Shown: positions 1-64,000 of the stretch, piece after piece
Numbering within the stretch: position 1 is the first letter of the stretch
Layout: each line of letters opens with the position of its first letter
From: Candidatus Mediterraneibacter excrementavium
Lineage (GTDB): Bacteria > Bacillota > Clostridia > Lachnospirales > Lachnospiraceae
DNA length: 64,000 bases
Assembly (NCBI GenBank): GCA_019120275.1
Contig: DWVL01000008.1
Span: forward strand, 20,490-84,489
Direction of reading: 5' to 3'
The notes under the pieces: model-generated
Databases searched by the model: none
What the model saw: only the letters and a program-made list of their open reading frames with translations
What the model was told of the DNA's origin: nothing
Made by a program: the position numbers and the translations under genes

Positions 1-1
1 G

Positions 2-2110
2 ATGGAGAACTACTGTCTGGCGCTGGGGATCAAAGGCTATAAGAAATGGCAGCAGGCCTGGGTCAGACGGACGGCAGGAGCGGGAGAGGAAGAACTGCAG
101 GAACTTAATCATCTCCGCGTGCGGTTTGTGGAGAAGATACAGGATCTTATCTATGTGTTGAAGCAGAGGCGTAAAACTGTGCGCGATGTAACGCTGGCGG
201 TGTATGAGTTTATCGCGGCTGAACATATGCAGGAGCGGCTTGCCGGAATGGAGGCCATGTTCCAGGAACAGGGCGAGCTGGCGCTGGCAAAGGAATATGC
301 ACAGATCTACCGGATCGTGCTGGATCTGTTTGATAAATTCGTGGAGCTTCTGGGAGAAGAATTTATTTCACTGAAAGAGTACTGTGATCTGCTGGACGCT
401 GGCCTTGAGGAGGCAAAAGTGGGTGTGATCCCGCCGAGCCTTGACCAGATCGTGATCGGGGATGTGGAGCGGACCAGGATCAGGAATGTCCGGGCGCTTT
501 TCTTCCTGGGCGCGAATGATACGCTGCTTCCCGGAAGCGCGGGGGCCGGCGGCTTTCTGTCCATGCGGGACAGGGAGAAGTTCCGGGAGAAAGAGATGCC
601 TCTGTCGCCGGGACCGAAGGAGCAGATGTATATCCAGAAGTTCTATCTCTATATGAACCTGACGAAACCGTCGGAGTACCTGTATCTGTCATGGTCGAAA
701 GTATCTGCGGACGGCAAAAGCATCCGGCCTGCCTATCTGGTAAATGACATCCGCAGGCTTTTCCCGGATCTGCAGATCATTGATGAAGAGAAGAGGAAGA
801 TATCCGGGCGTGAATTTTCGGGGAAAACGGGGATCCTGGCCGTGGCGGAAGGGGTGAGAGACCGCCGCCAGGGACTGGATCAGGAGTGGAAAGAATTGTA
901 TTCCCGGTTCTGCCGGGATGCATCTGCAAAGGAAGCTATGGAGCAGATCCTTCAGGCGGGATTCCTGAAGCGGGTGTATCCGGATCTCGAACCGGGACAG
1001 GCGGAGGCGCTGTATCCGGATCCGGACCGCATCAGTGTGACGCGGATGGAGAAGTTTACATCCTGTGCCTATGCTCATTTCCTGAGTTACGGACTCCGTC
1101 TGTCAGACCGGGAGGAGTACAGTTTTGAAGCGGTGGATCTGGGAAATATCGCCCACCAGTCCCTGGAACGTTTCTCCAGGAAGGCGGACCGGGAGAAGCT
1201 CCGTTGGGAAGAAATCCCGGATGACGTGAGGGATGAAATGATCGATGCGTGCGTGGAAGAAAGCGTGCTTGATTATGGCAACACGGTCCTTTTCAGCACG
1301 GCCCGCAATGAATATATGATCCGCCGGATCCGGCATCTGATCCGGCGTTCGGTGTGGGCGCTTACGAAACAGCTGGAGAAGGGTGATTTCGTGCCGGGCG
1401 GGTATGAGCTGAAGTTCGGGAGCGGCAAGATCGACCGCATCGATATCTGCGAAGATGAGGCGGATAACTGTGTGTATGTGAAAGTAACGGACTATAAGAC
1501 CGGGATGAAAAGTTTTGATATTACCGCATTGTATCACGGCCTGCAGATGCAGCTGCCGGTGTATATGAATGCGGCTCTTGAGGCAGAGAAGGAGCGGTTT
1601 CCGGATAAGGAGATCGTGCCGGCAGGCATCTTCTATTACCGGATCCAGGATCCGGTGGTTGACCGGGCCGACAGTGATCAGGATGTGGAGAACCGGATCC
1701 TGAAAGAACTGCGGCTGGATGGTCTGATCAATGATGAGAAAGCATCGCTGGAGCATTTGGAGCGGGGGCTTGCAGGCGCATCCCTGCTGATCCCGGCAGG
1801 GCGCAATCAGGACGGATCACTCAGCAAAAATTCACATGCACTCCCGGCGGAAGTGTTCCGGACGGTGCTGGACTATGCCGGTAAAAAAGAAAAACAGATC
1901 CGTGCAGATATCTGCGCGGGGAAAACAGAGGCCGCACCCTATCAGATGAAGGATGTGACCGGATGTGACTACTGCGCCTACCGGGATATCTGCGGCTTTG
2001 ATCTGCGTATCAGCGGCTGCAGATACCGGAAACTGGAAAAATATTCAATGGATGATGCAGTGGCGAAGATGTGGGCGGAGATGAAGAAAAGCGGAGGTGC
2101 GGATGAGTGA
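2..2110 (+). CDS. addB: ATP-dependent helicase/nuclease subunit B (AddB/RexB), C-terminal part, truncated by window start
   Basis: ORF open at the left edge; C-terminal Cys cluster CDYCAYRDIC typical of the AddB Fe-S nuclease; overlaps addA. Confidence 0.9.
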   Translation: MENYCLALGIKGYKKWQQAWVRRTAGAGEEELQELNHLRVRFVEKIQDLIYVLKQRRKTVRDVTLAVYEFIAAEHMQERLAGMEAMFQEQGELALAKEYAQIYRIVLDLFDKFVELLGEEFISLKEYCDLLDAGLEEAKVGVIPPSLDQIVIGDVERTRIRNVRALFFLGANDTLLPGSAGAGGFLSMRDREKFREKEMPLSPGPKEQMYIQKFYLYMNLTKPSEYLYLSWSKVSADGKSIRPAYLVNDIRRLFPDLQIIDEEKRKISGREFSGKTGILAVAEGVRDRRQGLDQEWKELYSRFCRDASAKEAMEQILQAGFLKRVYPDLEPGQAEALYPDPDRISVTRMEKFTSCAYAHFLSYGLRLSDREEYSFEAVDLGNIAHQSLERFSRKADREKLRWEEIPDDVRDEMIDACVEESVLDYGNTVLFSTARNEYMIRRIRHLIRRSVWALTKQLEKGDFVPGGYELKFGSGKIDRIDICEDEADNCVYVKVTDYKTGMKSFDITALYHGLQMQLPVYMNAALEAEKERFPDKEIVPAGIFYYRIQDPVVDRADSDQDVENRILKELRLDGLINDEKASLEHLERGLAGASLLIPAGRNQDGSLSKNSHALPAEVFRTVLDYAGKKEKQIRADICAGKTEAAPYQMKDVTGCDYCAYRDICGFDLRISGCRYRKLEKYSMDDAVAKMWAEMKKSGGADE

Positions 2111-5100
2111 GTGTGAAATGGACAAGTGAACAGCAGAAAGTCATTGATCTGCGGAACCGCAATATCCTTGTATCCGCTGCTGCCGGTTCCGGGAAGACAG
2201 CGGTACTGGTGGAGCGGATCATCAGCCGCCTGACGCAGGATGATCCGCCGCTGGACGTGGATCATCTGCTGATCGTGACTTATACGGAGGCTGCAGCAGC
2301 AGAGATGAAGGAGCGGATCGGGGCGGCGGTCGAGAAGCTGCTTGAAGCGCATCCGGGCGACGCCCATCTGGAACGCCAGGCGACCCTAATCTACAGCGCG
2401 CAGATTACGACGATCCACAGCTTCTGCCTGTCGGTCATCCGGGATCATTTCCATGTGATCGGGATCGATCCGGGATTCCGGATCGCGGAAGAAGGGGAAC
2501 TGAAGCTTCTCAAACAGGATGTGATGGATGAACTGCTGGAGGCATGCTATGCGTCCGGGGAGGAGGGTTTCCTGGAGTTCACCGAGCGGTTTGGGACAGG
2601 CCGGAACGACCGGAAGATCGAGGGGATCATCCTGAAAATGTATGAATATTCCCGAAGCTATCCCCGGCCGGACCGGTGGCTGGACCGGTGCGGGACGGCA
2701 GGAGATCCGGCAATCCTTGCCAGGGCCGCAGGGGAACGGATCCGGAGAAGAACTGCGGATATCCGGCGGGTGCTGGAGCGGGGACTCAAGGTGTGTGAAA
2801 CGCCGGATGGCCCCTACATGTACGGGGATATGCTGGAGTCGGACTTGAAGGAACTGAAGAAACTGGAGCAGGCCGGGGATTTTGACAGCATGTATGAGGC
2901 GGCTGCCGGCTTTACGTGGAAACGGCTGTCTTCAAAGAAAGATGAGACCGTCTCTCCGGAAAAAAAAGAAAAGGTGAAGAAACTGCGCGCGCAGGCAAAG
3001 GCGCTGCTGGATGACCTGAAGGCGGATTATTTCTATGTTCCCCGTCCGGTGTGGGAGAAGGATATGGAGGATGCGGCCCCGTCTCTGGTTGTGCTGGCCG
3101 GACTCGTGAAGAAGTTTGCGGTGCTGCTGGATGAGAAGAAACGGGCCCGGAACCTGATCGATTTCAGTGATATGGAGCAGTTCGCCCTGGTTATCCTCAC
3201 AGAGGAAAAGGACGGACAGCTGGTGCCGTCGGCGGCAGCGCAGGAATATCAGGACCAATTTGACGAGGTAATGATCGATGAGTATCAGGACAGCAACCTG
3301 GTGCAGGAGACGATCCTGAACAGCGTTTCGCGGGTGAGCCGCGGGCAGAATAATGTGTTCATGGTCGGCGATGTGAAGCAGAGCATTTACAGTTTCCGCA
3401 TGTCCCGGCCGGAACTTTTTATGGAGAAATACCATACATACAGTCTGGAGGACAGCGGGCGGCAGCGGATCGACCTCCACCGGAATTTCCGCAGCCGCGC
3501 CGAAGTGCTGGACAGCGTAAATTATATTTTCCGGCAGCTTATGCACCGGGAACTTGGCGGGATCGAGTATGACGATCATGCGGCCCTTTATCCGGGCGCA
3601 CAATTCCCGCCGATTCCGGAACAAGGGGAGGACCCTTACCGGAGCGAGCTTCTTCTGCTCGATAAAAAGAATACCGGGGAGGATGATGCTGCGCAGGCGG
3701 AAGCCAGGATGATCGCCCGCCGCATCCACGAACTGATCCAAAACGGTTCGGTGTATGATAAGGAGACAGAAACCCTCCGGAGAATCCGGTACAGCGATAT
3801 CGTGATCCTGACGCGGAGCATCCGGGGATGGGCGGAGACTTGTTCTGCTGTACTCGGGGAAGAAGGTATTCCGGCGTATTCGGTAAGCCGGGAGGGATAT
3901 TTTGAGACATATGAAGTGAGTGTGCTGCTGGATTACCTGAGGATCCTGGACAATGCAAGACAGGATCTGCCGCTGGCGGCTGTCCTGACATCACCTTTTT
4001 GCGGCCTGGATGCGCGGGAGCTTGCAGCAGTCCGGATCGCGTATCCCAACGTGCCTTTTTACCAGGCGGTGCAGATGTATGCGGAAGCATACGATGCGAA
4101 GCGGGGATCCGGACAGCGTGCGGCGGAGAAGCTGCAGAAATTTTATGCCCGGGCAGCATATTTCCGGAAGAAGGTGCCTTACACGCCGATCCATGAACTG
4201 CTGGAGGAGGTCATGGAAAAGACCGGATACCGGCTGTACATCACGGCCATGCCGGGCGGTGCACAGCGGGCGGCAAATCTCGACATGCTGACGGAGCGTG
4301 CGGCAGCGTTCGAGGGCACCAGCTATAAAGGACTGTTTAATTTCATCCGGTATATCGAACAGCTGAAGAAATATGACGTGGATTACGGCGAGGCCGGGAT
4401 CATGGATGAACAGGAGAATACGGTCCGCATTATGAGCATACACAAAAGCAAAGGTCTGGAGTTCCCGGTCGTGTTTGTGGCCGGGCTTGGGAAAAATTTT
4501 AACACCCAGGACCTGAAGGGCAGCGTGCTGCTGCATTCCGAGTGGGGCGCCGGACTGGATCTGATCGATCTTAAGCGCCGGACGAAGACGCCCACATTCC
4601 TGAAAAAAATGATCCGCGAGCGCACGGTCCTTGAGAATCTTGCCGAGGAAATGCGCGTTCTCTATGTGGCGTTGACCCGTGCAAAAGAAAAGATGATCAT
4701 GGCGGGCACCGCTGAATTTACGGAAGACGGGGCGCTTAAGATGGAGAACAGCATCCTCCGCCCGGAAGGGGCGAAAAAATATCTGGACTGGATCCTGCCC
4801 TGTATCATATCAGAAGACACGGGAGAGGTGAAAGCGGATGCACCGGTTGACGTCCGGGTATTTGATGCGGGAGACCTCCGTCCGGCACAGACGGAGGTCC
4901 AGGCGGAGGAACTGGCGGAAGATGTATTCCGCCACTGGGATTCCTCGAAGACAGAACTGCCGGAATTCAGAAAGCGGCTGGATGATCAGCTGGAGTACAG
5001 CTATCCTTATGCGAATGAAGGAAAGATGAAGCTGAAGTTCACGGTGTCAGAACTCAAGAAGCGGACCGCGCCGGCGGAAGAGGCCGGTGAAGTGATGTAT

Positions 5101-5682
5101 GAGGAGCCGGAGGCAGTCCCGCTTCTCCCGGCGTTTATGAAAGAAGAGGAAGCGCTGACCGGGGCATCCAGGGGAAGCGCCTACCATAAATTGATGGAAT
5201 TATTGGATTTCAGTGAGGAATACGGAGGAACGGATGGAGAAGAAAAGCTCGCCGGAGCGGTTGAACATTTCCGTAAAGAAGGCCGGCTCACAGGAGAGAT
5301 GGCGGCGTGCATCCGATCCCGGGATATCCTCGGATTCCTGACCTGCGCAGCCGGCAGACGGATGTCCGCAGCGGCCCGGGCCGGCCGGCTGTACCGGGAG
5401 CAGCCTTTTGTAATGGCTATTGATGCCGGTGAGATCTATTCGGAAGACCGGTCAGGCGAAAAGATCCTTGTGCAGGGGATCATAGACGTCTATTTTGAAG
5501 AAGCGGACGGACTCATTGTTCTCGACTATAAAACAGACCGGGTAAAAACAGCGGATGAACTGAAGGACAAATATCACGCGCAGCTTGATTATTATGCGGA
5601 AGCGCTGGAAAAACTGACCGGAAAGCCGGTAAAAGAAAAAATCATCTATTCATTTACACTTGGAGAGGAGATCATGGTATGA
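2107..5682 (+). CDS. addA: ATP-dependent helicase/nuclease subunit A (AddA)
   Basis: UvrD-type Walker A SAAAGSGKTAVLVERI, DEYQDSN, VMSIHKSKGLEFPVVF, C-terminal LDYKTDR nuclease motif; GTG start overlapping the addB stop. Confidence 0.95.
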   Translation: MSVKWTSEQQKVIDLRNRNILVSAAAGSGKTAVLVERIISRLTQDDPPLDVDHLLIVTYTEAAAAEMKERIGAAVEKLLEAHPGDAHLERQATLIYSAQITTIHSFCLSVIRDHFHVIGIDPGFRIAEEGELKLLKQDVMDELLEACYASGEEGFLEFTERFGTGRNDRKIEGIILKMYEYSRSYPRPDRWLDRCGTAGDPAILARAAGERIRRRTADIRRVLERGLKVCETPDGPYMYGDMLESDLKELKKLEQAGDFDSMYEAAAGFTWKRLSSKKDETVSPEKKEKVKKLRAQAKALLDDLKADYFYVPRPVWEKDMEDAAPSLVVLAGLVKKFAVLLDEKKRARNLIDFSDMEQFALVILTEEKDGQLVPSAAAQEYQDQFDEVMIDEYQDSNLVQETILNSVSRVSRGQNNVFMVGDVKQSIYSFRMSRPELFMEKYHTYSLEDSGRQRIDLHRNFRSRAEVLDSVNYIFRQLMHRELGGIEYDDHAALYPGAQFPPIPEQGEDPYRSELLLLDKKNTGEDDAAQAEARMIARRIHELIQNGSVYDKETETLRRIRYSDIVILTRSIRGWAETCSAVLGEEGIPAYSVSREGYFETYEVSVLLDYLRILDNARQDLPLAAVLTSPFCGLDARELAAVRIAYPNVPFYQAVQMYAEAYDAKRGSGQRAAEKLQKFYARAAYFRKKVPYTPIHELLEEVMEKTGYRLYITAMPGGAQRAANLDMLTERAAAFEGTSYKGLFNFIRYIEQLKKYDVDYGEAGIMDEQENTVRIMSIHKSKGLEFPVVFVAGLGKNFNTQDLKGSVLLHSEWGAGLDLIDLKRRTKTPTFLKKMIRERTVLENLAEEMRVLYVALTRAKEKMIMAGTAEFTEDGALKMENSILRPEGAKKYLDWILPCIISEDTGEVKADAPVDVRVFDAGDLRPAQTEVQAEELAEDVFRHWDSSKTELPEFRKRLDDQLEYSYPYANEGKMKLKFTVSELKKRTAPAEEAGEVMYEEPEAVPLLPAFMKEEEALTGASRGSAYHKLMELLDFSEEYGGTDGEEKLAGAVEHFRKEGRLTGEMAACIRSRDILGFLTCAAGRRMSAAARAGRLYREQPFVMAIDAGEIYSEDRSGEKILVQGIIDVYFEEADGLIVLDYKTDRVKTADELKDKYHAQLDYYAEALEKLTGKPVKEKIIYSFTLGEEIMV

Positions 5683-5942
5683 GGATCCTGATGTGGTATC
5701 TGATCATCATCAACGTTGTGACATGGGTCACATACGGACTGGATAAATGGAAGGCGAAAGCCGGTAAATGGAGGATCCCGGAGCGGACCCTCCTGCTGCT
5801 GGCGCTGATCGGCGGATCCGCCGGCGCGCTGGCAGGAATGATGGTATTCCGGCACAAAACAAGAAAAGCAAAATTTTTTATCGGCGTGCCGGTGATGTTC
5901 GTGGTGCACTGCGCGATCGTGGCGGCGGCGGTACTGCGGTAA
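5679..5942 (+). CDS. DUF1294 family small membrane protein
   Basis: 87 aa; TYGLDKWKAKAGKWRIPERTLL...GGSAGALAGM...RHKTRKAKF pattern of DUF1294. Confidence 0.8.
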   Translation: MRILMWYLIIINVVTWVTYGLDKWKAKAGKWRIPERTLLLLALIGGSAGALAGMMVFRHKTRKAKFFIGVPVMFVVHCAIVAAAVLR

Positions 5943-5947
5943 AATTC

Positions 5948-6682
5948 CTAAACCAGCCCCGCATTTTTATGGATGGTATCGCTGATCAACTTTTCTACAT
6001 ATTCTCCGATATGTCTTTTTGTATCTTTATCCAGCTGATCCGGATAGATCGGCTTTCCGTATTCGATCACAACATGGGTCTTCCGGATCTTCGGAAGATG
6101 ATTTTCGAAGATTTCCGCAGTGTTGTTCATGGAGACCGGAACGATGGCGCATCCGCTCTTGGTGGCGATCTTCAGGGCGCCGTCGCGGAACGGCAGCATA
6201 CTCAGTTCTTCACCGGGATTGCGGGTCCCTTCGGGGAAAATGCAGATGGAGATGCCGTTTTTGACATAGTCGATAGCCTGAAGGATCATCTTTAGTCCTT
6301 CTTTCGGGTTTGAACGGTCAAGGAACAGGCAGTGAAGGCGGCGCATCCAGGATGCAAGGCCGGGATATTTCTCCATTTCTTTTTTTGCCACATAACCGGT
6401 GGGACGCCGGCATCTGCTGTATGTGAGCAGTATATCGAAATAGCTTCTGTGATTGCCGACAAAGAGAACCGGTTCATCGGGGATATTTTCTTCGCCGATC
6501 ACGGTTGTCCGGACTCCGGTCATCCGGAGAATGACTTTAAACGCCCACTGCACGATGCGCAGGGAACTTATATCGCTCGCATGGGGGGATGATCGGTGAA
6601 GAAGCCACTCCACGAACCGGATCGGAGTGGTTAAGATCAGAAATAAGACAACAAAAATAACGATACATATAAAACGGATCAT
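5948..6682 (-). CDS. plsC: 1-acyl-sn-glycerol-3-phosphate acyltransferase (PlsC-like)
   Basis: NHRSYFDILL (HX4D) and FPEGTRNPGEELSMLPFRDGALKIA motifs. Confidence 0.9.
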   Translation of the reverse strand: MIRFICIVIFVVLFLILTTPIRFVEWLLHRSSPHASDISSLRIVQWAFKVILRMTGVRTTVIGEENIPDEPVLFVGNHRSYFDILLTYSRCRRPTGYVAKKEMEKYPGLASWMRRLHCLFLDRSNPKEGLKMILQAIDYVKNGISICIFPEGTRNPGEELSMLPFRDGALKIATKSGCAIVPVSMNNTAEIFENHLPKIRKTHVVIEYGKPIYPDQLDKDTKRHIGEYVEKLISDTIHKNAGLV

Positions 6683-6838
6683 AGGTCAGTCCTCTTTTTC
6701 TCTGGTGATTATGCTGTAAGCATTATGCGCAGTCTGCGCTACAAATAATTATACCCTGTGAAAATGGAAAAAACAAGCATGAAGAAATGGCGGCATACAT
6801 ATGATTATAGAGAACTGTAAATGCTGCAGGAGACAGGA

Positions 6839-7243
6839 ATGAGGCGGATTGCGGCTGTTTTCGCCCTGCTGTCTGTGATCGCTGTAACGGGCTGCATAAC
6901 CCGGTACGACAGCACGGATAAGCTCAGGGATCTGGAGTTTACTGTGACGGATGAGGAGAATGCGCCTGAAGAACTGCGGACTATGCTCGATGAGTCGCAC
7001 GGGTCACCGTATCATATCATCTATGCAGACCAGGGGACTCTCTGGATAGCAGAGGGATATGGAAGGAAGGAGACGACAGGATACAGTGTGGAGGTAACGG
7101 AACTGTATGAGACGGAGGACGCCATACATATCCGGACAAATCTTCTCGGGCCGCAGAAAAAGGAAAAGATCCTGGAAGCCGCTACATATCCTGGTGTGAT
7201 CGTGCAGCTGGAGTATATCGGGAAAGATGTGCTCTTTGATTGA
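6839..7243 (+). CDS. putative lipoprotein, PrcB C-terminal-like family
   Basis: Signal plus lipobox VIAVTGC; YADQGTLWIAEGYGRKETTGYSVEV resembles the PrcB_C pattern; start refined from ORF 6821. Confidence 0.55.
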   Translation: MRRIAAVFALLSVIAVTGCITRYDSTDKLRDLEFTVTDEENAPEELRTMLDESHGSPYHIIYADQGTLWIAEGYGRKETTGYSVEVTELYETEDAIHIRTNLLGPQKKEKILEAATYPGVIVQLEYIGKDVLFD

Positions 7244-7263
7244 GTCAAGTCAGGAGGAACGAT

Positions 7264-8823
7264 ATGGAACTGATCAGAAAGCCGATTCATTACACGCAGG
7301 CCGGAAAGAGTATTTTCGACCAGTTTTATCTGGATGAAGATTATAGTGTGCCGGAACAGAATGCGGATGTTCAGCGGGTGGTCTGCGGCAGCGCCAGACT
7401 GAGTGCGGAAGAGATCCGTCCGGTGGAAAATTATATCCGTATTACGGGAAAACTGTATTTCCGCGTCCTTTACATGACGGATCCGGGAGATCCGAAGCCT
7501 GCGGTCCTGGAGGGGCGGCTCCCGTTTGAAGAGAATGTATATACAGAAACAGATGGAAATGAAACGTTTTTTCTTCGCAATGTGCGGACAGAATTTACGC
7601 CGACGCTTGTCCATGCAAGAAAGCTGACGCTGAAGTTTATGACAGAGATGGAGATCGGCCGTGAATGGATCCGTGACGCGGAACTGACAGAGGATGTTGA
7701 AAGCGACAGACCGCTGTGCGTGAAAAAAGAAAAGATCAGTCTGCTCGGACTCGTGGTGTCCAGGAAAGATACATACCGGATCCGTGAGGAAGTCAGTCTG
7801 CCCGGCACCAGGGAAAGCATCGCGCAGCTGCTGGCTTATGATATCAGTCTGCGCAGGCTGGATATACGGACAGGACAGGATGAGATCAGCCTCCGGGGAG
7901 AACTGCAGCTCTTCTGCATGTATCTGTCCGCAGGAGAGAAAGCGGACTGGATCGAGCAGAGCGTGCCGTTTGAAGGGCGCATCCTCTGTGACGGGACAGC
8001 GGAGGATATGTATTACCACATCCGGCATACGCTGCAGGATATGATGCTGGATATCCGTCCTGATGAAGACGGCGAGATGCGGCTGCTGGGCATAGAGGCA
8101 ACGCTTGCGCTGGATATGAATATTTACGAAGAAAAAGAAACGGAAATCCTGAAAGATCTCTATTCTCTGGAACAGGTATGTACATGTGAAACGAGTGAAA
8201 CAGTGCTGGAGGAATTGCTGATGCAGAATCAGTCCAGGTGCCGGGTGACGGAGAAGCTGTCTCTTCCGGAACTACGGGATGATGTGCTGCAGATCATCCA
8301 CAGTACAGGGAGCATTCAGGTGGAGAACGAAGAATACGTGGCTGAGGGGATCCGGATCGAAGGCATCCTGCATCTGTCATTTCTGTATCTCAGAAGCAGT
8401 GATGAAGAGCCGTATGGGAGCTGGCAGGGAATGGTTCCGTTCAGTTATCTGATCGAGTATCCGGATATGCCGGGATCTGTCTCTGACAGCCTGACCTGCC
8501 ATGTGGAGCAGTTGGCGGTTACGCTGGCCGGAAGTGAAGCGGTGGAGGTAAAAGCCGTGCTGTCCTTTGATGTCTTTCTGCGGAGAATGCTCACGGTACA
8601 GGTGATCACGGAGGTCAGTCTTTCTCCGCAGGATATGGAACAGGCCGCAGACGGCCCGGGGATCGTGGGCCATATCGTACAGAGCGGAGAGGACATGTGG
8701 GGCCTGGCGAAGAAATATATGACGACCGTGGAGGGAATCATGGAAATAAACGGTCTGAGTGATGAAAAAGTCTCACCGGGAGATAAATTGTTGATTTTTA
8801 GGGAAAATGTAAGTATACTATAA
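7264..8823 (+). CDS. sipL: SipL-like spore coat morphogenesis protein (DUF3794 plus C-terminal LysM)
   Basis: DUF3794-like repeats and C-terminal LysM (VQSGEDMWGLAKKYMTTVEGIMEINGLSDEKVSPGDKLLIF); start refined to ATG at 7264. Confidence 0.8.
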   Translation: MELIRKPIHYTQAGKSIFDQFYLDEDYSVPEQNADVQRVVCGSARLSAEEIRPVENYIRITGKLYFRVLYMTDPGDPKPAVLEGRLPFEENVYTETDGNETFFLRNVRTEFTPTLVHARKLTLKFMTEMEIGREWIRDAELTEDVESDRPLCVKKEKISLLGLVVSRKDTYRIREEVSLPGTRESIAQLLAYDISLRRLDIRTGQDEISLRGELQLFCMYLSAGEKADWIEQSVPFEGRILCDGTAEDMYYHIRHTLQDMMLDIRPDEDGEMRLLGIEATLALDMNIYEEKETEILKDLYSLEQVCTCETSETVLEELLMQNQSRCRVTEKLSLPELRDDVLQIIHSTGSIQVENEEYVAEGIRIEGILHLSFLYLRSSDEEPYGSWQGMVPFSYLIEYPDMPGSVSDSLTCHVEQLAVTLAGSEAVEVKAVLSFDVFLRRMLTVQVITEVSLSPQDMEQAADGPGIVGHIVQSGEDMWGLAKKYMTTVEGIMEINGLSDEKVSPGDKLLIFRENVSIL

Positions 8824-8857
8824 GCATATTGTATACAAGATACAGAAGGAGAAGAAG

Positions 8858-9754
8858 ATGAATCATCTGGAATTAAAAGCACTTGCGAAGATCAATCTCG
8901 GCCTTGATGTGACAGGGAGAAGAGAAAACGGATATCATGACGTGCGTATGATCATGCAGTCTGTTTATCTGTATGATAATGTCAGACTGGAAAAAACAGG
9001 CGCGGACGGAGAGATCAGACTGAAGTCAAATCTTGGTTATCTGCCGGCGGACGAAAACAATATCGCATACAAGGCGGCAAAGATCCTGACAGAAGAGTTT
9101 GATATCCGGGAAGGCGTGCAGATCACTCTGGATAAACACATTCCCGTAGCGGCGGGGATGGCGGGCGGCAGTTCCGATGCGGCGGCAGTGCTGTTCGGAA
9201 TGAACCGCATGTTCGGGCTTCACCTTTCGCAGCAGGAGCTGATGGACCGCGGGGTGAAACTGGGCGCGGATGTTCCTTACTGTATCATGCGAGGGACAGT
9301 ACTTGCGGAAGGCATTGGCGAGATACTCACTCCGCTTCCTGCGATGCCGAAATGCACGGTGCTGATCGCAAAACCGCCGGTCAGCGTCTCGACGAAGACC
9401 GTATACGAGGCGCTTGATTCGCAGGAGATCACAGAGCATCCGGATATCGACGGCATTATAAGAGGACTGGAAGCGGGCAGCCTGAAGCAGGTCGCACAGT
9501 GTATGGGAAATGTGCTGGAAGATGTGACGATCCCGCTGTATCCGGTCATTGACCAGATCAAACAGGAAATGCTGGCGGCCGGAGCAGCCGGCGCTATGAT
9601 GAGCGGGAGCGGCCCGACGGTCTTCGGACTTTTTGAAAACAGAGCGGCGGCAAAGACGGCGCAGAAAAACATCAGAGAAAAGTCACTGGCCAGACAGGTC
9701 TATGTGACGAATATACACAGCGTGAGGAGGGACAGGCATGCCCATGGATTTTGA
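8858..9754 (+). CDS. ispE: 4-diphosphocytidyl-2-C-methyl-D-erythritol kinase
   Basis: AKINLGLDVTGRRENGYHDVRMIMQSV, PVAAGMAGGSSDAAAVL, MMSGSGPTVFGLF GHMP kinase motifs. Confidence 0.95.
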   Translation: MNHLELKALAKINLGLDVTGRRENGYHDVRMIMQSVYLYDNVRLEKTGADGEIRLKSNLGYLPADENNIAYKAAKILTEEFDIREGVQITLDKHIPVAAGMAGGSSDAAAVLFGMNRMFGLHLSQQELMDRGVKLGADVPYCIMRGTVLAEGIGEILTPLPAMPKCTVLIAKPPVSVSTKTVYEALDSQEITEHPDIDGIIRGLEAGSLKQVAQCMGNVLEDVTIPLYPVIDQIKQEMLAAGAAGAMMSGSGPTVFGLFENRAAAKTAQKNIREKSLARQVYVTNIHSVRRDRHAHGF

Positions 9755-10409
9755 AGTTACGATGAATGAATACCTTCCCCTGCGGGATGTAGTGTTTAAT
9801 ACACTCCGGCGGGCCATCCTGCGCGGAGAACTTAAACCCGGAGAGCGTCTGATGGAGATCCAGCTTGCCAATAAACTGGGTGTGAGCCGTACGCCGATCC
9901 GCGAGGCGATCCGTAAGCTGGAACTGGAAGGCTTGGTGCTGATGATCCCGAGAAAAGGCGCAGAAGTTGCGGAGATCACAGAGAAGAATCTGAGGGATGT
10001 GCTGGAAGTGCGCTGCGCGCTGGAGGAACTGGCGGTGCAGCTGGCATGCGACCGGATCGACGGGAAGCGGATGCAGGAACTGCTCGGGGCGGCGGCTCAT
10101 TTCCGGGATATCCTGGGCAAAGCAGATATTACGGAACTGGGCGAGGCAGACGAGGCGTTTCATGACGTGATCTTCCAGGCAACGGACAATCAGAGGCTGA
10201 TCCAGCTTCTCAATAACCTGCGCGAACAGATGTATCGTTACCGCATTGAATATCTGAAGAAAAAAGAATGTTATCCGCAGCTTCTGGAAGAGCACGCGGC
10301 GATCATACAGGCCATCCGGGAACATGACAAGGCGAAGGCTACAGAGATTACCATGCAGCATATCAACAATCAGGTTGATACGGTAGTGGATACGCTGCGC
10401 CACCGGTAA
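9738..10409 (+). CDS. GntR family transcriptional regulator (FadR/FCD subfamily)
   Basis: wHTH LRRAILRGELKPGERLMEIQLANKLGVSRTPIREAIRKLELEGLV followed by an FCD domain. Confidence 0.92.
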   Translation: MPMDFEVTMNEYLPLRDVVFNTLRRAILRGELKPGERLMEIQLANKLGVSRTPIREAIRKLELEGLVLMIPRKGAEVAEITEKNLRDVLEVRCALEELAVQLACDRIDGKRMQELLGAAAHFRDILGKADITELGEADEAFHDVIFQATDNQRLIQLLNNLREQMYRYRIEYLKKKECYPQLLEEHAAIIQAIREHDKAKATEITMQHINNQVDTVVDTLRHR

Positions 10410-10485
10410 ACTCGCGGATCTGTCTTGTATATTCCGGGCGGAAATGGCAATACTCCCTGTATCAGATACAGGGAGGTATTACATA

Positions 10486-11157
10486 ATGCATACAGAAGGA
10501 AAATCAGTCAGAAAGATTTATATAAAAAAATGGCATATGCTGTTTGAGAAGCATGCGCCGAAGATCTGCATCGTGCTGGCGCTCATTCTGGCGGCATTGG
10601 TCACCGGATGCATCTGCCGCAGGGCGGATATGGTTTCGCGGGCGCAGCTGCAGGAGCATCTGGCGGATGAAGTGCTCAGGTTCCATGTGCTGGCCAACAG
10701 TGACAGTGAGGCGGACCAGACACAGAAGCTTGCGGTCCGGGATGCGGTGCTTGATTATCTGGGAGCGGAAATGCCGCAGGAAATGGATGAACCGGATACG
10801 GAGATGTGGGTGAGGAAGCATATTGACCAGATCAGGGAGGTCGGCAGCAGGGCGGCGGCCGGGGCAGGAGAGGCATATCCGGTAAGCGCGGCGGTGACGA
10901 CCTGCTGGTTTCCGGATAAGACATACGGAGACCTGACATTTCCGGCAGGCAATTATCAGGCGCTGCGGATCGAGATCGGTGCGGCGGAGGGGCATAACTG
11001 GTGGTGTGTGCTTTACCCGTCGCTGTGTTTTGAAGATTCAGTAAATGCAGTCGTGCCTGGAGAGGGCAGGCAGAAATTAAAAAATGTATTGACAGAAGAG
11101 GAGTATTCCAGGATAACGGCGGGCACAAAGTTTAAGATCCGCTGGTTTTTCTGGTAA
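10486..11157 (+). CDS. spoIIR: Stage II sporulation protein R
   Basis: LADEVLRFHVLANSDSEADQTQKLAVRDAVL and NWWCVLYPSLCF motifs; start refined to ATG 10486 behind GGGAGG. Confidence 0.9.
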   Translation: MHTEGKSVRKIYIKKWHMLFEKHAPKICIVLALILAALVTGCICRRADMVSRAQLQEHLADEVLRFHVLANSDSEADQTQKLAVRDAVLDYLGAEMPQEMDEPDTEMWVRKHIDQIREVGSRAAAGAGEAYPVSAAVTTCWFPDKTYGDLTFPAGNYQALRIEIGAAEGHNWWCVLYPSLCFEDSVNAVVPGEGRQKLKNVLTEEEYSRITAGTKFKIRWFFW

Positions 11158-11166
11158 GAGCAGGAA

Positions 11167-12366
11167 ATGACAGAATTTTTAATACGGTATTTTGTAAAAG
11201 ATTATAAAGAAACAGAGAAGATATCCGTGCGGACGGCGTATGGGGTGCTTGCCAGCATTGTAGGCATCCTCTGCAATGTGTTCCTGTTTGCGGCGAAATT
11301 CGTGATCGGGCTTGTTGTGCACAGCGTATCCGTTACGGCGGATGCATTTAACAACTTATCAGACGCAGGTTCATCGATCATCAGTTTCGTGGGTGTGAAG
11401 ATGGCGGAGAAGCCGGCGGATAAGGATCATCCTTTTGGGCACGGGCGGATCGAATACATTGCGGCATTGGTGGTCTCCTTCCTTGTGCTGGAAGTGGGAT
11501 TTACCTTTTTAAAGGATTCCATCGGCCGGATCCGGACGCCGGAGTCGCTGAATTTCCAGGCCGTGTCCGTGGCGGTGCTGATCCTGTCCGTGGCGGTGAA
11601 GCTGTGGCTTGGACTCTTCAACCGGAAGCTGGGGGAGAAGATCGACTCAAAAGTGATGATGGCAGTCTTTACAGACTCTATGGGGGATGTGATCACGACA
11701 TCTGCGACGATCCTGTCGCTCATTTTCTTCGCGGCGACCGGGATCAATATCGATGGTTTTGTCGGTGCCGGCGTTGCGCTTGTGGTTATGTGGGCCGGCG
11801 TGGGCATTGCCAGGGATACGCTGGAGCCGCTGATCGGCCAGGCCATCGATCCGGAAGTCTATGAGCAGATCAAGCATTTCGTGGAGCGGTATGACGGAAT
11901 CGAAGGTACGCATGATCTGATCGTACATAATTACGGGCCGGGACGGAGCATGGCTTCGATCCATGCGGAAGTGCCCAATGACGTGGATATTGAGCAGTCC
12001 CACGAGATCATTGACCGGATCGAGCGGGAGGCGGCGAAAGAACTGGGACTCTTTCTCGTCATCCACATGGATCCGGTGGAGACGAAGGATGAGAATGTGC
12101 TGGCGGTCCGGGAAGACGCCGTGGAATTCCTTAAGGAACTGGATCCGGCCTGTACCCTGCACGATTTCCGTGTCGTACACGGGGAGAAGCAGATCAATCT
12201 GATCTTTGATATGGTGGTGCCCATTGATTATAATGATGAAAAGAAAGAAGAACTGAAAAAACAGCTGGCAGAGAGGCTGAAGAAGAAAGATGCCAGATAC
12301 GAGTGCGTGATCACCGTGGAGTCGGATTTCGTGGCGCGTGCGGATGAAGAAACGAAACAGGAGTGA
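11167..12366 (+). CDS. Cation diffusion facilitator family transporter
   Basis: VSVTADAFNNLSDAGSSIISFVG, DKDHPFGHGRIEYIAAL motifs. Confidence 0.92.
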   Translation: MTEFLIRYFVKDYKETEKISVRTAYGVLASIVGILCNVFLFAAKFVIGLVVHSVSVTADAFNNLSDAGSSIISFVGVKMAEKPADKDHPFGHGRIEYIAALVVSFLVLEVGFTFLKDSIGRIRTPESLNFQAVSVAVLILSVAVKLWLGLFNRKLGEKIDSKVMMAVFTDSMGDVITTSATILSLIFFAATGINIDGFVGAGVALVVMWAGVGIARDTLEPLIGQAIDPEVYEQIKHFVERYDGIEGTHDLIVHNYGPGRSMASIHAEVPNDVDIEQSHEIIDRIEREAAKELGLFLVIHMDPVETKDENVLAVREDAVEFLKELDPACTLHDFRVVHGEKQINLIFDMVVPIDYNDEKKEELKKQLAERLKKKDARYECVITVESDFVARADEETKQE

Positions 12367-12372
12367 CGGAAA

Positions 12373-13098
12373 ATGAATGAGAACAGCAGAAAAAACGGAT
12401 TTGAATTCGACGGCAGAGTACGGTACAGTGAGATCGGCCACCGGGGGACCATGACACTCCCGGCGCTGGTTGATTATTTCCAGGACTGCACGACCTTTCA
12501 TTCCGAGTCCGTGGGACTCGGGATGGAGCGCCTGCGAAAAGAGAAGAAAGCATGGGTGCTTTCCTACTGGCAGGTGATCGTGGAGCGTTACCCGAAGCTG
12601 AATGAGAAGATCACTGTCGGAACATTCCCGACGGCGTTCAAAGGACTGTTCGGGAACAGGAACATGTATATGCTGGACGCGGAGGGAAAACGGATCGCCT
12701 GCGCCAATTCCATCTGGGTGTTCATGGATCTGGAGAAAGGACGCCCGGAAAGGCCGTGTGCAGAGCATATCGAACCATACGGCATCGGAGAGCCGCTTGA
12801 CATGCCCTATGAGGATCGGAAGATCGAACCGCCGGCAGAGAGCATGGATGGCGAACCGTTCCCGGTGCGGCGGTACCATATCGATACGAATGAGCATGTG
12901 AATAACTGTCAGTACGTGCAGATGGCAATGGAGATGCTGCCCGGCGATATCAATGTGCGCCAGCTCCGGGTGGATTATAAGAAGTCTGCGGTGCTGGGCG
13001 ATATGATCTTCCCGAAGGTGTCGGAAGAGGCGGAGCGGACCGTGGTGGAACTGTGCGATGAGACAGGGAAACCGTATGCGGTTGTGGAGATGAAGTGA
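12373..13098 (+). CDS. Acyl-ACP thioesterase family protein
   Basis: Hotdog thioesterase pattern ...HIDTNEHVNNCQYVQMAMEML... Confidence 0.85.
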   Translation: MNENSRKNGFEFDGRVRYSEIGHRGTMTLPALVDYFQDCTTFHSESVGLGMERLRKEKKAWVLSYWQVIVERYPKLNEKITVGTFPTAFKGLFGNRNMYMLDAEGKRIACANSIWVFMDLEKGRPERPCAEHIEPYGIGEPLDMPYEDRKIEPPAESMDGEPFPVRRYHIDTNEHVNNCQYVQMAMEMLPGDINVRQLRVDYKKSAVLGDMIFPKVSEEAERTVVELCDETGKPYAVVEMK

Positions 13099-13108
13099 TA
13101 TGTATGAA

Positions 13109-13143
13109 GCAGCCTTTGGTTTAAAGCCTAAAGGCTGCTTTTT
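13109..13143 (+). terminator. Intrinsic terminator downstream of the thioesterase gene
   Basis: GCAGCCTTT...AAAGGCTGC followed by T5. Confidence 0.85.
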
Positions 13144-13156
13144 GCTTTATATTTTG

Positions 13157-13185
13157 TTGACAACGTTAGGATTCTTCGGCATAAT
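13157..13185 (+). promoter_or_regulatory. Sigma-A-type promoter for the DUF4143 ATPase gene
   Basis: TTGACA (13157-13162), 17-nt spacer, CATAAT (13180-13185). Confidence 0.65.
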
Positions 13186-13189
13186 TAAA

Positions 13190-13270
13190 GAAAAACGTCG
13201 CATATAATATAATCTATATGTGAAAAAACGTCGTATATAAAATGAAATAAGATGAAAAAACGTCGCAAAA
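13190..13270 (+). repeat. Three direct repeats GAAAAA(A)CGTCG in the leader of the DUF4143 gene
   Basis: CGTCG cores at 13196-13200, 13229-13233 and 13261-13265; period 32-33 bp. Confidence 0.8.
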
Positions 13271-13288
13271 AATGGAGAGGGGATTTCT

Positions 13289-14644
13289 GTGGAAAGAAAA
13301 ATATGGGGTTCCATGATAAAGTGGAAACAGAGTATGGACAAGAAAGCGCTTATGGTTACCGGGGCAAGACAGATCGGAAAAACATATATTATCCGGCAAT
13401 TCGCCAGAGAACAATATGAGAATTTCGTGGAAATCAATTTTGTGGAAGATGGAAATGCAGCAGGCATTTTTTCGGAAGTGTCAAATGTCAATGCGATTAT
13501 TACAAACCTAACGGCGTATACGAAACAGACATTAGTACCGGGAAAAACACTTGTCTTTTTTGATGAGATCCAGGAGTGCCCTGCCGCACGTACTGCAATT
13601 AAATTTCTAGTGGAAGACGGGCGGTTTGATTATGCTGAATCAGGATCGCTCCTCGGTGTCAGTTATAAAGAAGTTAAGTCATATCCGGTAGGGTTTGAGG
13701 AGACGATCCATATGTTTCCCATGGATTTTGAGGAATTCCTGTATGCGAACGGGATAAAAAAAGAGACTGTGGAATACCTCAGGAACTGTTTCAAAGAGCA
13801 ACGTCAGGTCAGTGACAGTGTGCACAGAACGATCAGCCAGTTGTTCCGGTATTATGTAATTACAGGCGGAATGCCGGCTGCAGTGCAGTGCTTTATAGAC
13901 ACACATGATATAAGCCGCGTTGAGAAAATCCAAAAAGACATCCTGGAATTATACCGGCAGGATATAACCAGATATTCAAGAGAAGACAAAGCAAAGATCA
14001 GGGATATATTTGACAGGATTCCGTCAGAACTCAGCGAAAAAAATAAAAGATTCATTCTTGCAAATGTGAAAAAAACAGCGAGGATGGAGCGCTATGAAAG
14101 TGCTTTTCTGTGGTTGTGCGACGCGGGAGTTGCCCTGCCCTGTTATAACATTACAGAGCCAAAAGCGCCGCTCATCTTAAATGAAAAAAGAAATCTGATG
14201 AAATTGTATCTGGCGGATACCGGACTGCTGTGTGCCGCAAGCTTTGGTAATATTCAGTTTGAAATACTTCAGAATCATATGGATGTGAATATGGGCGGAA
14301 TCCTTGAAAATGTTTTTGCACAGATGTTTACTGCAAATGGATTTGGGCTGCATTACTTTGACAGAAAGAATAAGGGGGAAGTGGACTTTGTACTCCAGAA
14401 AGGGCAGACGGTCATCCCTGTGGAAATCAAGTCCGGGAGTTCGTACCGATCCCATTCGGCACTGGATGCATTGATGAATGTTTCCGATTGGAACCTTAAA
14501 AAAGCGTATGTTTTCTGCCAGGGAAATATAGAACAAAAAGGGAGAATTCTTTATCTCCCATGGTATATGGCCATGTTTCTGCAACAGGAAAAACTTATAG
14601 AAAATCTTATTGTAGATGTAGATTTGAGCGGTCTTGGGTATTAG
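13289..14644 (+). CDS. AAA ATPase with DUF4143 domain
   Basis: Walker A-like VTGARQIGKTYIIRQFA, LVFFDEIQECPAARTAIKFL, C-terminal VDFVLQKGQTVIPVEIKSG. Confidence 0.9.
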   Translation: MERKIWGSMIKWKQSMDKKALMVTGARQIGKTYIIRQFAREQYENFVEINFVEDGNAAGIFSEVSNVNAIITNLTAYTKQTLVPGKTLVFFDEIQECPAARTAIKFLVEDGRFDYAESGSLLGVSYKEVKSYPVGFEETIHMFPMDFEEFLYANGIKKETVEYLRNCFKEQRQVSDSVHRTISQLFRYYVITGGMPAAVQCFIDTHDISRVEKIQKDILELYRQDITRYSREDKAKIRDIFDRIPSELSEKNKRFILANVKKTARMERYESAFLWLCDAGVALPCYNITEPKAPLILNEKRNLMKLYLADTGLLCAASFGNIQFEILQNHMDVNMGGILENVFAQMFTANGFGLHYFDRKNKGEVDFVLQKGQTVIPVEIKSGSSYRSHSALDALMNVSDWNLKKAYVFCQGNIEQKGRILYLPWYMAMFLQQEKLIENLIVDVDLSGLGY

Positions 14645-14703
14645 ATGGTTTTTTTCTGTATTTATTAGTATAAGGCTGAAAAAGAAGAAAGGATGTATAT
14701 TTT

Positions 14704-15912
14704 ATGAAATACGATTTTAAAAGCATCATGGACAGACACGGAATGGATGCAATCGCCGTGGACGGCATCGGTGGAGAAAACGGATATGCCGCGGCGCCGA
14801 AGCCGGGATTTGATATTATCCCTATGTGGGTGGCGGATATGAACTTCCCGACTGTCCCGACCATCCCGGAAGCGATTATAAACCGGGCAAAACACCCGGC
14901 CTATGGGTATTTTGATATGCGCGATGAATATTACGATTCGATCATCCGATGGCAGGAAAAGAGAAACGGCGTGAAAGATTTCGGGCGTGCATGCATCGGA
15001 TATGAAAACGGTGTGCTGGGCGGGGTGATCAGTGCCCTGAACGTGTTCTGCTCGAAGGGGGACAAGGTGCTCCTGCATACACCGACTTATATCGGATTTA
15101 CGGGTGCACTGGGGAATAATGGCTACGAGATGGTGCTCAGTCCGCTGAAAAAGGATCCGGATAATATATGGCGCATGGATTTTGAGGATATGGAGGAGAA
15201 GATCAGAAAAGAAAAGATCCATGCAGCAGTGTTCTGCTCCCCGCACAATCCGTGCGGACGCGTATGGGAACGGTGGGAGCTGGAGAAGGCGATGGAACTG
15301 TTCCGGAAGTACGATGTGTATGTGGTTTCGGATGAGATCTGGTCCGACATCATCCTTGCCGGGCATCATCATATCCCGACGCAGTCGGTCAGCGAAGATG
15401 CAAGGATGAGAACAGTGGCAATGTATGCACCGAGCAAGACATTTAATCTGGCCGGACTGGTCGGCAGCTATCACATTATTTATAATCCGTGGATAAGGGA
15501 CCGGGTTATGAAGGAATCCTCCCTCTGTCATTATAATGATGCGAACGTGCTCAGCATGCATGCGCTGATGGGCGCGTACCGGCAGGAAGGGGAAGAGTGG
15601 GTCGATGAGCTGTGCGCTGTGATCACGGAAAACGTGGAGTATGCCTGCGATCATATTGAAAAGCATTATCCGGGTGTAACCGTGTCGAGACCGCAGGGAA
15701 CCTACATGCTGTTCCTGGATTGTGAGGAGTGGTGCAGATCTCATGATATGACGCTGGAAGAACTGGAGAAGGCAGGCTGGGATGTGGGAGTGATCTGGCA
15801 GGACGGCAAAATGTTCCATGGTGAGTATTCGATCCGGATGAACCTTGCCCTTCCGCTCTCAAGGGTCAAAGAAGCGTTCCGAAGGCTGGATGAGTACGTA
15901 TTTCTAAAGTAA
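14704..15912 (+). CDS. patB: MalY/PatB family aminotransferase (cystathionine beta-lyase type)
   Basis: PMWVADMNFPTVPTIPEAI, SPHNPCGRVW, SDEIWSDIIL, APSKTFNLAGL. Confidence 0.92.
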   Translation: MKYDFKSIMDRHGMDAIAVDGIGGENGYAAAPKPGFDIIPMWVADMNFPTVPTIPEAIINRAKHPAYGYFDMRDEYYDSIIRWQEKRNGVKDFGRACIGYENGVLGGVISALNVFCSKGDKVLLHTPTYIGFTGALGNNGYEMVLSPLKKDPDNIWRMDFEDMEEKIRKEKIHAAVFCSPHNPCGRVWERWELEKAMELFRKYDVYVVSDEIWSDIILAGHHHIPTQSVSEDARMRTVAMYAPSKTFNLAGLVGSYHIIYNPWIRDRVMKESSLCHYNDANVLSMHALMGAYRQEGEEWVDELCAVITENVEYACDHIEKHYPGVTVSRPQGTYMLFLDCEEWCRSHDMTLEELEKAGWDVGVIWQDGKMFHGEYSIRMNLALPLSRVKEAFRRLDEYVFLK

Positions 15913-15936
15913 AGCAGGATATATCAGATGAGGAAG

Positions 15937-15975
15937 GACTCTCTTCTGGAATTTTGTTCCGGAAGAGAGTTCTTT
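15937..15975 (+). terminator. Intrinsic terminator downstream of patB
   Basis: Stem GGACTCTCTTCTGGAA / TTCCGGAAGAGAGTTC (two wobble pairs) followed by TTTT. Confidence 0.75.
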
Positions 15976-16067
15976 TATGCTTAGGTGAAAATAATTAGAC
16001 GATTTTACAGTTTTTGAAATGCTTTTGTCTATAACTTTTATCCCCTGTAAAGTACGATAAAACCGGA

Positions 16068-16440
16068 TCAGGACAGATCCTGTGCCGCATGGAATAGCTT
16101 CCGGTATTTCTTCGCCGGATATCCGGCGGATTTTTTGAAAACGCGGCAGAAATAGTTATAGTCGTCAAATCCGACATCCGCGGCAATCTCAGTGATGCTT
16201 TTATCGGTATCGCGCAGCAGTTCTTTGGCTCTGTCTATGCGCAGCTGCCGGATATATTCGGCGATTCCGGTCCCAAGATATTTGCTGCACTCGATATAGA
16301 GCTTGCTCCGGCTGATCCCGAGAGCAGCGGCTACCGTATCGACATCGAGCGGATCGGACAGATGGGAGAGCAGATATCCGCGCAGCTTTTCTGTGAAGTT
16401 CTGGCTGCGGAACGCCACGGTTTCGTTGGACAGGGAAATC
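16068..16440 (-). pseudogene. AraC family regulator remnant (C-terminal HTH only)
   Basis: AraC HTH (VDTVAAALGISRSKLY...ITEIAADVGFDDYNYFCRVFKKSAGYPAKKYRK) intact, but the N-terminal domain is absent; the upstream frame hits a stop where sequence becomes DUF4432-like on the other strand. Confidence 0.75.
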
Positions 16441-16441
16441 C

Positions 16442-17420
16442 TTTACGGCAGGGTATCTGACAACCTGCGGCCTCCGAAGCGTCGGGACTCCGTCGACAGA
16501 TGAGGGCATCCGCTACCCGCTCCACGGAACAATCGCCAATACACCGGTGGAATACTGCCGGTGGCAGGAGTAGGAAGACGGAAAGGAACTCATTGTTCAC
16601 GCCGTGGTTAAAGATGAGCAGATCTTCGGATCAAAACTGCGGCTGACAAGAGAACTGAAAGTCAGCACGGAGAAAAACGAGTTCCGGATCTGCGATGTGA
16701 TCGAAAATACCGGTGACAGGGAAGAAGGGATAGAAATCCTGTACCACATGAATATGGGATATCCGCTTCTGGACGAGGACAGTGTGATCGATATCACGTC
16801 TTCGGAAGTCACGCCCCGCGACGATCATGCGGCGGAGGATATTGCGAACTGGAATCAGATCATCAGGCCGGAGGCGGGATATGTGGAGCGGTGTTATTAT
16901 CACTGGTTCTCGGACCGGAAGGGAAGGGCGGCGATCTGGCAGCCCAAGCTGGGACAGGGGCTGCCAGATCACCTTTGACGCAGGAGAACTGGATGGATTC
17001 GTGGAGTGGAAGATGATGGGAGTCCGCGACTATGTACTGGGACTGGAGTGCGGCAACTGCTACCCGGACGGGCGCGATGTAATGCGCCGGACGGGAATGT
17101 TGAAACAGCTGGCTCCGGGAGCGAAAAAGGAGTATTGCGTGACTGTAAGAATGCTGGATTTCCGCAAGGCGATCCGAAGCGGAGTGCGCAAGGTCAATTA
17201 CTATACCTATATGGCTATGGCGGGCGGCGAGGAGATCGCCAGCCAGTTCCAGATGGGATGCATTCCGGTAGAGCGGGAAGGAAAAAGATACAAATACTGT
17301 TATTCCCTTATAGAAAGCGATAAAGACGCACCGATCATGTATCACGATATCGTACAATGGGGAACAAAAGCCATGAAAGAGAACTGTAAAAAAGCGATGA
17401 AAGTGTTTGCGATGAAGTGA
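16442..17420 (+). pseudogene. DUF4432 / aldose epimerase-like gene remnant
   Basis: Reads FTAGYLTTCGLRSVGTPSTDEGIRYPLHGTIANTPVEY, in-frame TAG at 16571-16573, then continuous homology; one extra C near 16964 shifts GQGL|QITFDAGELDGFVEWK out of frame; 5' end missing. Confidence 0.8.
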
Positions 17421-17438
17421 CAGGCTCCGCAGACTTGC

Positions 17439-17486
17439 GCCTCCTTTCCGGACGTAGTAAAATGAAACTACATCTGGAAGGGAGGC
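17439..17486 (+). promoter_or_regulatory. Inverted repeat overlapping the Shine-Dalgarno of the esterase gene
   Basis: GCCTCCTTTCC (17439-17449) / GGAAGGGAGGC (17476-17486), one G-U pair. Confidence 0.5.
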
Positions 17487-17496
17487 ATTTTATATT

Positions 17497-18459
17497 TTGA
17501 ATAAACCTGTACAGGCGCTTCTGCAGGTTCTTTCCTACGGCGGCATTGACGTGGAGTCAGCCCGCTGGATCGCGGATCTGAAGAAGCTGGATCCCATGCG
17601 GATCTTCTGGAAAAAACTGGATACAGAAGTATACAATCAGGACCATCAGGTTCCGGTCCGGCTGTATTTTCCTGATGAGGCCTCCATGGAGGCGGGCAAC
17701 GAAAATGTTCCGGTCATCCTGTTCTTCCACGGCGGCGGCTGGACAACTGAGAGCGTGGAGACTTATGACCGGGTGTGTGCACGGATGGCGCAGTCCATCG
17801 GCCGGCTGGTCGTGTCGGTGGAGTACAGGCTGGCGCCGGAATACCGTTTCCCTGTGGGATTCGAGGACTGCTATGCGGCGGCAAAGGCCCTCTACGGCGG
17901 GGAACTTCTGCCGGGCGTTGATGCAGAGCAGATCACCATCATGGGAGACAGCGCCGGAGGCAATCTGGCGGCAGCTGTCTGCATGCGCGCGAGAGATACG
18001 GGAGACTTCGCACCAAAACGCCAGATCCTGATCTATCCGGCGCTGAACAACTGTTATACGGAAGAGTCGCCATATGAGTCTGTGAGGACCAATGGAACGG
18101 GATATCTGCTGACCAGCGAGAAGATGGAGGATTATCTGAAGCTGTATGAGCGTACTTCGGAAGACCGGCGGGATCCGTATTTTTCTCCGCTCTGTGCGGA
18201 AGATTATTCCCGGCTTCCGGATACACTGATCCTGACGGCGGAGTTTGATCCCCTGAGAGATGAGGGGGAAGAATATGGAAGAAGGATGCGCAAGGCCGGC
18301 TGCAGGGTGCATACGGAGCGGATCAGCGGAGCGCTGCACGGGTATTTTGCCCTTGGGATCGGCCATCTGTATGTACAGGAAAGCTTCCGCCATATCAACC
18401 GGTTCCTGGCAGTTGAACAGGCGCTGTCAGCGGAGACAGGAAAAGAGGGGGAGGAATGA
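17497..18459 (+). CDS. Alpha/beta hydrolase (HSL-type esterase/lipase)
   Basis: FFHGGGWTTES, IMGDSAGGNLAAAV, LHGYF motifs; TTG start. Confidence 0.9.
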   Translation: MNKPVQALLQVLSYGGIDVESARWIADLKKLDPMRIFWKKLDTEVYNQDHQVPVRLYFPDEASMEAGNENVPVILFFHGGGWTTESVETYDRVCARMAQSIGRLVVSVEYRLAPEYRFPVGFEDCYAAAKALYGGELLPGVDAEQITIMGDSAGGNLAAAVCMRARDTGDFAPKRQILIYPALNNCYTEESPYESVRTNGTGYLLTSEKMEDYLKLYERTSEDRRDPYFSPLCAEDYSRLPDTLILTAEFDPLRDEGEEYGRRMRKAGCRVHTERISGALHGYFALGIGHLYVQESFRHINRFLAVEQALSAETGKEGEE

Positions 18460-20279
18460 TGAAAGAGCGGAAGAAAAAGCGGCCGGGCCGCTGGAGGAAA
18501 CTGGATAACGCAGCACAGGCATTCCCGGCAGCGACAGGGAAGAAAGACTCCCGGGTATTCCGTTTCTACTGTATGCTGCGGGAAGAGATCGACAGGGACA
18601 GACTGCAGCGGGCGCTTGATGAAACGCTGGAGAAATATCCGCTTTTCCGTTCGGTGCTGAGAAAAGGACTGTTCTGGTTTTATATGGAGCCAAGGCAGAT
18701 CCCGGCAGAGGTAAAACCGGAAGACCGGCCGCCGTGCAGCCGGATCTATGAACCGGATCGGAAGAGTCTGCTCTTTCAGGTATCCTGTTATAAGAACAGG
18801 ATCAATCTGGAGGTTTTCCACGGACTGACAGACGGGACCGGAGCCATGCAGTTCCTGAAGGAACTGGTGCAGAATTACCTGGCGCTTACGTACCCGGACC
18901 GGGAATTTTCGGAACCGGACGGCGAAGCGAAGCTTACGGAGAGCGACTATGAGGAAGACAGTTTCTCGCAATATTATACAGGAAAGAAAAGCCGCGGACA
19001 GAAGAGCCGCAGAGCGTTTCAGCTGAAAGGAGAACGGCTGGAGCAGTCGGAGATGGAGATCACGGAGCTGATCCTTTCCGCATCGGAAGTCCACCGGAAA
19101 GCGCGGGAATACGGAGTGTCGGTGACGGCTTATCTGGCGGCGGTGTTTCTTTATTCTATCTATGAGGAAATGCCCAAAAGCGGGCTGAAGAAGCCGGCGA
19201 CTCTGATGATCCCGGTGAATCTGCGGAATTTCTTTCCTTCCGGCTCCATGACGAATTTCTGGAGCTGGATCGAGACGGCTTATGATTTCCGGGAAGACAC
19301 AACACTGGAAGACGTTCTCGTGAAAATGAAAGAAAAGTTCGGGAAAGACGAGCTTAAAGAAGAAATATCCGGTCGTATGAACGATCTCGTACGCCTGGAG
19401 AAAAATATATTCCTGCGGGCGGTGCCTCTGGAGGTCAAAAATCTGTTCCTGCTGGCAGGGACGACTCTGGGCGGGCGCAGCGTTACGGCAGTATATTCGA
19501 ATATCGGACGGATCCAGATGCCGCCGGAGTATGAAGACTATATCGAGCGGTTCGGATTTTTTGCCAGCACGGATAAGATGCAGATGTGCTCCAGTTCCTA
19601 CGGAGATGCACTGGTGCTGGGACTGACCTCCAAGATCATAAACCCGAACATATGCCGGAACTTTGTACGCATCCTGGAGGAAGAAGGGATCAAATGCCAT
19701 ATAGAGGAGAATGATTTCCCGGGGTATCACGAAGAGCCGGCGCGGACTGCGCTGATGGGACTCCGGATATTCTCTTTCACCTGTACGGCAGCGGTAGTGA
19801 TCTGCTGGATGCTGAATTATCTGCTGACGTTCGGTCGATGGTGGGCAGGCTATGTGACAGCGGCGGTGTTCTGCACCTGGCTCCTGATCATGGTGGGGTA
19901 CCGAAAGCGAAAGAATCCTCTGAAGAACGGAATGTGGCAGCTGCTCATTGTGTCGGTCGGTGCGGTCCTGTGGGATATATTTACCGGATGGAAGGGCTGG
20001 TCTGTCGATTATGTGGTCCCGCTGGCAGCCATTGTCAATACCCTTTCCATGGTGATCATATCCGCAGCAGGGAAGATGGAGACTTCGGAGTATCTTTTCT
20101 ATCTTGTCCAGGCAGGCGCGTGCGGACTGATCCCGTTTGTCCTGCTGCTCACCGGCGTGGCAGTCCTGCCGTATCCGTCGGTGATCTGTTCGGGGCTGAG
20201 CTTTCTGTTCCTGATCGGACTTCTGATCTTCAGATGGAAGGATTTCGTAAATGAACTGCAGAAAAAATTCCGTGTCTGA
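18456..20279 (+). CDS. Condensation-type acyltransferase domain fused to C-terminal membrane domain (DUF6320-like)
   Basis: HxxxDG motif in LEVFHGLTDGTGAMQFLKELVQ; C-terminal ~180 aa with several hydrophobic helices; ATGA overlap with upstream esterase. Confidence 0.65.
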   Translation: MMKERKKKRPGRWRKLDNAAQAFPAATGKKDSRVFRFYCMLREEIDRDRLQRALDETLEKYPLFRSVLRKGLFWFYMEPRQIPAEVKPEDRPPCSRIYEPDRKSLLFQVSCYKNRINLEVFHGLTDGTGAMQFLKELVQNYLALTYPDREFSEPDGEAKLTESDYEEDSFSQYYTGKKSRGQKSRRAFQLKGERLEQSEMEITELILSASEVHRKAREYGVSVTAYLAAVFLYSIYEEMPKSGLKKPATLMIPVNLRNFFPSGSMTNFWSWIETAYDFREDTTLEDVLVKMKEKFGKDELKEEISGRMNDLVRLEKNIFLRAVPLEVKNLFLLAGTTLGGRSVTAVYSNIGRIQMPPEYEDYIERFGFFASTDKMQMCSSSYGDALVLGLTSKIINPNICRNFVRILEEEGIKCHIEENDFPGYHEEPARTALMGLRIFSFTCTAAVVICWMLNYLLTFGRWWAGYVTAAVFCTWLLIMVGYRKRKNPLKNGMWQLLIVSVGAVLWDIFTGWKGWSVDYVVPLAAIVNTLSMVIISAAGKMETSEYLFYLVQAGACGLIPFVLLLTGVAVLPYPSVICSGLSFLFLIGLLIFRWKDFVNELQKKFRV

Positions 20280-20304
20280 CATTCGATCCGGACACGGAAT
20301 TTTT
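20263..20304 (+). terminator. Intrinsic terminator between convergent genes
   Basis: AAAAATTCCGTGTC / GACACGGAATTTTT, 14-bp perfect stem. Confidence 0.85.
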
Positions 20305-20314
20305 ATGTCTTTTT

Positions 20315-21112
20315 TCAGTTGGTCTGATCCAGTCCGGCCAGCACATCTTCCAGCACTTCTTCTACAGAATCTGTTACATATTCTGCATGGGCGGCGATCC
20401 CCGGGGCTGCAGTGGACATGGCGTAACCCTGCCCGGCAAGCTCCAGCATTTCGATATCATTGTACTGATCGCCAAAGGCGATGCATTCCTCCGGCTTCAC
20501 GCCAAAGAGATCAAGAAATGTCTGAAGCGCAGTGCCTTTATTATAACCGGGGACAATGAAATCGATCCAGATGTTCCCCGATGTGACGACCTTCAGCGCG
20601 GGCGAGTATTTTTCCTGCAGGCGTCTCAGACAGTCGCTGACGTCATGAGATACCATGTTTGCGGTGGCCAGCTTGAGAAACGGACCTTTCAGCTTCGTCA
20701 CATCATCTACGACCTGAGTTGTGTTTTTCATCACATTGACGATATGGTTTACAAAGTCCGGATTGCCGGGTTCGATAAAACAGGAGTCCTCGCGTGAAAC
20801 GAGGATTTCGTATCCGGGTTCTTTTTTGATATCGGCCATGATGCGGTATGCCAGGTCATCCGGGATGATCCCGCGGGAGATGACCTTTCCCTGATGAATG
20901 CACAGGGAACCGTTTTCTGCGATGTAGGAGATCTCGTCTCTGATGGGGGCGAAGAGCCGGCGTTCGTTATCGTACTGCCGTCCGCTGGCTGCAATAAAAT
21001 GTATTCCTTTCTGCGTGAGCGCATGGATCAGCTCGATGGCGCGCGGAGTCAGTTCCTGTGCGCCGTTCTGAAGGAGCGTGCCGTCCAGGTCGCTTGCGAT
21101 CAGTCTGATCAT
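20315..21112 (-). CDS. Cof-type HAD-IIB family hydrolase
   Basis: IRLIASDLDGTLLQNG, AFGDQYNDIEMLELAGQGYAM. Confidence 0.93.
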   Translation of the reverse strand: MIRLIASDLDGTLLQNGAQELTPRAIELIHALTQKGIHFIAASGRQYDNERRLFAPIRDEISYIAENGSLCIHQGKVISRGIIPDDLAYRIMADIKKEPGYEILVSREDSCFIEPGNPDFVNHIVNVMKNTTQVVDDVTKLKGPFLKLATANMVSHDVSDCLRRLQEKYSPALKVVTSGNIWIDFIVPGYNKGTALQTFLDLFGVKPEECIAFGDQYNDIEMLELAGQGYAMSTAAPGIAAHAEYVTDSVEEVLEDVLAGLDQTN

Positions 21113-21234
21113 ATGGGCAATCCTCCGTATTTATAAAATATTTGTTATCGAATTTAACCAGAAATAGTATAGCGGAAATCCGGGATGAGGTAAAGGGACG
21201 CTTTTACTAAAAAAGTGTAACAAAAAAGAAATAC

Positions 21235-21263
21235 TTGTAACCCTTTCGTAATAGTAATATAAT
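21235..21263 (+). promoter_or_regulatory. Sigma-A-type promoter for glmM
   Basis: TTGTAA, 17-nt spacer, TATAAT. Confidence 0.7.
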
Positions 21264-21341
21264 AGAAGCGTATTTGAAAAAACGGATGATGCCGTTTTTC
21301 TGTGCATATTTTAAAAAGAAAAGAACAAGAGGGCTACAGTT

Positions 21342-22685
21342 ATGGGCAAGTATTTTGGAACTGACGGCTTCCGCGGGGAGGCAAATGTAGTACTTACGGT
21401 TGAACATGCATTTAAAGTAGGCCGTTATCTCGGCTGGTATTTCGGACAGGATCACAAGGCAAAAGTCGTGATCGGAAAGGATACGAGAAGAAGCAGCTAT
21501 ATGTTTGAGTATGCGCTGGCATCGGGACTCACGGCTTCGGGCGCGGATGCGTATCTGCTTCATGTTACGACAACGCCGAGCGTATCTTATGTTGTCAGGA
21601 CAGAGGATTTTGACTGCGGCATTATGATTTCCGCCAGCCACAATCCGTTCTATGATAACGGAATTAAAGTGATCAACAGCGCCGGACATAAGATGGAGGC
21701 AGAGGTAGAGGAGAAGATCGAGGCTTATATCGACGGTGAGATCGGTGAACTCCCGCTGGCTACAAAGGAAAATATCGGACGGACGATTGACTATTCAGCG
21801 GGAAGGAACCGCTATATCGCCAGCCTGATCGCTGTTGCGACAAGATCATTCAAGGATATGCGGATCGGTCTTGACTGTGCGAACGGAAGTTCATTTGCCA
21901 TTGCAAAGAGTGTGTTTGATGCGCTTGGCGCGAAGACTTATGTGATCAATAACGAGCCGGACGGACTCAACATCAATACCAACTGCGGTTCCACGCACAT
22001 CCATGTGCTCCAGGAGTTCGTGAAAGAGAAAAAGCTGGATGTGGGATTTGCGTTTGACGGCGATGCCGACAGATGCATTGCGGTGGATGAAAACGGAAAT
22101 GTGATAGACGGCGACCTGATCCTCTATGTGTGCGGCAAGTACCTTATGGAGCAGGGGCATCTCGAGGGAAATACGATCGTAACGACAGTGATGTCTAACC
22201 TGGGATTGTACAAAGCGTGCGATAAGATCGGCATGAAGTACGAGCAGACAGCGGTCGGTGACAAATACGTATACGAAAATATGATGAAGAACGGGTTTGT
22301 CCTCGGCGGAGAGCAGTCCGGCCATATCATTTTCAGTAAACATGCAAGGACGGGCGACGGTATCCTGACCTCCCTGATGATCATGGAAGTCATTCTGGAG
22401 AAGAAACAGCCGCTCAGCAAACTGGCGGGAGAAGTGAAGATTTATCCCCAGCTTCTGAAGAATGTCCGCGTGACAGACAAGAAGACGGCGAGGGAGAATC
22501 CTGCAGTTATCGAGGCTGTACAGAAAGCTGCTGACGAACTGGGCAGCGACGGCCGCATCCTGGTACGTGAGAGCGGCACAGAACCGGTGATCCGTGTCAT
22601 GGTTGAGGCGACGACGGACGAGATCTGTGCGAAATATGTGGACGGCGTGATCAGAGTCATGGAAGAGCAGGGACTGATGGCCTAG
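21342..22685 (+). CDS. glmM: Phosphoglucosamine mutase
   Basis: GKYFGTDGFRGEAN, MISASHNPFYDNGIK, FAFDGDADRCIAVD, RESGTEPVIRVMVEA. Confidence 0.95.
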   Translation: MGKYFGTDGFRGEANVVLTVEHAFKVGRYLGWYFGQDHKAKVVIGKDTRRSSYMFEYALASGLTASGADAYLLHVTTTPSVSYVVRTEDFDCGIMISASHNPFYDNGIKVINSAGHKMEAEVEEKIEAYIDGEIGELPLATKENIGRTIDYSAGRNRYIASLIAVATRSFKDMRIGLDCANGSSFAIAKSVFDALGAKTYVINNEPDGLNINTNCGSTHIHVLQEFVKEKKLDVGFAFDGDADRCIAVDENGNVIDGDLILYVCGKYLMEQGHLEGNTIVTTVMSNLGLYKACDKIGMKYEQTAVGDKYVYENMMKNGFVLGGEQSGHIIFSKHARTGDGILTSLMIMEVILEKKQPLSKLAGEVKIYPQLLKNVRVTDKKTARENPAVIEAVQKAADELGSDGRILVRESGTEPVIRVMVEATTDEICAKYVDGVIRVMEEQGLMA

Positions 22686-22716
22686 ATCAATTTCATAAAT
22701 ACAGAAGTGCAGATTG

Positions 22717-22783
22717 AAAGCGGGGTCAACCGGCCCTGTCCTGCCGCAAAGGGGCGGCGCGACAGGGGCAGTCCCGCTTTTTT
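22717..22783 (+). terminator. Intrinsic terminator downstream of glmM
   Basis: Branched GC-rich hairpin GCGGG...CCCGC with inner GCCCCTGTC-type stem, followed by T6. Confidence 0.75.
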
Positions 22784-22846
22784 CTGATACATGCCGGATC
22801 TGATCCGGGAGCATAATATAAGTATAGTGGAAAGGAAAAAAGAAAA

Positions 22847-24049
22847 ATGCCGAAATTAAATGAGAATTATCTTAATGTACAGGACAGTTATCTCTTTGCA
22901 GAGATCGCACGGAGAGTCAGCGCTTATGAGGAAAGCCATCCGGATAAGGCGGGCAGCATCATCCGCCTTGGGATCGGTGATGTGACTCGGCCGCTGACGA
23001 AGAGTGCGGTCGCGGGACTCCATAAGGCTGTGGATGAGCAGGCGGTATCGGAGACATTTAAGGGATACGGGCCGGAGCAGGGGTATGCATTTGTGCGGGA
23101 AGCTGTTGCAGATTATTATAGAAGAAACGGAGTGGAAGTAGATGCGGACGATATATTCATTTCCGATGGCGCGAAGAGCGATACGGGAAATATCACGGAG
23201 CTTTTCGCACAGGACAATGTGATCCTTGTGCCGGATCCGGTTTACCCGGTTTATGTTGACACAAATACGATGGACGGAAAGCAGATCGTTTATATGAACG
23301 GGACCGAGGAGAATGATTTCCTGCCAATGCCGGATGACAGCGTGAAGGCGGATATTATCTATCTTTGTTCGCCGAACAATCCGACAGGTGCGTGCTACAA
23401 TAAGGAACAGCTGAAAATATGGGTGGATTATGCGCTGAAAAATGAGGCGGTCATCCTGTTTGATTCGGCTTATGAAGCGTTCGTATCCGAGCCGGATCTG
23501 CCGCGCAGCATTTATGCGATAGAAGGAGCGGAAAAATGCGCAGTCGAGTTCTGCTCCCTGTCCAAGACCGCAGGATTTACAGGAACCCGGTTTTCCTACA
23601 CGGTCGTGCCGAAGAAACTCATATTTGCAGCTTCGGATGGCAGGATGATGAGCCTTCATGATATGTGGAACAGGCGGCAGTCCACGAAGTTCAACGGTAC
23701 GCCGTATGTGATCCAGTATGCGGCGGCACAGGTGCTGACAGAACAGGGCATGGAAGAGTGCATGGAGAACATTTCCTATTATATGGAAAATGCGCGTGTG
23801 ATCGCGGAGACGCTCCGGAGAAAGAATATTCCGTTTACCGGCGGGGTGAATTCCCCGTATATCTGGTTTAAGTGTCCGGATGGAATGGAGTCATGGGAAC
23901 TCTTTGATTATCTGCTGGAGAACATTCAGGTTGTCGGCACTCCGGGCGCCGGATTCGGCGTAAACGGGAAATATCATTTCCGGCTGACGTCATTCGGGAC
24001 GCATGAAAAGACAAGAGAAGCAATGGAACGTTTTGAGCAGCTGTTTTAG
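22847..24049 (+). CDS. dapL: LL-diaminopimelate aminotransferase
   Basis: NYLNVQDSYLFAEIARRV, RLGIGDVTRPL, SPNNPTGACYNKEQL, SLSKTAGFTGTRFSYTVVP. Confidence 0.95.
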   Translation: MPKLNENYLNVQDSYLFAEIARRVSAYEESHPDKAGSIIRLGIGDVTRPLTKSAVAGLHKAVDEQAVSETFKGYGPEQGYAFVREAVADYYRRNGVEVDADDIFISDGAKSDTGNITELFAQDNVILVPDPVYPVYVDTNTMDGKQIVYMNGTEENDFLPMPDDSVKADIIYLCSPNNPTGACYNKEQLKIWVDYALKNEAVILFDSAYEAFVSEPDLPRSIYAIEGAEKCAVEFCSLSKTAGFTGTRFSYTVVPKKLIFAASDGRMMSLHDMWNRRQSTKFNGTPYVIQYAAAQVLTEQGMEECMENISYYMENARVIAETLRRKNIPFTGGVNSPYIWFKCPDGMESWELFDYLLENIQVVGTPGAGFGVNGKYHFRLTSFGTHEKTREAMERFEQLF

Positions 24050-24111
24050 GACAGCTGCTTTTCTTTGGAAAATCTTCAGATATTCTTTCCTATAACTTAA
24101 ATAATACTGTA

Positions 24112-24144
24112 TTGACATACTATATTATACAGAATATAATATAG
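24112..24144 (+). promoter_or_regulatory. Consensus sigma-A promoter with overlapping perfect inverted repeat (putative PadR operator)
   Basis: TTGACA (24112-24117), N17, TATAAT (24135-24140); CTATATTATA-cagaa-TATAATATAG at 24120-24144. Confidence 0.85.
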
Positions 24145-24175
24145 AAAAACATACAATATAAGAAAGGGTGGTTGC

Positions 24176-24499
24176 ATGGTTTTTAATACAGGTGCAGCGC
24201 TTCTGGACGCGATCGTTCTCGCCGTGGTTTCCAGGGAAGACGAAGGCACATACGGATACCGGATCACGCAGGACGTGCGCAGGATCATCGATGTATCGGA
24301 ATCAACGCTGTATCCGGTCCTGCGGCGCCTGCAGAAGGATGACTGTCTGGAAGTATATGACAGGCAGTTCGACGGAAGGAACAGGAGATACTACAAAGTG
24401 ACGTCCAGAGGGATGGCGCAGCTGAATCTGTATAAGTCGGAATGGAAGGCTTATATAAAGAAGATCAATGAGATATTTGAGGGAGGTGCGACGGCATGA
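24176..24499 (+). CDS. PadR family transcriptional regulator
   Basis: TYGYRITQDVRRIIDVSESTLYPVLRRLQKDDCLEVYDRQFDGRNRRYYKVT. Confidence 0.92.
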   Translation: MVFNTGAALLDAIVLAVVSREDEGTYGYRITQDVRRIIDVSESTLYPVLRRLQKDDCLEVYDRQFDGRNRRYYKVTSRGMAQLNLYKSEWKAYIKKINEIFEGGATA

Positions 24500-25173
24500 A
24501 CCGTGTGGAATTTATGACTGAACTGGAGAGGCTGCTTTCGGATCTGCCGGAGGAAGAGAGGCAGGCGGCGGTTCAGTACTATGCAGATTATTTTGCAGAT
24601 GCCGGTGTGGAAAATGAGGCTGAAGTGATCCGGGAACTGGGAAGTCCTGAGAAGACTGCGGAGTCGATCAAAGCGGATTATTACGGAAGAGAGTTTGACG
24701 AAAGTAAATATGACCGTAAGGATTACATGGAGAAATATGGGCAGCAGGTTTCCGGACAGGCAGGAACTTCCGGGACGGCGTCCGGAGAAGCGAAGAAACC
24801 GTGGACCAGCCGCGGCCTGAAGATCCTTCTGATCGTCCTGATCGCGATCGTTGTGTGGCCGGTATCCATGGGCATTATCTGTGCGGTGCTGGGTATTGCT
24901 GCAACGGTAATCTGCCTTTTCGCAGCGCTGGTGATCGCGGCTGCTTCCGTGATGATCGCAGGGGGAGCGGTTGGCGTAACGGGACTTCTTCTAGTGGCAT
25001 CATATCCTTCAGCCGGCCTGCTGACGTTAGGGATCGGGATCCTGATTTTCGTCCTGGGACTGATCGCTACTGTGGGAACTGTAAAATTATGTATCATTGT
25101 ATATCCGGCGATGCTCAGAGGATTTGTTGAACTGTGCAGAAGGCCGATTCATGGAAAGGCGGTGCAGAGATGA
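24496..25173 (+). CDS. DUF1700 (HAAS-type) membrane protein
   Basis: N-terminal FMTELERLLSDLPEEERQAAVQYYADYFADAG, multiple TM helices; overlaps padR stop. Confidence 0.9.
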   Translation: MNRVEFMTELERLLSDLPEEERQAAVQYYADYFADAGVENEAEVIRELGSPEKTAESIKADYYGREFDESKYDRKDYMEKYGQQVSGQAGTSGTASGEAKKPWTSRGLKILLIVLIAIVVWPVSMGIICAVLGIAATVICLFAALVIAAASVMIAGGAVGVTGLLLVASYPSAGLLTLGIGILIFVLGLIATVGTVKLCIIVYPAMLRGFVELCRRPIHGKAVQR

Positions 25174-26012
25174 AAAAAGGTTGGAAAATATTCTGGATCG
25201 TATGCGCGGTGCTGGCGGCAGTGGGACTGCTGCTTACGGCAGCGGGCGTGGTGCTCGGAGGCATAAGCGCTCTTCGCAGTGCGCAGGATCTGGAGGTCGG
25301 GATCACACCGCGCTGGCTGGAACGACTGGAGAATAGAGAGCAGGATGAAGAAGCGCCGGAACCGGGGATGAAGGATGGAGTGATCCATGACCATGTTGAT
25401 GAAATCTCGCTGGAACTGGGCGGCATCCAAGTGTGCGTGACAGCCGGTGATACGGATGGGGTACAGGTGGATACATCAGCGCTCCGCTCGGATATCCGGG
25501 AGGAACTTATGGTCAGCCGGGATGAAAATGAACTGGAGATCGAGATGAGACACCGGGGACACGGAATGAACACCAACGGGACAGGCACGCTTTATATTAC
25601 GGTTCCTGAGGATCGGATCCTTCATTCGTTTTCGGCATGGATGGGGGCAGGATCACTGGAACTGGACGGTATCCGGACAGAGGAACTTTCACTTGAAGTC
25701 GGAGCCGGAGAGATCATTGCAGAGAACTTTTATACCGAAGAACTGGATGCGGACTGCGGGGCCGGCCAGGTCCGGCTGCAGGGCGAGACTGTGCGGGAAG
25801 CGGAGATCGACTGCGATCTTGGTCAGATTATTTATACAGTGCCAGGAACAGAAAGAGACTATAATTATGAACTGTCCTGCGGCGCCGGCGAGCTGCTCAT
25901 AGGCGGCGACTCTTTTGCGGGCGTCAGCAAAAACGAGAAGATCGATCATGAAAGTGAACGGCTTATCAAAGCAGATTGTGGAATGGGACTTATAGAGATC
26001 AGATTCCAGTAG
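25170..26012 (+). CDS. DUF4097 family beta-strand repeat protein
   Basis: N-terminal TM then repeats such as LELDGIRTEELSLEVGAGEIIAEN; start refined to ATG encoding MKKGWKIFW. Confidence 0.85.
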   Translation: MKKGWKIFWIVCAVLAAVGLLLTAAGVVLGGISALRSAQDLEVGITPRWLERLENREQDEEAPEPGMKDGVIHDHVDEISLELGGIQVCVTAGDTDGVQVDTSALRSDIREELMVSRDENELEIEMRHRGHGMNTNGTGTLYITVPEDRILHSFSAWMGAGSLELDGIRTEELSLEVGAGEIIAENFYTEELDADCGAGQVRLQGETVREAEIDCDLGQIIYTVPGTERDYNYELSCGAGELLIGGDSFAGVSKNEKIDHESERLIKADCGMGLIEIRFQ

Positions 26013-26051
26013 ACTTACAGGGAACAGAATTCAATAAAGGAGAGGAAAATT

Positions 26052-26243
26052 ATGGATGGAAAGAAGTTATATCGTTCAAGAAACAGCAGATACCTCTGCG
26101 GTGTGTGCGGCGGCATCGGTGAATATTTCAATATTGATCCGACACTGATCCGACTGGCATTTGTTTTGTTCGGGTGCACGGGAGGCGGTGTACTGGCTTA
26201 TATTATCGCGGCGATCATCATCCCGGATGAACCGGCTGCATGA
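26052..26243 (+). CDS. PspC domain protein
   Basis: KKLYRSRNSRYLCGVCGGIGEYFNIDPTLIRL. Confidence 0.95.
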   Translation: MDGKKLYRSRNSRYLCGVCGGIGEYFNIDPTLIRLAFVLFGCTGGGVLAYIIAAIIIPDEPAA

Positions 26244-26331
26244 AAGAATAAAATCTGTTGAAAGCGAGGCGTCGGAGTGTATATTCCGGCGCTTCTATGG
26301 TTATACTCCTGAAAAAGAAAGAAGGGGTATC

Positions 26332-26529
26332 ATGTCAAAGAAGAAAGAGAAAAGGATTGATCTCAATAATCTGGAGCCGGGCGAGAAGCTTAAATACGAA
26401 GTGGCGGAAGAACTTGGATTGCTGGATCGTGTGCTTTCGGATGGATGGAAATCACTTACATCAAAAGAGACCGGACGGATCGGAGGGATCGTGACAAGGA
26501 AGAGGAGACAGGCAGGACAAAAGCAGTAA
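26332..26529 (+). CDS. Alpha/beta-type small acid-soluble spore protein family
   Basis: KYEVAEELGLLDRVLSDGWKSLTSKETGRIGGIVTRKRR; start refined from ORF 26161. Confidence 0.85.
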   Translation: MSKKKEKRIDLNNLEPGEKLKYEVAEELGLLDRVLSDGWKSLTSKETGRIGGIVTRKRRQAGQKQ

Positions 26530-26595
26530 AACTTTACAAAAACAGGTATATCTGGTAGAATTGTACGACTGGGAAATCTGATAAGGTGATAGGAT

Positions 26596-27276
26596 ATGAA
26601 TGAAAGAAAAGAGATCCTGGGAATCGGAATAGACTGCCTGAGCGCCAAGGAATCCATGCTTTGTGCGATGCAGTATATGGAGAACACCCCGGTTGATACA
26701 ATAGAAATCATAACTATGGATACGCTTCTTGGCTGCCGCGGGGACGAGGCATGGGCAGAACAGACAGAGAGCCTGGGACTGATCCTTCCCGGAGATCCGG
26801 AAATGCTGGAGACGGCGGGCATCCGGGATGAACTGCGGGAGAAAGAGATCAGGAACCGGACATTTCTGAAGATATTTCTGAAATATCTTCAGAAGAACCG
26901 GAAGAAAATCTATCTTCTGGCTTCAGAAGAGCGGGATATGGAAAAACTTAAGAATGCGCTCCGGCGCATGAGCCGGGGACTTCATATTACAGGCGCGGAG
27001 CTGATCCATCCGGCGGACGGGCGTGAAGACGAGGTCGTAAATTATATTAACGCCACAGAAACGGATTGTATTATTTCGGTTCTTCCTTCTCCGTATCAGG
27101 AAGCATTTATCAGCAGGAACAGGAGCCTTCTCAATGTAAAGCTGTGGCTCGGATTCGGTGCAGTGCTGGCGGAAACCTGCGAAGGAGGTACAGGGAACCG
27201 GATCGCCCGTTTTCTGCAGAAGCTGACGTTCCGCCGTCAGGCCGGAAAGCAGCAGAAGAACAATACGTTTTTGTGA
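26596..27276 (+). CDS. WecB/TagA/CpsF family glycosyltransferase
   Basis: EIITMDTLLGCRGDEAWAEQ, VNYINATETDCIISVLPSPYQEAFISRNRSLLNVKLWLGFGAVL. Confidence 0.75.
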   Translation: MNERKEILGIGIDCLSAKESMLCAMQYMENTPVDTIEIITMDTLLGCRGDEAWAEQTESLGLILPGDPEMLETAGIRDELREKEIRNRTFLKIFLKYLQKNRKKIYLLASEERDMEKLKNALRRMSRGLHITGAELIHPADGREDEVVNYINATETDCIISVLPSPYQEAFISRNRSLLNVKLWLGFGAVLAETCEGGTGNRIARFLQKLTFRRQAGKQQKNNTFL

Positions 27277-27319
27277 AGAATGTATAGATTTTTAAATATG
27301 AATTTTTTGTAAAATATTT

Positions 27320-27361
27320 GAGGAAATGCATAAAAAAAGTGGATTTCCTCTTTCTTTTTTT
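27320..27361 (+). terminator. Intrinsic terminator
   Basis: GAGGAAAT...ATTTCCTC followed by a T-rich tract. Confidence 0.7.
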
Positions 27362-27470
27362 GATGTTTTGCATTAATATAAAAGACGTGGACGGGCATAC
27401 TGCGGTTTTAAGAGCCCATAATTTTGTGTAAAGTGTACATATACTCATCCGGAGGAGTGGAGGAAGAAGT

Positions 27471-28562
27471 ATGATTTCGAATCAGATACTACAGAATACG
27501 ATTGACGGATTAAAAGGAATATCCAGAGTTGATTTTTGCGTGCTGGATACAGAAGGAAAGGAACTGGCGGCTACATTTGATCATGTCCAGGACTGCGGAA
27601 GCGCGGTGACATCTTTTGTTGAATCTCCGGCTGACAGCCAGGTGATCCAGGGATGTCAGTTCTTTAAGATATTCGATGAACAGCGGCTGGAGTACGTGCT
27701 GCTTGCCGACGGGGATACTGAGGATGTGTATATGCTTGGAAAGATCGCGGCATTCCAGATCCAGAGTCTTTTGGTCGCGTATAAAGAACGGTTTGACAAG
27801 GATAATTTCATTAAAAATCTTCTTTTGGACAACCTGCTCCTGGTGGATATTTATAACCGTGCAAAAAAATTACATATTGACACAGAAGTAAAACGTGTTA
27901 TCTTTATTATTGAGACACTGCACGAAAAAGACAATGCTGCGCTTGAGAATGTAAGAAGTCTTCTCGGCGGAAAGTCAAAGGACTTTATCACAGCCGTTGA
28001 CGAGAAGAACATCATCGTTGTAAAGGAACTTTCTGAGAAGGACGGGAACCGGGAACTAGAGAAGATGGCGAAGGAAATGCTCGATACGCTCCACAGCGAA
28101 GGAAATGAGGAGCAGATCCGCATTGCCTACGGAACCATTGTCAACGATATAAAAGAAGTTTCCAAGTCCTATAAGGAAGCAAAACTTGCGCTTGATGTAG
28201 GAAAGATCTTTTTCGATGAGAAAGATATCGTGGCGTTTACGACTCTTGGGATAGGACGTCTGATCTACCAGCTTCCGATCCCGCTGTGCAAGATGTTTAT
28301 CAAAGAGATTTTCGAGGGGAAATCTCCGGACGATTTTGATGAGGAGACATTGACGACGATCAATAAATTCTTTGAGAACAGCCTCAATGTATCAGAAACG
28401 TCCAGACAGCTTTATATTCACAGAAATACTCTTGTTTACAGACTGGATAAGCTCCAGAAGAGCACCGGTCTGGATCTTCGCGTGTTTGAGGATGCCATTA
28501 CATTCAAGATCGCGCTGATGGTCGTGAAATACATGAAGTATATGGAATCGCTGGAGTATTGA
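27471..28562 (+). CDS. CdaR/PucR-type transcriptional regulator
   Basis: C-terminal HTH FFENSLNVSETSRQLYIHRNTLVYRLDKLQKSTGLDLR. Confidence 0.88.
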   Translation: MISNQILQNTIDGLKGISRVDFCVLDTEGKELAATFDHVQDCGSAVTSFVESPADSQVIQGCQFFKIFDEQRLEYVLLADGDTEDVYMLGKIAAFQIQSLLVAYKERFDKDNFIKNLLLDNLLLVDIYNRAKKLHIDTEVKRVIFIIETLHEKDNAALENVRSLLGGKSKDFITAVDEKNIIVVKELSEKDGNRELEKMAKEMLDTLHSEGNEEQIRIAYGTIVNDIKEVSKSYKEAKLALDVGKIFFDEKDIVAFTTLGIGRLIYQLPIPLCKMFIKEIFEGKSPDDFDEETLTTINKFFENSLNVSETSRQLYIHRNTLVYRLDKLQKSTGLDLRVFEDAITFKIALMVVKYMKYMESLEY

Positions 28563-28634
28563 ACCCCGGCGGACCATGCGCAGCGCACGATGCGGAAGCG
28601 TGCGGGCAGGAGTATGAATAATTAGGAGGAACTT

Positions 28635-29321
28635 ATGATTGAATTAAGAAAGGTGACGAAAGAGTATTCCAAGGGCAATGCGGCCCTCAATGGAGTATCC
28701 GTGAAGATCGAACGCGGGGAGTTCGTTTTTATCGTCGGCGACAGCGGATCGGGTAAATCCACCCTGATCAAGCTTATCATGAAAGAGCTGAATCCGACGG
28801 AAGGTACGATCATTGTAAACGGACAGAACCTGAACCGTATGAAGCATCGCAATATCGCGAAGTACAGGAGAGGCCTCGGCGTGGTTTTCCAGGATTTCCG
28901 TCTGCTGAAAGACAGAAATATTTATGAAAATATCGCATTTGCTCTGCGAGTAACTGAGACACCGACAAGAGTGATCAAGAAGAAAGTGCCGGCAGCGCTT
29001 TCACTGGTAGGTCTTGCGCAGAAATACAAGTCTTTCCCGAAGGAACTTTCGGGAGGCGAACAGCAGCGTGTCGCGATTGCCAGGGCTCTTGTAAATGAGC
29101 CTGCCATTTTGCTGGCCGACGAGCCGACTGGTAACCTGGATCCGACGAACTCATGGGAGATCATGAGTATTCTGAAGGAGGCCAATGAGCGTGGGACAAC
29201 TGTGCTTGTTGTAACGCATAACCAGGAAATCGTAAACGAGATGAACGAGCGCGTGATTACGATGAAACAGGGCGTGATCGTCAGTGATGAACAAAAAGGT
29301 GGGTATATAGATGAGAATTAG
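28635..29321 (+). CDS. ftsE: Cell division ATP-binding protein FtsE
   Basis: MIELRKVTKEYSKGNAALNGVS, GDSGSGKSTL, LSGGEQQRVAIARAL, LLADEPTGNLD. Confidence 0.95.
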   Translation: MIELRKVTKEYSKGNAALNGVSVKIERGEFVFIVGDSGSGKSTLIKLIMKELNPTEGTIIVNGQNLNRMKHRNIAKYRRGLGVVFQDFRLLKDRNIYENIAFALRVTETPTRVIKKKVPAALSLVGLAQKYKSFPKELSGGEQQRVAIARALVNEPAILLADEPTGNLDPTNSWEIMSILKEANERGTTVLVVTHNQEIVNEMNERVITMKQGVIVSDEQKGGYIDEN

Positions 29322-30264
29322 TACAATCGGATACGTAGGGAAACAGGGTGTTAAGAATATCTGGAGGAACAAGATGTTTTCACTCGCATCCATCGCGACG
29401 ATGTCAGCTTGTATCTTCCTGTTTGGATTATTCTTTTCGATCCTTGTGAATTTCCAGTATATTATCAGGACAGCCGAGGAAGGCGTTGCGATTACTGTTT
29501 TCTTTGATGAGGACGCCACCGAAGCGCAGAAAAAGTCGATCGGCGAACAGCTTGAGGCGCACGAAGGCGTGGCTGAAGTGGTTTATGTTTCGGCTGAGGA
29601 GGCCTGGGAGGAATTCCAGGAGGAATATTTTGGAGACAATCCGGAACTGGCGGAAGGGTTCAAGGATGACAACCCGCTGGCAAGTTCCGATAACTATGAA
29701 GTATATATGCAGACCATGGAGGATGACGGACAGAGTCTGATCGCAAGAAGCCGGTCACTCTCCGAGACGCAGAACAGCCTGGTAAAATTCGCCCAGGGAC
29801 TGGATGGCGTACGTGAAGTTAACAAGTCGGATGTGGTAGCGAATACGCTTTCCAGTGTAAACACACTGGTAGCGATCGTATCCATTGCGATCATCATCAT
29901 CCTGTTCGGCGTGTCGATCTTCCTGATCAGCAATACGGTTACCATGGGTATTACCGTCCGCAAGGAAGAGATCGCCATTATGAAATATATCGGAGCCAAG
30001 GACTTTGTAGTGCGGTCGCCGTTCGTGATCGAAGGTCTGATCATCGGTATCTTCGGTGCTGCGATCCCGCTGACGCTTCTGTATTTCCTTTATGATAAAG
30101 CAGTTGAATATATTATGACCAGATTCAGGATCCTGCAGAATATCATTGATTTCCTTCCGGTAGGAACGGTATATCAGATCCTTCTTCCGGTCGGACTGAT
30201 AATGGGTATCGGCATCGGTTTCCTCGGAAGTTACTTTACAGTGCGCAAACATCTGAAAGTGTAG
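29311..30264 (+). CDS. ftsX: Permease-like cell division protein FtsX
   Basis: GYVGKQGVKNIWRNKMFSLASIATMSACIFLFG; FtsX domain; overlaps ftsE. Confidence 0.95.
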   Translation: MRISTIGYVGKQGVKNIWRNKMFSLASIATMSACIFLFGLFFSILVNFQYIIRTAEEGVAITVFFDEDATEAQKKSIGEQLEAHEGVAEVVYVSAEEAWEEFQEEYFGDNPELAEGFKDDNPLASSDNYEVYMQTMEDDGQSLIARSRSLSETQNSLVKFAQGLDGVREVNKSDVVANTLSSVNTLVAIVSIAIIIILFGVSIFLISNTVTMGITVRKEEIAIMKYIGAKDFVVRSPFVIEGLIIGIFGAAIPLTLLYFLYDKAVEYIMTRFRILQNIIDFLPVGTVYQILLPVGLIMGIGIGFLGSYFTVRKHLKV

Positions 30265-30320
30265 GCAGGTTCTGGAAACAGCAGGAATGATCGAAGATTT
30301 TCGGTAAAATGATCAACAGT

Positions 30321-30359
30321 GAGGACAAAGCGGAGAAAAGTTCCGTTTTGTCCTCTTTT
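30321..30359 (+). terminator. Intrinsic terminator between ftsX and ctpA
   Basis: GAGGACAAAgCGGA...TCCGtTTTGTCCTC followed by TTTT. Confidence 0.8.
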
Positions 30360-30393
30360 CAGATTATCGGACGGACAATGGAGGGACTGGAAT

Positions 30394-31581
30394 ATGGAGG
30401 ATAAACGGAAAGGCTTTTTTTCGGGATTTATATCCGGACTGCTGGCGGGGATCCTGATCCTTGCAGTCATCTGCGGGGGAAAATATGTGCTTGACCGGAT
30501 GAATGGAGATTATACCGGCGGCCTGGTGTCGGAGAAGGATGTGAATGACAAGCTTGACCGGATCAATGAACTGATCGGCGGGATGTATCTCTATGAGGAG
30601 GATATCGACAGGGAAGCACTGATAGACGGCATTTATTCCGGATACACGGCGGCGCTGGGGGATCCGTATACCACATATTTTGATAAAGAGGAGACGGAAG
30701 AATTCAGGGATTCGATCGCCGGAGAATTCGGAGGGATAGGCGTTACGCTGTCCGGGCGGGCAGGGGAGGAATATGTCCTGAGCAATGTAGTCGAGGGCTC
30801 GCCTGCTGAACAGTCAGGGATACAGGATGGAGATGTTCTTCTTCAGGTTGACGGACATACGGTGTCCGGAGCGGATATCGAGACGGTTGTTTCATGGACT
30901 TCGGGGGAACCCGGAACAGAAGTGGTGCTGCGGATCCGCAGGGGCGATGAAGAAATGGATCTGACGCTGGTGCGGGATATCATCGAAGAGCAGACGGTAG
31001 AAAGTAAAATGATAGAAGCGGATATCGGGTATATCCGTATAAAAGAGTTTGATACAGTCACATATGAACAGTTCAAAGCAGCGCTGGCGGATCTCGAGAA
31101 CCGCGGTATGGGGCGGCTGATCATCGATCTCAGGGGCAATCCGGGCGGGAATCTCTCAACAGTGACGGATATGCTGGAACTGCTGCTCCCGGAAGGGATG
31201 ATCGTATCTACCAGAGATAAGTACGGCAACACGGAAGAATTTACCTGCGATGGCGAACACGAATTTCAAAAGCCGCTGGCAGTCCTTGTGGACGGACGGA
31301 GCGCAAGCGCGGCGGAGATATTCAGCGCCGCCGTTCAGGATCACGGAACAGGCGTTATCGTCGGGACACAGACATACGGGAAAGGCGTTGTGCAGCAGAC
31401 TGTGGATCTGGGAGACGGAACAAGCATGAAGATTACCATCGCGGAATATTATACGCCTTCAGGAAAAAGCATCAATGGAACCGGTGTGACGCCGGATGTG
31501 GAAGTAGAGTACGAGTATGATGAAGATGATCCGGAGAGAGATAATCAGCTGGAGAAGGCGATTGAAGTTGTAAATGGATAA
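30394..31581 (+). CDS. ctpA: S41 family C-terminal processing peptidase (PDZ domain)
   Basis: DPYTTYFDKEE, PDZ region, LIIDLRGNPGGNL, VDGRSASAAEIFSAAVQD, TYGKGVVQ; start refined to ATG 30394 since the longer ORF begins in the terminator. Confidence 0.93.
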   Translation: MEDKRKGFFSGFISGLLAGILILAVICGGKYVLDRMNGDYTGGLVSEKDVNDKLDRINELIGGMYLYEEDIDREALIDGIYSGYTAALGDPYTTYFDKEETEEFRDSIAGEFGGIGVTLSGRAGEEYVLSNVVEGSPAEQSGIQDGDVLLQVDGHTVSGADIETVVSWTSGEPGTEVVLRIRRGDEEMDLTLVRDIIEEQTVESKMIEADIGYIRIKEFDTVTYEQFKAALADLENRGMGRLIIDLRGNPGGNLSTVTDMLELLLPEGMIVSTRDKYGNTEEFTCDGEHEFQKPLAVLVDGRSASAAEIFSAAVQDHGTGVIVGTQTYGKGVVQQTVDLGDGTSMKITIAEYYTPSGKSINGTGVTPDVEVEYEYDEDDPERDNQLEKAIEVVNG

Positions 31582-31648
31582 AAAATGGAAATCGGGACGT
31601 AGTAAAATTCAATTTTACTACGTCCCGATTTCCATTTTTTATCCATTT
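31572..31648. repeat. Perfect 38-bp inverted repeat with 1-nt centre (possible bidirectional terminator)
   Basis: Arms 31572-31609 and 31611-31648 fully complementary; centre C31610. Confidence 0.95.
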
Positions 31649-31649
31649 G

Positions 31650-33191
31650 TCAGTCCTGTCTGTAATAACTGAAGAAGTCTTTCATCTTTTCCATGGCTTC
31701 TCTCAGAACCTCGATCCTTGGCAGATAAACGATGCGGAAGTGATCCGGCTGCGCCCAGTTGAATCCGCCGCCGTGGATGAGGAGAATCTTCTTTTCCCGG
31801 AGCAGATCAAGTGCGAAGTGCTCGTCGTTGGTGATGTTGAACTTTTTCGCGTCCATCTTTGGGAAGATATAGAATCCGGCTTTCGGCTTCACGGCGCTGA
31901 TGCCGGGGATATCGGTGAGCGCCTTGTAAATGTAGTCCCGCTGTTCGCGCACCCGTCCGCCCGGCGCGATATAGCCGCGCACGCTCTGGTGTCCGCCAAG
32001 TGCGGTCTGTACAATGGACTGGGCCGGTACGTTGGAGCAGAGCCGCATATTGGAGAGCATCTTCAGTCCTTCGATGTAGTCTTTTGCCACGCGTTTGTTG
32101 CCGCTCAGGATCATCCATCCAATCCGGAAGCCGGCGATCATGTGCGATTTGGACAGACCGCTGAAAGTGATGCAGAAAAGGTCCGGAGCCATAGAAGCAA
32201 TGGAAATATGTTCCGCATCGTCCATGACCAGGCGGTCGTAGATCTCGTCAGAGAAGATGATCAGCTGGTGCTCCCGCGCCACATCCACGATCTGCTGAAG
32301 GACTTCCTTCGGGTAGAGCGCACCGGTCGGGTTGTTGGGATTGATGATCACGATGGCCTTGGTGCGGTCGGTGATCTTTTTCTTAATGTCGTCAATGTCC
32401 GGATACCATTCGGATTCCTCGTCGCAGATGTAGTGGACCACATTGCCGCCGGCCAGTGTCGCGCATGCGGTCCAGAGCGGATAGTCGGGCGAGGGAATCA
32501 GGATCTCGTCGCCGTCGTCCAGCAGCGCGGACATACAGAGGTTGATCAGCTCGCTGACGCCGTTTCCTGTGTAAATGTCGTCTACTGAGACATTGGGGAT
32601 ATTTTTCAGCTGGGCATACTGCATGATCGCTTTTCTTGCTGAGAAAAGGCCCTGGGCGTTGGAGTAGCCCTCGCATTCGGCCAGCTGTTTGCGCATGTCG
32701 TAGATGACTTCATCCGGCGTGCGGAAGCCGAACGGAGCAGGGTTTCCGATGTTCAGTTTCAGGATCTGCGTGCCGTCTTCTTCCATTCTTGCCGCTTCGT
32801 CCACGACCGGTCCTCTTACATCGTATAAAACGTTGTCGAGTTTTGAAGATTTCTTAAAAGTCCGCATGGTCTGTACCCCCGTTTTCTTATTTATTCCTGT
32901 GTTGTTTAAATCTGTACTGTGTGCAGTCCGGACTGTTCCGGAATCGGATCGGTCCGGTGTCTGTGCTGCAGCCTGTCCGTCTCTCAGCCATGATTCTTCG
33001 ACGTGAAGTGTCTCAGCCAGAAAATGCATGATGTCCGGACGCGGGACCGTTTTCCCACTGACATACTGGCTGATATGGCTTTTTCCGAGCTTCACGCCGC
33101 ATCCGGCGGCAGTCCGGACCAGATCGATCTGTTTCATGCCCTTCCCTGCCATGGCTGAGGCAAGGCGCTGAGCGAATGTTTCGTTAGACAT
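31650..33191 (-). CDS. XRE-type HTH domain fused to class I (AlaT-like) PLP-dependent aminotransferase
   Basis: N-term KGMKQIDLVRTAAGCGVKLGKSHISQYVSGKTVPRPDIMHFLAETLHV; C-term KLNIGNPAPFGF, NPNNPTGALYPKEVL, FSGLSKSHMIAGFRIGWM; start refined to ATG 33191 behind AGGAG. Confidence 0.88.
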   Translation of the reverse strand: MSNETFAQRLASAMAGKGMKQIDLVRTAAGCGVKLGKSHISQYVSGKTVPRPDIMHFLAETLHVEESWLRDGQAAAQTPDRSDSGTVRTAHSTDLNNTGINKKTGVQTMRTFKKSSKLDNVLYDVRGPVVDEAARMEEDGTQILKLNIGNPAPFGFRTPDEVIYDMRKQLAECEGYSNAQGLFSARKAIMQYAQLKNIPNVSVDDIYTGNGVSELINLCMSALLDDGDEILIPSPDYPLWTACATLAGGNVVHYICDEESEWYPDIDDIKKKITDRTKAIVIINPNNPTGALYPKEVLQQIVDVAREHQLIIFSDEIYDRLVMDDAEHISIASMAPDLFCITFSGLSKSHMIAGFRIGWMILSGNKRVAKDYIEGLKMLSNMRLCSNVPAQSIVQTALGGHQSVRGYIAPGGRVREQRDYIYKALTDIPGISAVKPKAGFYIFPKMDAKKFNITNDEHFALDLLREKKILLIHGGGFNWAQPDHFRIVYLPRIEVLREAMEKMKDFFSYYRQD

Positions 33192-33210
33192 GGTAATCTG
33201 CTCCTGTGGT

Positions 33211-33313
33211 AAGTTCAAATCAGAAAGTTCAAAAACACAAGCAAAAGTTCAAAATTTACGAAAAGTTCAATTTGCGCTTGCTTAACTATATCACGGGAAA
33301 GTAAAAAGTTCAA
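33211..33313 (-). repeat. Five same-orientation copies of TTGAACTT (AAGTTCAA on +), putative operator array
   Basis: Copies at 33211-33218, 33225-33232, 33245-33252, 33263-33270, 33306-33313. Confidence 0.95.
33285..33313 (-). promoter_or_regulatory. Sigma-A-type promoter of the XRE-aminotransferase gene
   Basis: Minus strand: TTGAAC (33313-33308), 17-nt spacer, TATAGT (33290-33285); -35 coincides with the distal TTGAACTT copy. Confidence 0.75.
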
Positions 33314-33450
33314 TATTTAATTACTCATTTCAGCAAAAACGGAACTGATTTTCCTGAAATATATGTTATACTACTCATCAGACGTGAAGAGCCTCCCTGA
33401 GGGGGACTGGAATTTTACAGATATTTACAGTAAAGGATGGGATTATTATA

Positions 33451-35035
33451 TGAGAAGAAAGTGGCATCGTATCCTGGCGGCAGGGACTGCCTTCAGCTTC
33501 GTGCTGGCGTCGATGACGATGACGGCGTCTGCAGAAGGAGAGTCCGGGACAGGATCAGAACAGAATGCGAAAGAAATTACCATTTACCATACAAATGATA
33601 CCCACGGGTATCTGGAAGGCGATGATGAGTCGGTCATCGGTCTTCCGCTCGTCGCAGGCCTGAAAAAAGCGGATGAAAACGCGATCCTTGTGGATGCGGG
33701 CGATGCGACGCAGGGCCTTCCGCTTGCATCGCTCACAAAAGGGAATGATGTGATCGAACTGATGAATCTGGCGGATTATGATCTGATGGTGCCGGGCAAT
33801 CATGAGTTCGACTTTGGCACGGCAGCATTTCTTGAGAATGTAAATCTGGCAGAGTTCCCGGTGATCTCGGCCAATATATACCGGGACGGCAGCCTTCTCC
33901 TGGACGGAACGCAGGAAGGTAATGAGGGATGCCATACGGTGATTGAACGCAACGGTGTAAAGATCGGTTTCTTTGGACTTACGACAGTGCATACCGCTTC
34001 GGCGACAAATCCGGAAGGCCTGGACGGAGTGGAGTTTACAGATGAGATCGAAGCGGCGAAAGTGGAAATTGGTCATCTGGAAGAGGCCGGTGCGGACGTG
34101 GTGATCGCTGTAACACATATGGGTGACGAGACCGGCGGGGCGCCGTGTACATCGGCGGATCTGGCTGAGGCCATGGCCGGAGAATATGCGGGCAGACTGG
34201 ATGCGATCATTGACGGGCACAGCCATACGGTTGAAAATGACAAAGTAAATGATGTTCTCATAGTGCAGACCGGGATCGGAATGACAGTGAGACGAAGATC
34301 ATTCTTGCAGGGAATAATTATATCCTGAGCGGCGGCAACGATTATAACATGCTGGGAAATCTTCCCAAATATGCGGAGGCAGGCGGCGAGCTGGAGACGA
34401 TCCGCTCTTATATAGAAAAGAATCTTGAGAACGGAACACTGACCGGCTATGCCGGAACCGAGGGCAGGATTTCCTACACCGGCAGCGTCTATCAGTCGGA
34501 AGACTATACAGTATCTGTGCAGATCGTGGATGAAGCGGGAAATCCCTGTGCGGACAGAGAAATATCCTACCGTGTGGACGGCGGCGAAGGGATCATGGGG
34601 AAGACTGATTCCGATGGGTACCTGAAGATCACGCTCTCAGACGGCGGGCACGGGATCCGCGTGTCGGATGCACAGGCGGAAGTATACGCGGACAATTATA
34701 CGGGGATCGGACTTGTGACAGATGCGCTTCGTCCGGCTCTTAAGCTGACCGCTCCGGCGCCGGGAAGCGAGATCCCGGTGGAAGAACCGGGGATACCGGA
34801 CCCGGAACCGACCCCAGAGCCGGAACCAATCCCGGAGCCGGAACCTGAGCCGGAGCCAGTTTCGCCGGCCGGGGATGAAGACGATGCCGGAGATGGAACG
34901 GCAGACGGCCGGGGAGCGGAGACGGATATCCCGGGAACCGGAGACAGCGCAATGCCGCAGCTTTATGCGTTTACGGCGCTGCTTGCAGCGACAGTGTTTG
35001 CGGCTGGAATTAAAAAAAGGATCAATAACCATTAA
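33451..35035 (+). pseudogene. Cell-wall-anchored 5'-nucleotidase/metallophosphatase, internally deleted and frameshifted
   Basis: Frame 1 (to 34328): signal peptide, HTNDTHGYLEGD, VDAGDATQG, PGNHEFDFG, DGHSHT; frame 2 resumes ETKIILAGNNYILSGGNDYNML near 34289, ends in Pro-Glu linker and IPGTGD sortase-like signal plus TM and KKR. Confidence 0.75.
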
Positions 35036-35045
35036 CAGATGAAAG

Positions 35046-35093
35046 CGTGCGCACCTGTGCCGGAATGAAGCGGCGGGGGGCGCACGTTTTTTT
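35046..35093 (+). terminator. Intrinsic terminator
   Basis: CGTGCGC...GCGCACG followed by T7. Confidence 0.75.
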
Positions 35094-35115
35094 AGTGTGA
35101 GAAAATATTCTGAAA

Positions 35116-35142
35116 TTAGCACTCAAGGCTTGACAGTGCTAA
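35116..35142 (+). promoter_or_regulatory. CIRCE element (HrcA operator) upstream of clpB
   Basis: TTAGCACTC-N9-CAGTGCTAA, one mismatch from canonical GAGTGCTAA arm. Confidence 0.93.
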
Positions 35143-35158
35143 CAACATTTGCTATATT
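35130..35158 (+). promoter_or_regulatory. clpB promoter overlapping CIRCE
   Basis: TTGACA (35130-35135), 17-nt spacer, TATATT (35153-35158). Confidence 0.8.
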
Positions 35159-35207
35159 TCCAATAGAACACGAAAACAATAGTGTCTGCCTGAAGGAGGG
35201 AAGTACT

Positions 35208-37811
35208 ATGAATATTAATAAATTTACACAGAATTCACTGCAGGCTGTGCAGAACTGTGAGAAGATTGCCGCGGACAACGGCAATCAGGAACTGGCGCAG
35301 GAGCATCTGCTCTACGCGCTGCTCACGCAGGACGACAGCCTGATCTTAAAACTGCTTGAGAAAATGAGCATCCAGGGCCAGCTCTTCATCAACCGGGTGG
35401 AGCAGCAGATCGGGAAGCGGCCGAAAGTCCAGGGCGGCCAGGCTTATGTGGGCCAGGATCTTAACAATGTCCTCATCCACGCAGAGGATGAGGCGAAACA
35501 GATGGGGGACGAATATGTATCCGTGGAGCATCTGTTCCTTGCCCTGTTAAAATATGCAAGTAAAGATATGAAACAGCTCTTCCGGGAGTTCGGCATCAGC
35601 CGCGAGGGATTCCTGCACGCGCTTTCGACGGTGCGCGGGAACCAGCGGGTGACCAGCGACAATCCGGAAGCGACTTACGATACGCTGAATAAATACGGAC
35701 AGGACCTGGTGGAGCGCGCCAGGGATCAGAAGCTCGATCCGGTCATCGGCCGTGACGAGGAGATCCGCAATGTGATCCGCATCCTTTCCCGGAAGACAAA
35801 GAACAACCCGGTCCTCATCGGCGAACCGGGCGTCGGCAAGACCGCAGTGGTGGAAGGACTGGCGCAGCGGATCGTCAGCGGCGACGTGCCGGAGGGCCTG
35901 AAAGAGAAGACCATCTTCTCCCTTGACATGGGCGCGCTGGTGGCCGGCGCGAAGTACCGGGGCGAGTTCGAGGAACGTCTGAAAGCGGTCCTGGAGGAAG
36001 TGAAGAACAGTGACGGCAGGATCATCCTGTTCATCGATGAGCTCCATACCATCGTGGGCGCAGGCAAGACGGACGGCGCCATGGACGCCGGAAATATGCT
36101 CAAGCCCATGCTGGCAAGAGGTGAACTGCACTGTATCGGCGCCACGACGCTGGATGAATACCGGCAGTACATCGAGAAAGATGCGGCGCTGGAACGCCGT
36201 TTCCAGCCGGTCATGGTAGACGAGCCGACGGTGGAGGACGCCATCTCCATCCTGCGTGGCCTGAAGGAGCGCTATGAAGTGTTTCACGGGGTGAAGATCA
36301 CAGACAGCGCGCTGGTGGCGGCGGCTACCCTGTCCAACCGGTACATTTCCGACCGGTTCCTGCCGGACAAGGCCATCGACCTGGTGGATGAGGCGTGCGC
36401 CCTGATCAAGACGGAGCTGGATTCCATGCCGACGGAGCTTGACGAGCTGCGGCGCAAAGTCATGCAGCTGGAGATCGAGGAGTCGGCGCTGAAGAAGGAA
36501 GAAGACCGGCTGAGCAAAGAGCGTCTGGAGCATCTGCAGGAAGAACTGGCGGACTTGAAAGAGCAGTATGCCAACAAGAAAGTCCAGTGGGAAAATGAGA
36601 AGAAATCCGTAGAACGGGTTCAGAAGATCCGTGAGGAGATCGAGCAGGTCAATAAAGAGATCCAGAAAGCCCAGCGGGAGTACGATCTGAACCGGGCGGC
36701 GGAACTGCAGTACGGCAGGCTGCCGCAGCTGCAGAAACAGCTGGAAGAAGAGGAAGAGCAGGTGAAGGCGAAAGATCTGTCCCTTGTCCACGAGGCGGTG
36801 ACAGACGAAGAGATCGCGCGCATCGTATCCAGATGGACGGGTATCCCTGTGGCGAAACTGAATGAAAGCGAACGCAACAAGACCCTGCATCTGGCGGACG
36901 AACTCCACAAGCGGGTGGTCGGCCAGGATGAGGGCGTGGAGCTTGTGACCGAAGCCATCATCCGTTCCAAAGCCGGGATCAAGGATCCCAGCAAGCCCAT
37001 CGGATCCTTCCTGTTCCTCGGACCTACCGGCGTGGGCAAGACGGAGCTTGCGAAGGCGCTGGCCCAGAGCCTGTTTGACGATGAGAACAACATGGTCCGT
37101 ATCGATATGAGCGAGTATATGGAGAAATATTCCGTCTCCCGTCTGATCGGAGCGCCTCCGGGATATGTAGGTTACGATGAGGGCGGACAGCTGACCGAGG
37201 CGGTGCGGAGAAAACCGTACTCCGTAGTCCTTTTCGACGAGGTGGAGAAAGCCCATCCGGATGTGTTCAATGTCCTGCTGCAGGTGCTGGACGACGGACG
37301 GATCACCGATTCTCAGGGCAGAACCGTGGACTTTAAGAATACGATCCTGATCATGACGTCCAATATCGGCGCGGGATACCTGCTGGAAGGCATCCACGAC
37401 GACGGGTCCATCGATGCGCACAGCCAGGAGATGGTGATGAACGATCTGAAGGCGCACTTCAGGCCGGAATTCCTGAACCGTCTGGACGAGATCATTATGT
37501 TTAAACCGCTGACGAAGGAGAACATCCGGTCCATCATCGATCTGCTGATCGCGGACGTGAACCGCCGGCTCTCGGAGCGGGAGCTTACGGTTGAACTGAC
37601 AGAGGCTGCCAAAGACTATGTCGTGGAAGGCGGGTATGATCCGATGTACGGCGCAAGGCCGCTGAAGCGGTATCTCCAGAAGAATGTGGAGACCCTTGCT
37701 GCACGGCTGATCCTTGCCGGCAATGTGGGCAGGGAGGATACGATCCTGATCGATGTGCAGGATGGCAAACTGACCGCGCGGGTGAAGGAAGGCCTGCGCC
37801 AGGCTGAATGA
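35208..37811 (+). CDS. clpB: ATP-dependent chaperone ClpB
   Basis: Two AAA domains ([30 protein letters not shown]), coiled-coil middle domain; start refined to ATG 35208. Confidence 0.95.
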
Positions 37812-37905
37812 TGAAAAAGCGATCTGTCCGGAATACAGACAGGTCATTGACGAATCCCCGGATCCATGTCATTATTGAGAGGACAGATGGAAAGGGGCGA
37901 TAGAG

Positions 37906-39159
37906 ATGACGCCGATCATCTTTCATATAGATGTAAATTCAGCTTACTTAAGCTGGACAGCAGTAGAACAACTGAAAAACGGAGCCGCAGTGGATCTGCG
38001 CGAGATACCGGCCATTATCGGCGGGGACCAGAAGTCCCGCCACGGCGTGGTGCTCGCCAAGTCCCCTGCGGCGAAACGGTATGGCATCCGCACGGGGGAA
38101 CCCGTTGCGAATGCCTTTCGTAAGTGCCCGAATCTTGTCATGTATCCGCCGGACCACCGGATGTACCGGGAAAAGAGCCGCCAGCTGATGGCGTATCTCC
38201 GGACATTTACGAAAGAGATCGAACAGGTCAGCGTGGATGAGTGCTATATGGATTTCACGGGGATCGCGGACCGGTACCGTTCGCCCGTAGAAGGAGCCGG
38301 GGAGATCAAAGACGGGATCAAAGCGCGTTTCGGATTCACCGTGAATATCGGCATATCCACGAACAAACTGCTGGCTAAGATGGCGTCGGATTTTGAGAAG
38401 CCGGACCGGATCCATACCCTGTATCCGGAGGAGATCCGGGAGAAAATGTGGCCCCTGCCCATCGGGGACCTCTATATGGCGGGCCGTTCCAGCGTGGAAG
38501 TACTGAAGAAGCTGGAGATCAATACGATCGGGGACCTGGCCAAGGCGGATCCGAAGCTCATCATGCTTCACCTGAAAAGCCACGGGAAACTGCTCTGGGA
38601 ATTTGCAAACGGCATCGGACGGGATGTGGTGCAGTCCGAGCCGGACGAGGCGAAAGGAGTCGGCAATTCGACGACGCTGAGCGAGGATGCGGCGACCGTG
38701 GAAGAAGTGCGACCGGTTTTTAAGAGGCTGGCGCAGAGCGTGGGGATGCGGCTTAAGAAAGCCGGGAAGAAAGCGGGCATGGTGAGCATGGAGATCAAGT
38801 ATTATGATTTCCGGACAGCTTCCCATCAGATGCAGCTGGCGAAACCGTCCAGCGAACCGGACGTCCTGTATGAGACGGCCTGCAGCCTGTTCCTTGAGAT
38901 CTGGACCGGGGAGCCGGTGCGCCTGCTCGGGATACGCACCTCCAAGCTGTCGGATGAAGACGCGCCGGAGCAGCTTTCCATATTTGACATTGAGATGCCC
39001 AAAGAGCCGGATGAGAAGCATAAACGCCTGAAAGAGGCGATGGACGAACTGAACAGGCGGTTCGGAGACGGGGCGGTCGTGAAGGCGAGCATGATGCCGA
39101 AAAAGCCGAAAGAAGAGAAATGCAGGAGGGGGAACGGTATTGAGAGAAAAGAACTATAA
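37906..39159 (+). CDS. dinB: DNA polymerase IV (Y-family)
   Basis: IIFHIDVNSAYLSW, SVDECYMDFTG, NIGISTNKLLAKMASDFEKPD. Confidence 0.93.
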   Translation: MTPIIFHIDVNSAYLSWTAVEQLKNGAAVDLREIPAIIGGDQKSRHGVVLAKSPAAKRYGIRTGEPVANAFRKCPNLVMYPPDHRMYREKSRQLMAYLRTFTKEIEQVSVDECYMDFTGIADRYRSPVEGAGEIKDGIKARFGFTVNIGISTNKLLAKMASDFEKPDRIHTLYPEEIREKMWPLPIGDLYMAGRSSVEVLKKLEINTIGDLAKADPKLIMLHLKSHGKLLWEFANGIGRDVVQSEPDEAKGVGNSTTLSEDAATVEEVRPVFKRLAQSVGMRLKKAGKKAGMVSMEIKYYDFRTASHQMQLAKPSSEPDVLYETACSLFLEIWTGEPVRLLGIRTSKLSDEDAPEQLSIFDIEMPKEPDEKHKRLKEAMDELNRRFGDGAVVKASMMPKKPKEEKCRRGNGIERKEL

Positions 39160-40153
39160 TCTGGAACTGGTGAGGATGATCTCTTTCATCTTTGTCATTG
39201 CGATCCACGTGACGAATTATTACTGCCGTGCCTGGGGGAAGATCCCGCAGGAGGAATATGTGTTTTCCCTGGCGGTCAATGTGGTGTCCAGGATGAGCGT
39301 TCCCTGCTTCCTGATGATCTCCGGGGCGCTGCTCCTGGGGCGGGATGAACCGGTGAAGAAGCATCTGCACCGGACCCTTCATTTCCTGACGGCGCTGATC
39401 GTGTGGGATGCGGTCTATTATCTGTGGAATACATATTATATGCGGTCGGAATTCGATCTCAAAGAGATCCTCTATGTGCCGGCGGAAGCGCATCTGTGGT
39501 ATCTGTACGCCATGGTTCCGATCTATCTGGCCATGCCCTTCCTGCAGATCCTCTGCCGGAACATGAATATCCGGATGGAACGGGTGTTTATGGTCATTAC
39601 ATCCGGCGCGGTGCTCTTTACGTGGCTTCTGCGGTTTATGGGCGCCAAGCCTTATTATGATCTGCCGATCATCGGGGACAAGGTGTATGTCTGGTATATG
39701 TTTGCCGGATATTACCTCATGAAATACCGGAGAAAATTCCGCATCCGGCAGCGCACGCTGGCGCTGATCTGTGTGCTGAGCATGGCGGTGACCTTCGGGG
39801 TGACCTGGGGCGCGACATCTGTAATGGATAAACACTGCGATACGCAGCTTGCGTACTCTACGCCTTTTGCGATCCTTGCGGCGTGCGCGTTCTTCCTGTT
39901 CATGATCCGGCTCGGGGACGGCAGGCTGCAGTTCTCCGAACGGACCCGGAAGATCATTGATGTATTCTGCGGCTGTTCGTTCGGCATTTATCTGATCCAT
40001 CCGATCTATCTTGATAATTATAAAAAGCATCTGGCTGCAGCGGATGTTTCTGCGTGGATCATCGTGCCGCTTCTGACGGCGGCGCTCGTTGTTGTGTCAT
40101 TCCTTTCGGTGTGGCTGCTCAGAAGAGTGAAGATCGGACGAAAGATCACCTGA
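39140..40153 (+). CDS. Acyltransferase 3 family membrane protein
   Basis: NYNLELVRMISFIFVIAIHVTNYY, multiple TM helices, FGIYLIHPIYLD. Confidence 0.88.
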   Translation: MREKNYNLELVRMISFIFVIAIHVTNYYCRAWGKIPQEEYVFSLAVNVVSRMSVPCFLMISGALLLGRDEPVKKHLHRTLHFLTALIVWDAVYYLWNTYYMRSEFDLKEILYVPAEAHLWYLYAMVPIYLAMPFLQILCRNMNIRMERVFMVITSGAVLFTWLLRFMGAKPYYDLPIIGDKVYVWYMFAGYYLMKYRRKFRIRQRTLALICVLSMAVTFGVTWGATSVMDKHCDTQLAYSTPFAILAACAFFLFMIRLGDGRLQFSERTRKIIDVFCGCSFGIYLIHPIYLDNYKKHLAAADVSAWIIVPLLTAALVVVSFLSVWLLRRVKIGRKIT

Positions 40154-40186
40154 ATCTCTTAATCTTAAGAAAATCTTTTGAATCTT
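40153..40186 (+). repeat. Near-helical-phase direct repeats AATCTT upstream of the DedA cluster
   Basis: AATCTC 40153-40158, AATCTT 40161-40166, 40172-40177, 40181-40186 (start spacing 8, 11, 9 bp). Confidence 0.7.
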
Positions 40187-40190
40187 ATAT

Positions 40191-40247
40191 CAGCCTCCTT
40201 TAGATTTGCAGGTTATGCTGTGATCATGAAAGGAGGCTGTATTTTTT
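40191..40247 (+). terminator. Hairpin with T tract whose 3' arm is the dedA Shine-Dalgarno
   Basis: CAGCCTCCTTT (40191-40201) / AAAGGAGGCTG (40229-40239), then TATTTTTT, then ATG at 40248. Confidence 0.75.
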
Positions 40248-40757
40248 ATGGATATTCATGAACTTACCCAATATTTTTTGCAATACGGCGCTTTTTTCAT
40301 CTATCTGATCGTACTCCTGGAGTATATGAACCTGCCCGGATTCCCGGCGGGGGTGATCATGCCGCTCTCCGGCATCTGGGCGGCGCAGGGGGAGATCAGT
40401 TTTCCGGTGGTCATGATCCTGACGGTGGCGGCCGGACTGACCGGAAGCTGGCTCCTCTATCTGCTGGGGCGGTTCGGGGGAAATAAGCTGCTCGGATTTT
40501 ATTTCCGGAAATTTCCGAAGCACCGGCCGGTGATCGAGGAGAAGATGGACTACCTGAGAGAAAAAGGATGCGCCGGTGTGTTTGTCAGCAAGCTGCTGCC
40601 GATGGTGCGCACCCTGATCTCCATTCCCGCAGGCATGGTGAAGATGGATTTTGTGCGGTATACCGTCAGTTCCGCGTGCGGGATATTCCTTTGGAATCTG
40701 GCTTTTGTCGGAGCCGGGTATTTCTTCGGAGACGCGGCGATCCGGTTTTTTACATGA
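40248..40757 (+). CDS. DedA family membrane protein
   Basis: LEYMNLPGFPAGVIMPLSGIWAAQG, GRFGGNKLLGFYFRKF, SKLLPMVRTLISIPAGMVKM. Confidence 0.9.
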   Translation: MDIHELTQYFLQYGAFFIYLIVLLEYMNLPGFPAGVIMPLSGIWAAQGEISFPVVMILTVAAGLTGSWLLYLLGRFGGNKLLGFYFRKFPKHRPVIEEKMDYLREKGCAGVFVSKLLPMVRTLISIPAGMVKMDFVRYTVSSACGIFLWNLAFVGAGYFFGDAAIRFFT

Positions 40758-40773
40758 TGAGGAGGGACAGGAC

Positions 40774-42063
40774 ATGAAGATCGCAATGCTTACAAATAAT
40801 TACAGACCGTTTGTCGGCGGCGTGCCGGTGTCGGTTGAACGGCAGGCGCAGGAACTGACCAGGCTGGGGCATCAGGTGACGGTGATCGCACCGATGTACG
40901 GGGATGATGAAGAGGAGCGGAGCCGGGTGCTGGAACAGGATGAACGGTCTCCGGAGCGGGTGGTCCGTTTCCGTACACAGAAAATGAAAATGCCAAACGG
41001 CATGGTGTATCCGTCATTCCGGCCGGAGGAAGTGTTTGGGATATTTGAGCGGGAAACGTTCGACTGCATCCACGTGCATCATCCGGTATTCGCAGGAATA
41101 TGGGCGCTCAGCCTGGGGAAGAAATATGATATCCCGGTCATATATACATACCATACCCGTTACGAGGACTACCTTCATTACATTCCGTTCTTCCGGGAGG
41201 AAGAGGAACGGCGGCATATCAGGAACAGATTTACAGACTGGGTAAAAGGATCCGTGATCCCGTCTTATATGAAATGGTTCTGCAGCCAGTGTGATCTTGT
41301 GGTCGCGCCGTCCGCCGGAATGCTGCAGGTGATCAGGCGGCAGGGCGTGTCCGTACCCGCTGCGGTCATGCCGACCGGACTGGACGCCTCTTTTTACCGG
41401 AGTGATGCCGGGCGGGCAGAGGAGATCCGGGAACAGTACGCAAAAGGAAGGAAACACCTTCTGGTCACGGTATCCAGACTGGAGCGGGAGAAGAATTACG
41501 GGTTCCTTCTCCGTGGGATTGCAGAGATCGGGAAGCGGCTGGGTGATGATTTCCATGTGCTGATCATCGGGGATGGCAGCCAGATGGGAGAACTGAAAGT
41601 GCGTGCATCGATCCTCGGGATACGCGATAAAGTGACTTTTATGGGAAATGTACCCAATGCGCAGGTGAAAGATTATCTTAATGCGGCGGATATCTTTCTC
41701 TTTGCCTCCCGGTCCGAGACGCAGGGGATCGTCCTGGCGGAAGCGCTTGCCGCCGGATGCCCTGTCGTGGCGGTGCATGCAACAGGCGCGGACGACGTGG
41801 TGAGGAACGGCGTAAATGGATTTCTTACAGCAGAGGATGAGTCCGTTTGGGCAGAGAAAGCGGCGGAGGCGCTGCGTCCAGAGAATCTCGGACGGATGCG
41901 GGAGGCGGCCAGGTCTGATGCGGATAATTACCGGGCATCCAGGCTTGCCATCTATGCGGAGATGCTCTACAATCAGTGTGTACTGCGGAAAGGGGAGAAC
42001 GGATATGAACGTTCGGAAGACCGGGGCGGGCATGTTGCAGCGGCTGTTCGCAAAGTATCTTGA
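40774..42063 (+). CDS. GT4-family glycosyltransferase (diacylglycerol glucosyltransferase-like)
   Basis: MLTNNYRPFVGGVPVSVERQAQEL, VSRLEREKNYGFLL, FASRSETQGIVLAEALAAGCPVVAV; start refined to ATG 40774. Confidence 0.88.
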   Translation: MKIAMLTNNYRPFVGGVPVSVERQAQELTRLGHQVTVIAPMYGDDEEERSRVLEQDERSPERVVRFRTQKMKMPNGMVYPSFRPEEVFGIFERETFDCIHVHHPVFAGIWALSLGKKYDIPVIYTYHTRYEDYLHYIPFFREEEERRHIRNRFTDWVKGSVIPSYMKWFCSQCDLVVAPSAGMLQVIRRQGVSVPAAVMPTGLDASFYRSDAGRAEEIREQYAKGRKHLLVTVSRLEREKNYGFLLRGIAEIGKRLGDDFHVLIIGDGSQMGELKVRASILGIRDKVTFMGNVPNAQVKDYLNAADIFLFASRSETQGIVLAEALAAGCPVVAVHATGADDVVRNGVNGFLTAEDESVWAEKAAEALRPENLGRMREAARSDADNYRASRLAIYAEMLYNQCVLRKGENGYERSEDRGGHVAAAVRKVS

Positions 42064-42592
42064 CCTTCTCAGGCGGACGGTGGCTGTCCGGTGGGATGAC
42101 GGCAACCGGTACGGCGACAGCCAGATCTACGGATTCTGGCATGAAGACAGTTTCTTTATGAATCTGGTGCTTGAGCGGCTGGCGGACAGGACGACGCCGG
42201 TGGATGTGATCGTGACCGCAGATGCGAGGGGTAATTATATTGAATATATGGTGCGGCAGTGCGGAGGGAACGCGCTGAGAGTACCGGATGGATACGGGGC
42301 GTTCACAGCGATTAAGAAGATCGTGAAGGACAGTTACGAGAAAACCCATTCCATTGCGGTGGCGCTGGACGGCCCGCTGGGACCGAGGCATGAACCGAAG
42401 AAGCTGGCGTTTTATCTGTCTGAACATGCGGAAGAAGATTTTGTGGGCATCACGGTTTCTTACTCCTCGTGCATCCGGCTCTGGTGCCGCTGGGACCGAT
42501 ACGTGATCCCGCTGCCGTGGAGCACGGTGGACGTGTCGGTGAGAAATTACGGAGTGGTCAGAAAGGACTGTATTCCGGAACTGCCCGCCTGA
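42005..42592 (+). CDS. DUF374-like / LPLAT-type lysophospholipid acyltransferase-like protein
   Basis: GFWHEDSFFMNLVL, VTADARGNYIEYMVRQCGGNALRVPDGYG; start refined to ATG 42005, overlapping the GT4 gene. Confidence 0.7.
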   Translation: MNVRKTGAGMLQRLFAKYLDLLRRTVAVRWDDGNRYGDSQIYGFWHEDSFFMNLVLERLADRTTPVDVIVTADARGNYIEYMVRQCGGNALRVPDGYGAFTAIKKIVKDSYEKTHSIAVALDGPLGPRHEPKKLAFYLSEHAEEDFVGITVSYSSCIRLWCRWDRYVIPLPWSTVDVSVRNYGVVRKDCIPELPA

Positions 42593-42612
42593 CTTATTGC
42601 ACGCGGGAATAA

Positions 42613-43338
42613 ATGAGAACGAGGGAGAAGACAGACATCATGGAGACAAACAACATACTGATCGTAGAGGATGATAAGGAAATCCGCGAAGGCGTGCAGA
42701 TCTATCTGCAGAGCCAGGGATATAAGGTGTTCCAGGCGGTGGACGGAATTGAAGGACTGGAGGTCATTGAGAAGGAAGACATCCATCTGGCCATCGTAGA
42801 TATAATGATGCCCCGCATGGACGGCATCCGCATGACCATGAAGCTGAGGGAAAAGCACGACTTCCCGGTGATCATGCTCTCGGCCAAATCCGAGGAAGTG
42901 GATAAGATCACAGGCTTGAATATTGGGGCGGACGATTACGTGACGAAGCCCTTTACGCCCATGGAACTGATGGCGCGGGTCAATTCCCAGCTGCGGCGCT
43001 ACCGCAAGTTCCTGGAGAAGCTGGCGCCCCAGGAGAACGTCCATGTGATCGGCGGCTTGGAGATCAACGAGGATACGGTGGAAGTGACCATGGACGGGAA
43101 GCCGGTAAAACTGACGCCGATCGAGTATAAGATCCTGCTGCTCCTGGCAAAGAATCCGGGCCGGGTCTTCTCGTCCGAGGAGATCTACGAGCGGGTATGG
43201 CAGGAAAAAGCCATTAATACCGATACGATCATGGTCCATGTGAGAAATATCAGAGAGAAGATCGAGATCGATCCAAAGAATCCGAAATATTTAAAGGTGG
43301 TGTGGGGCGTTGGATACAAAATTGAAAAACAGCCATAA
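42613..43338 (+). CDS. OmpR-family response regulator
   Basis: NILIVEDDKEIREGVQIYL, DIMMPRMDGIRM, IMLSAKSEEVDKI, winged-helix C-terminus. Confidence 0.95.
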   Translation: MRTREKTDIMETNNILIVEDDKEIREGVQIYLQSQGYKVFQAVDGIEGLEVIEKEDIHLAIVDIMMPRMDGIRMTMKLREKHDFPVIMLSAKSEEVDKITGLNIGADDYVTKPFTPMELMARVNSQLRRYRKFLEKLAPQENVHVIGGLEINEDTVEVTMDGKPVKLTPIEYKILLLLAKNPGRVFSSEEIYERVWQEKAINTDTIMVHVRNIREKIEIDPKNPKYLKVVWGVGYKIEKQP

Positions 43339-45607
43339 AAGAGGGATCATCATAACTGTAATATTGCTTGCATTCTGTGCGGTGATGATGCTGTCCCAGT
43401 ATGACTCGATCCGCGGGACGGTCGAGACGGCGCCGACTGCGTACGAGGCGTCTTTTGCAGATACGCTTATGGAGAGCAGCATCGGACAGGATCTGGCGGA
43501 AGGGAATTATCTGGTGTATAATCAGTATTCCTATGACACGGATCCTGCGGATGTGTTGAGTGATTACGGACAGCGGAATTTTGAACTGACCGCGAAGTAT
43601 CTGGATGTCGGCCTGTACGATGCGGAGGGGAAGCCGCTGACGGAAGCACGGGCGCAGACAGAGGATGTCGGAGAAGCGGATGCCGCGGAGACGGCAGATA
43701 TCACAGACGCTGCAGAAGACAGGACAGATACGGCTGAGACAATGAGTACGACCGACCGGCGTCTGCAGGAGCCGGATGAGGAGAGCGCGGGCTATGCGTT
43801 CCGGGCGGAATATACATTTTCTGCAGACGGACAGCTTGCAGGCATCCAGGTGGACGGGACGGAACTGAGGCCGGAAGAGGAATACGATCTGGAAAACCAG
43901 TTCCTTGTGTACGCCCAGCAGACCGAAAATGAAGAATATATTTCCAGCATCACGTCGCCCCAGGATGTAACCGTCATCTACGGGATGAATGCGGAAAGCA
44001 TGGACGCTTTCATGGAGAAAAACGCCTGGGTAGAAGAGGAGTATCCGCCGGATGTAGCGTATACACATGCTTACCGGGATACGCTGGATACGCTGTGGGT
44101 GCTCGTGATCCTGGCGGCGCTTCTGCTTCCCTTCCGGAAGAAGCTGGATATCAGTGAAATGAAGCTGTTTGACGTGCCCTTTGAGGCGGTGCTCCTGGTC
44201 TGGTTCCTGACTGCGACGGTCTGCCTGGACGGACCGGTACCCTATATCGTGGAGCATACAGTGGAAGACACACTTCTTCCGGGCATGCAGATGGGGAACG
44301 GGATCTGGCTGCTCGCCATGGCGTTTAATTTCGCCATGTGGTTCGTGCTGATCGGCGTCTTCTTCTGGGCGGCGACGTCATTAAGAGCCATGTTCCGCAT
44401 GAAAGGCGTATACTGGCGCGAGCGGACGCTGACGGCGAAGCTGATCCGCCATTACCGCGGCCGCGGGACGGAGAGTGATGAGGAGATGGTGCGGAAGGCC
44501 GGCGGCGTCATCAGGCGTATGAAAGCCTTTTTCGCAAGACAGTACGACGCCCTGCAGCATATTGATTTCCGGGAGAAGACGAACCGCACGATCCTGAAGA
44601 TCGTTATTATTAACTACATTATCCTTGCAATCGTGTGTTTCCTCTGGTACTATGGGGCGCTGGCGCTGATCATTTATTCGGTGCTCCTGTTCCTCTTCCT
44701 GCGGAAATATGTAAAAGACCTGCAGGGGAAATACCAGCTGCTCCTGAAGTCGACGAACCGGCTGGCAGAAGGACATCTGGATGTGCCCATTGATGAGGAT
44801 GTGGGCATCTTCGAGCCGATCCAGGATGAGCTGAAGAAGATCCAGAAAGGGTTCAAGAAGGCGGTGGATGAAGAGGTGAAGAATGAGCGCATGAAGACGG
44901 AGCTGGTGACCAATGTGTCCCACGACCTGCGCACGCCGCTGACGGCGATCATTACTTACACGGATCTTCTGAAAAATGAGAAGGACGAGGAGAAGCGGAA
45001 AGAATATATTGAAGTGCTGGAGAAAAAGAACCTGCGGCTGAAGGTGCTGATCGAGGATCTTTTTGAGATCAGCAAGGCGGCGAGCAAGAACGTGGTCATG
45101 CATTTCATGAAGGTGGATATCGTCGATCTGATCAAACAGGCGGGGCTTGAAAATGACAACAAGATCAAAGCCGCGGATCTGGATTTCCGTTGGAAACTCC
45201 CGGATCATAAGCTCATCATGTGGCTGGACAGCCAGAAAACGTACCGGATCTTCGAGAACCTGATCGTAAATATTACAAAGTATGCCATGCCGCATACGCG
45301 GGTTTATATCGAGATGGAGGAACGGGAAAACGAGGTGCACATTTCCATGAAAAATATCTCCGCATCGGAGCTCAACTTCGATACGGAAGAGATCACAGAC
45401 CGGTTCGTCCGTGGGGATGCATCGCGCAATACCGAGGGATCCGGCCTGGGGCTTGCGATCGCCAAGAGCTTTGTGGAACTGCAGCATGGCTCCCTGAAGA
45501 TTTCTACGGAGGCCGACCTTTTCCGGGCGGACATTGTCCTGCCGAAGCTTCCGGTCCCTCCGGAAGATGAGCAGGCAGAACAGGCGGAAAGAGACGCAGA
45601 ACATTAA
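43310..45607 (+). CDS. Membrane sensor histidine kinase
   Basis: VSHDLRTPLTAIITYTDLL H-box, RGDASRNTEGSGLGLAIAKSF; overlaps the response regulator. Confidence 0.95.
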   Translation: MDTKLKNSHKRGIIITVILLAFCAVMMLSQYDSIRGTVETAPTAYEASFADTLMESSIGQDLAEGNYLVYNQYSYDTDPADVLSDYGQRNFELTAKYLDVGLYDAEGKPLTEARAQTEDVGEADAAETADITDAAEDRTDTAETMSTTDRRLQEPDEESAGYAFRAEYTFSADGQLAGIQVDGTELRPEEEYDLENQFLVYAQQTENEEYISSITSPQDVTVIYGMNAESMDAFMEKNAWVEEEYPPDVAYTHAYRDTLDTLWVLVILAALLLPFRKKLDISEMKLFDVPFEAVLLVWFLTATVCLDGPVPYIVEHTVEDTLLPGMQMGNGIWLLAMAFNFAMWFVLIGVFFWAATSLRAMFRMKGVYWRERTLTAKLIRHYRGRGTESDEEMVRKAGGVIRRMKAFFARQYDALQHIDFREKTNRTILKIVIINYIILAIVCFLWYYGALALIIYSVLLFLFLRKYVKDLQGKYQLLLKSTNRLAEGHLDVPIDEDVGIFEPIQDELKKIQKGFKKAVDEEVKNERMKTELVTNVSHDLRTPLTAIITYTDLLKNEKDEEKRKEYIEVLEKKNLRLKVLIEDLFEISKAASKNVVMHFMKVDIVDLIKQAGLENDNKIKAADLDFRWKLPDHKLIMWLDSQKTYRIFENLIVNITKYAMPHTRVYIEMEERENEVHISMKNISASELNFDTEEITDRFVRGDASRNTEGSGLGLAIAKSFVELQHGSLKISTEADLFRADIVLPKLPVPPEDEQAEQAERDAEH

Positions 45608-45612
45608 AAAGG

Positions 45613-45653
45613 ATCCCGGCAGAGCGATTGTGGTATGCTCTGCCGGGATTTTA
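45613..45653 (+). terminator. Intrinsic terminator after the histidine kinase
   Basis: ATCCCGGCAGAGC / GCTCTGCCGGGAT followed by TTT. Confidence 0.85.
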
Positions 45654-45716
45654 TGATATGATATTAATATCAGTTTGCAGCTGACCGGAGAACAACTCCG
45701 GGGAAAGGAGAAGCAT

Positions 45717-46397
45717 ATGAAATACGAGATCAAAGGCGAAGAACTTCCTGTAGTGATCTGCTATCTGGAAGACGGGGAAACCATGATAACAGAGCGGGGA
45801 TCCATGAGCTGGATGTCTCCGAATATGAAGATGGAGACGACATCGAACGGCGGGATCGGGAAAGCGCTCGGCAGAATGTTCGCGGGAGAGGCACTCTTCC
45901 AGAATCGCTATACAGCGACAGGCGGAAACGGAATGATCGCGTTTGCCTCCAGTTTCCCGGGACAGATCCGGACGTGGGAAGTCGGACCGGGCAATGAGGT
46001 GATCGTGCAGAAATCCGGTTTTCTCGCGGCGGAAGAAAGCGTGGAACTGTCCGTTTTCTTCCAGAAAAAGCTGGGCGCCGGATTCTTCGGCGGTGAAGGC
46101 TTTATCATGCAGAAGCTTTCCGGACGTGGGACGGCATTCCTGGAATTTGACGGGCATGTGGTGGAATATAACCTTCAGCCGGGGCAGCAGATCGTGGTTG
46201 ACACAGGATATCTGGCTGCGATGGACGCGACCTGCCAGATGGATATCAAGACAGTCCCGGGACTCAAAAACATGATGTTCGGCGGCGAGGGGATCTTTAA
46301 TACGATCATCACCGGACCGGGACGTGTGTGGCTTCAGACAATGCCTCTGTCCGGAGTCGCTGCGGAAATATTAAAATTCATGCCGGCAGGTAAATAA
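45717..46397 (+). CDS. AIM24 / TIGR00266 family protein
   Basis: EDGETMITERGSMSWMSPNMKMET, GLKNMMFGGEGIFNTIITGPGRVWLQTMP. Confidence 0.9.
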   Translation: MKYEIKGEELPVVICYLEDGETMITERGSMSWMSPNMKMETTSNGGIGKALGRMFAGEALFQNRYTATGGNGMIAFASSFPGQIRTWEVGPGNEVIVQKSGFLAAEESVELSVFFQKKLGAGFFGGEGFIMQKLSGRGTAFLEFDGHVVEYNLQPGQQIVVDTGYLAAMDATCQMDIKTVPGLKNMMFGGEGIFNTIITGPGRVWLQTMPLSGVAAEILKFMPAGK

Positions 46398-46427
46398 CCC
46401 GGCATACGGGATGACAAGGAGAAACGG

Positions 46428-48368
46428 ATGTCAAGATTCTTTGATGATGTACTGAATGTGATCAGACAGGATGAACGATTCTTTTCCAGAGAAGGGGGTC
46501 TTCTGAGGAATGCGCTGTACGAGGCGGCCATGCAGATGGACAGCGGGCTGATAAAACTGCTCTACTCTGACGAGGTGACGAGGGAGCGTTTCTTTACCGA
46601 TATCGGCGGTATCGCTGTGTTTGACAAAACCGCATTCGGATGGGTGGTGAGTAACCGGGAGTTCCTGCCGGATTCCTATACCAGATACAAGAATAAGATC
46701 GGACTGGCGGATCCAAAAGGAGAACTCATATCATCTTCCAATGATATTGAGCTGGTGTTTCCGTATAAAGAGTGCGTTCTTGAAGGCGGGCAGACGAAGG
46801 AGGATCAGAAACGTGCTGAGATCTTTTATAACGCAGTCCTTGCGCCGGATGAAGTAGACAGACTGCTGTATCCGAAAGTGCTGTCCAATGCAAAGCGATA
46901 TTCTGCGGACGGCATTGAGAAAACGGATCGGATCCGCAGGGATGACAATCTGGTGATCAGGGGCAACAATCTTCTGGCGCTCAGTTCGCTGAGAAAACGG
47001 TATACAGGCAAGGTCAGGATGGCATACTGGGATGTGCCTTACAATACCGGATCGGACAGCTTCGGGTACAATGACCGGTTTTCGAGAAGCAGCTGGCTGC
47101 TGTTTATAAAGAACAGAGTCGAGCAGGCTCTTCCGATGCTGACGGATGAGGGAGGCGTCTTCCTCATACAGTGCAGCTTCCACCAGTATTCGTATCTGAA
47201 AGTGCTGCTGGATGAGGTCATCGGCAATTATATTATGACATTCAACATCCTTGTCAGACACCCGGACCGGACGCTGACCGGGGATAAAGAATTCAATGAT
47301 GTGATCGAATACGTTCTTGTCTACGCAAAGAGTCCGGATTTCCGGATGCCCAGAAAAGAAGAAAAGAAGAAAGTGGACGATTATCAGTGGACGGTGAGGG
47401 AACTGACAGAAGGTGCGCCTGTTGAATTTGACGGGAAAAAGGGGCGCGTCTTCCTGCCCGGCGAGTACGAACTGACAAAGACCGGTCCGGCGAAAGAAAA
47501 CTTTAAGATCATGACCGTGCGAGGTTCGATCAGGGAGAAGGTCTCGTCGGGACGGTTCTATGTAAAATACCTGCAGCCTTTAGAGGAGAAATATCCGCCG
47601 AAGACATTGTTTAAAGTGGACGATATCGGAGATGACATGTATGATCACCGTTATTTCTATCTCCCGCCCGAAGGAAATAAAAACGGAGCGTATCTGCAGG
47701 GAATGCCGACCTCCTCGAAAGTGACATACAAGCCGTACCCGAACTTCCTTGACTTCGTGCAGAGCTACAATGTCGTAAACGACGAGGGAAATGTGGAGTT
47801 CAGAAACGGGAAAAAACCGGAAGATCTGCTGGCGTTCCTGATGGATATTTTTACGGCTGAGGGCGACCTTGTCCTGGATGCTTTCGGGGGATCGGGGACG
47901 ACAGCCGCCGTTGCCCTGAAAATGAACCGCCGGTTTATCATCTGCGAACAGATGGATTATATTGAAACGGTGACGGTGAAGCGAATCCACGGGGTGCTGA
48001 AAGGCGAGGAGAATGACCTGCTTCCGGAATACGGATATGACGGTCAGGGTTCTTTTGTGTATGTGGAACTTGCGAAACTGAATCAGGTATTCGCGGAGCG
48101 GATCGCTGCCGCGACAGAAGAAGAGCTGCCGGCTATTTACGATGACATGATCGGAACCGGCTACATCAGCTGCCGGATCGATCCGGGGAAGATCAATCTC
48201 TCAGATCCGGATTTTGCCGGTCTGGATCTTGATAAGAAGAAACGGTTCCTGATGGAACTTCTGGACCTGAACCAGCTGTATATCAGTTACTGTGATATCG
48301 ATGATGAGACATTTGCGGTCAGCAGCGCGGACAAGGCGGTTTCCAGATCTTTTTATGAGGAGGGATAA
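46428..48368 (+). CDS. Type III restriction-modification methyltransferase subunit (Mod)
   Basis: VIRGNNLLALSSLRKRYTGKVRMAYWDVPYNTGSDSFGYNDRFSRSSWLLFIKNR (variant motif IV) and LVLDAFGGSGTTAAVALKMN (FxGxG). Confidence 0.88.
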   Translation: MSRFFDDVLNVIRQDERFFSREGGLLRNALYEAAMQMDSGLIKLLYSDEVTRERFFTDIGGIAVFDKTAFGWVVSNREFLPDSYTRYKNKIGLADPKGELISSSNDIELVFPYKECVLEGGQTKEDQKRAEIFYNAVLAPDEVDRLLYPKVLSNAKRYSADGIEKTDRIRRDDNLVIRGNNLLALSSLRKRYTGKVRMAYWDVPYNTGSDSFGYNDRFSRSSWLLFIKNRVEQALPMLTDEGGVFLIQCSFHQYSYLKVLLDEVIGNYIMTFNILVRHPDRTLTGDKEFNDVIEYVLVYAKSPDFRMPRKEEKKKVDDYQWTVRELTEGAPVEFDGKKGRVFLPGEYELTKTGPAKENFKIMTVRGSIREKVSSGRFYVKYLQPLEEKYPPKTLFKVDDIGDDMYDHRYFYLPPEGNKNGAYLQGMPTSSKVTYKPYPNFLDFVQSYNVVNDEGNVEFRNGKKPEDLLAFLMDIFTAEGDLVLDAFGGSGTTAAVALKMNRRFIICEQMDYIETVTVKRIHGVLKGEENDLLPEYGYDGQGSFVYVELAKLNQVFAERIAAATEEELPAIYDDMIGTGYISCRIDPGKINLSDPDFAGLDLDKKKRFLMELLDLNQLYISYCDIDDETFAVSSADKAVSRSFYEEG

Positions 48369-48374
48369 GAGAAA

Positions 48375-50996
48375 GTGTCTTTTTTGTATGAGAAAATAGA
48401 CAGTTTGAGAGAAGCCGGATATATCGAAAGCATCCCTTCTTACATAGAGGACAATATTAACCCCGAGTTTGAACTGCGGCCGTACCAGATACAGGCGTTT
48501 GAGAATTTTGTCACATATTTCAACAGCAGATTCCGGACCCGCCCGTCACAGACGCTCTTCCATATGGCGACGGGGAGCGGCAAGACGCTGATCATGGCGG
48601 GACTGATCCTCTACCTGTACAAACAGGGCTACAGGAATTTTCTGTTCTTTGTGAATCTGTCTAATATCGTGAAAAAGACAAAGGACAATTTCCTGAACCC
48701 TGCTTCGGGGAAATATCTCTTCGCGGATGAGATCGTGATCGACGGGGAGCAGGTCCATGTGAAAGAAGTGGATAATTTTCAGTATGCCGACGAAGCGTCG
48801 ATCAATATCTGCTTTACCACGACGCAGAAGCTTCATACAGATATGTGGATGACAAAGGAAAATGCGCTCTCTCCGGATGATTTTGCGGGCGGGAGGACAG
48901 TGCTCATCTCGGATGAGGCGCATCATCTCAATGCGGAGACGCTTCAGGGGAATACCTCAAAAATGAACGCGGAGGAAAGAGAGACGTACCACAGCTGGGA
49001 GTCAACGGTCAGGAGCATTTTTGAGTCCGGGAAAGAAAATATCCTTCTTGAGTTTACAGCGACATGTGATACGGAGAATCCGCTGTTGAAAGCGGCATAT
49101 TCAAATAAGATCCTCTTTGATTATCCGCTCCGCAGATTCCGGGCGGATAAATATTCAAAGGAGATCAAAACGCTGAGGAGCGATATCCCGCTCAGAGACC
49201 GGGAACTCCAGGCGGTCATACTCAGTCAGTACAGGCTGAAAGTGTTCCAGGAACACCGGATCCCGATGAAGCCGGTGATCCTGTTTAAAGCCTCCAAGAT
49301 CGCGGAAAGCAAAGAGCGGATGAAAGAGTTCAATGCGATGATGAGAACGCTTGCCGCAGAGGATATAGAGAGGATCTTTGCGTCGTCGGATAACGAGGTG
49401 ATCCGGACTGTATCAGAATATTTTGAAAAGAGGAATATTTCCTGCGCGGAACTTGCCATGGAACTCAGAGAAGATTTCAGCGAGATCCACGTTATGTCCG
49501 TCAATGACGACAGGGAGGCCGACAGGAAGCAGCTTCTTCTGAATTCGCTGGAAGACAGCAGCAATCCGTACAGGGCGATCTTTGAGGTGAAGAAACTGGA
49601 CGAGGGATGGGATGTATTAAATCTGTTCGATATCGTCCGCCTGTACGAGACCAGGGATTCGAAAAACGGAAAACCGGGACGATCGACAGTTTCAGAGGCG
49701 CAGCTGATCGGCAGGGGCGCGAGATACTGCCCGTTCACGGTGCATCCGGATCAGCCGAAATATCAGAGAAAGTATGATGATGATGAGGATCATCCATTAA
49801 GGATCTGCGAGGAACTGTATTACCACTGCCAGAACAGCAGCAGATATATCGATGAACTGAAGCATGCGCTGAGGGAGACCGGGATCGATCTGGATCAGGC
49901 TGTCACGAGAACCTATGTCCTTAAAGACAGCTTTAAGCGCGGTGATTTCTATAAAACAGGACTGGTCTTTGCAAACGAAAGGACAGTAAAAAGCCGTAGG
50001 CACATAACAGGCCTGCCGCAGGCTGTCAGAGAGAAGACATATACGTATTCGGCGGTTTCCGGCCGGATGGCTGTCGATACTATGTTTGAGGATACGGTGT
50101 CTCTGACAGATCGAAAGAAACAGACCTGCATGTATCCGTGTACGGTCGCAGAGATTGCATCGGTCAATTATGCAGCCGTGCACAAGGCGCTGAGGAAATT
50201 CCGGATCTTTGATTTTGATGTGCTCCGGCGTTACTATCCGGAACTCCGGTCCGCACGGGAATTTATCTTCAGCGAGGAATACCTCGGCGGGATCCGGATC
50301 GAGATCACGTCAGAAGATGAAAAACCGGATATGACGGTCCTGCACAGCGCATGCGTCTGTGTATTGGCGGAGGTGGCTGCCAGACTTTCTTCTATTGAGG
50401 AGGAATATGAGGGAACGGAGACTTTTGCGCCGCGTTATATCCGGGATGTGTTTACGGATAAGAAGGTTCTGTGCACGAATCCTGTGGAAGGCGGGATCGG
50501 GATGTCTCAGAAAGATGTTTCCGTACCTGAGGAATACAGGATGGATCTGGCGGAAGAAGACTGGTATGTATACGGGGATAATTACGGGACAGGCGATGAG
50601 AAAGCGTTTGTCGCCTGTTTTAAAAAGTATGTGGACAGACTGAAAAAAGCATTCGATCAGGTTTATCTGATCAGAAATGAAAGACAGCTTTCTGTCTCGT
50701 CGTTTGACGGGGGAAAGAGATTTGAACCGGATTACCTGCTGTTTCTCCGCTCCCATGCCGGCGGCAGGGCGGTACAGCATCAGATCTTTATCGAGGTCAA
50801 GGGAACACATCTGCTGGAAGCCGATGCCTGGAAGGAAGAATTCCTGCTGCAGATGGAAAGCAGAGCCGTTCCGTCTGCCGGCCCGTCGGATGACACCGTG
50901 TACAGGATCCGGGGAATCCATTTCTTTAATCAGGAAACGAGACGAAAGGAATTCGGGGAGGATCTGGAAAAGATCCTTGCCTGCGCCGGGCGTTGA
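48375..50996 (+). CDS. Type III restriction endonuclease subunit (Res), DEAD/H helicase plus nuclease
   Basis: FHMATGSGKTLIMAG, LISDEAHHLN, LIGRGARYCPF, C-terminal FEPDYLLFL...IFIEVKGTH; GTG start. Confidence 0.88.
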   Translation: MSFLYEKIDSLREAGYIESIPSYIEDNINPEFELRPYQIQAFENFVTYFNSRFRTRPSQTLFHMATGSGKTLIMAGLILYLYKQGYRNFLFFVNLSNIVKKTKDNFLNPASGKYLFADEIVIDGEQVHVKEVDNFQYADEASINICFTTTQKLHTDMWMTKENALSPDDFAGGRTVLISDEAHHLNAETLQGNTSKMNAEERETYHSWESTVRSIFESGKENILLEFTATCDTENPLLKAAYSNKILFDYPLRRFRADKYSKEIKTLRSDIPLRDRELQAVILSQYRLKVFQEHRIPMKPVILFKASKIAESKERMKEFNAMMRTLAAEDIERIFASSDNEVIRTVSEYFEKRNISCAELAMELREDFSEIHVMSVNDDREADRKQLLLNSLEDSSNPYRAIFEVKKLDEGWDVLNLFDIVRLYETRDSKNGKPGRSTVSEAQLIGRGARYCPFTVHPDQPKYQRKYDDDEDHPLRICEELYYHCQNSSRYIDELKHALRETGIDLDQAVTRTYVLKDSFKRGDFYKTGLVFANERTVKSRRHITGLPQAVREKTYTYSAVSGRMAVDTMFEDTVSLTDRKKQTCMYPCTVAEIASVNYAAVHKALRKFRIFDFDVLRRYYPELRSAREFIFSEEYLGGIRIEITSEDEKPDMTVLHSACVCVLAEVAARLSSIEEEYEGTETFAPRYIRDVFTDKKVLCTNPVEGGIGMSQKDVSVPEEYRMDLAEEDWYVYGDNYGTGDEKAFVACFKKYVDRLKKAFDQVYLIRNERQLSVSSFDGGKRFEPDYLLFLRSHAGGRAVQHQIFIEVKGTHLLEADAWKEEFLLQMESRAVPSAGPSDDTVYRIRGIHFFNQETRRKEFGEDLEKILACAGR

Positions 50997-51027
50997 AGTC
51001 CGGCGATCACACAGGAGGAAACGGAAG

Positions 51028-51747
51028 ATGGGAAAAATCGATCCGAGAGCGCAGCTCACAGCTGAGGATTATCTTTATCTGTACTGGTTTGCACAGATGT
51101 CAGCCGGGCATGGACTGAACTATGAGGATTTTCAGCCGACGGAATCGCTGATCTGCAGTTACAACGATTGCATTGACGACTGGAATGCACGGTTTGAACA
51201 GAACCGGGTATATCTTGAAAAGCCGGTAGACTGGGATATCGCGAGGAAGAAGACGGACTATTTTAAAAGGATGCTGCAGGCGGGCCATGAATTCGAGGTA
51301 TGGGTCTGTCAGGAATTTGCAAAGTACGGGATTGACCTGGGCATCTTTATGGATGAGACCGGACAGTATTCCGGAGAAAATGAATTCGGGCTGGAGATCA
51401 AGCATGATATGCGGCTTGCGGAGACGGGAAATATCTATATAGAATATCAGGAGCGTCTGCGGGCCGATCTGCCTTGGACAGAAAGCGGCATCCTGAAAAA
51501 CGACAATACACGGTACTGGATCATCGGCAGTACGCAGGAATATTACATCTTCAGGAAAGAAGATCTTCGCAGCCTTTATTACAAACTCCTGGATAATCCG
51601 AAGGGGATCCGGGGCTGCTGGTTTGTAGAGGAAAAGAAAAACGGAACATCAAAAGGATTTATCATGAGCAGAGCCAGGGCACAGGAACTGTGCATTGCCG
51701 TCTCTGTAGAAGGATTTGTGAAAAATCTGAATGTTCATAACAGATAA
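51028..51747 (+). CDS. Type III R-M-associated protein of unknown function with PD-(D/E)xK-like pattern
   Basis: 239 aa; ATG 51028 behind CAGGAGGAAA, 31 nt after res; GHEFEVWVCQEFAKYGIDLGIF...GENEFGLEIKHD...IYIEYQER. Confidence 0.7.
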   Translation: MGKIDPRAQLTAEDYLYLYWFAQMSAGHGLNYEDFQPTESLICSYNDCIDDWNARFEQNRVYLEKPVDWDIARKKTDYFKRMLQAGHEFEVWVCQEFAKYGIDLGIFMDETGQYSGENEFGLEIKHDMRLAETGNIYIEYQERLRADLPWTESGILKNDNTRYWIIGSTQEYYIFRKEDLRSLYYKLLDNPKGIRGCWFVEEKKNGTSKGFIMSRARAQELCIAVSVEGFVKNLNVHNR

Positions 51748-51763
51748 TAATGGATAATAATAG

Positions 51764-51802
51764 CCGGATCGTACGGATGCAGGAAGCTACCGTACGATCC
51801 GG
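51764..51802. terminator. Bidirectional terminator embedded in the last codons of the convergent araC gene
   Basis: CCGGATCGTACGG / CCGTACGATCCGG perfect 13-bp stem; GGTTT follows on +. Confidence 0.8.
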
Positions 51803-52638
51803 TTTCTGTTCCGCCATTCTCTTGGCGACACCCCGTATATATTTTTAAATGCCCGCGAAAAATGAAGCTGATTCGGATATCCGACAGCGTTGCCGATGTC
51901 ATTGACGGACAGGGTGGTCAGCTTCAGCAGTTCCGCCGCTTTGGTCATACGGTAGTTCAGCAGGAACTGCTGCGGGGACTGTCCGACCGTATCTTTGAAG
52001 ATCCTGCCGAAATAGGTGCGGTTCAGTCCGCAGAAAGCGGCAATGCCTTCAATGGATATATCATTTTGAAAGTTCTGCTCTATGTAATTCAGCGCTTCTT
52101 TGATATAGAAGTCCCGCATCCGGCCGTCCGCATTTATTTTCATGGATGCTGCGGACCGGGTCAGAAAGTCAAGGAACAGATACAGATGCCCGGTCAGATG
52201 GAAGCGAGATTCATTCCTGTGATCCACGATATACTGCATCTCATTGACCATATTTTCCCTGATATCCTTGAAGGTGGCATGGTAGATCGGACTTTCCGGG
52301 ATAAGGCCGGCGGTTTCTACCGCTTCTCTGGCGCGCATTCCGTCAAACTCAATCCAGACATACTCCCACGGCAGTCTGGCGTCAGCAATATAGGTCGTGA
52401 TCTGCTTGGGAAAGATCATAAATCCCTGCCCGCTGCGGATCTGGTATTCGTGGTCGTTCCCTTTGAAATCCGTTGTCATGAGACGGCCGGTTCCGGACAG
52501 GACATAGTGGAACAGATAATGGTTCCGGGAGGCGGGGCCGAAGGAATAGGCGGGATCGCACTGTTCTCTTCCAAACTGATACATGCCCAGGTCAACAAAG
52601 TTTTCGTTTGGAAACACAGAAAAAATATGCTTACTCAT
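51787..52638 (-). CDS. AraC family transcriptional regulator
   Basis: Cupin N-terminus plus HTH ISIEGIAAFCGLNRTYFGRIFKDTVGQSPQQFLLNYRM...SVNDIGNAVGYPNQLHFSRAFKNIYGVSPREWR. Confidence 0.93.
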   Translation of the reverse strand: MSKHIFSVFPNENFVDLGMYQFGREQCDPAYSFGPASRNHYLFHYVLSGTGRLMTTDFKGNDHEYQIRSGQGFMIFPKQITTYIADARLPWEYVWIEFDGMRAREAVETAGLIPESPIYHATFKDIRENMVNEMQYIVDHRNESRFHLTGHLYLFLDFLTRSAASMKINADGRMRDFYIKEALNYIEQNFQNDISIEGIAAFCGLNRTYFGRIFKDTVGQSPQQFLLNYRMTKAAELLKLTTLSVNDIGNAVGYPNQLHFSRAFKNIYGVSPREWRNRNRIVR

Positions 52639-52837
52639 TGCAGGCTCCTTTTTACTTTATTTAAATAATAAAAATATTATAAACTAAAACATACCAAAAT
52701 GCGACCCTACTTTGCGAAAAAGATGCGTAAGTTGCAACATGGTATATAACACGGGTAATGCGGATATTTTTAGCCGTATGTGCGAATGTTATAATCTGCC
52801 TATAAGCGGAAAAGCTAAAGGAAGGAGCTGAAACACT

Positions 52838-54121
52838 ATGAAAATGAAGAAAGCGGTGAGCGCAGTGCTCGCGGCATCCATGCTTGCGGCAGTCATTTTT
52901 CCGGGATGCGGTTCAGATGAGAACAGCGGAAAAACGGAGATCGAGATCCTGCAGTACAAGCCGGAGGCCGCAACGTATTTCGACCAGGTGGAAGAGCAGT
53001 TCAATGCATCGCATGACGACATCCACCTGACGATCAGTTCGCCCAATGATGCGAGCACGATCCTGAGGACCCGGTTCATCCGTGAGGACTATCCGGATAT
53101 CATCGGCATCGGCGGGGATATCAACTATTCCTATTACGTGGATGCAGATATCCTGGCGGATGTATCGGACTATCCGGGAATGGCGGATGTGAAGGAGTCC
53201 TACATCGACATCCTGGAGGCGCTGGAGATCACGCCGAAGGACGGTACATACGGGGTGCCGTATGTGGCGAATGCAGCTGGAATCCTGTACAACAGGGATA
53301 TGTTTGAAGAACACGGCTGGGAGATCCCGGAATCCTGGGATGAGCTGATGGATCTGTGCGAGGAGATCGAGGCGGAAGGAATCCTGCCGTTCTACTTCGG
53401 ATTCCGTGACACATGGACCTGCCTTGCGCCGTGGAATTCACTGGCGGTTGACCTTGCGCCGGCGGACACATGCCAGCGGGTAAACGCAGGAGAGACCACA
53501 TTCTCTGAAGAGTACGTGGAAGTAGCGGAGAAATGTGCGCAGCTGGTAAGCTACGGGCCGGACGATCCGTTCGCATACGGATATAACGACGCATGTACGG
53601 CATTTGCAAACGGCGAATCCGCCATGTATCCGATCGGAAGCTACGCGGTCCCGCAGATCCTCTCTGTCAATCCGGAGATGAACATTGACTCTTTCGTGAC
53701 ACCGGGTAACGATGATGTATCCAAGAATACGCTGAACTCAGGTGTTGACCTGCTGTTCGCAGTAACCGCAGAATGCGAGAATAAAGAAGCCGCTTATGAG
53801 GTTCTCGATTTCCTGATGGATGATGCGAATATCCAGGCTTACATCGACGATCAGAATGCAGTACCCTGCAAGGACAGTGAGTTTGAACTTGCTCCGATGC
53901 TCGACGGCATGCTTCCGTATATTGAGTCCGGCAACATGACCGACTATCAGGACCACTACTATCCGTCTGAGATGGCTGCAGACGCGCTGATCCAGACCTA
54001 TCTCATCAACGGGGACGTGGAAGACTTCCTGAACGATTTTGACACACGCTGGCAGAGATACAACCGGGATATCATCCGTGCGGTCCAGGAGTACAATGAA
54101 GAGCACGGCACTGCCGAGTAG
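52838..54121 (+). CDS. Carbohydrate ABC transporter substrate-binding lipoprotein
   Basis: Lipobox AAVIFPGC; SBP family 1 pattern. Confidence 0.92.
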   Translation: MKMKKAVSAVLAASMLAAVIFPGCGSDENSGKTEIEILQYKPEAATYFDQVEEQFNASHDDIHLTISSPNDASTILRTRFIREDYPDIIGIGGDINYSYYVDADILADVSDYPGMADVKESYIDILEALEITPKDGTYGVPYVANAAGILYNRDMFEEHGWEIPESWDELMDLCEEIEAEGILPFYFGFRDTWTCLAPWNSLAVDLAPADTCQRVNAGETTFSEEYVEVAEKCAQLVSYGPDDPFAYGYNDACTAFANGESAMYPIGSYAVPQILSVNPEMNIDSFVTPGNDDVSKNTLNSGVDLLFAVTAECENKEAAYEVLDFLMDDANIQAYIDDQNAVPCKDSEFELAPMLDGMLPYIESGNMTDYQDHYYPSEMAADALIQTYLINGDVEDFLNDFDTRWQRYNRDIIRAVQEYNEEHGTAE

Positions 54122-54141
54122 GAAAGGAGCGGGATTAGATT

Positions 54142-55014
54142 ATGAAAAAAGTAAATGACAGCAAGCGGACATATATGCTGATCACCATACCGATCCTGGC
54201 GCTGTTTGTCTGCTTCAACACAGTACCGCTTATCCGCGGTGTGATTTACAGTTTTACGAACTTTAAAGGCTTCGGTACATATGATTTCGTCGGATTCCGC
54301 AACTATCTGGATCTTTTTACAGATCCCAGAATCGGCGGTTCCTACCTGTTCACCATTAAGCTTGCCATCGTTGCAACGATCCTGACAAATGTGATCAGCC
54401 TTGTCCTGGCGCTCGGTCTGAACAGCAGGATCAAAGGAAAGACATTCCTGAGAGCGGCCTACTTCGTGCCGAACGTGCTCGGCGCGCTGGTTGTAGGATA
54501 CATTTTCCAGTATTTCTTTACCTACATCCTGCCGGGCCTTGGCGATATGCTGGGGATCGGAGCGCTTCAGGGAAGCATGCTCTCCAACAGCAAAACGGCG
54601 TGGATCGCCATCGTGATCGTCTGCGCATGGCAGTCCATCGCAATGAATACGATCATCTACATTTCCGGTCTCCAGACGGTGCCGGAGGATGTATACGAGG
54701 CGGGCGACCTGGACGGTGCGACCGGCTGGAAGAAATTTAAATACCTGACATTCCCGCTGATCATTCCGTTCTTTACGATCAACATGGTCCTCTGTGTGAA
54801 GAACTTCCTGATGGTATTCGACCAGATCATGGCGATGACAAAGGGTGGTCCGGAGCAGAGCACGGAGTCTATCTCCTACCTGATCTACAACAACGGTCTT
54901 TCAGGCGGAAGCTTTGGATATCAGAGCGCCAACGCGGTTGTATTCTTCATCGTGATCGTAGCGATCTCTGTTGCACAGATGACGATATCAAGTAAGAAGG
55001 AGGAACAGTTATAA
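54142..55014 (+). CDS. Carbohydrate ABC transporter permease (MalF-like)
   Basis: Six-TM pattern; EAGDLDGATGWKKFKYLTFPLI EAA motif. Confidence 0.92.
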   Translation: MKKVNDSKRTYMLITIPILALFVCFNTVPLIRGVIYSFTNFKGFGTYDFVGFRNYLDLFTDPRIGGSYLFTIKLAIVATILTNVISLVLALGLNSRIKGKTFLRAAYFVPNVLGALVVGYIFQYFFTYILPGLGDMLGIGALQGSMLSNSKTAWIAIVIVCAWQSIAMNTIIYISGLQTVPEDVYEAGDLDGATGWKKFKYLTFPLIIPFFTINMVLCVKNFLMVFDQIMAMTKGGPEQSTESISYLIYNNGLSGGSFGYQSANAVVFFIVIVAISVAQMTISSKKEEQL

Positions 55015-55856
55015 TGTATGAGAAAATGAAAGCCAGAGTAAACTGGCCAATAACGATCCTTCTGTTTGTGGGACTGCTCACCGTGGCATTTCCGCTGTAT
55101 ATGACAATTGTAATCGCATTCAAGCAGCCCACCGAGATGACAAACAGCATCTCCGGAATCCTGTCCCTGCCGGCGCAGTGGTCCTTAAGCAACTTTGCCC
55201 AGGCAATGGAGCTGACGGATTTCTGGCGGTCGCTTGGCAACAGCCTTCTGGTAACAGTCAGCACGGTTGTGCTCTGCATCATCCTCCACTCCCTGATGGG
55301 ATTTGCGGTTGGAAGAAATAAAGCGCACAGCAAACTGTACAACCTGGTATATCTCTTCATCGTAAGCGGTATGTTCGTTCCGTTTGCGATCCTGATGATG
55401 CCTCTTGCAAAACAGACGGCTGAGATGCATCTTGATAATTGGGCTGGCGTTATTCTCCTCTATGTGGTATTCTATATGCCGATGAATTTACTTCTTTACA
55501 CAGGCTACCTGGTAAATATCCCGATTGCCCTCGAGGAAGCAGCGAGAGTGGACGGCGCGAGTACATGGCGTACATTCTGGAAGATTATCTTCCCGATCAT
55601 GAAGCCCATGCATGCAACGGTTGCGGTTATCACTGCACTGGCCGTATGGAACGATGTTATGACACCGCTGATCATTATGTCAGGAAAAGGACAGAACACA
55701 CTGCCGCTGGCGCAGCTGACATTCCAGACGCAGTTCGGTACGAACTACAACCTGGCGTTCGCGTCCTATCTGCTGGCATTGATCCCGATCGTTGTATTCT
55801 ATGTGATCTGCCAGAAACAGATCATCAACGGAGTGGTGAACGGCGCCGTGAAATAA
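55014..55856 (+). CDS. Carbohydrate ABC transporter permease (MalG-like)
   Basis: EEAARVDGASTWRTFWKIIFPIMKP EAA motif. Confidence 0.93.
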   Translation: MYEKMKARVNWPITILLFVGLLTVAFPLYMTIVIAFKQPTEMTNSISGILSLPAQWSLSNFAQAMELTDFWRSLGNSLLVTVSTVVLCIILHSLMGFAVGRNKAHSKLYNLVYLFIVSGMFVPFAILMMPLAKQTAEMHLDNWAGVILLYVVFYMPMNLLLYTGYLVNIPIALEEAARVDGASTWRTFWKIIFPIMKPMHATVAVITALAVWNDVMTPLIIMSGKGQNTLPLAQLTFQTQFGTNYNLAFASYLLALIPIVVFYVICQKQIINGVVNGAVK

Positions 55857-55979
55857 GCGAGCCCTGATGCGCATAAGCGCGTCATACCGGGCGGGTGATA
55901 TGTGGGAAGTACATTCACCTGCCCGGATATTTTCATATACGGGAAAGAACCAATATTTACAGATCAGGAGAGACAGATT

Positions 55980-58166
55980 ATGAGTATTGTATATAATGAG
56001 GCGCAGAAAACGATCACGCTGCATACAAAGAACACGACCTATCAGATGCAGATCGATAAATACGGCTTTCTGCTTCACCTGTACTACGGCAGGAAAGCGG
56101 ACGGATGTATGGATTATCTGCTGACTTATTACGACAGGGGATTTTCCGGAAACCCGTATGATGCGGGGAATGACAAAACCTATTCAATGGACTCCCTTCC
56201 ACAGGAATTCCCTTCTCTGGGAACCGGCGATTACCGGACGCCTGCCTGCATTATCAAAAATACAGACCGGACCTACTGCAGCGATTTCCGCTATGAGAGC
56301 CACAGCATCCGGGACGGGAAATATTCCCTTGAGGGGCTGCCGGCGGTGTATGCGGACGACGATGAGGCGCAGACTCTTGAAGTCGTGCTGGAGGACCGGG
56401 TGACCGGCGTGCGCGCTGTCCTGCTCTACGGCGTCCTGCCGGAGTATGATATCATAACCCGGAGCGTGCGCATCGTCAATGCAAGCGACGGACATATTTC
56501 CGTAAAGAAACTGGCGCCGGCATGCCTCGACATGGTCGGAGGCCAGTATGACTTTCTTACATTCTACGGCCGCCATGCCATGGAGCGGAATCTCCAGCGG
56601 ATGCCCATCGGACACGGCGTGCAGAAGATCGGAAGCACAAGGGGTTCGTCCAGCCACCAGTACAATCCGGCGGTGATCATGGCGGAGCATGAGACCACAG
56701 AGGATGCGGGAAGCTGCTATGCCATGGCATTTGTGTACAGCGGCAGCTTCCAGAGCGAGGCGGGACAGGACCAGTACTATCAGACCCGGCTCCTTATGGG
56801 ATTTTCGGAGGAGCAGTTTGCCTATCCGCTGAACGCTGGCGAGGAGTTTCAGTCCCCGGAAGTGATCATGAGCTATTCGGGAGAAGGTCTGGCGAAGCTG
56901 TCCCAGAACCTGCACCGCTGCATGAGGAGCCATCTGTGCAGAGGAAAATATAAAGAGATCGTACGCCCGATCCTGCTGAACAGCTGGGAGGCGTCCTACT
57001 TTGATTTCACCGGTGAATCTCTCCTGAAGCTTGCTTCGGAGGCGGCGAAGCTGGGGATCGAGATGTTCGTCATGGACGACGGCTGGTTCGGTCAGCGCGA
57101 CAGTGAGTTAAGAGGCCTGGGCGACTGGAAGGTAAATGAAGAGAAGCTGGGCTGCAGCCTGGGCGAGCTGATCGGGAAGATCAATGACATGGGCCTGAAG
57201 TTCGGGATCTGGATCGAGCCGGAGATGGTCAATGAGGACAGCGACCTCTACCGGGAGCATCCGGACTGGGCATTCGTGATCCCGGGACGGCGTCCGAACC
57301 GCTCCAGACATCAGCTCGTGCTTGACTTCTCCAGAAAAGAAGTAGTAGATTATATTTATGATCAGATCTGCGCGGTCCTTGATCAGGGCAACGTGGAATA
57401 TATCAAGTGGGACATGAACCGGAGCATCGCGGATGTATATTCTGCAACGGCGGACAGCCAGGGCAGGGTGCTCCACGATTACGTGCTGGGACTCTATGAT
57501 TTCCTGGAACGGCTGGTGCAGCGTTACCCGAACATCCTGCTGGAAGGATGCAGCGGCGGCGGCGGACGGTTCGACGCCGGCATGCTCTACTATACGCCGC
57601 AGATCTGGTGCAGCGATAATACGGATGCGATCGACCGCCTGGAGATCCAGTACGGCACATCCTTTATTTATCCCTGCTCCTGTGTAGGTTCTCATGTATC
57701 AGCTTCGCCGAACCATCAGACGGAGCGTGTGACGACCATGAAGACAAGAGGGACGGTGGCCCTTGCAGGTACGTTCGGATATGAGCTCAATCTGAATGAA
57801 CTGAGCGAGGAAGACAAGGCGGAGATCCGCCGGCAGATCGCAGAGTATAAAAAATATGCGGATCTGGTCCAGAAGGGAACCTATTACCGGCTGACCAATC
57901 CCCAGACGGACAATCAGGGCGCCTGGGAATTCGTATCCGGTGATCAGAGAGAAGCGCTGGTCCAGGTCGTAGGCATTAAGAAACATGCCAATATGACTGT
58001 GGATTATATTAAAGTCAAAGGCTTGAAAGAAAATACCATGTACCGGGAAGAAACAACCGGGAAGCTGTACAACAGTACGGCGCTCCGGGAGGCGGGCGTG
58101 CCCAAACCGGTGCTCCACGGGGAATATCAGGCATATCAGTGGCATTTTGTTGAGGAAAATCAGTAG
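55980..58166 (+). CDS. Alpha-galactosidase (GH36)
   Basis: LLNSWEASYFDFTGESLLKLASEAAKLGIEMFVMDDGWFGQRDSE, YIKWDMNRSI, LLEGCSGGGGRFDAGMLYYTPQIWCSDNTDAIDRL; start refined to ATG 55980. Confidence 0.95.
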   Translation: MSIVYNEAQKTITLHTKNTTYQMQIDKYGFLLHLYYGRKADGCMDYLLTYYDRGFSGNPYDAGNDKTYSMDSLPQEFPSLGTGDYRTPACIIKNTDRTYCSDFRYESHSIRDGKYSLEGLPAVYADDDEAQTLEVVLEDRVTGVRAVLLYGVLPEYDIITRSVRIVNASDGHISVKKLAPACLDMVGGQYDFLTFYGRHAMERNLQRMPIGHGVQKIGSTRGSSSHQYNPAVIMAEHETTEDAGSCYAMAFVYSGSFQSEAGQDQYYQTRLLMGFSEEQFAYPLNAGEEFQSPEVIMSYSGEGLAKLSQNLHRCMRSHLCRGKYKEIVRPILLNSWEASYFDFTGESLLKLASEAAKLGIEMFVMDDGWFGQRDSELRGLGDWKVNEEKLGCSLGELIGKINDMGLKFGIWIEPEMVNEDSDLYREHPDWAFVIPGRRPNRSRHQLVLDFSRKEVVDYIYDQICAVLDQGNVEYIKWDMNRSIADVYSATADSQGRVLHDYVLGLYDFLERLVQRYPNILLEGCSGGGGRFDAGMLYYTPQIWCSDNTDAIDRLEIQYGTSFIYPCSCVGSHVSASPNHQTERVTTMKTRGTVALAGTFGYELNLNELSEEDKAEIRRQIAEYKKYADLVQKGTYYRLTNPQTDNQGAWEFVSGDQREALVQVVGIKKHANMTVDYIKVKGLKENTMYREETTGKLYNSTALREAGVPKPVLHGEYQAYQWHFVEENQ

Positions 58167-58187
58167 ATAAAAATATGGAGGGAGACC

Positions 58188-60140
58188 ATGGCAGGAAAAT
58201 CCACAAAATCTGCCGGCGGCAGAAAAACGGCCGTAAAGAAGGCAGCAGGCACCGTAAAAACGGCAGGGCCGGCAAAAGCGGCGGACAGGAAAAAAGCGGA
58301 AAATGACCGCATATTTGCGGAGCGCCTCGGACGTCATCACGACGAACTGCGCTGGCTCTATATGGAACTCTACGGAAATGACGATATGTTCGCAGAGCTG
58401 TGCGGACAGATGAAGCGTTATTACGATCTGCGGAATGATAAATTGAAAAAGCTGGATGCGAAGCGCGAGGCGGAAGGCGAATGGTACCGCAGGTCCGATA
58501 TGGTCGGCATGATGATGTATATCGACAACTTTGCCGGCAATATTAAAGGGGTGCAGGAGAAACTCCCGTATCTCGAAAGCTGCAATGTGAATTATATCCA
58601 TCTGATGCCCTTCCTGGATTCTCCGAAAGGCCGCTCCGACGGCGGTTATGCGGTGGCGGATTTCCGGAAAGTAAAGCCGGATCTTGGGACCATGGATGAT
58701 CTGGCGGAACTGGCGGAGAAATGCCATGATAAAGGGATCAGCCTGTGCATGGATTTCGTGATGAACCATACGTCCGAGGACCACGAGTGGGCGGTAAAGG
58801 CCCGCCAGGGAGACGGCGAATATATGAGCCGTTACTTCTTCTATGCAGATCCGTCGATCCCGCAGGAATATGAGAAGACTGTGCCCCAGGTGTTCCCAAC
58901 GACGGCGCCGGGCAACTTCACATATCTCCCGGAGATGGGGCATTATGTAATGACCACCTTCTATCCCTATCAGTGGGATCTGAACTACCGCAACCCGCGG
59001 GTGTTCAATGAGATGATGTATAACTTCCTCTATCTGGCCAACCAGGGCATGGATATCATCCGCATTGATGCAGTTCCCTACATCTGGAAAGAACTGGGGA
59101 CGAACTGCCGGAACCTGCCCCAGGTGCACACGATCGTCCGCATGATGCGCATGATCGGCGAGATCGTCTGCCCGGGCATCGTGCTCCTTGGCGAGGTCGT
59201 AATGGAGCCGGACAAGGTGGCGCCGTATTTCGGCACGGTGGAGAAGCCGGAGTGCCACATGCTCTACAATGTAACGACCATGGCGACGACCTGGCATACG
59301 GTCGCCACAAGGGACATCCGTCTCCTGCGGAAACAGATGGATATCGTGTGCTCACTTCCGAGAGAATACACATTCCTCAATTATCTCAGGTGCCACGATG
59401 ACATCGGATGGGGATTGGATTACGATACGCTGAAAACATGGGGGATGGAAGAAATCCCGCACAAGCGCTATCTCAATGATTACTTCCAGGGCAGGACGCC
59501 GGACAGCGTCAGCCGGGGCGAACTCTACAATGATGATCCCGTGACCCAGGACGCCAGATTCTGTGCAACGACCGCATCCATGTGCGGCGTGGAGAGCGCA
59601 GGCTTCGAGCAGAATGAAGGGAAGATGGATCAGGCGATCACGAAAGACGTAATGCTCCACGCATATATGTTTACCCAGTCAGGGATCCCGATGCTCTACA
59701 GTGGCGATGAGATCGGTCAGGTCAATGATTATACTTACAAGGAAGATCCGGATAAGGCGCCGGATTCCCGCTATATCCACAGAGGGAAATTCAACTGGGA
59801 TCTGGTGGAACAGATCAAAGACAAGGCCAGTGTACAGGGACGGATCTTCAATGCGCTGAAAAAACTGGAGAAGATCCGCCGGGATGAACCGGTCTTCCGT
59901 GCAGACGCGGAAGTGTGGACGAAAGATTACAACGATCCATCCATCCTCTGGATTGTGCGCCGGTACGGGGATGAGGAACTTCATGCAGTATTCAACTTCA
60001 GCGATTATCCGAAGACTGTATGGATGCCGGAGAAGGCAGAATATACGAATCTCTTAAGCGGCGGCACGGACGAGATCGTGACCATGGATATGCCGGGATG
60101 GGGATTCCTCTGGATGAAGAAGAAGGGACAACTTTTATGA
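58188..60140 (+). CDS. GH13 family enzyme of amylosucrase/sucrose hydrolase type with Lys/Ala-rich N-terminal tail
   Basis: IIRIDAVPYIWKELGTNCRNLPQVH, LLGEVVMEPDKV, YLRCHDDIGWG; N-term MAGKSTKSAGGRKTAVKKAAGTVKTAGPAKAADRKKA. Confidence 0.88.
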   Translation: MAGKSTKSAGGRKTAVKKAAGTVKTAGPAKAADRKKAENDRIFAERLGRHHDELRWLYMELYGNDDMFAELCGQMKRYYDLRNDKLKKLDAKREAEGEWYRRSDMVGMMMYIDNFAGNIKGVQEKLPYLESCNVNYIHLMPFLDSPKGRSDGGYAVADFRKVKPDLGTMDDLAELAEKCHDKGISLCMDFVMNHTSEDHEWAVKARQGDGEYMSRYFFYADPSIPQEYEKTVPQVFPTTAPGNFTYLPEMGHYVMTTFYPYQWDLNYRNPRVFNEMMYNFLYLANQGMDIIRIDAVPYIWKELGTNCRNLPQVHTIVRMMRMIGEIVCPGIVLLGEVVMEPDKVAPYFGTVEKPECHMLYNVTTMATTWHTVATRDIRLLRKQMDIVCSLPREYTFLNYLRCHDDIGWGLDYDTLKTWGMEEIPHKRYLNDYFQGRTPDSVSRGELYNDDPVTQDARFCATTASMCGVESAGFEQNEGKMDQAITKDVMLHAYMFTQSGIPMLYSGDEIGQVNDYTYKEDPDKAPDSRYIHRGKFNWDLVEQIKDKASVQGRIFNALKKLEKIRRDEPVFRADAEVWTKDYNDPSILWIVRRYGDEELHAVFNFSDYPKTVWMPEKAEYTNLLSGGTDEIVTMDMPGWGFLWMKKKGQLL

Positions 60141-60973
60141 GATTTACAAAGATGCAGGGACTCGGCAACGATTATGTATATGTAAACTGCTTTAAAGAGA
60201 AGATCGCGGATCCGTCCGCTCTGGCGGAGAAGATCAGCGACCGTCATTTCGGTGTGGGATCAGATGGGCTGATCATGATCAATCCGTCGGACAAGGCGGA
60301 TTTTGAGATGGAGATGTACAATGCGGACGGCTCCCGCGGAGAGATGTGCGGCAACGGCATCCGCTGTGTGGCGAAATATGTCTATGATTACGGCCTGACA
60401 GATAAGACGCACATTTCCGTGGAAACACTGGGCGGCATCAAATATCTGGACCTGACGGTGGAAGACGGCAAGGTGAAACTGGTTAAGGTCGATATGGGAA
60501 AACCGGAACTGGAGCCGGAGAAAGTGCCGGTGAAGGCGGAAGGAGACCAGGCGGTGGATGCGCCGATCCTTGTAGACGGAGAAGAATACCGTATGACCTG
60601 CGTGTCCATGGGAAATCCGCATGCGGTCGTATTTGTGGACTGCGATGTAAAAGATTTCCCGCTGGAGACAGTCGGTCCGAAGTTTGAGAATCATGAGCGG
60701 TTCCCGAACCGGGTGAATACCGAGTTCGTGCGCGTTCTCGATCGGCGCACGGCAGAGATGCGCGTCTGGGAGCGCGGCTCCGGGGAAACGCTTGCCTGCG
60801 GGACCGGCGCCTGCGCCGTGGCCGTTGCCTGTGCGCTGAACGGCCTGACGGAAGATGAGGTAACCGTGAAACTTCTGGGCGGCGATCTTCAGATCAGATG
60901 GGACCGGGAGAAGGACACCGTGTATATGACCGGGCCGGCGGAAGTCGTATTTGACGGAGAATGGCCGGAGTAA
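60137..60973 (+). CDS. dapF: Diaminopimelate epimerase
   Basis: MRFTKMQGLGNDYVYV, DGSRGEMCGNGIRCVAKYV, GSGETLACGTGACAVAVA; start refined to ATG 60137 (ATGA overlap). Confidence 0.95.
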   Translation: MRFTKMQGLGNDYVYVNCFKEKIADPSALAEKISDRHFGVGSDGLIMINPSDKADFEMEMYNADGSRGEMCGNGIRCVAKYVYDYGLTDKTHISVETLGGIKYLDLTVEDGKVKLVKVDMGKPELEPEKVPVKAEGDQAVDAPILVDGEEYRMTCVSMGNPHAVVFVDCDVKDFPLETVGPKFENHERFPNRVNTEFVRVLDRRTAEMRVWERGSGETLACGTGACAVAVACALNGLTEDEVTVKLLGGDLQIRWDREKDTVYMTGPAEVVFDGEWPE

Positions 60974-60985
60974 TAGGAAGAGGAA

Positions 60986-61033
60986 AAACACCTGTGCATC
61001 GTACAGATATCTGTACAATGTGCAGGTGTTTTT
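60986..61033 (+). terminator. Intrinsic terminator between dapF and flavodoxin
   Basis: AAACACCT...AGGTGTTTTT enclosing palindrome GTACAGATATCTGTAC. Confidence 0.75.
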
Positions 61034-61054
61034 GCAGAAAAGTGGAGTTATTAT

Positions 61055-61483
61055 TTATTTTTCAGCCAGCGCCGCACCCAGTGCACGGCACGCCGAAAGA
61101 GCCTCATCATCCGGAGCCTCATTGCAGATCACACTGTCGCTGGCAAGACTGGCTCCGTCCTGACTGCAGCGTTCCTCCCAGTCGCGCATCCATTCCCCGT
61201 CGCCCCAGCCATAGGAACCGAACAGGGCGATGGTTTTTCCCTGCAGGGCTCCCTCGCAGGAGGTGAACATCGGTTCAAACTCGGTTTCTTCCAGCTGCTC
61301 CGCTCCCATAGAAGGGCAGCCAAAGGCGATGGCATCATAGTCGCCGACCTGATCCGCCGAAAATCCGGCGGCGGTGATAAGGGTCGCCTCCGCCCCTTTT
61401 TCTCTTGCACCTTCTGCTACGGCAGAGGCCATAGCTTCAGTATTTCCGGTGCCACTCCAATATACAACTGCAATTTTATTCAT
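61055..61483 (-). CDS. Flavodoxin
   Basis: KIAVVYWSGTGNTEAMASAVAEGA, ALFGSYGWGDGEWMRDWEER. Confidence 0.95.
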   Translation of the reverse strand: MNKIAVVYWSGTGNTEAMASAVAEGAREKGAEATLITAAGFSADQVGDYDAIAFGCPSMGAEQLEETEFEPMFTSCEGALQGKTIALFGSYGWGDGEWMRDWEERCSQDGASLASDSVICNEAPDDEALSACRALGAALAEK

Positions 61484-61519
61484 AAGACAAATCTTCCTTT
61501 CTTTTTCATGGCGGAAACA

Positions 61520-62077
61520 TCAGCCGGCTACTGTAAGCTGCTCGATGGATTTCCCCTGTTTCCATTGTTCAGAATAAATTCTGCTGCACAGATCGTATTT
61601 TTCAAAGATACTCTTCGATTCCTGCTCATCTCCGTATACCTTCCAGCAGCCCTGGCACTTATGGTTGCAGGCTCTGTTGAGAATAAATCCCAGAACGTCT
61701 TTCGGCGGATAACTTAAAAACAGGCCGATCTCATGGGGAAATTCCTCTGTGGAACGGAGCCGGCGGATCAGATGCATCACACAGGCATTGGGATTTTCCG
61801 GCATGTAGCCGTAGTGCAGCAGCAGCTCCCTGGCCTGATGATCCGTAAGATCATCCTCCAGTGCGTGAGGGCGGTAGACATAGATCAGGGCGCGGCCCTG
61901 GCAGACCCTGAGCGGCAGGATGCGGATCCCTCTGGGGACCAGCCGCCTGTTTAAGCCGGATATGGATTTTGTCAGTTCCTTCCTGCAGGGGCAGACACAG
62001 GAAAACAGGTTCCCGGTCTTGATCCCTGCAAGGGTAGGAGAACAGTGGCGGATGAGCAGATCTTCGGACATGAGCAT
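61520..62077 (-). CDS. DUF3793 family protein
   Basis: HCSPTLAGIKTGNLFSC, LHYGYMPENPNACVMHLIRRL, FPHEIGLFLSYPPKDVLGFI. Confidence 0.88.
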   Translation of the reverse strand: MLMSEDLLIRHCSPTLAGIKTGNLFSCVCPCRKELTKSISGLNRRLVPRGIRILPLRVCQGRALIYVYRPHALEDDLTDHQARELLLHYGYMPENPNACVMHLIRRLRSTEEFPHEIGLFLSYPPKDVLGFILNRACNHKCQGCWKVYGDEQESKSIFEKYDLCSRIYSEQWKQGKSIEQLTVAG

Positions 62078-62120
62078 CTCCTTTCTGTAAATTGTAATGC
62101 GGCCGGCATTATTTTATTAC

Positions 62121-62144
62121 ATTAGTTAGTTACAACTAACTAAT
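62121..62144. promoter_or_regulatory. Perfect palindromic operator ATTAGTTAGTT-ac-AACTAACTAAT
   Basis: 11-bp perfect arms, at the predicted transcription start of DUF3793-flavodoxin. Confidence 0.85.
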
Positions 62145-62148
62145 GCTG

Positions 62149-62177
62149 ATTATAATGTCGTGCAGATAACATGTCAA
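62149..62177 (-). promoter_or_regulatory. Consensus sigma-A promoter for DUF3793-flavodoxin
   Basis: Minus strand TTGACA (62177-62172), N17, TATAAT (62154-62149). Confidence 0.85.
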
Positions 62178-62200
62178 GAGATTTTTCTTATATGGCCATG

Positions 62201-63946
62201 CTATTTCAGTCTCCACCCGGCGCTCTGTCTCTGCAGCTCCACCATATGGCGGAAGAGGCCGTTTTGTTTCATCAGTTCCGAAGGGGTTCCCTGCTCTGTC
62301 ACCCTGCCCTCAGAGAGAACAACGATCTTGTCTGCCGCTTCCACGGTGCGCATCCGGTGGGCGATGACCAGAACGGTCTTGCCGGCAAGCAGACGGGAGA
62401 GGGCTTCCTGAACAGCGCTCTCATTTTCCACGTCCAGGCTGGCGGTTGCCTCATCCAGAAGGATGACCGGCGCATCTTTCAAAAGGGCGCGGGCGATGGA
62501 GATCCGCTGCCGCTCGCCGCCGGAGAGGGTGGAGCCGTTCTCGCCGATCATGGTCTGGTAGCCCCGGGGGAGTTCCCGGATAAATTCATCGCATCGGGCG
62601 GCTCTGGCGGCTGCGATCACTTCCTCATCCGAAGCGCCCCGGCGGCCAAGACGGATATTTTCCATCACCGTATCCCGAAACAGCACCACATCCTGGAATA
62701 CCATGGAATAGGAGCGAAGAAGCGTTTCCGGGTCCACTGTGGATACGTCTGTTCCGCCTAAGAGAACCTTCCCGCCGGTGACGTCCCAGAACCGGGCAGC
62801 CAATTTGCAGGCAGTGGATTTCCCACCGCCGGAGGGGCCGATAAGGGCGGTCACTTCGCCCTGCTTTGCAGTGAAGCTTACATCCTCAAGTACACCGTCC
62901 CCCTCCCGGTAGGCGAAGGAGACATGGTCAAAGGTGATGTCATAGTTCTTCGGTGTAAATTCAACTGTCCCCTCCTGCACCGGCTGTTCCAGAATGGAGC
63001 GCATCCGCTCGATCTGCAGTTTGGCGTTGAAGGTGGCGGCGATATTCTGGAGCACAAGCCCCAGCGGGTCGTACAGCCTGGCGGCGGCAAAGAGGAACCC
63101 GAGGAAATAGAGGAAAGAAAGTTTTCCGGCCGCAAGAAGAGCTCCGCCGGTCAGGATGGTGGTTGCCAGACCCAGCCGGAGAAACGCCTGAGCGGAGCAT
63201 ACGAACACGCCGGTTGCCAGCTCTGAGCGGATGGAGCCTTTCTCCATGGCTGCAAGTTTCTTTTCCAGTTTTTCCATGTACGCGTCCTGCCGGCTGCATG
63301 CCTTGATATCCCGGATGGTTTCCAGTCCTTCCTGGATACAGTCGGCGACCGCCCGTTTATTTAAAATATTCTTTGTGCCGAAGGAATCCTGGATCTTCCT
63401 GCTCCCTGCCGTCAGAAGGACCGCAGCAGGCACGACCCACAATATAGCCAGCGCCATCCGCCAGTCGCAAACGAACATGGCGACGCCGATCACCAGCGTG
63501 GAGAAGACGGACGCAAATAACTGCGGCACGTAGTGGGAAAACATCTGGTCCAGACTGGAGCAGTCTGCGATCATGGTGGAGGTCAGGTCGCTTAAGTCCC
63601 GGTTTCCGAAGAAGCTTAAGGGAAGCCGCCTCAGGGTTTCCGCCAGGCTCACCCGCCGGCTGGCGCTCTCTTTATAAGTGGCCAGATACAGGGAAGCATA
63701 CTGGAACCAGTGGAGGACAAACAAAAGGACCAGGACCGCCAGGGCGGAGCCTGTGTAGATCCAGAAGCCCTCCATGGGAATGCCGCCGGTTTCCATGGCA
63801 TCCAAAAGGTGCTGTGCCGTAAACAGGACGGCCCCCACCGGAAGCATCAGGCTTAAGTTGCACACAAAACACCAGATAACGGCTTTTACAAGATCTTTTG
63901 CTCCTTTCTCACTGAGCGCGAATACGTGCTGTAATTTCTTTGTCAT
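62201..63946 (-). CDS. ABC transporter ATP-binding/permease protein (fused exporter half-transporter)
   Basis: TM domain plus GPSGGGKSTACKLAARF, LSGGERQRISIARALL, ILLDEATASLD. Confidence 0.93.
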   Translation of the reverse strand: MTKKLQHVFALSEKGAKDLVKAVIWCFVCNLSLMLPVGAVLFTAQHLLDAMETGGIPMEGFWIYTGSALAVLVLLFVLHWFQYASLYLATYKESASRRVSLAETLRRLPLSFFGNRDLSDLTSTMIADCSSLDQMFSHYVPQLFASVFSTLVIGVAMFVCDWRMALAILWVVPAAVLLTAGSRKIQDSFGTKNILNKRAVADCIQEGLETIRDIKACSRQDAYMEKLEKKLAAMEKGSIRSELATGVFVCSAQAFLRLGLATTILTGGALLAAGKLSFLYFLGFLFAAARLYDPLGLVLQNIAATFNAKLQIERMRSILEQPVQEGTVEFTPKNYDITFDHVSFAYREGDGVLEDVSFTAKQGEVTALIGPSGGGKSTACKLAARFWDVTGGKVLLGGTDVSTVDPETLLRSYSMVFQDVVLFRDTVMENIRLGRRGASDEEVIAAARAARCDEFIRELPRGYQTMIGENGSTLSGGERQRISIARALLKDAPVILLDEATASLDVENESAVQEALSRLLAGKTVLVIAHRMRTVEAADKIVVLSEGRVTEQGTPSELMKQNGLFRHMVELQRQSAGWRLK

Positions 63947-64000
63947 AATGTCTTTTCCCCCTTTCCGTTTCTGTGCACTGCCTGCCGTGCCTCATGGTAT

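Follow-up and report, generated by a model that had tools for sequence, protein, structure and literature searches.

The window analyzed here, 64,000 nucleotides of a contig from Candidatus Mediterraneibacter excrementavium, carries on its minus strand a single gene in which a helix-turn-helix (HTH) domain is joined to an AlaA-type alanine aminotransferase. The gene, its parts, and the terminator that follows it are these:

31650..33191, minus strand: whole fusion gene, HTH-AlaA, 513 aa plus stop (open reading frame, Pfam, kept in 100 loci)
32973..33191, minus strand: HTH head, residues 1-73, TP901-1 CI type, recognition region KLGKSHISQYVSGKTVPR (profile matches, predicted fold)
32868..32975, minus strand: linker, residues 73-108, hypervariable and predicted to be disordered (pairwise identity, pLDDT)
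32865..32881, minus strand: probable internal translation start, a GGGGG Shine-Dalgarno sequence plus ATG (M109) (kept in 98/100, Shine-Dalgarno energy)
31650..32867, minus strand: AlaA-type alanine aminotransferase, residues 109-513, PLP lysine K348 (identity to 4cvq, active-site residues)
31587..31633, no strand assigned: terminator hairpin with a 20-bp stem, bidirectional, common to the fusion gene and the convergent S41 peptidase gene (scan)

The original prediction described one uninterrupted minus-strand reading frame running from an HTH through a linker into a complete AlaT-like aminotransferase with NPTG and PLP-lysine motifs, and this description holds. From an ATG at 33191 preceded by the Shine-Dalgarno sequence CAGGAG, the frame continues to 31650 without an internal stop; an in-frame TTG lies upstream at 33218, a base that also opens one of the operator copies described below. 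Both the NPTG and the SKSHMIAGFRIG motif are present, the PLP lysine being K348. Pfam places Aminotran_1_2 at residues 142-501 of the full protein (E 7.5e-57) and HTH_3 at residues 29-69. HTH_3 scores 19.8 bits when the whole protein is searched, under the 23-bit cut-off, and 24.8 bits for the isolated 73-aa head; it is also matched by each of the 41 aligned orthologue heads. The HTH stretch first proposed was placed correctly, but it was slightly too short: the domain spans approximately residues 3-72.

Is the fusion real? The same architecture is found in 100 loci, mostly from Lachnospiraceae with a few from Bifidobacterium, and the nearest named relatives by the fusion gene are Mediterraneibacter (94% identity). 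Since the architecture is conserved in these loci, isolates included, we rule out a local fusion, a frameshift, an error of metagenome assembly, or chance. Counts of orthologues are not counts of independent events, because orthologues share ancestry. A search for orthologues split into two reading frames gave none. The unfused relatives simply do not have the HTH, and the flanks of the 10 unfused alaA loci examined gave no HTH-like match or remnant, so that separate HTH and AlaA reading frames can be set aside. The gene ends at a strong terminator and is probably monocistronic; neighboring genes are kept only in close relatives, which rules out a conserved operon partner. On the plus strand, a 5'-nucleotidase-like gene at 33363-35035 appears as two reading frames (33363-34328 and 34349-35035), perhaps through a frameshift or an assembly error.

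The closest solved protein to the enzyme part is E. coli AlaA (YfbQ; PDB 4cvq, E 5.9e-171), with 59% identity over 402 gap-free positions. Using the published list of AlaA active-site residues (PMC4094517), we find that the active-site and plug residues map onto the fusion at an offset of +108 and that, with the exception of Ile17, which is Val, those checked are identical. The catalytic residues are invariant across 41 fused proteins, and the next best aminotransferase in the same genome, which is 86% complete, is only 25% identical. The conserved residues and the distance of the next match indicate that the fusion is apparently the sole AlaA-type gene of its genome and that its enzyme part is probably catalytically active. 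E. coli AlaA thus shares the enzyme part, but it has no HTH head, no linker, and no operator array.

The predicted structure of the head is a five-helix, HTH_3-type domain of the XRE/Cro-CI class (mean pLDDT 93), and its profile matches are HTH_3, HTH_31, HTH_19 and TP901-1 CI. The N-terminal domain of the TP901-1 phage CI repressor (3zhm, 5a7l) is its closest solved relative by sequence (E 2.5e-15) and also supplies the top four matches by predicted fold, while profile, sequence and fold searches gave no match to GntR. The heads are well conserved among orthologues and the enzyme parts still better (mean pairwise identities of 64% and 85%). Three stand-alone reading frames (G105:C175:41918-42142, G119:C9:12134-12352 and G133:C9:2003-2227) encode heads near the fusion HTH (E 1e-17 to 6e-20); they may be repressors of phage type, and the fused head may derive from such a gene. 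The remaining head-profile matches in the family are weaker, stand-alone reading frames of 122-309 aa that are probably phage-type or other XRE regulators.

What would such a head recognize? The region upstream of the fusion gene contains five copies of an 8-bp motif and a promoter:

33306..33313, minus strand: operator copy 1, TTGAACTT, overlapping the -35 box (motif search, promoter scan)
33285..33313, minus strand: promoter, TTGAAC, 17-bp spacer, extended -10 TG-TATAGT (scan; spacing conserved in orthologues)
33263..33270, minus strand: operator copy 2, TTGAACTT (motif search)
33245..33252, minus strand: operator copy 3, TTGAACTT (motif search)
33225..33232, minus strand: operator copy 4, TTGAACTT (motif search)
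33211..33218, minus strand: operator copy 5, TTGAACTT, adjoining the ribosome-binding site (motif search)

The motif occurs within 350 bp upstream in 99 of 100 fused genes, at a density 78 times that of the remaining sequence of these loci; of 30 unfused alaA genes, none has it upstream. One fused gene (L030) has no exact site, and two others (L019, L020) have single, distant ones. The consensus over 89 non-redundant upstream regions is AWATTGAACTTTT. Spacings between copies peak near 20, 30-31, 41-43 and 62 bp, a period of 10.3 bp, and none of 2000 random placements was equally phased. The copies are chiefly direct repeats on the same strand (294 forward, 19 reverse); among core pairs within 40 bp, 175 are direct and 26 inverted, which rules out inverted, CI-like operators as the main layout. 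In L114 every exact copy is inverted, as fits a DNA site and not an RNA element. In three Bifidobacterium loci (L105, L106, L111), copies of the TTGAAC core, read by eye, lie at about 21/32/21 bp.

The TP901-1 CI operator OL, AGTTCATGAAACGTGAACT, is built from the half-site AGTTCA/TGAACT (PMC4941734, PMC7250872), and the core TGAACT of the upstream consensus is this half-site. The upstream motif was found before the HTH relative of the head was identified, and in our view no other single observation argues as strongly for binding of the predicted sites by the head as this match between core and half-site. The resemblance to TP901-1 CI thus covers the sequence and fold of the N-terminal domain and the AGTTCA/TGAACT core, recognition itself being predicted. 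It does not extend further: CI has C-terminal oligomerization domains and inverted half-sites, whereas the fusion has an aminotransferase body and mostly direct repeats.

The position of the sites suggests what binding would do. A TATAAT hexamer, with at most one mismatch, follows exactly 17 bp after 58 sites, compared with 0 to 12 sites for each of the other spacers from 2 to 38 bp, so one copy is usually the -35 box; the remaining copies span the leader as far as the ribosome-binding site. Judged by position, this is the layout of a repressor. Because sites matching the head are arrayed over its own promoter, the enzyme very probably regulates the gene that encodes it. Autoregulation is therefore strongly supported by the operator arrays, in line with the early suggestion of an enzyme that represses its own gene, and its sign, as judged from where the sites lie, is very likely negative. 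Activation would be compatible with those genes in which sites lie upstream of the -35 copy, for example those whose -35 box is formed by the third copy. However, the -35 hexamer is itself a site and the other copies are usually downstream of it, and we consider activation very unlikely. The predicted target is narrow. In the whole of its own genome the paired motif occurs only at the fusion gene, ruling out a wider regulon there, and one further full-consensus site lies inside a reading frame; a control with the reversed pattern itself gave 3 matches. In the family genomes, motif pairs cluster upstream of fused genes, with scattered single pairs elsewhere.

The history of the gene can be read in part from a tree of the enzyme part, a quick one made without bootstrap. 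The fused genes group together in one branch (SH-aLRT 96), and three unfused genes, L027, L028 and L029, are nested within it; parsimony requires 4 changes, 2 of them forced by the starred branches, and the three genes are most simply explained as later losses of the head. None has an exact operator site upstream, and head and sites appear to have been lost jointly. All other AlaA matches in a phylum-wide sample are unfused. The Bifidobacterium copy in the tree lies inside the Lachnospiraceae clade, its exact place being weakly supported, and this position suggests horizontal transfer; the occurrence of the same fusion and repeats in GC-rich Bifidobacterium suggests that the gene moved together with its control region.

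Could the arrays belong to a different regulator, the fused head having some other role? TTGAAC is akin to a -35 box, and part of the signal might be read in that way, but a -35 role accounts for one copy and not for phased arrays of three to five. Moreover, the sites track the head (99/100 versus 0/30, with none at the three apparent head losses), and their core is the TP901-1 CI half-site, CI being the nearest solved relative of the head. We find a different regulator scarcely credible. Taking head, enzyme and operators together, we propose that the gene product is a housekeeping alanine:2-oxoglutarate aminotransferase, AlaA, which has acquired a TP901-1 CI-type head joined to it by a flexible linker. 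To this explanation as a whole, which includes repression of its own gene by the full-length protein and the probable plain enzyme described below, we assign a probability of about 0.8.

The linker between head and enzyme is the most variable part of the protein, with a mean pairwise identity of 9.6% among orthologues and lengths of 9-66 aa, and it is predicted to be disordered (pLDDT <50 for residues 76-126). We take only the head and the disorder of the linker from the predicted models, because the full-length AlphaFold prediction, made from a shallow alignment, is poor for the enzyme part (mean pLDDT 65). Within the same region, M109 falls exactly opposite the first residue of E. coli AlaA and is hence the native AlaA start, and an ATG is kept at this position in 98 of 100 fused genes. 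The mean Shine-Dalgarno duplex energy is -9.4 kcal/mol at the internal start and -9.0 at true starts, compared with -2.6 at 1398 other internal ATGs, and it surpasses synonymous recoding of the same peptides (-6.7) in 97 of 98 genes (p 9e-18). An ATG and a strong Shine-Dalgarno sequence kept inside a hypervariable linker make a head-free AlaA likely, and one gene thus probably gives both a repressor-enzyme and the plain enzyme from the same mRNA; a consensus scan showed no separate internal promoter for the short form. In Blautia sp. MSJ-9 (L088) and B. wexlerae (L094) the internal start codon is GTT, which is no start, and a single exact TTGAACTT is left within 260 bp; in this naturally occurring variant the second product has disappeared along with most of the array.

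The internal start might instead be a relic left over from before the fusion, or might simply result from coding for a Gly-rich linker, with no separate AlaA made. The alignment of M109 with the first residue of unfused AlaA marks it as ancestral, two of the fused genes persist without it, and part of the Shine-Dalgarno signal comes from the peptides themselves, as the synonymous expectation indicates. Against this, the linker has diverged so far that 80 distinct hexapeptides precede the internal Met, while the Shine-Dalgarno sequence remains of true-start strength and above synonymous expectation in nearly every gene. We therefore regard the relic as unlikely and retain the reading with two products.

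How does the fusion compare with known systems? The MocR regulators (GabR, PdxR, TauR; PMC5320631) also carry an N-terminal HTH on a class I aminotransferase and act at direct-repeat operators, which their aminotransferase dimers favor because of head-to-tail geometry (PMC5320631). The comparison with MocR made in the original prediction therefore stands for architecture and for operators: the fusion has a C-terminal class I aminotransferase with its PLP lysine, K348, and a phased direct-repeat array. It fails for kinship. MocR proteins have GntR winged-helix heads and sensory bodies, whereas the fusion has a CI-type head and an intact AlaA body. The fusion would work like a MocR and like self-repressing trigger enzymes, yet it is not a MocR, since its head is not of the GntR type. 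As in trigger enzymes, an intact enzyme and a DNA-binding domain are found in one chain, with predicted sites at its own gene. PutA and BirA are metabolic enzymes with a DNA-binding domain that control their own genes; compared with these, the fusion has a different enzyme and a different head, and it has in addition a predicted second, head-free product. The CDD entry PRK13355, automatically named "bifunctional HTH-domain containing protein/aminotransferase", is presumably the same architecture, and no fused model is among the best 25 NCBIfam matches. Our literature search, which covered chiefly openly available papers, found none on this architecture, nor on the operators, the promoter overlap or the internal start of such fusions.

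We propose that the full-length protein would bind the phased direct repeats over its own -35 box and leader and would thereby repress its own gene, while a second ribosome-binding site, placed where native AlaA begins, would yield plain enzyme from the same mRNA. Should the protein dimerize like AlaA, the relative amounts of the two products would decide whether both subunits, one or neither carries a head. Finally, occupancy of the active site by PLP/PMP, alanine, glutamate or a keto acid might move the head and so tune repression, and the outcome would be a one-gene homeostat for alanine transaminase. The original prediction had the protein sensing PLP or an amino/keto acid, which is plausible. 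In E. coli AlaA, binding of a substrate mimic orders the N-terminal plug over the active site (PMC4094517), and the head is attached just before the corresponding plug residues (Y123, V125, R126, G127, P128), which together offer a possible path from occupancy to head placement. The long, variable linker may, on the other hand, leave the head uncoupled from the active site, which counts against sensing; we hold the sensing step, and the homeostat that follows from it, at slightly short of even odds.

A simpler possibility is a pure dosage autoregulator, in which repression follows the amount of protein and the aminotransferase part serves dimerization and metabolism without sensing. A disordered linker of 9-66 aa speaks against tight allostery, and a self-only array with a single target suits plain negative feedback; the attachment of the head directly to the substrate-ordered plug, and the MocR precedents that sense through the aminotransferase fold, speak the other way. 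Dosage control is a serious possibility that we would still place somewhat below an even chance. A bolder reading, also somewhat below an even chance, is that a captured phage-CI-type head and AlaA form a two-product homeostat in which mixed dimers and the plug link repression to occupancy of the active site. Such a homeostat would resemble MocR but would have arisen independently, with a different head and with the enzyme still working.

An aminotransferase thus appears to have been joined to a DNA-binding head independently of MocR, in an enzyme that looks fully functional and whose predicted target is its own gene. The fusion provides a compact model of how a metabolic enzyme may regulate itself in bacteria that are common in the gut (Blautia, Mediterraneibacter, Fusicatenibacter, Bifidobacterium), one that predicts the operators, the promoter and the second translation start to the base, and it suggests that the head of a phage-type repressor can be reused for housekeeping control.
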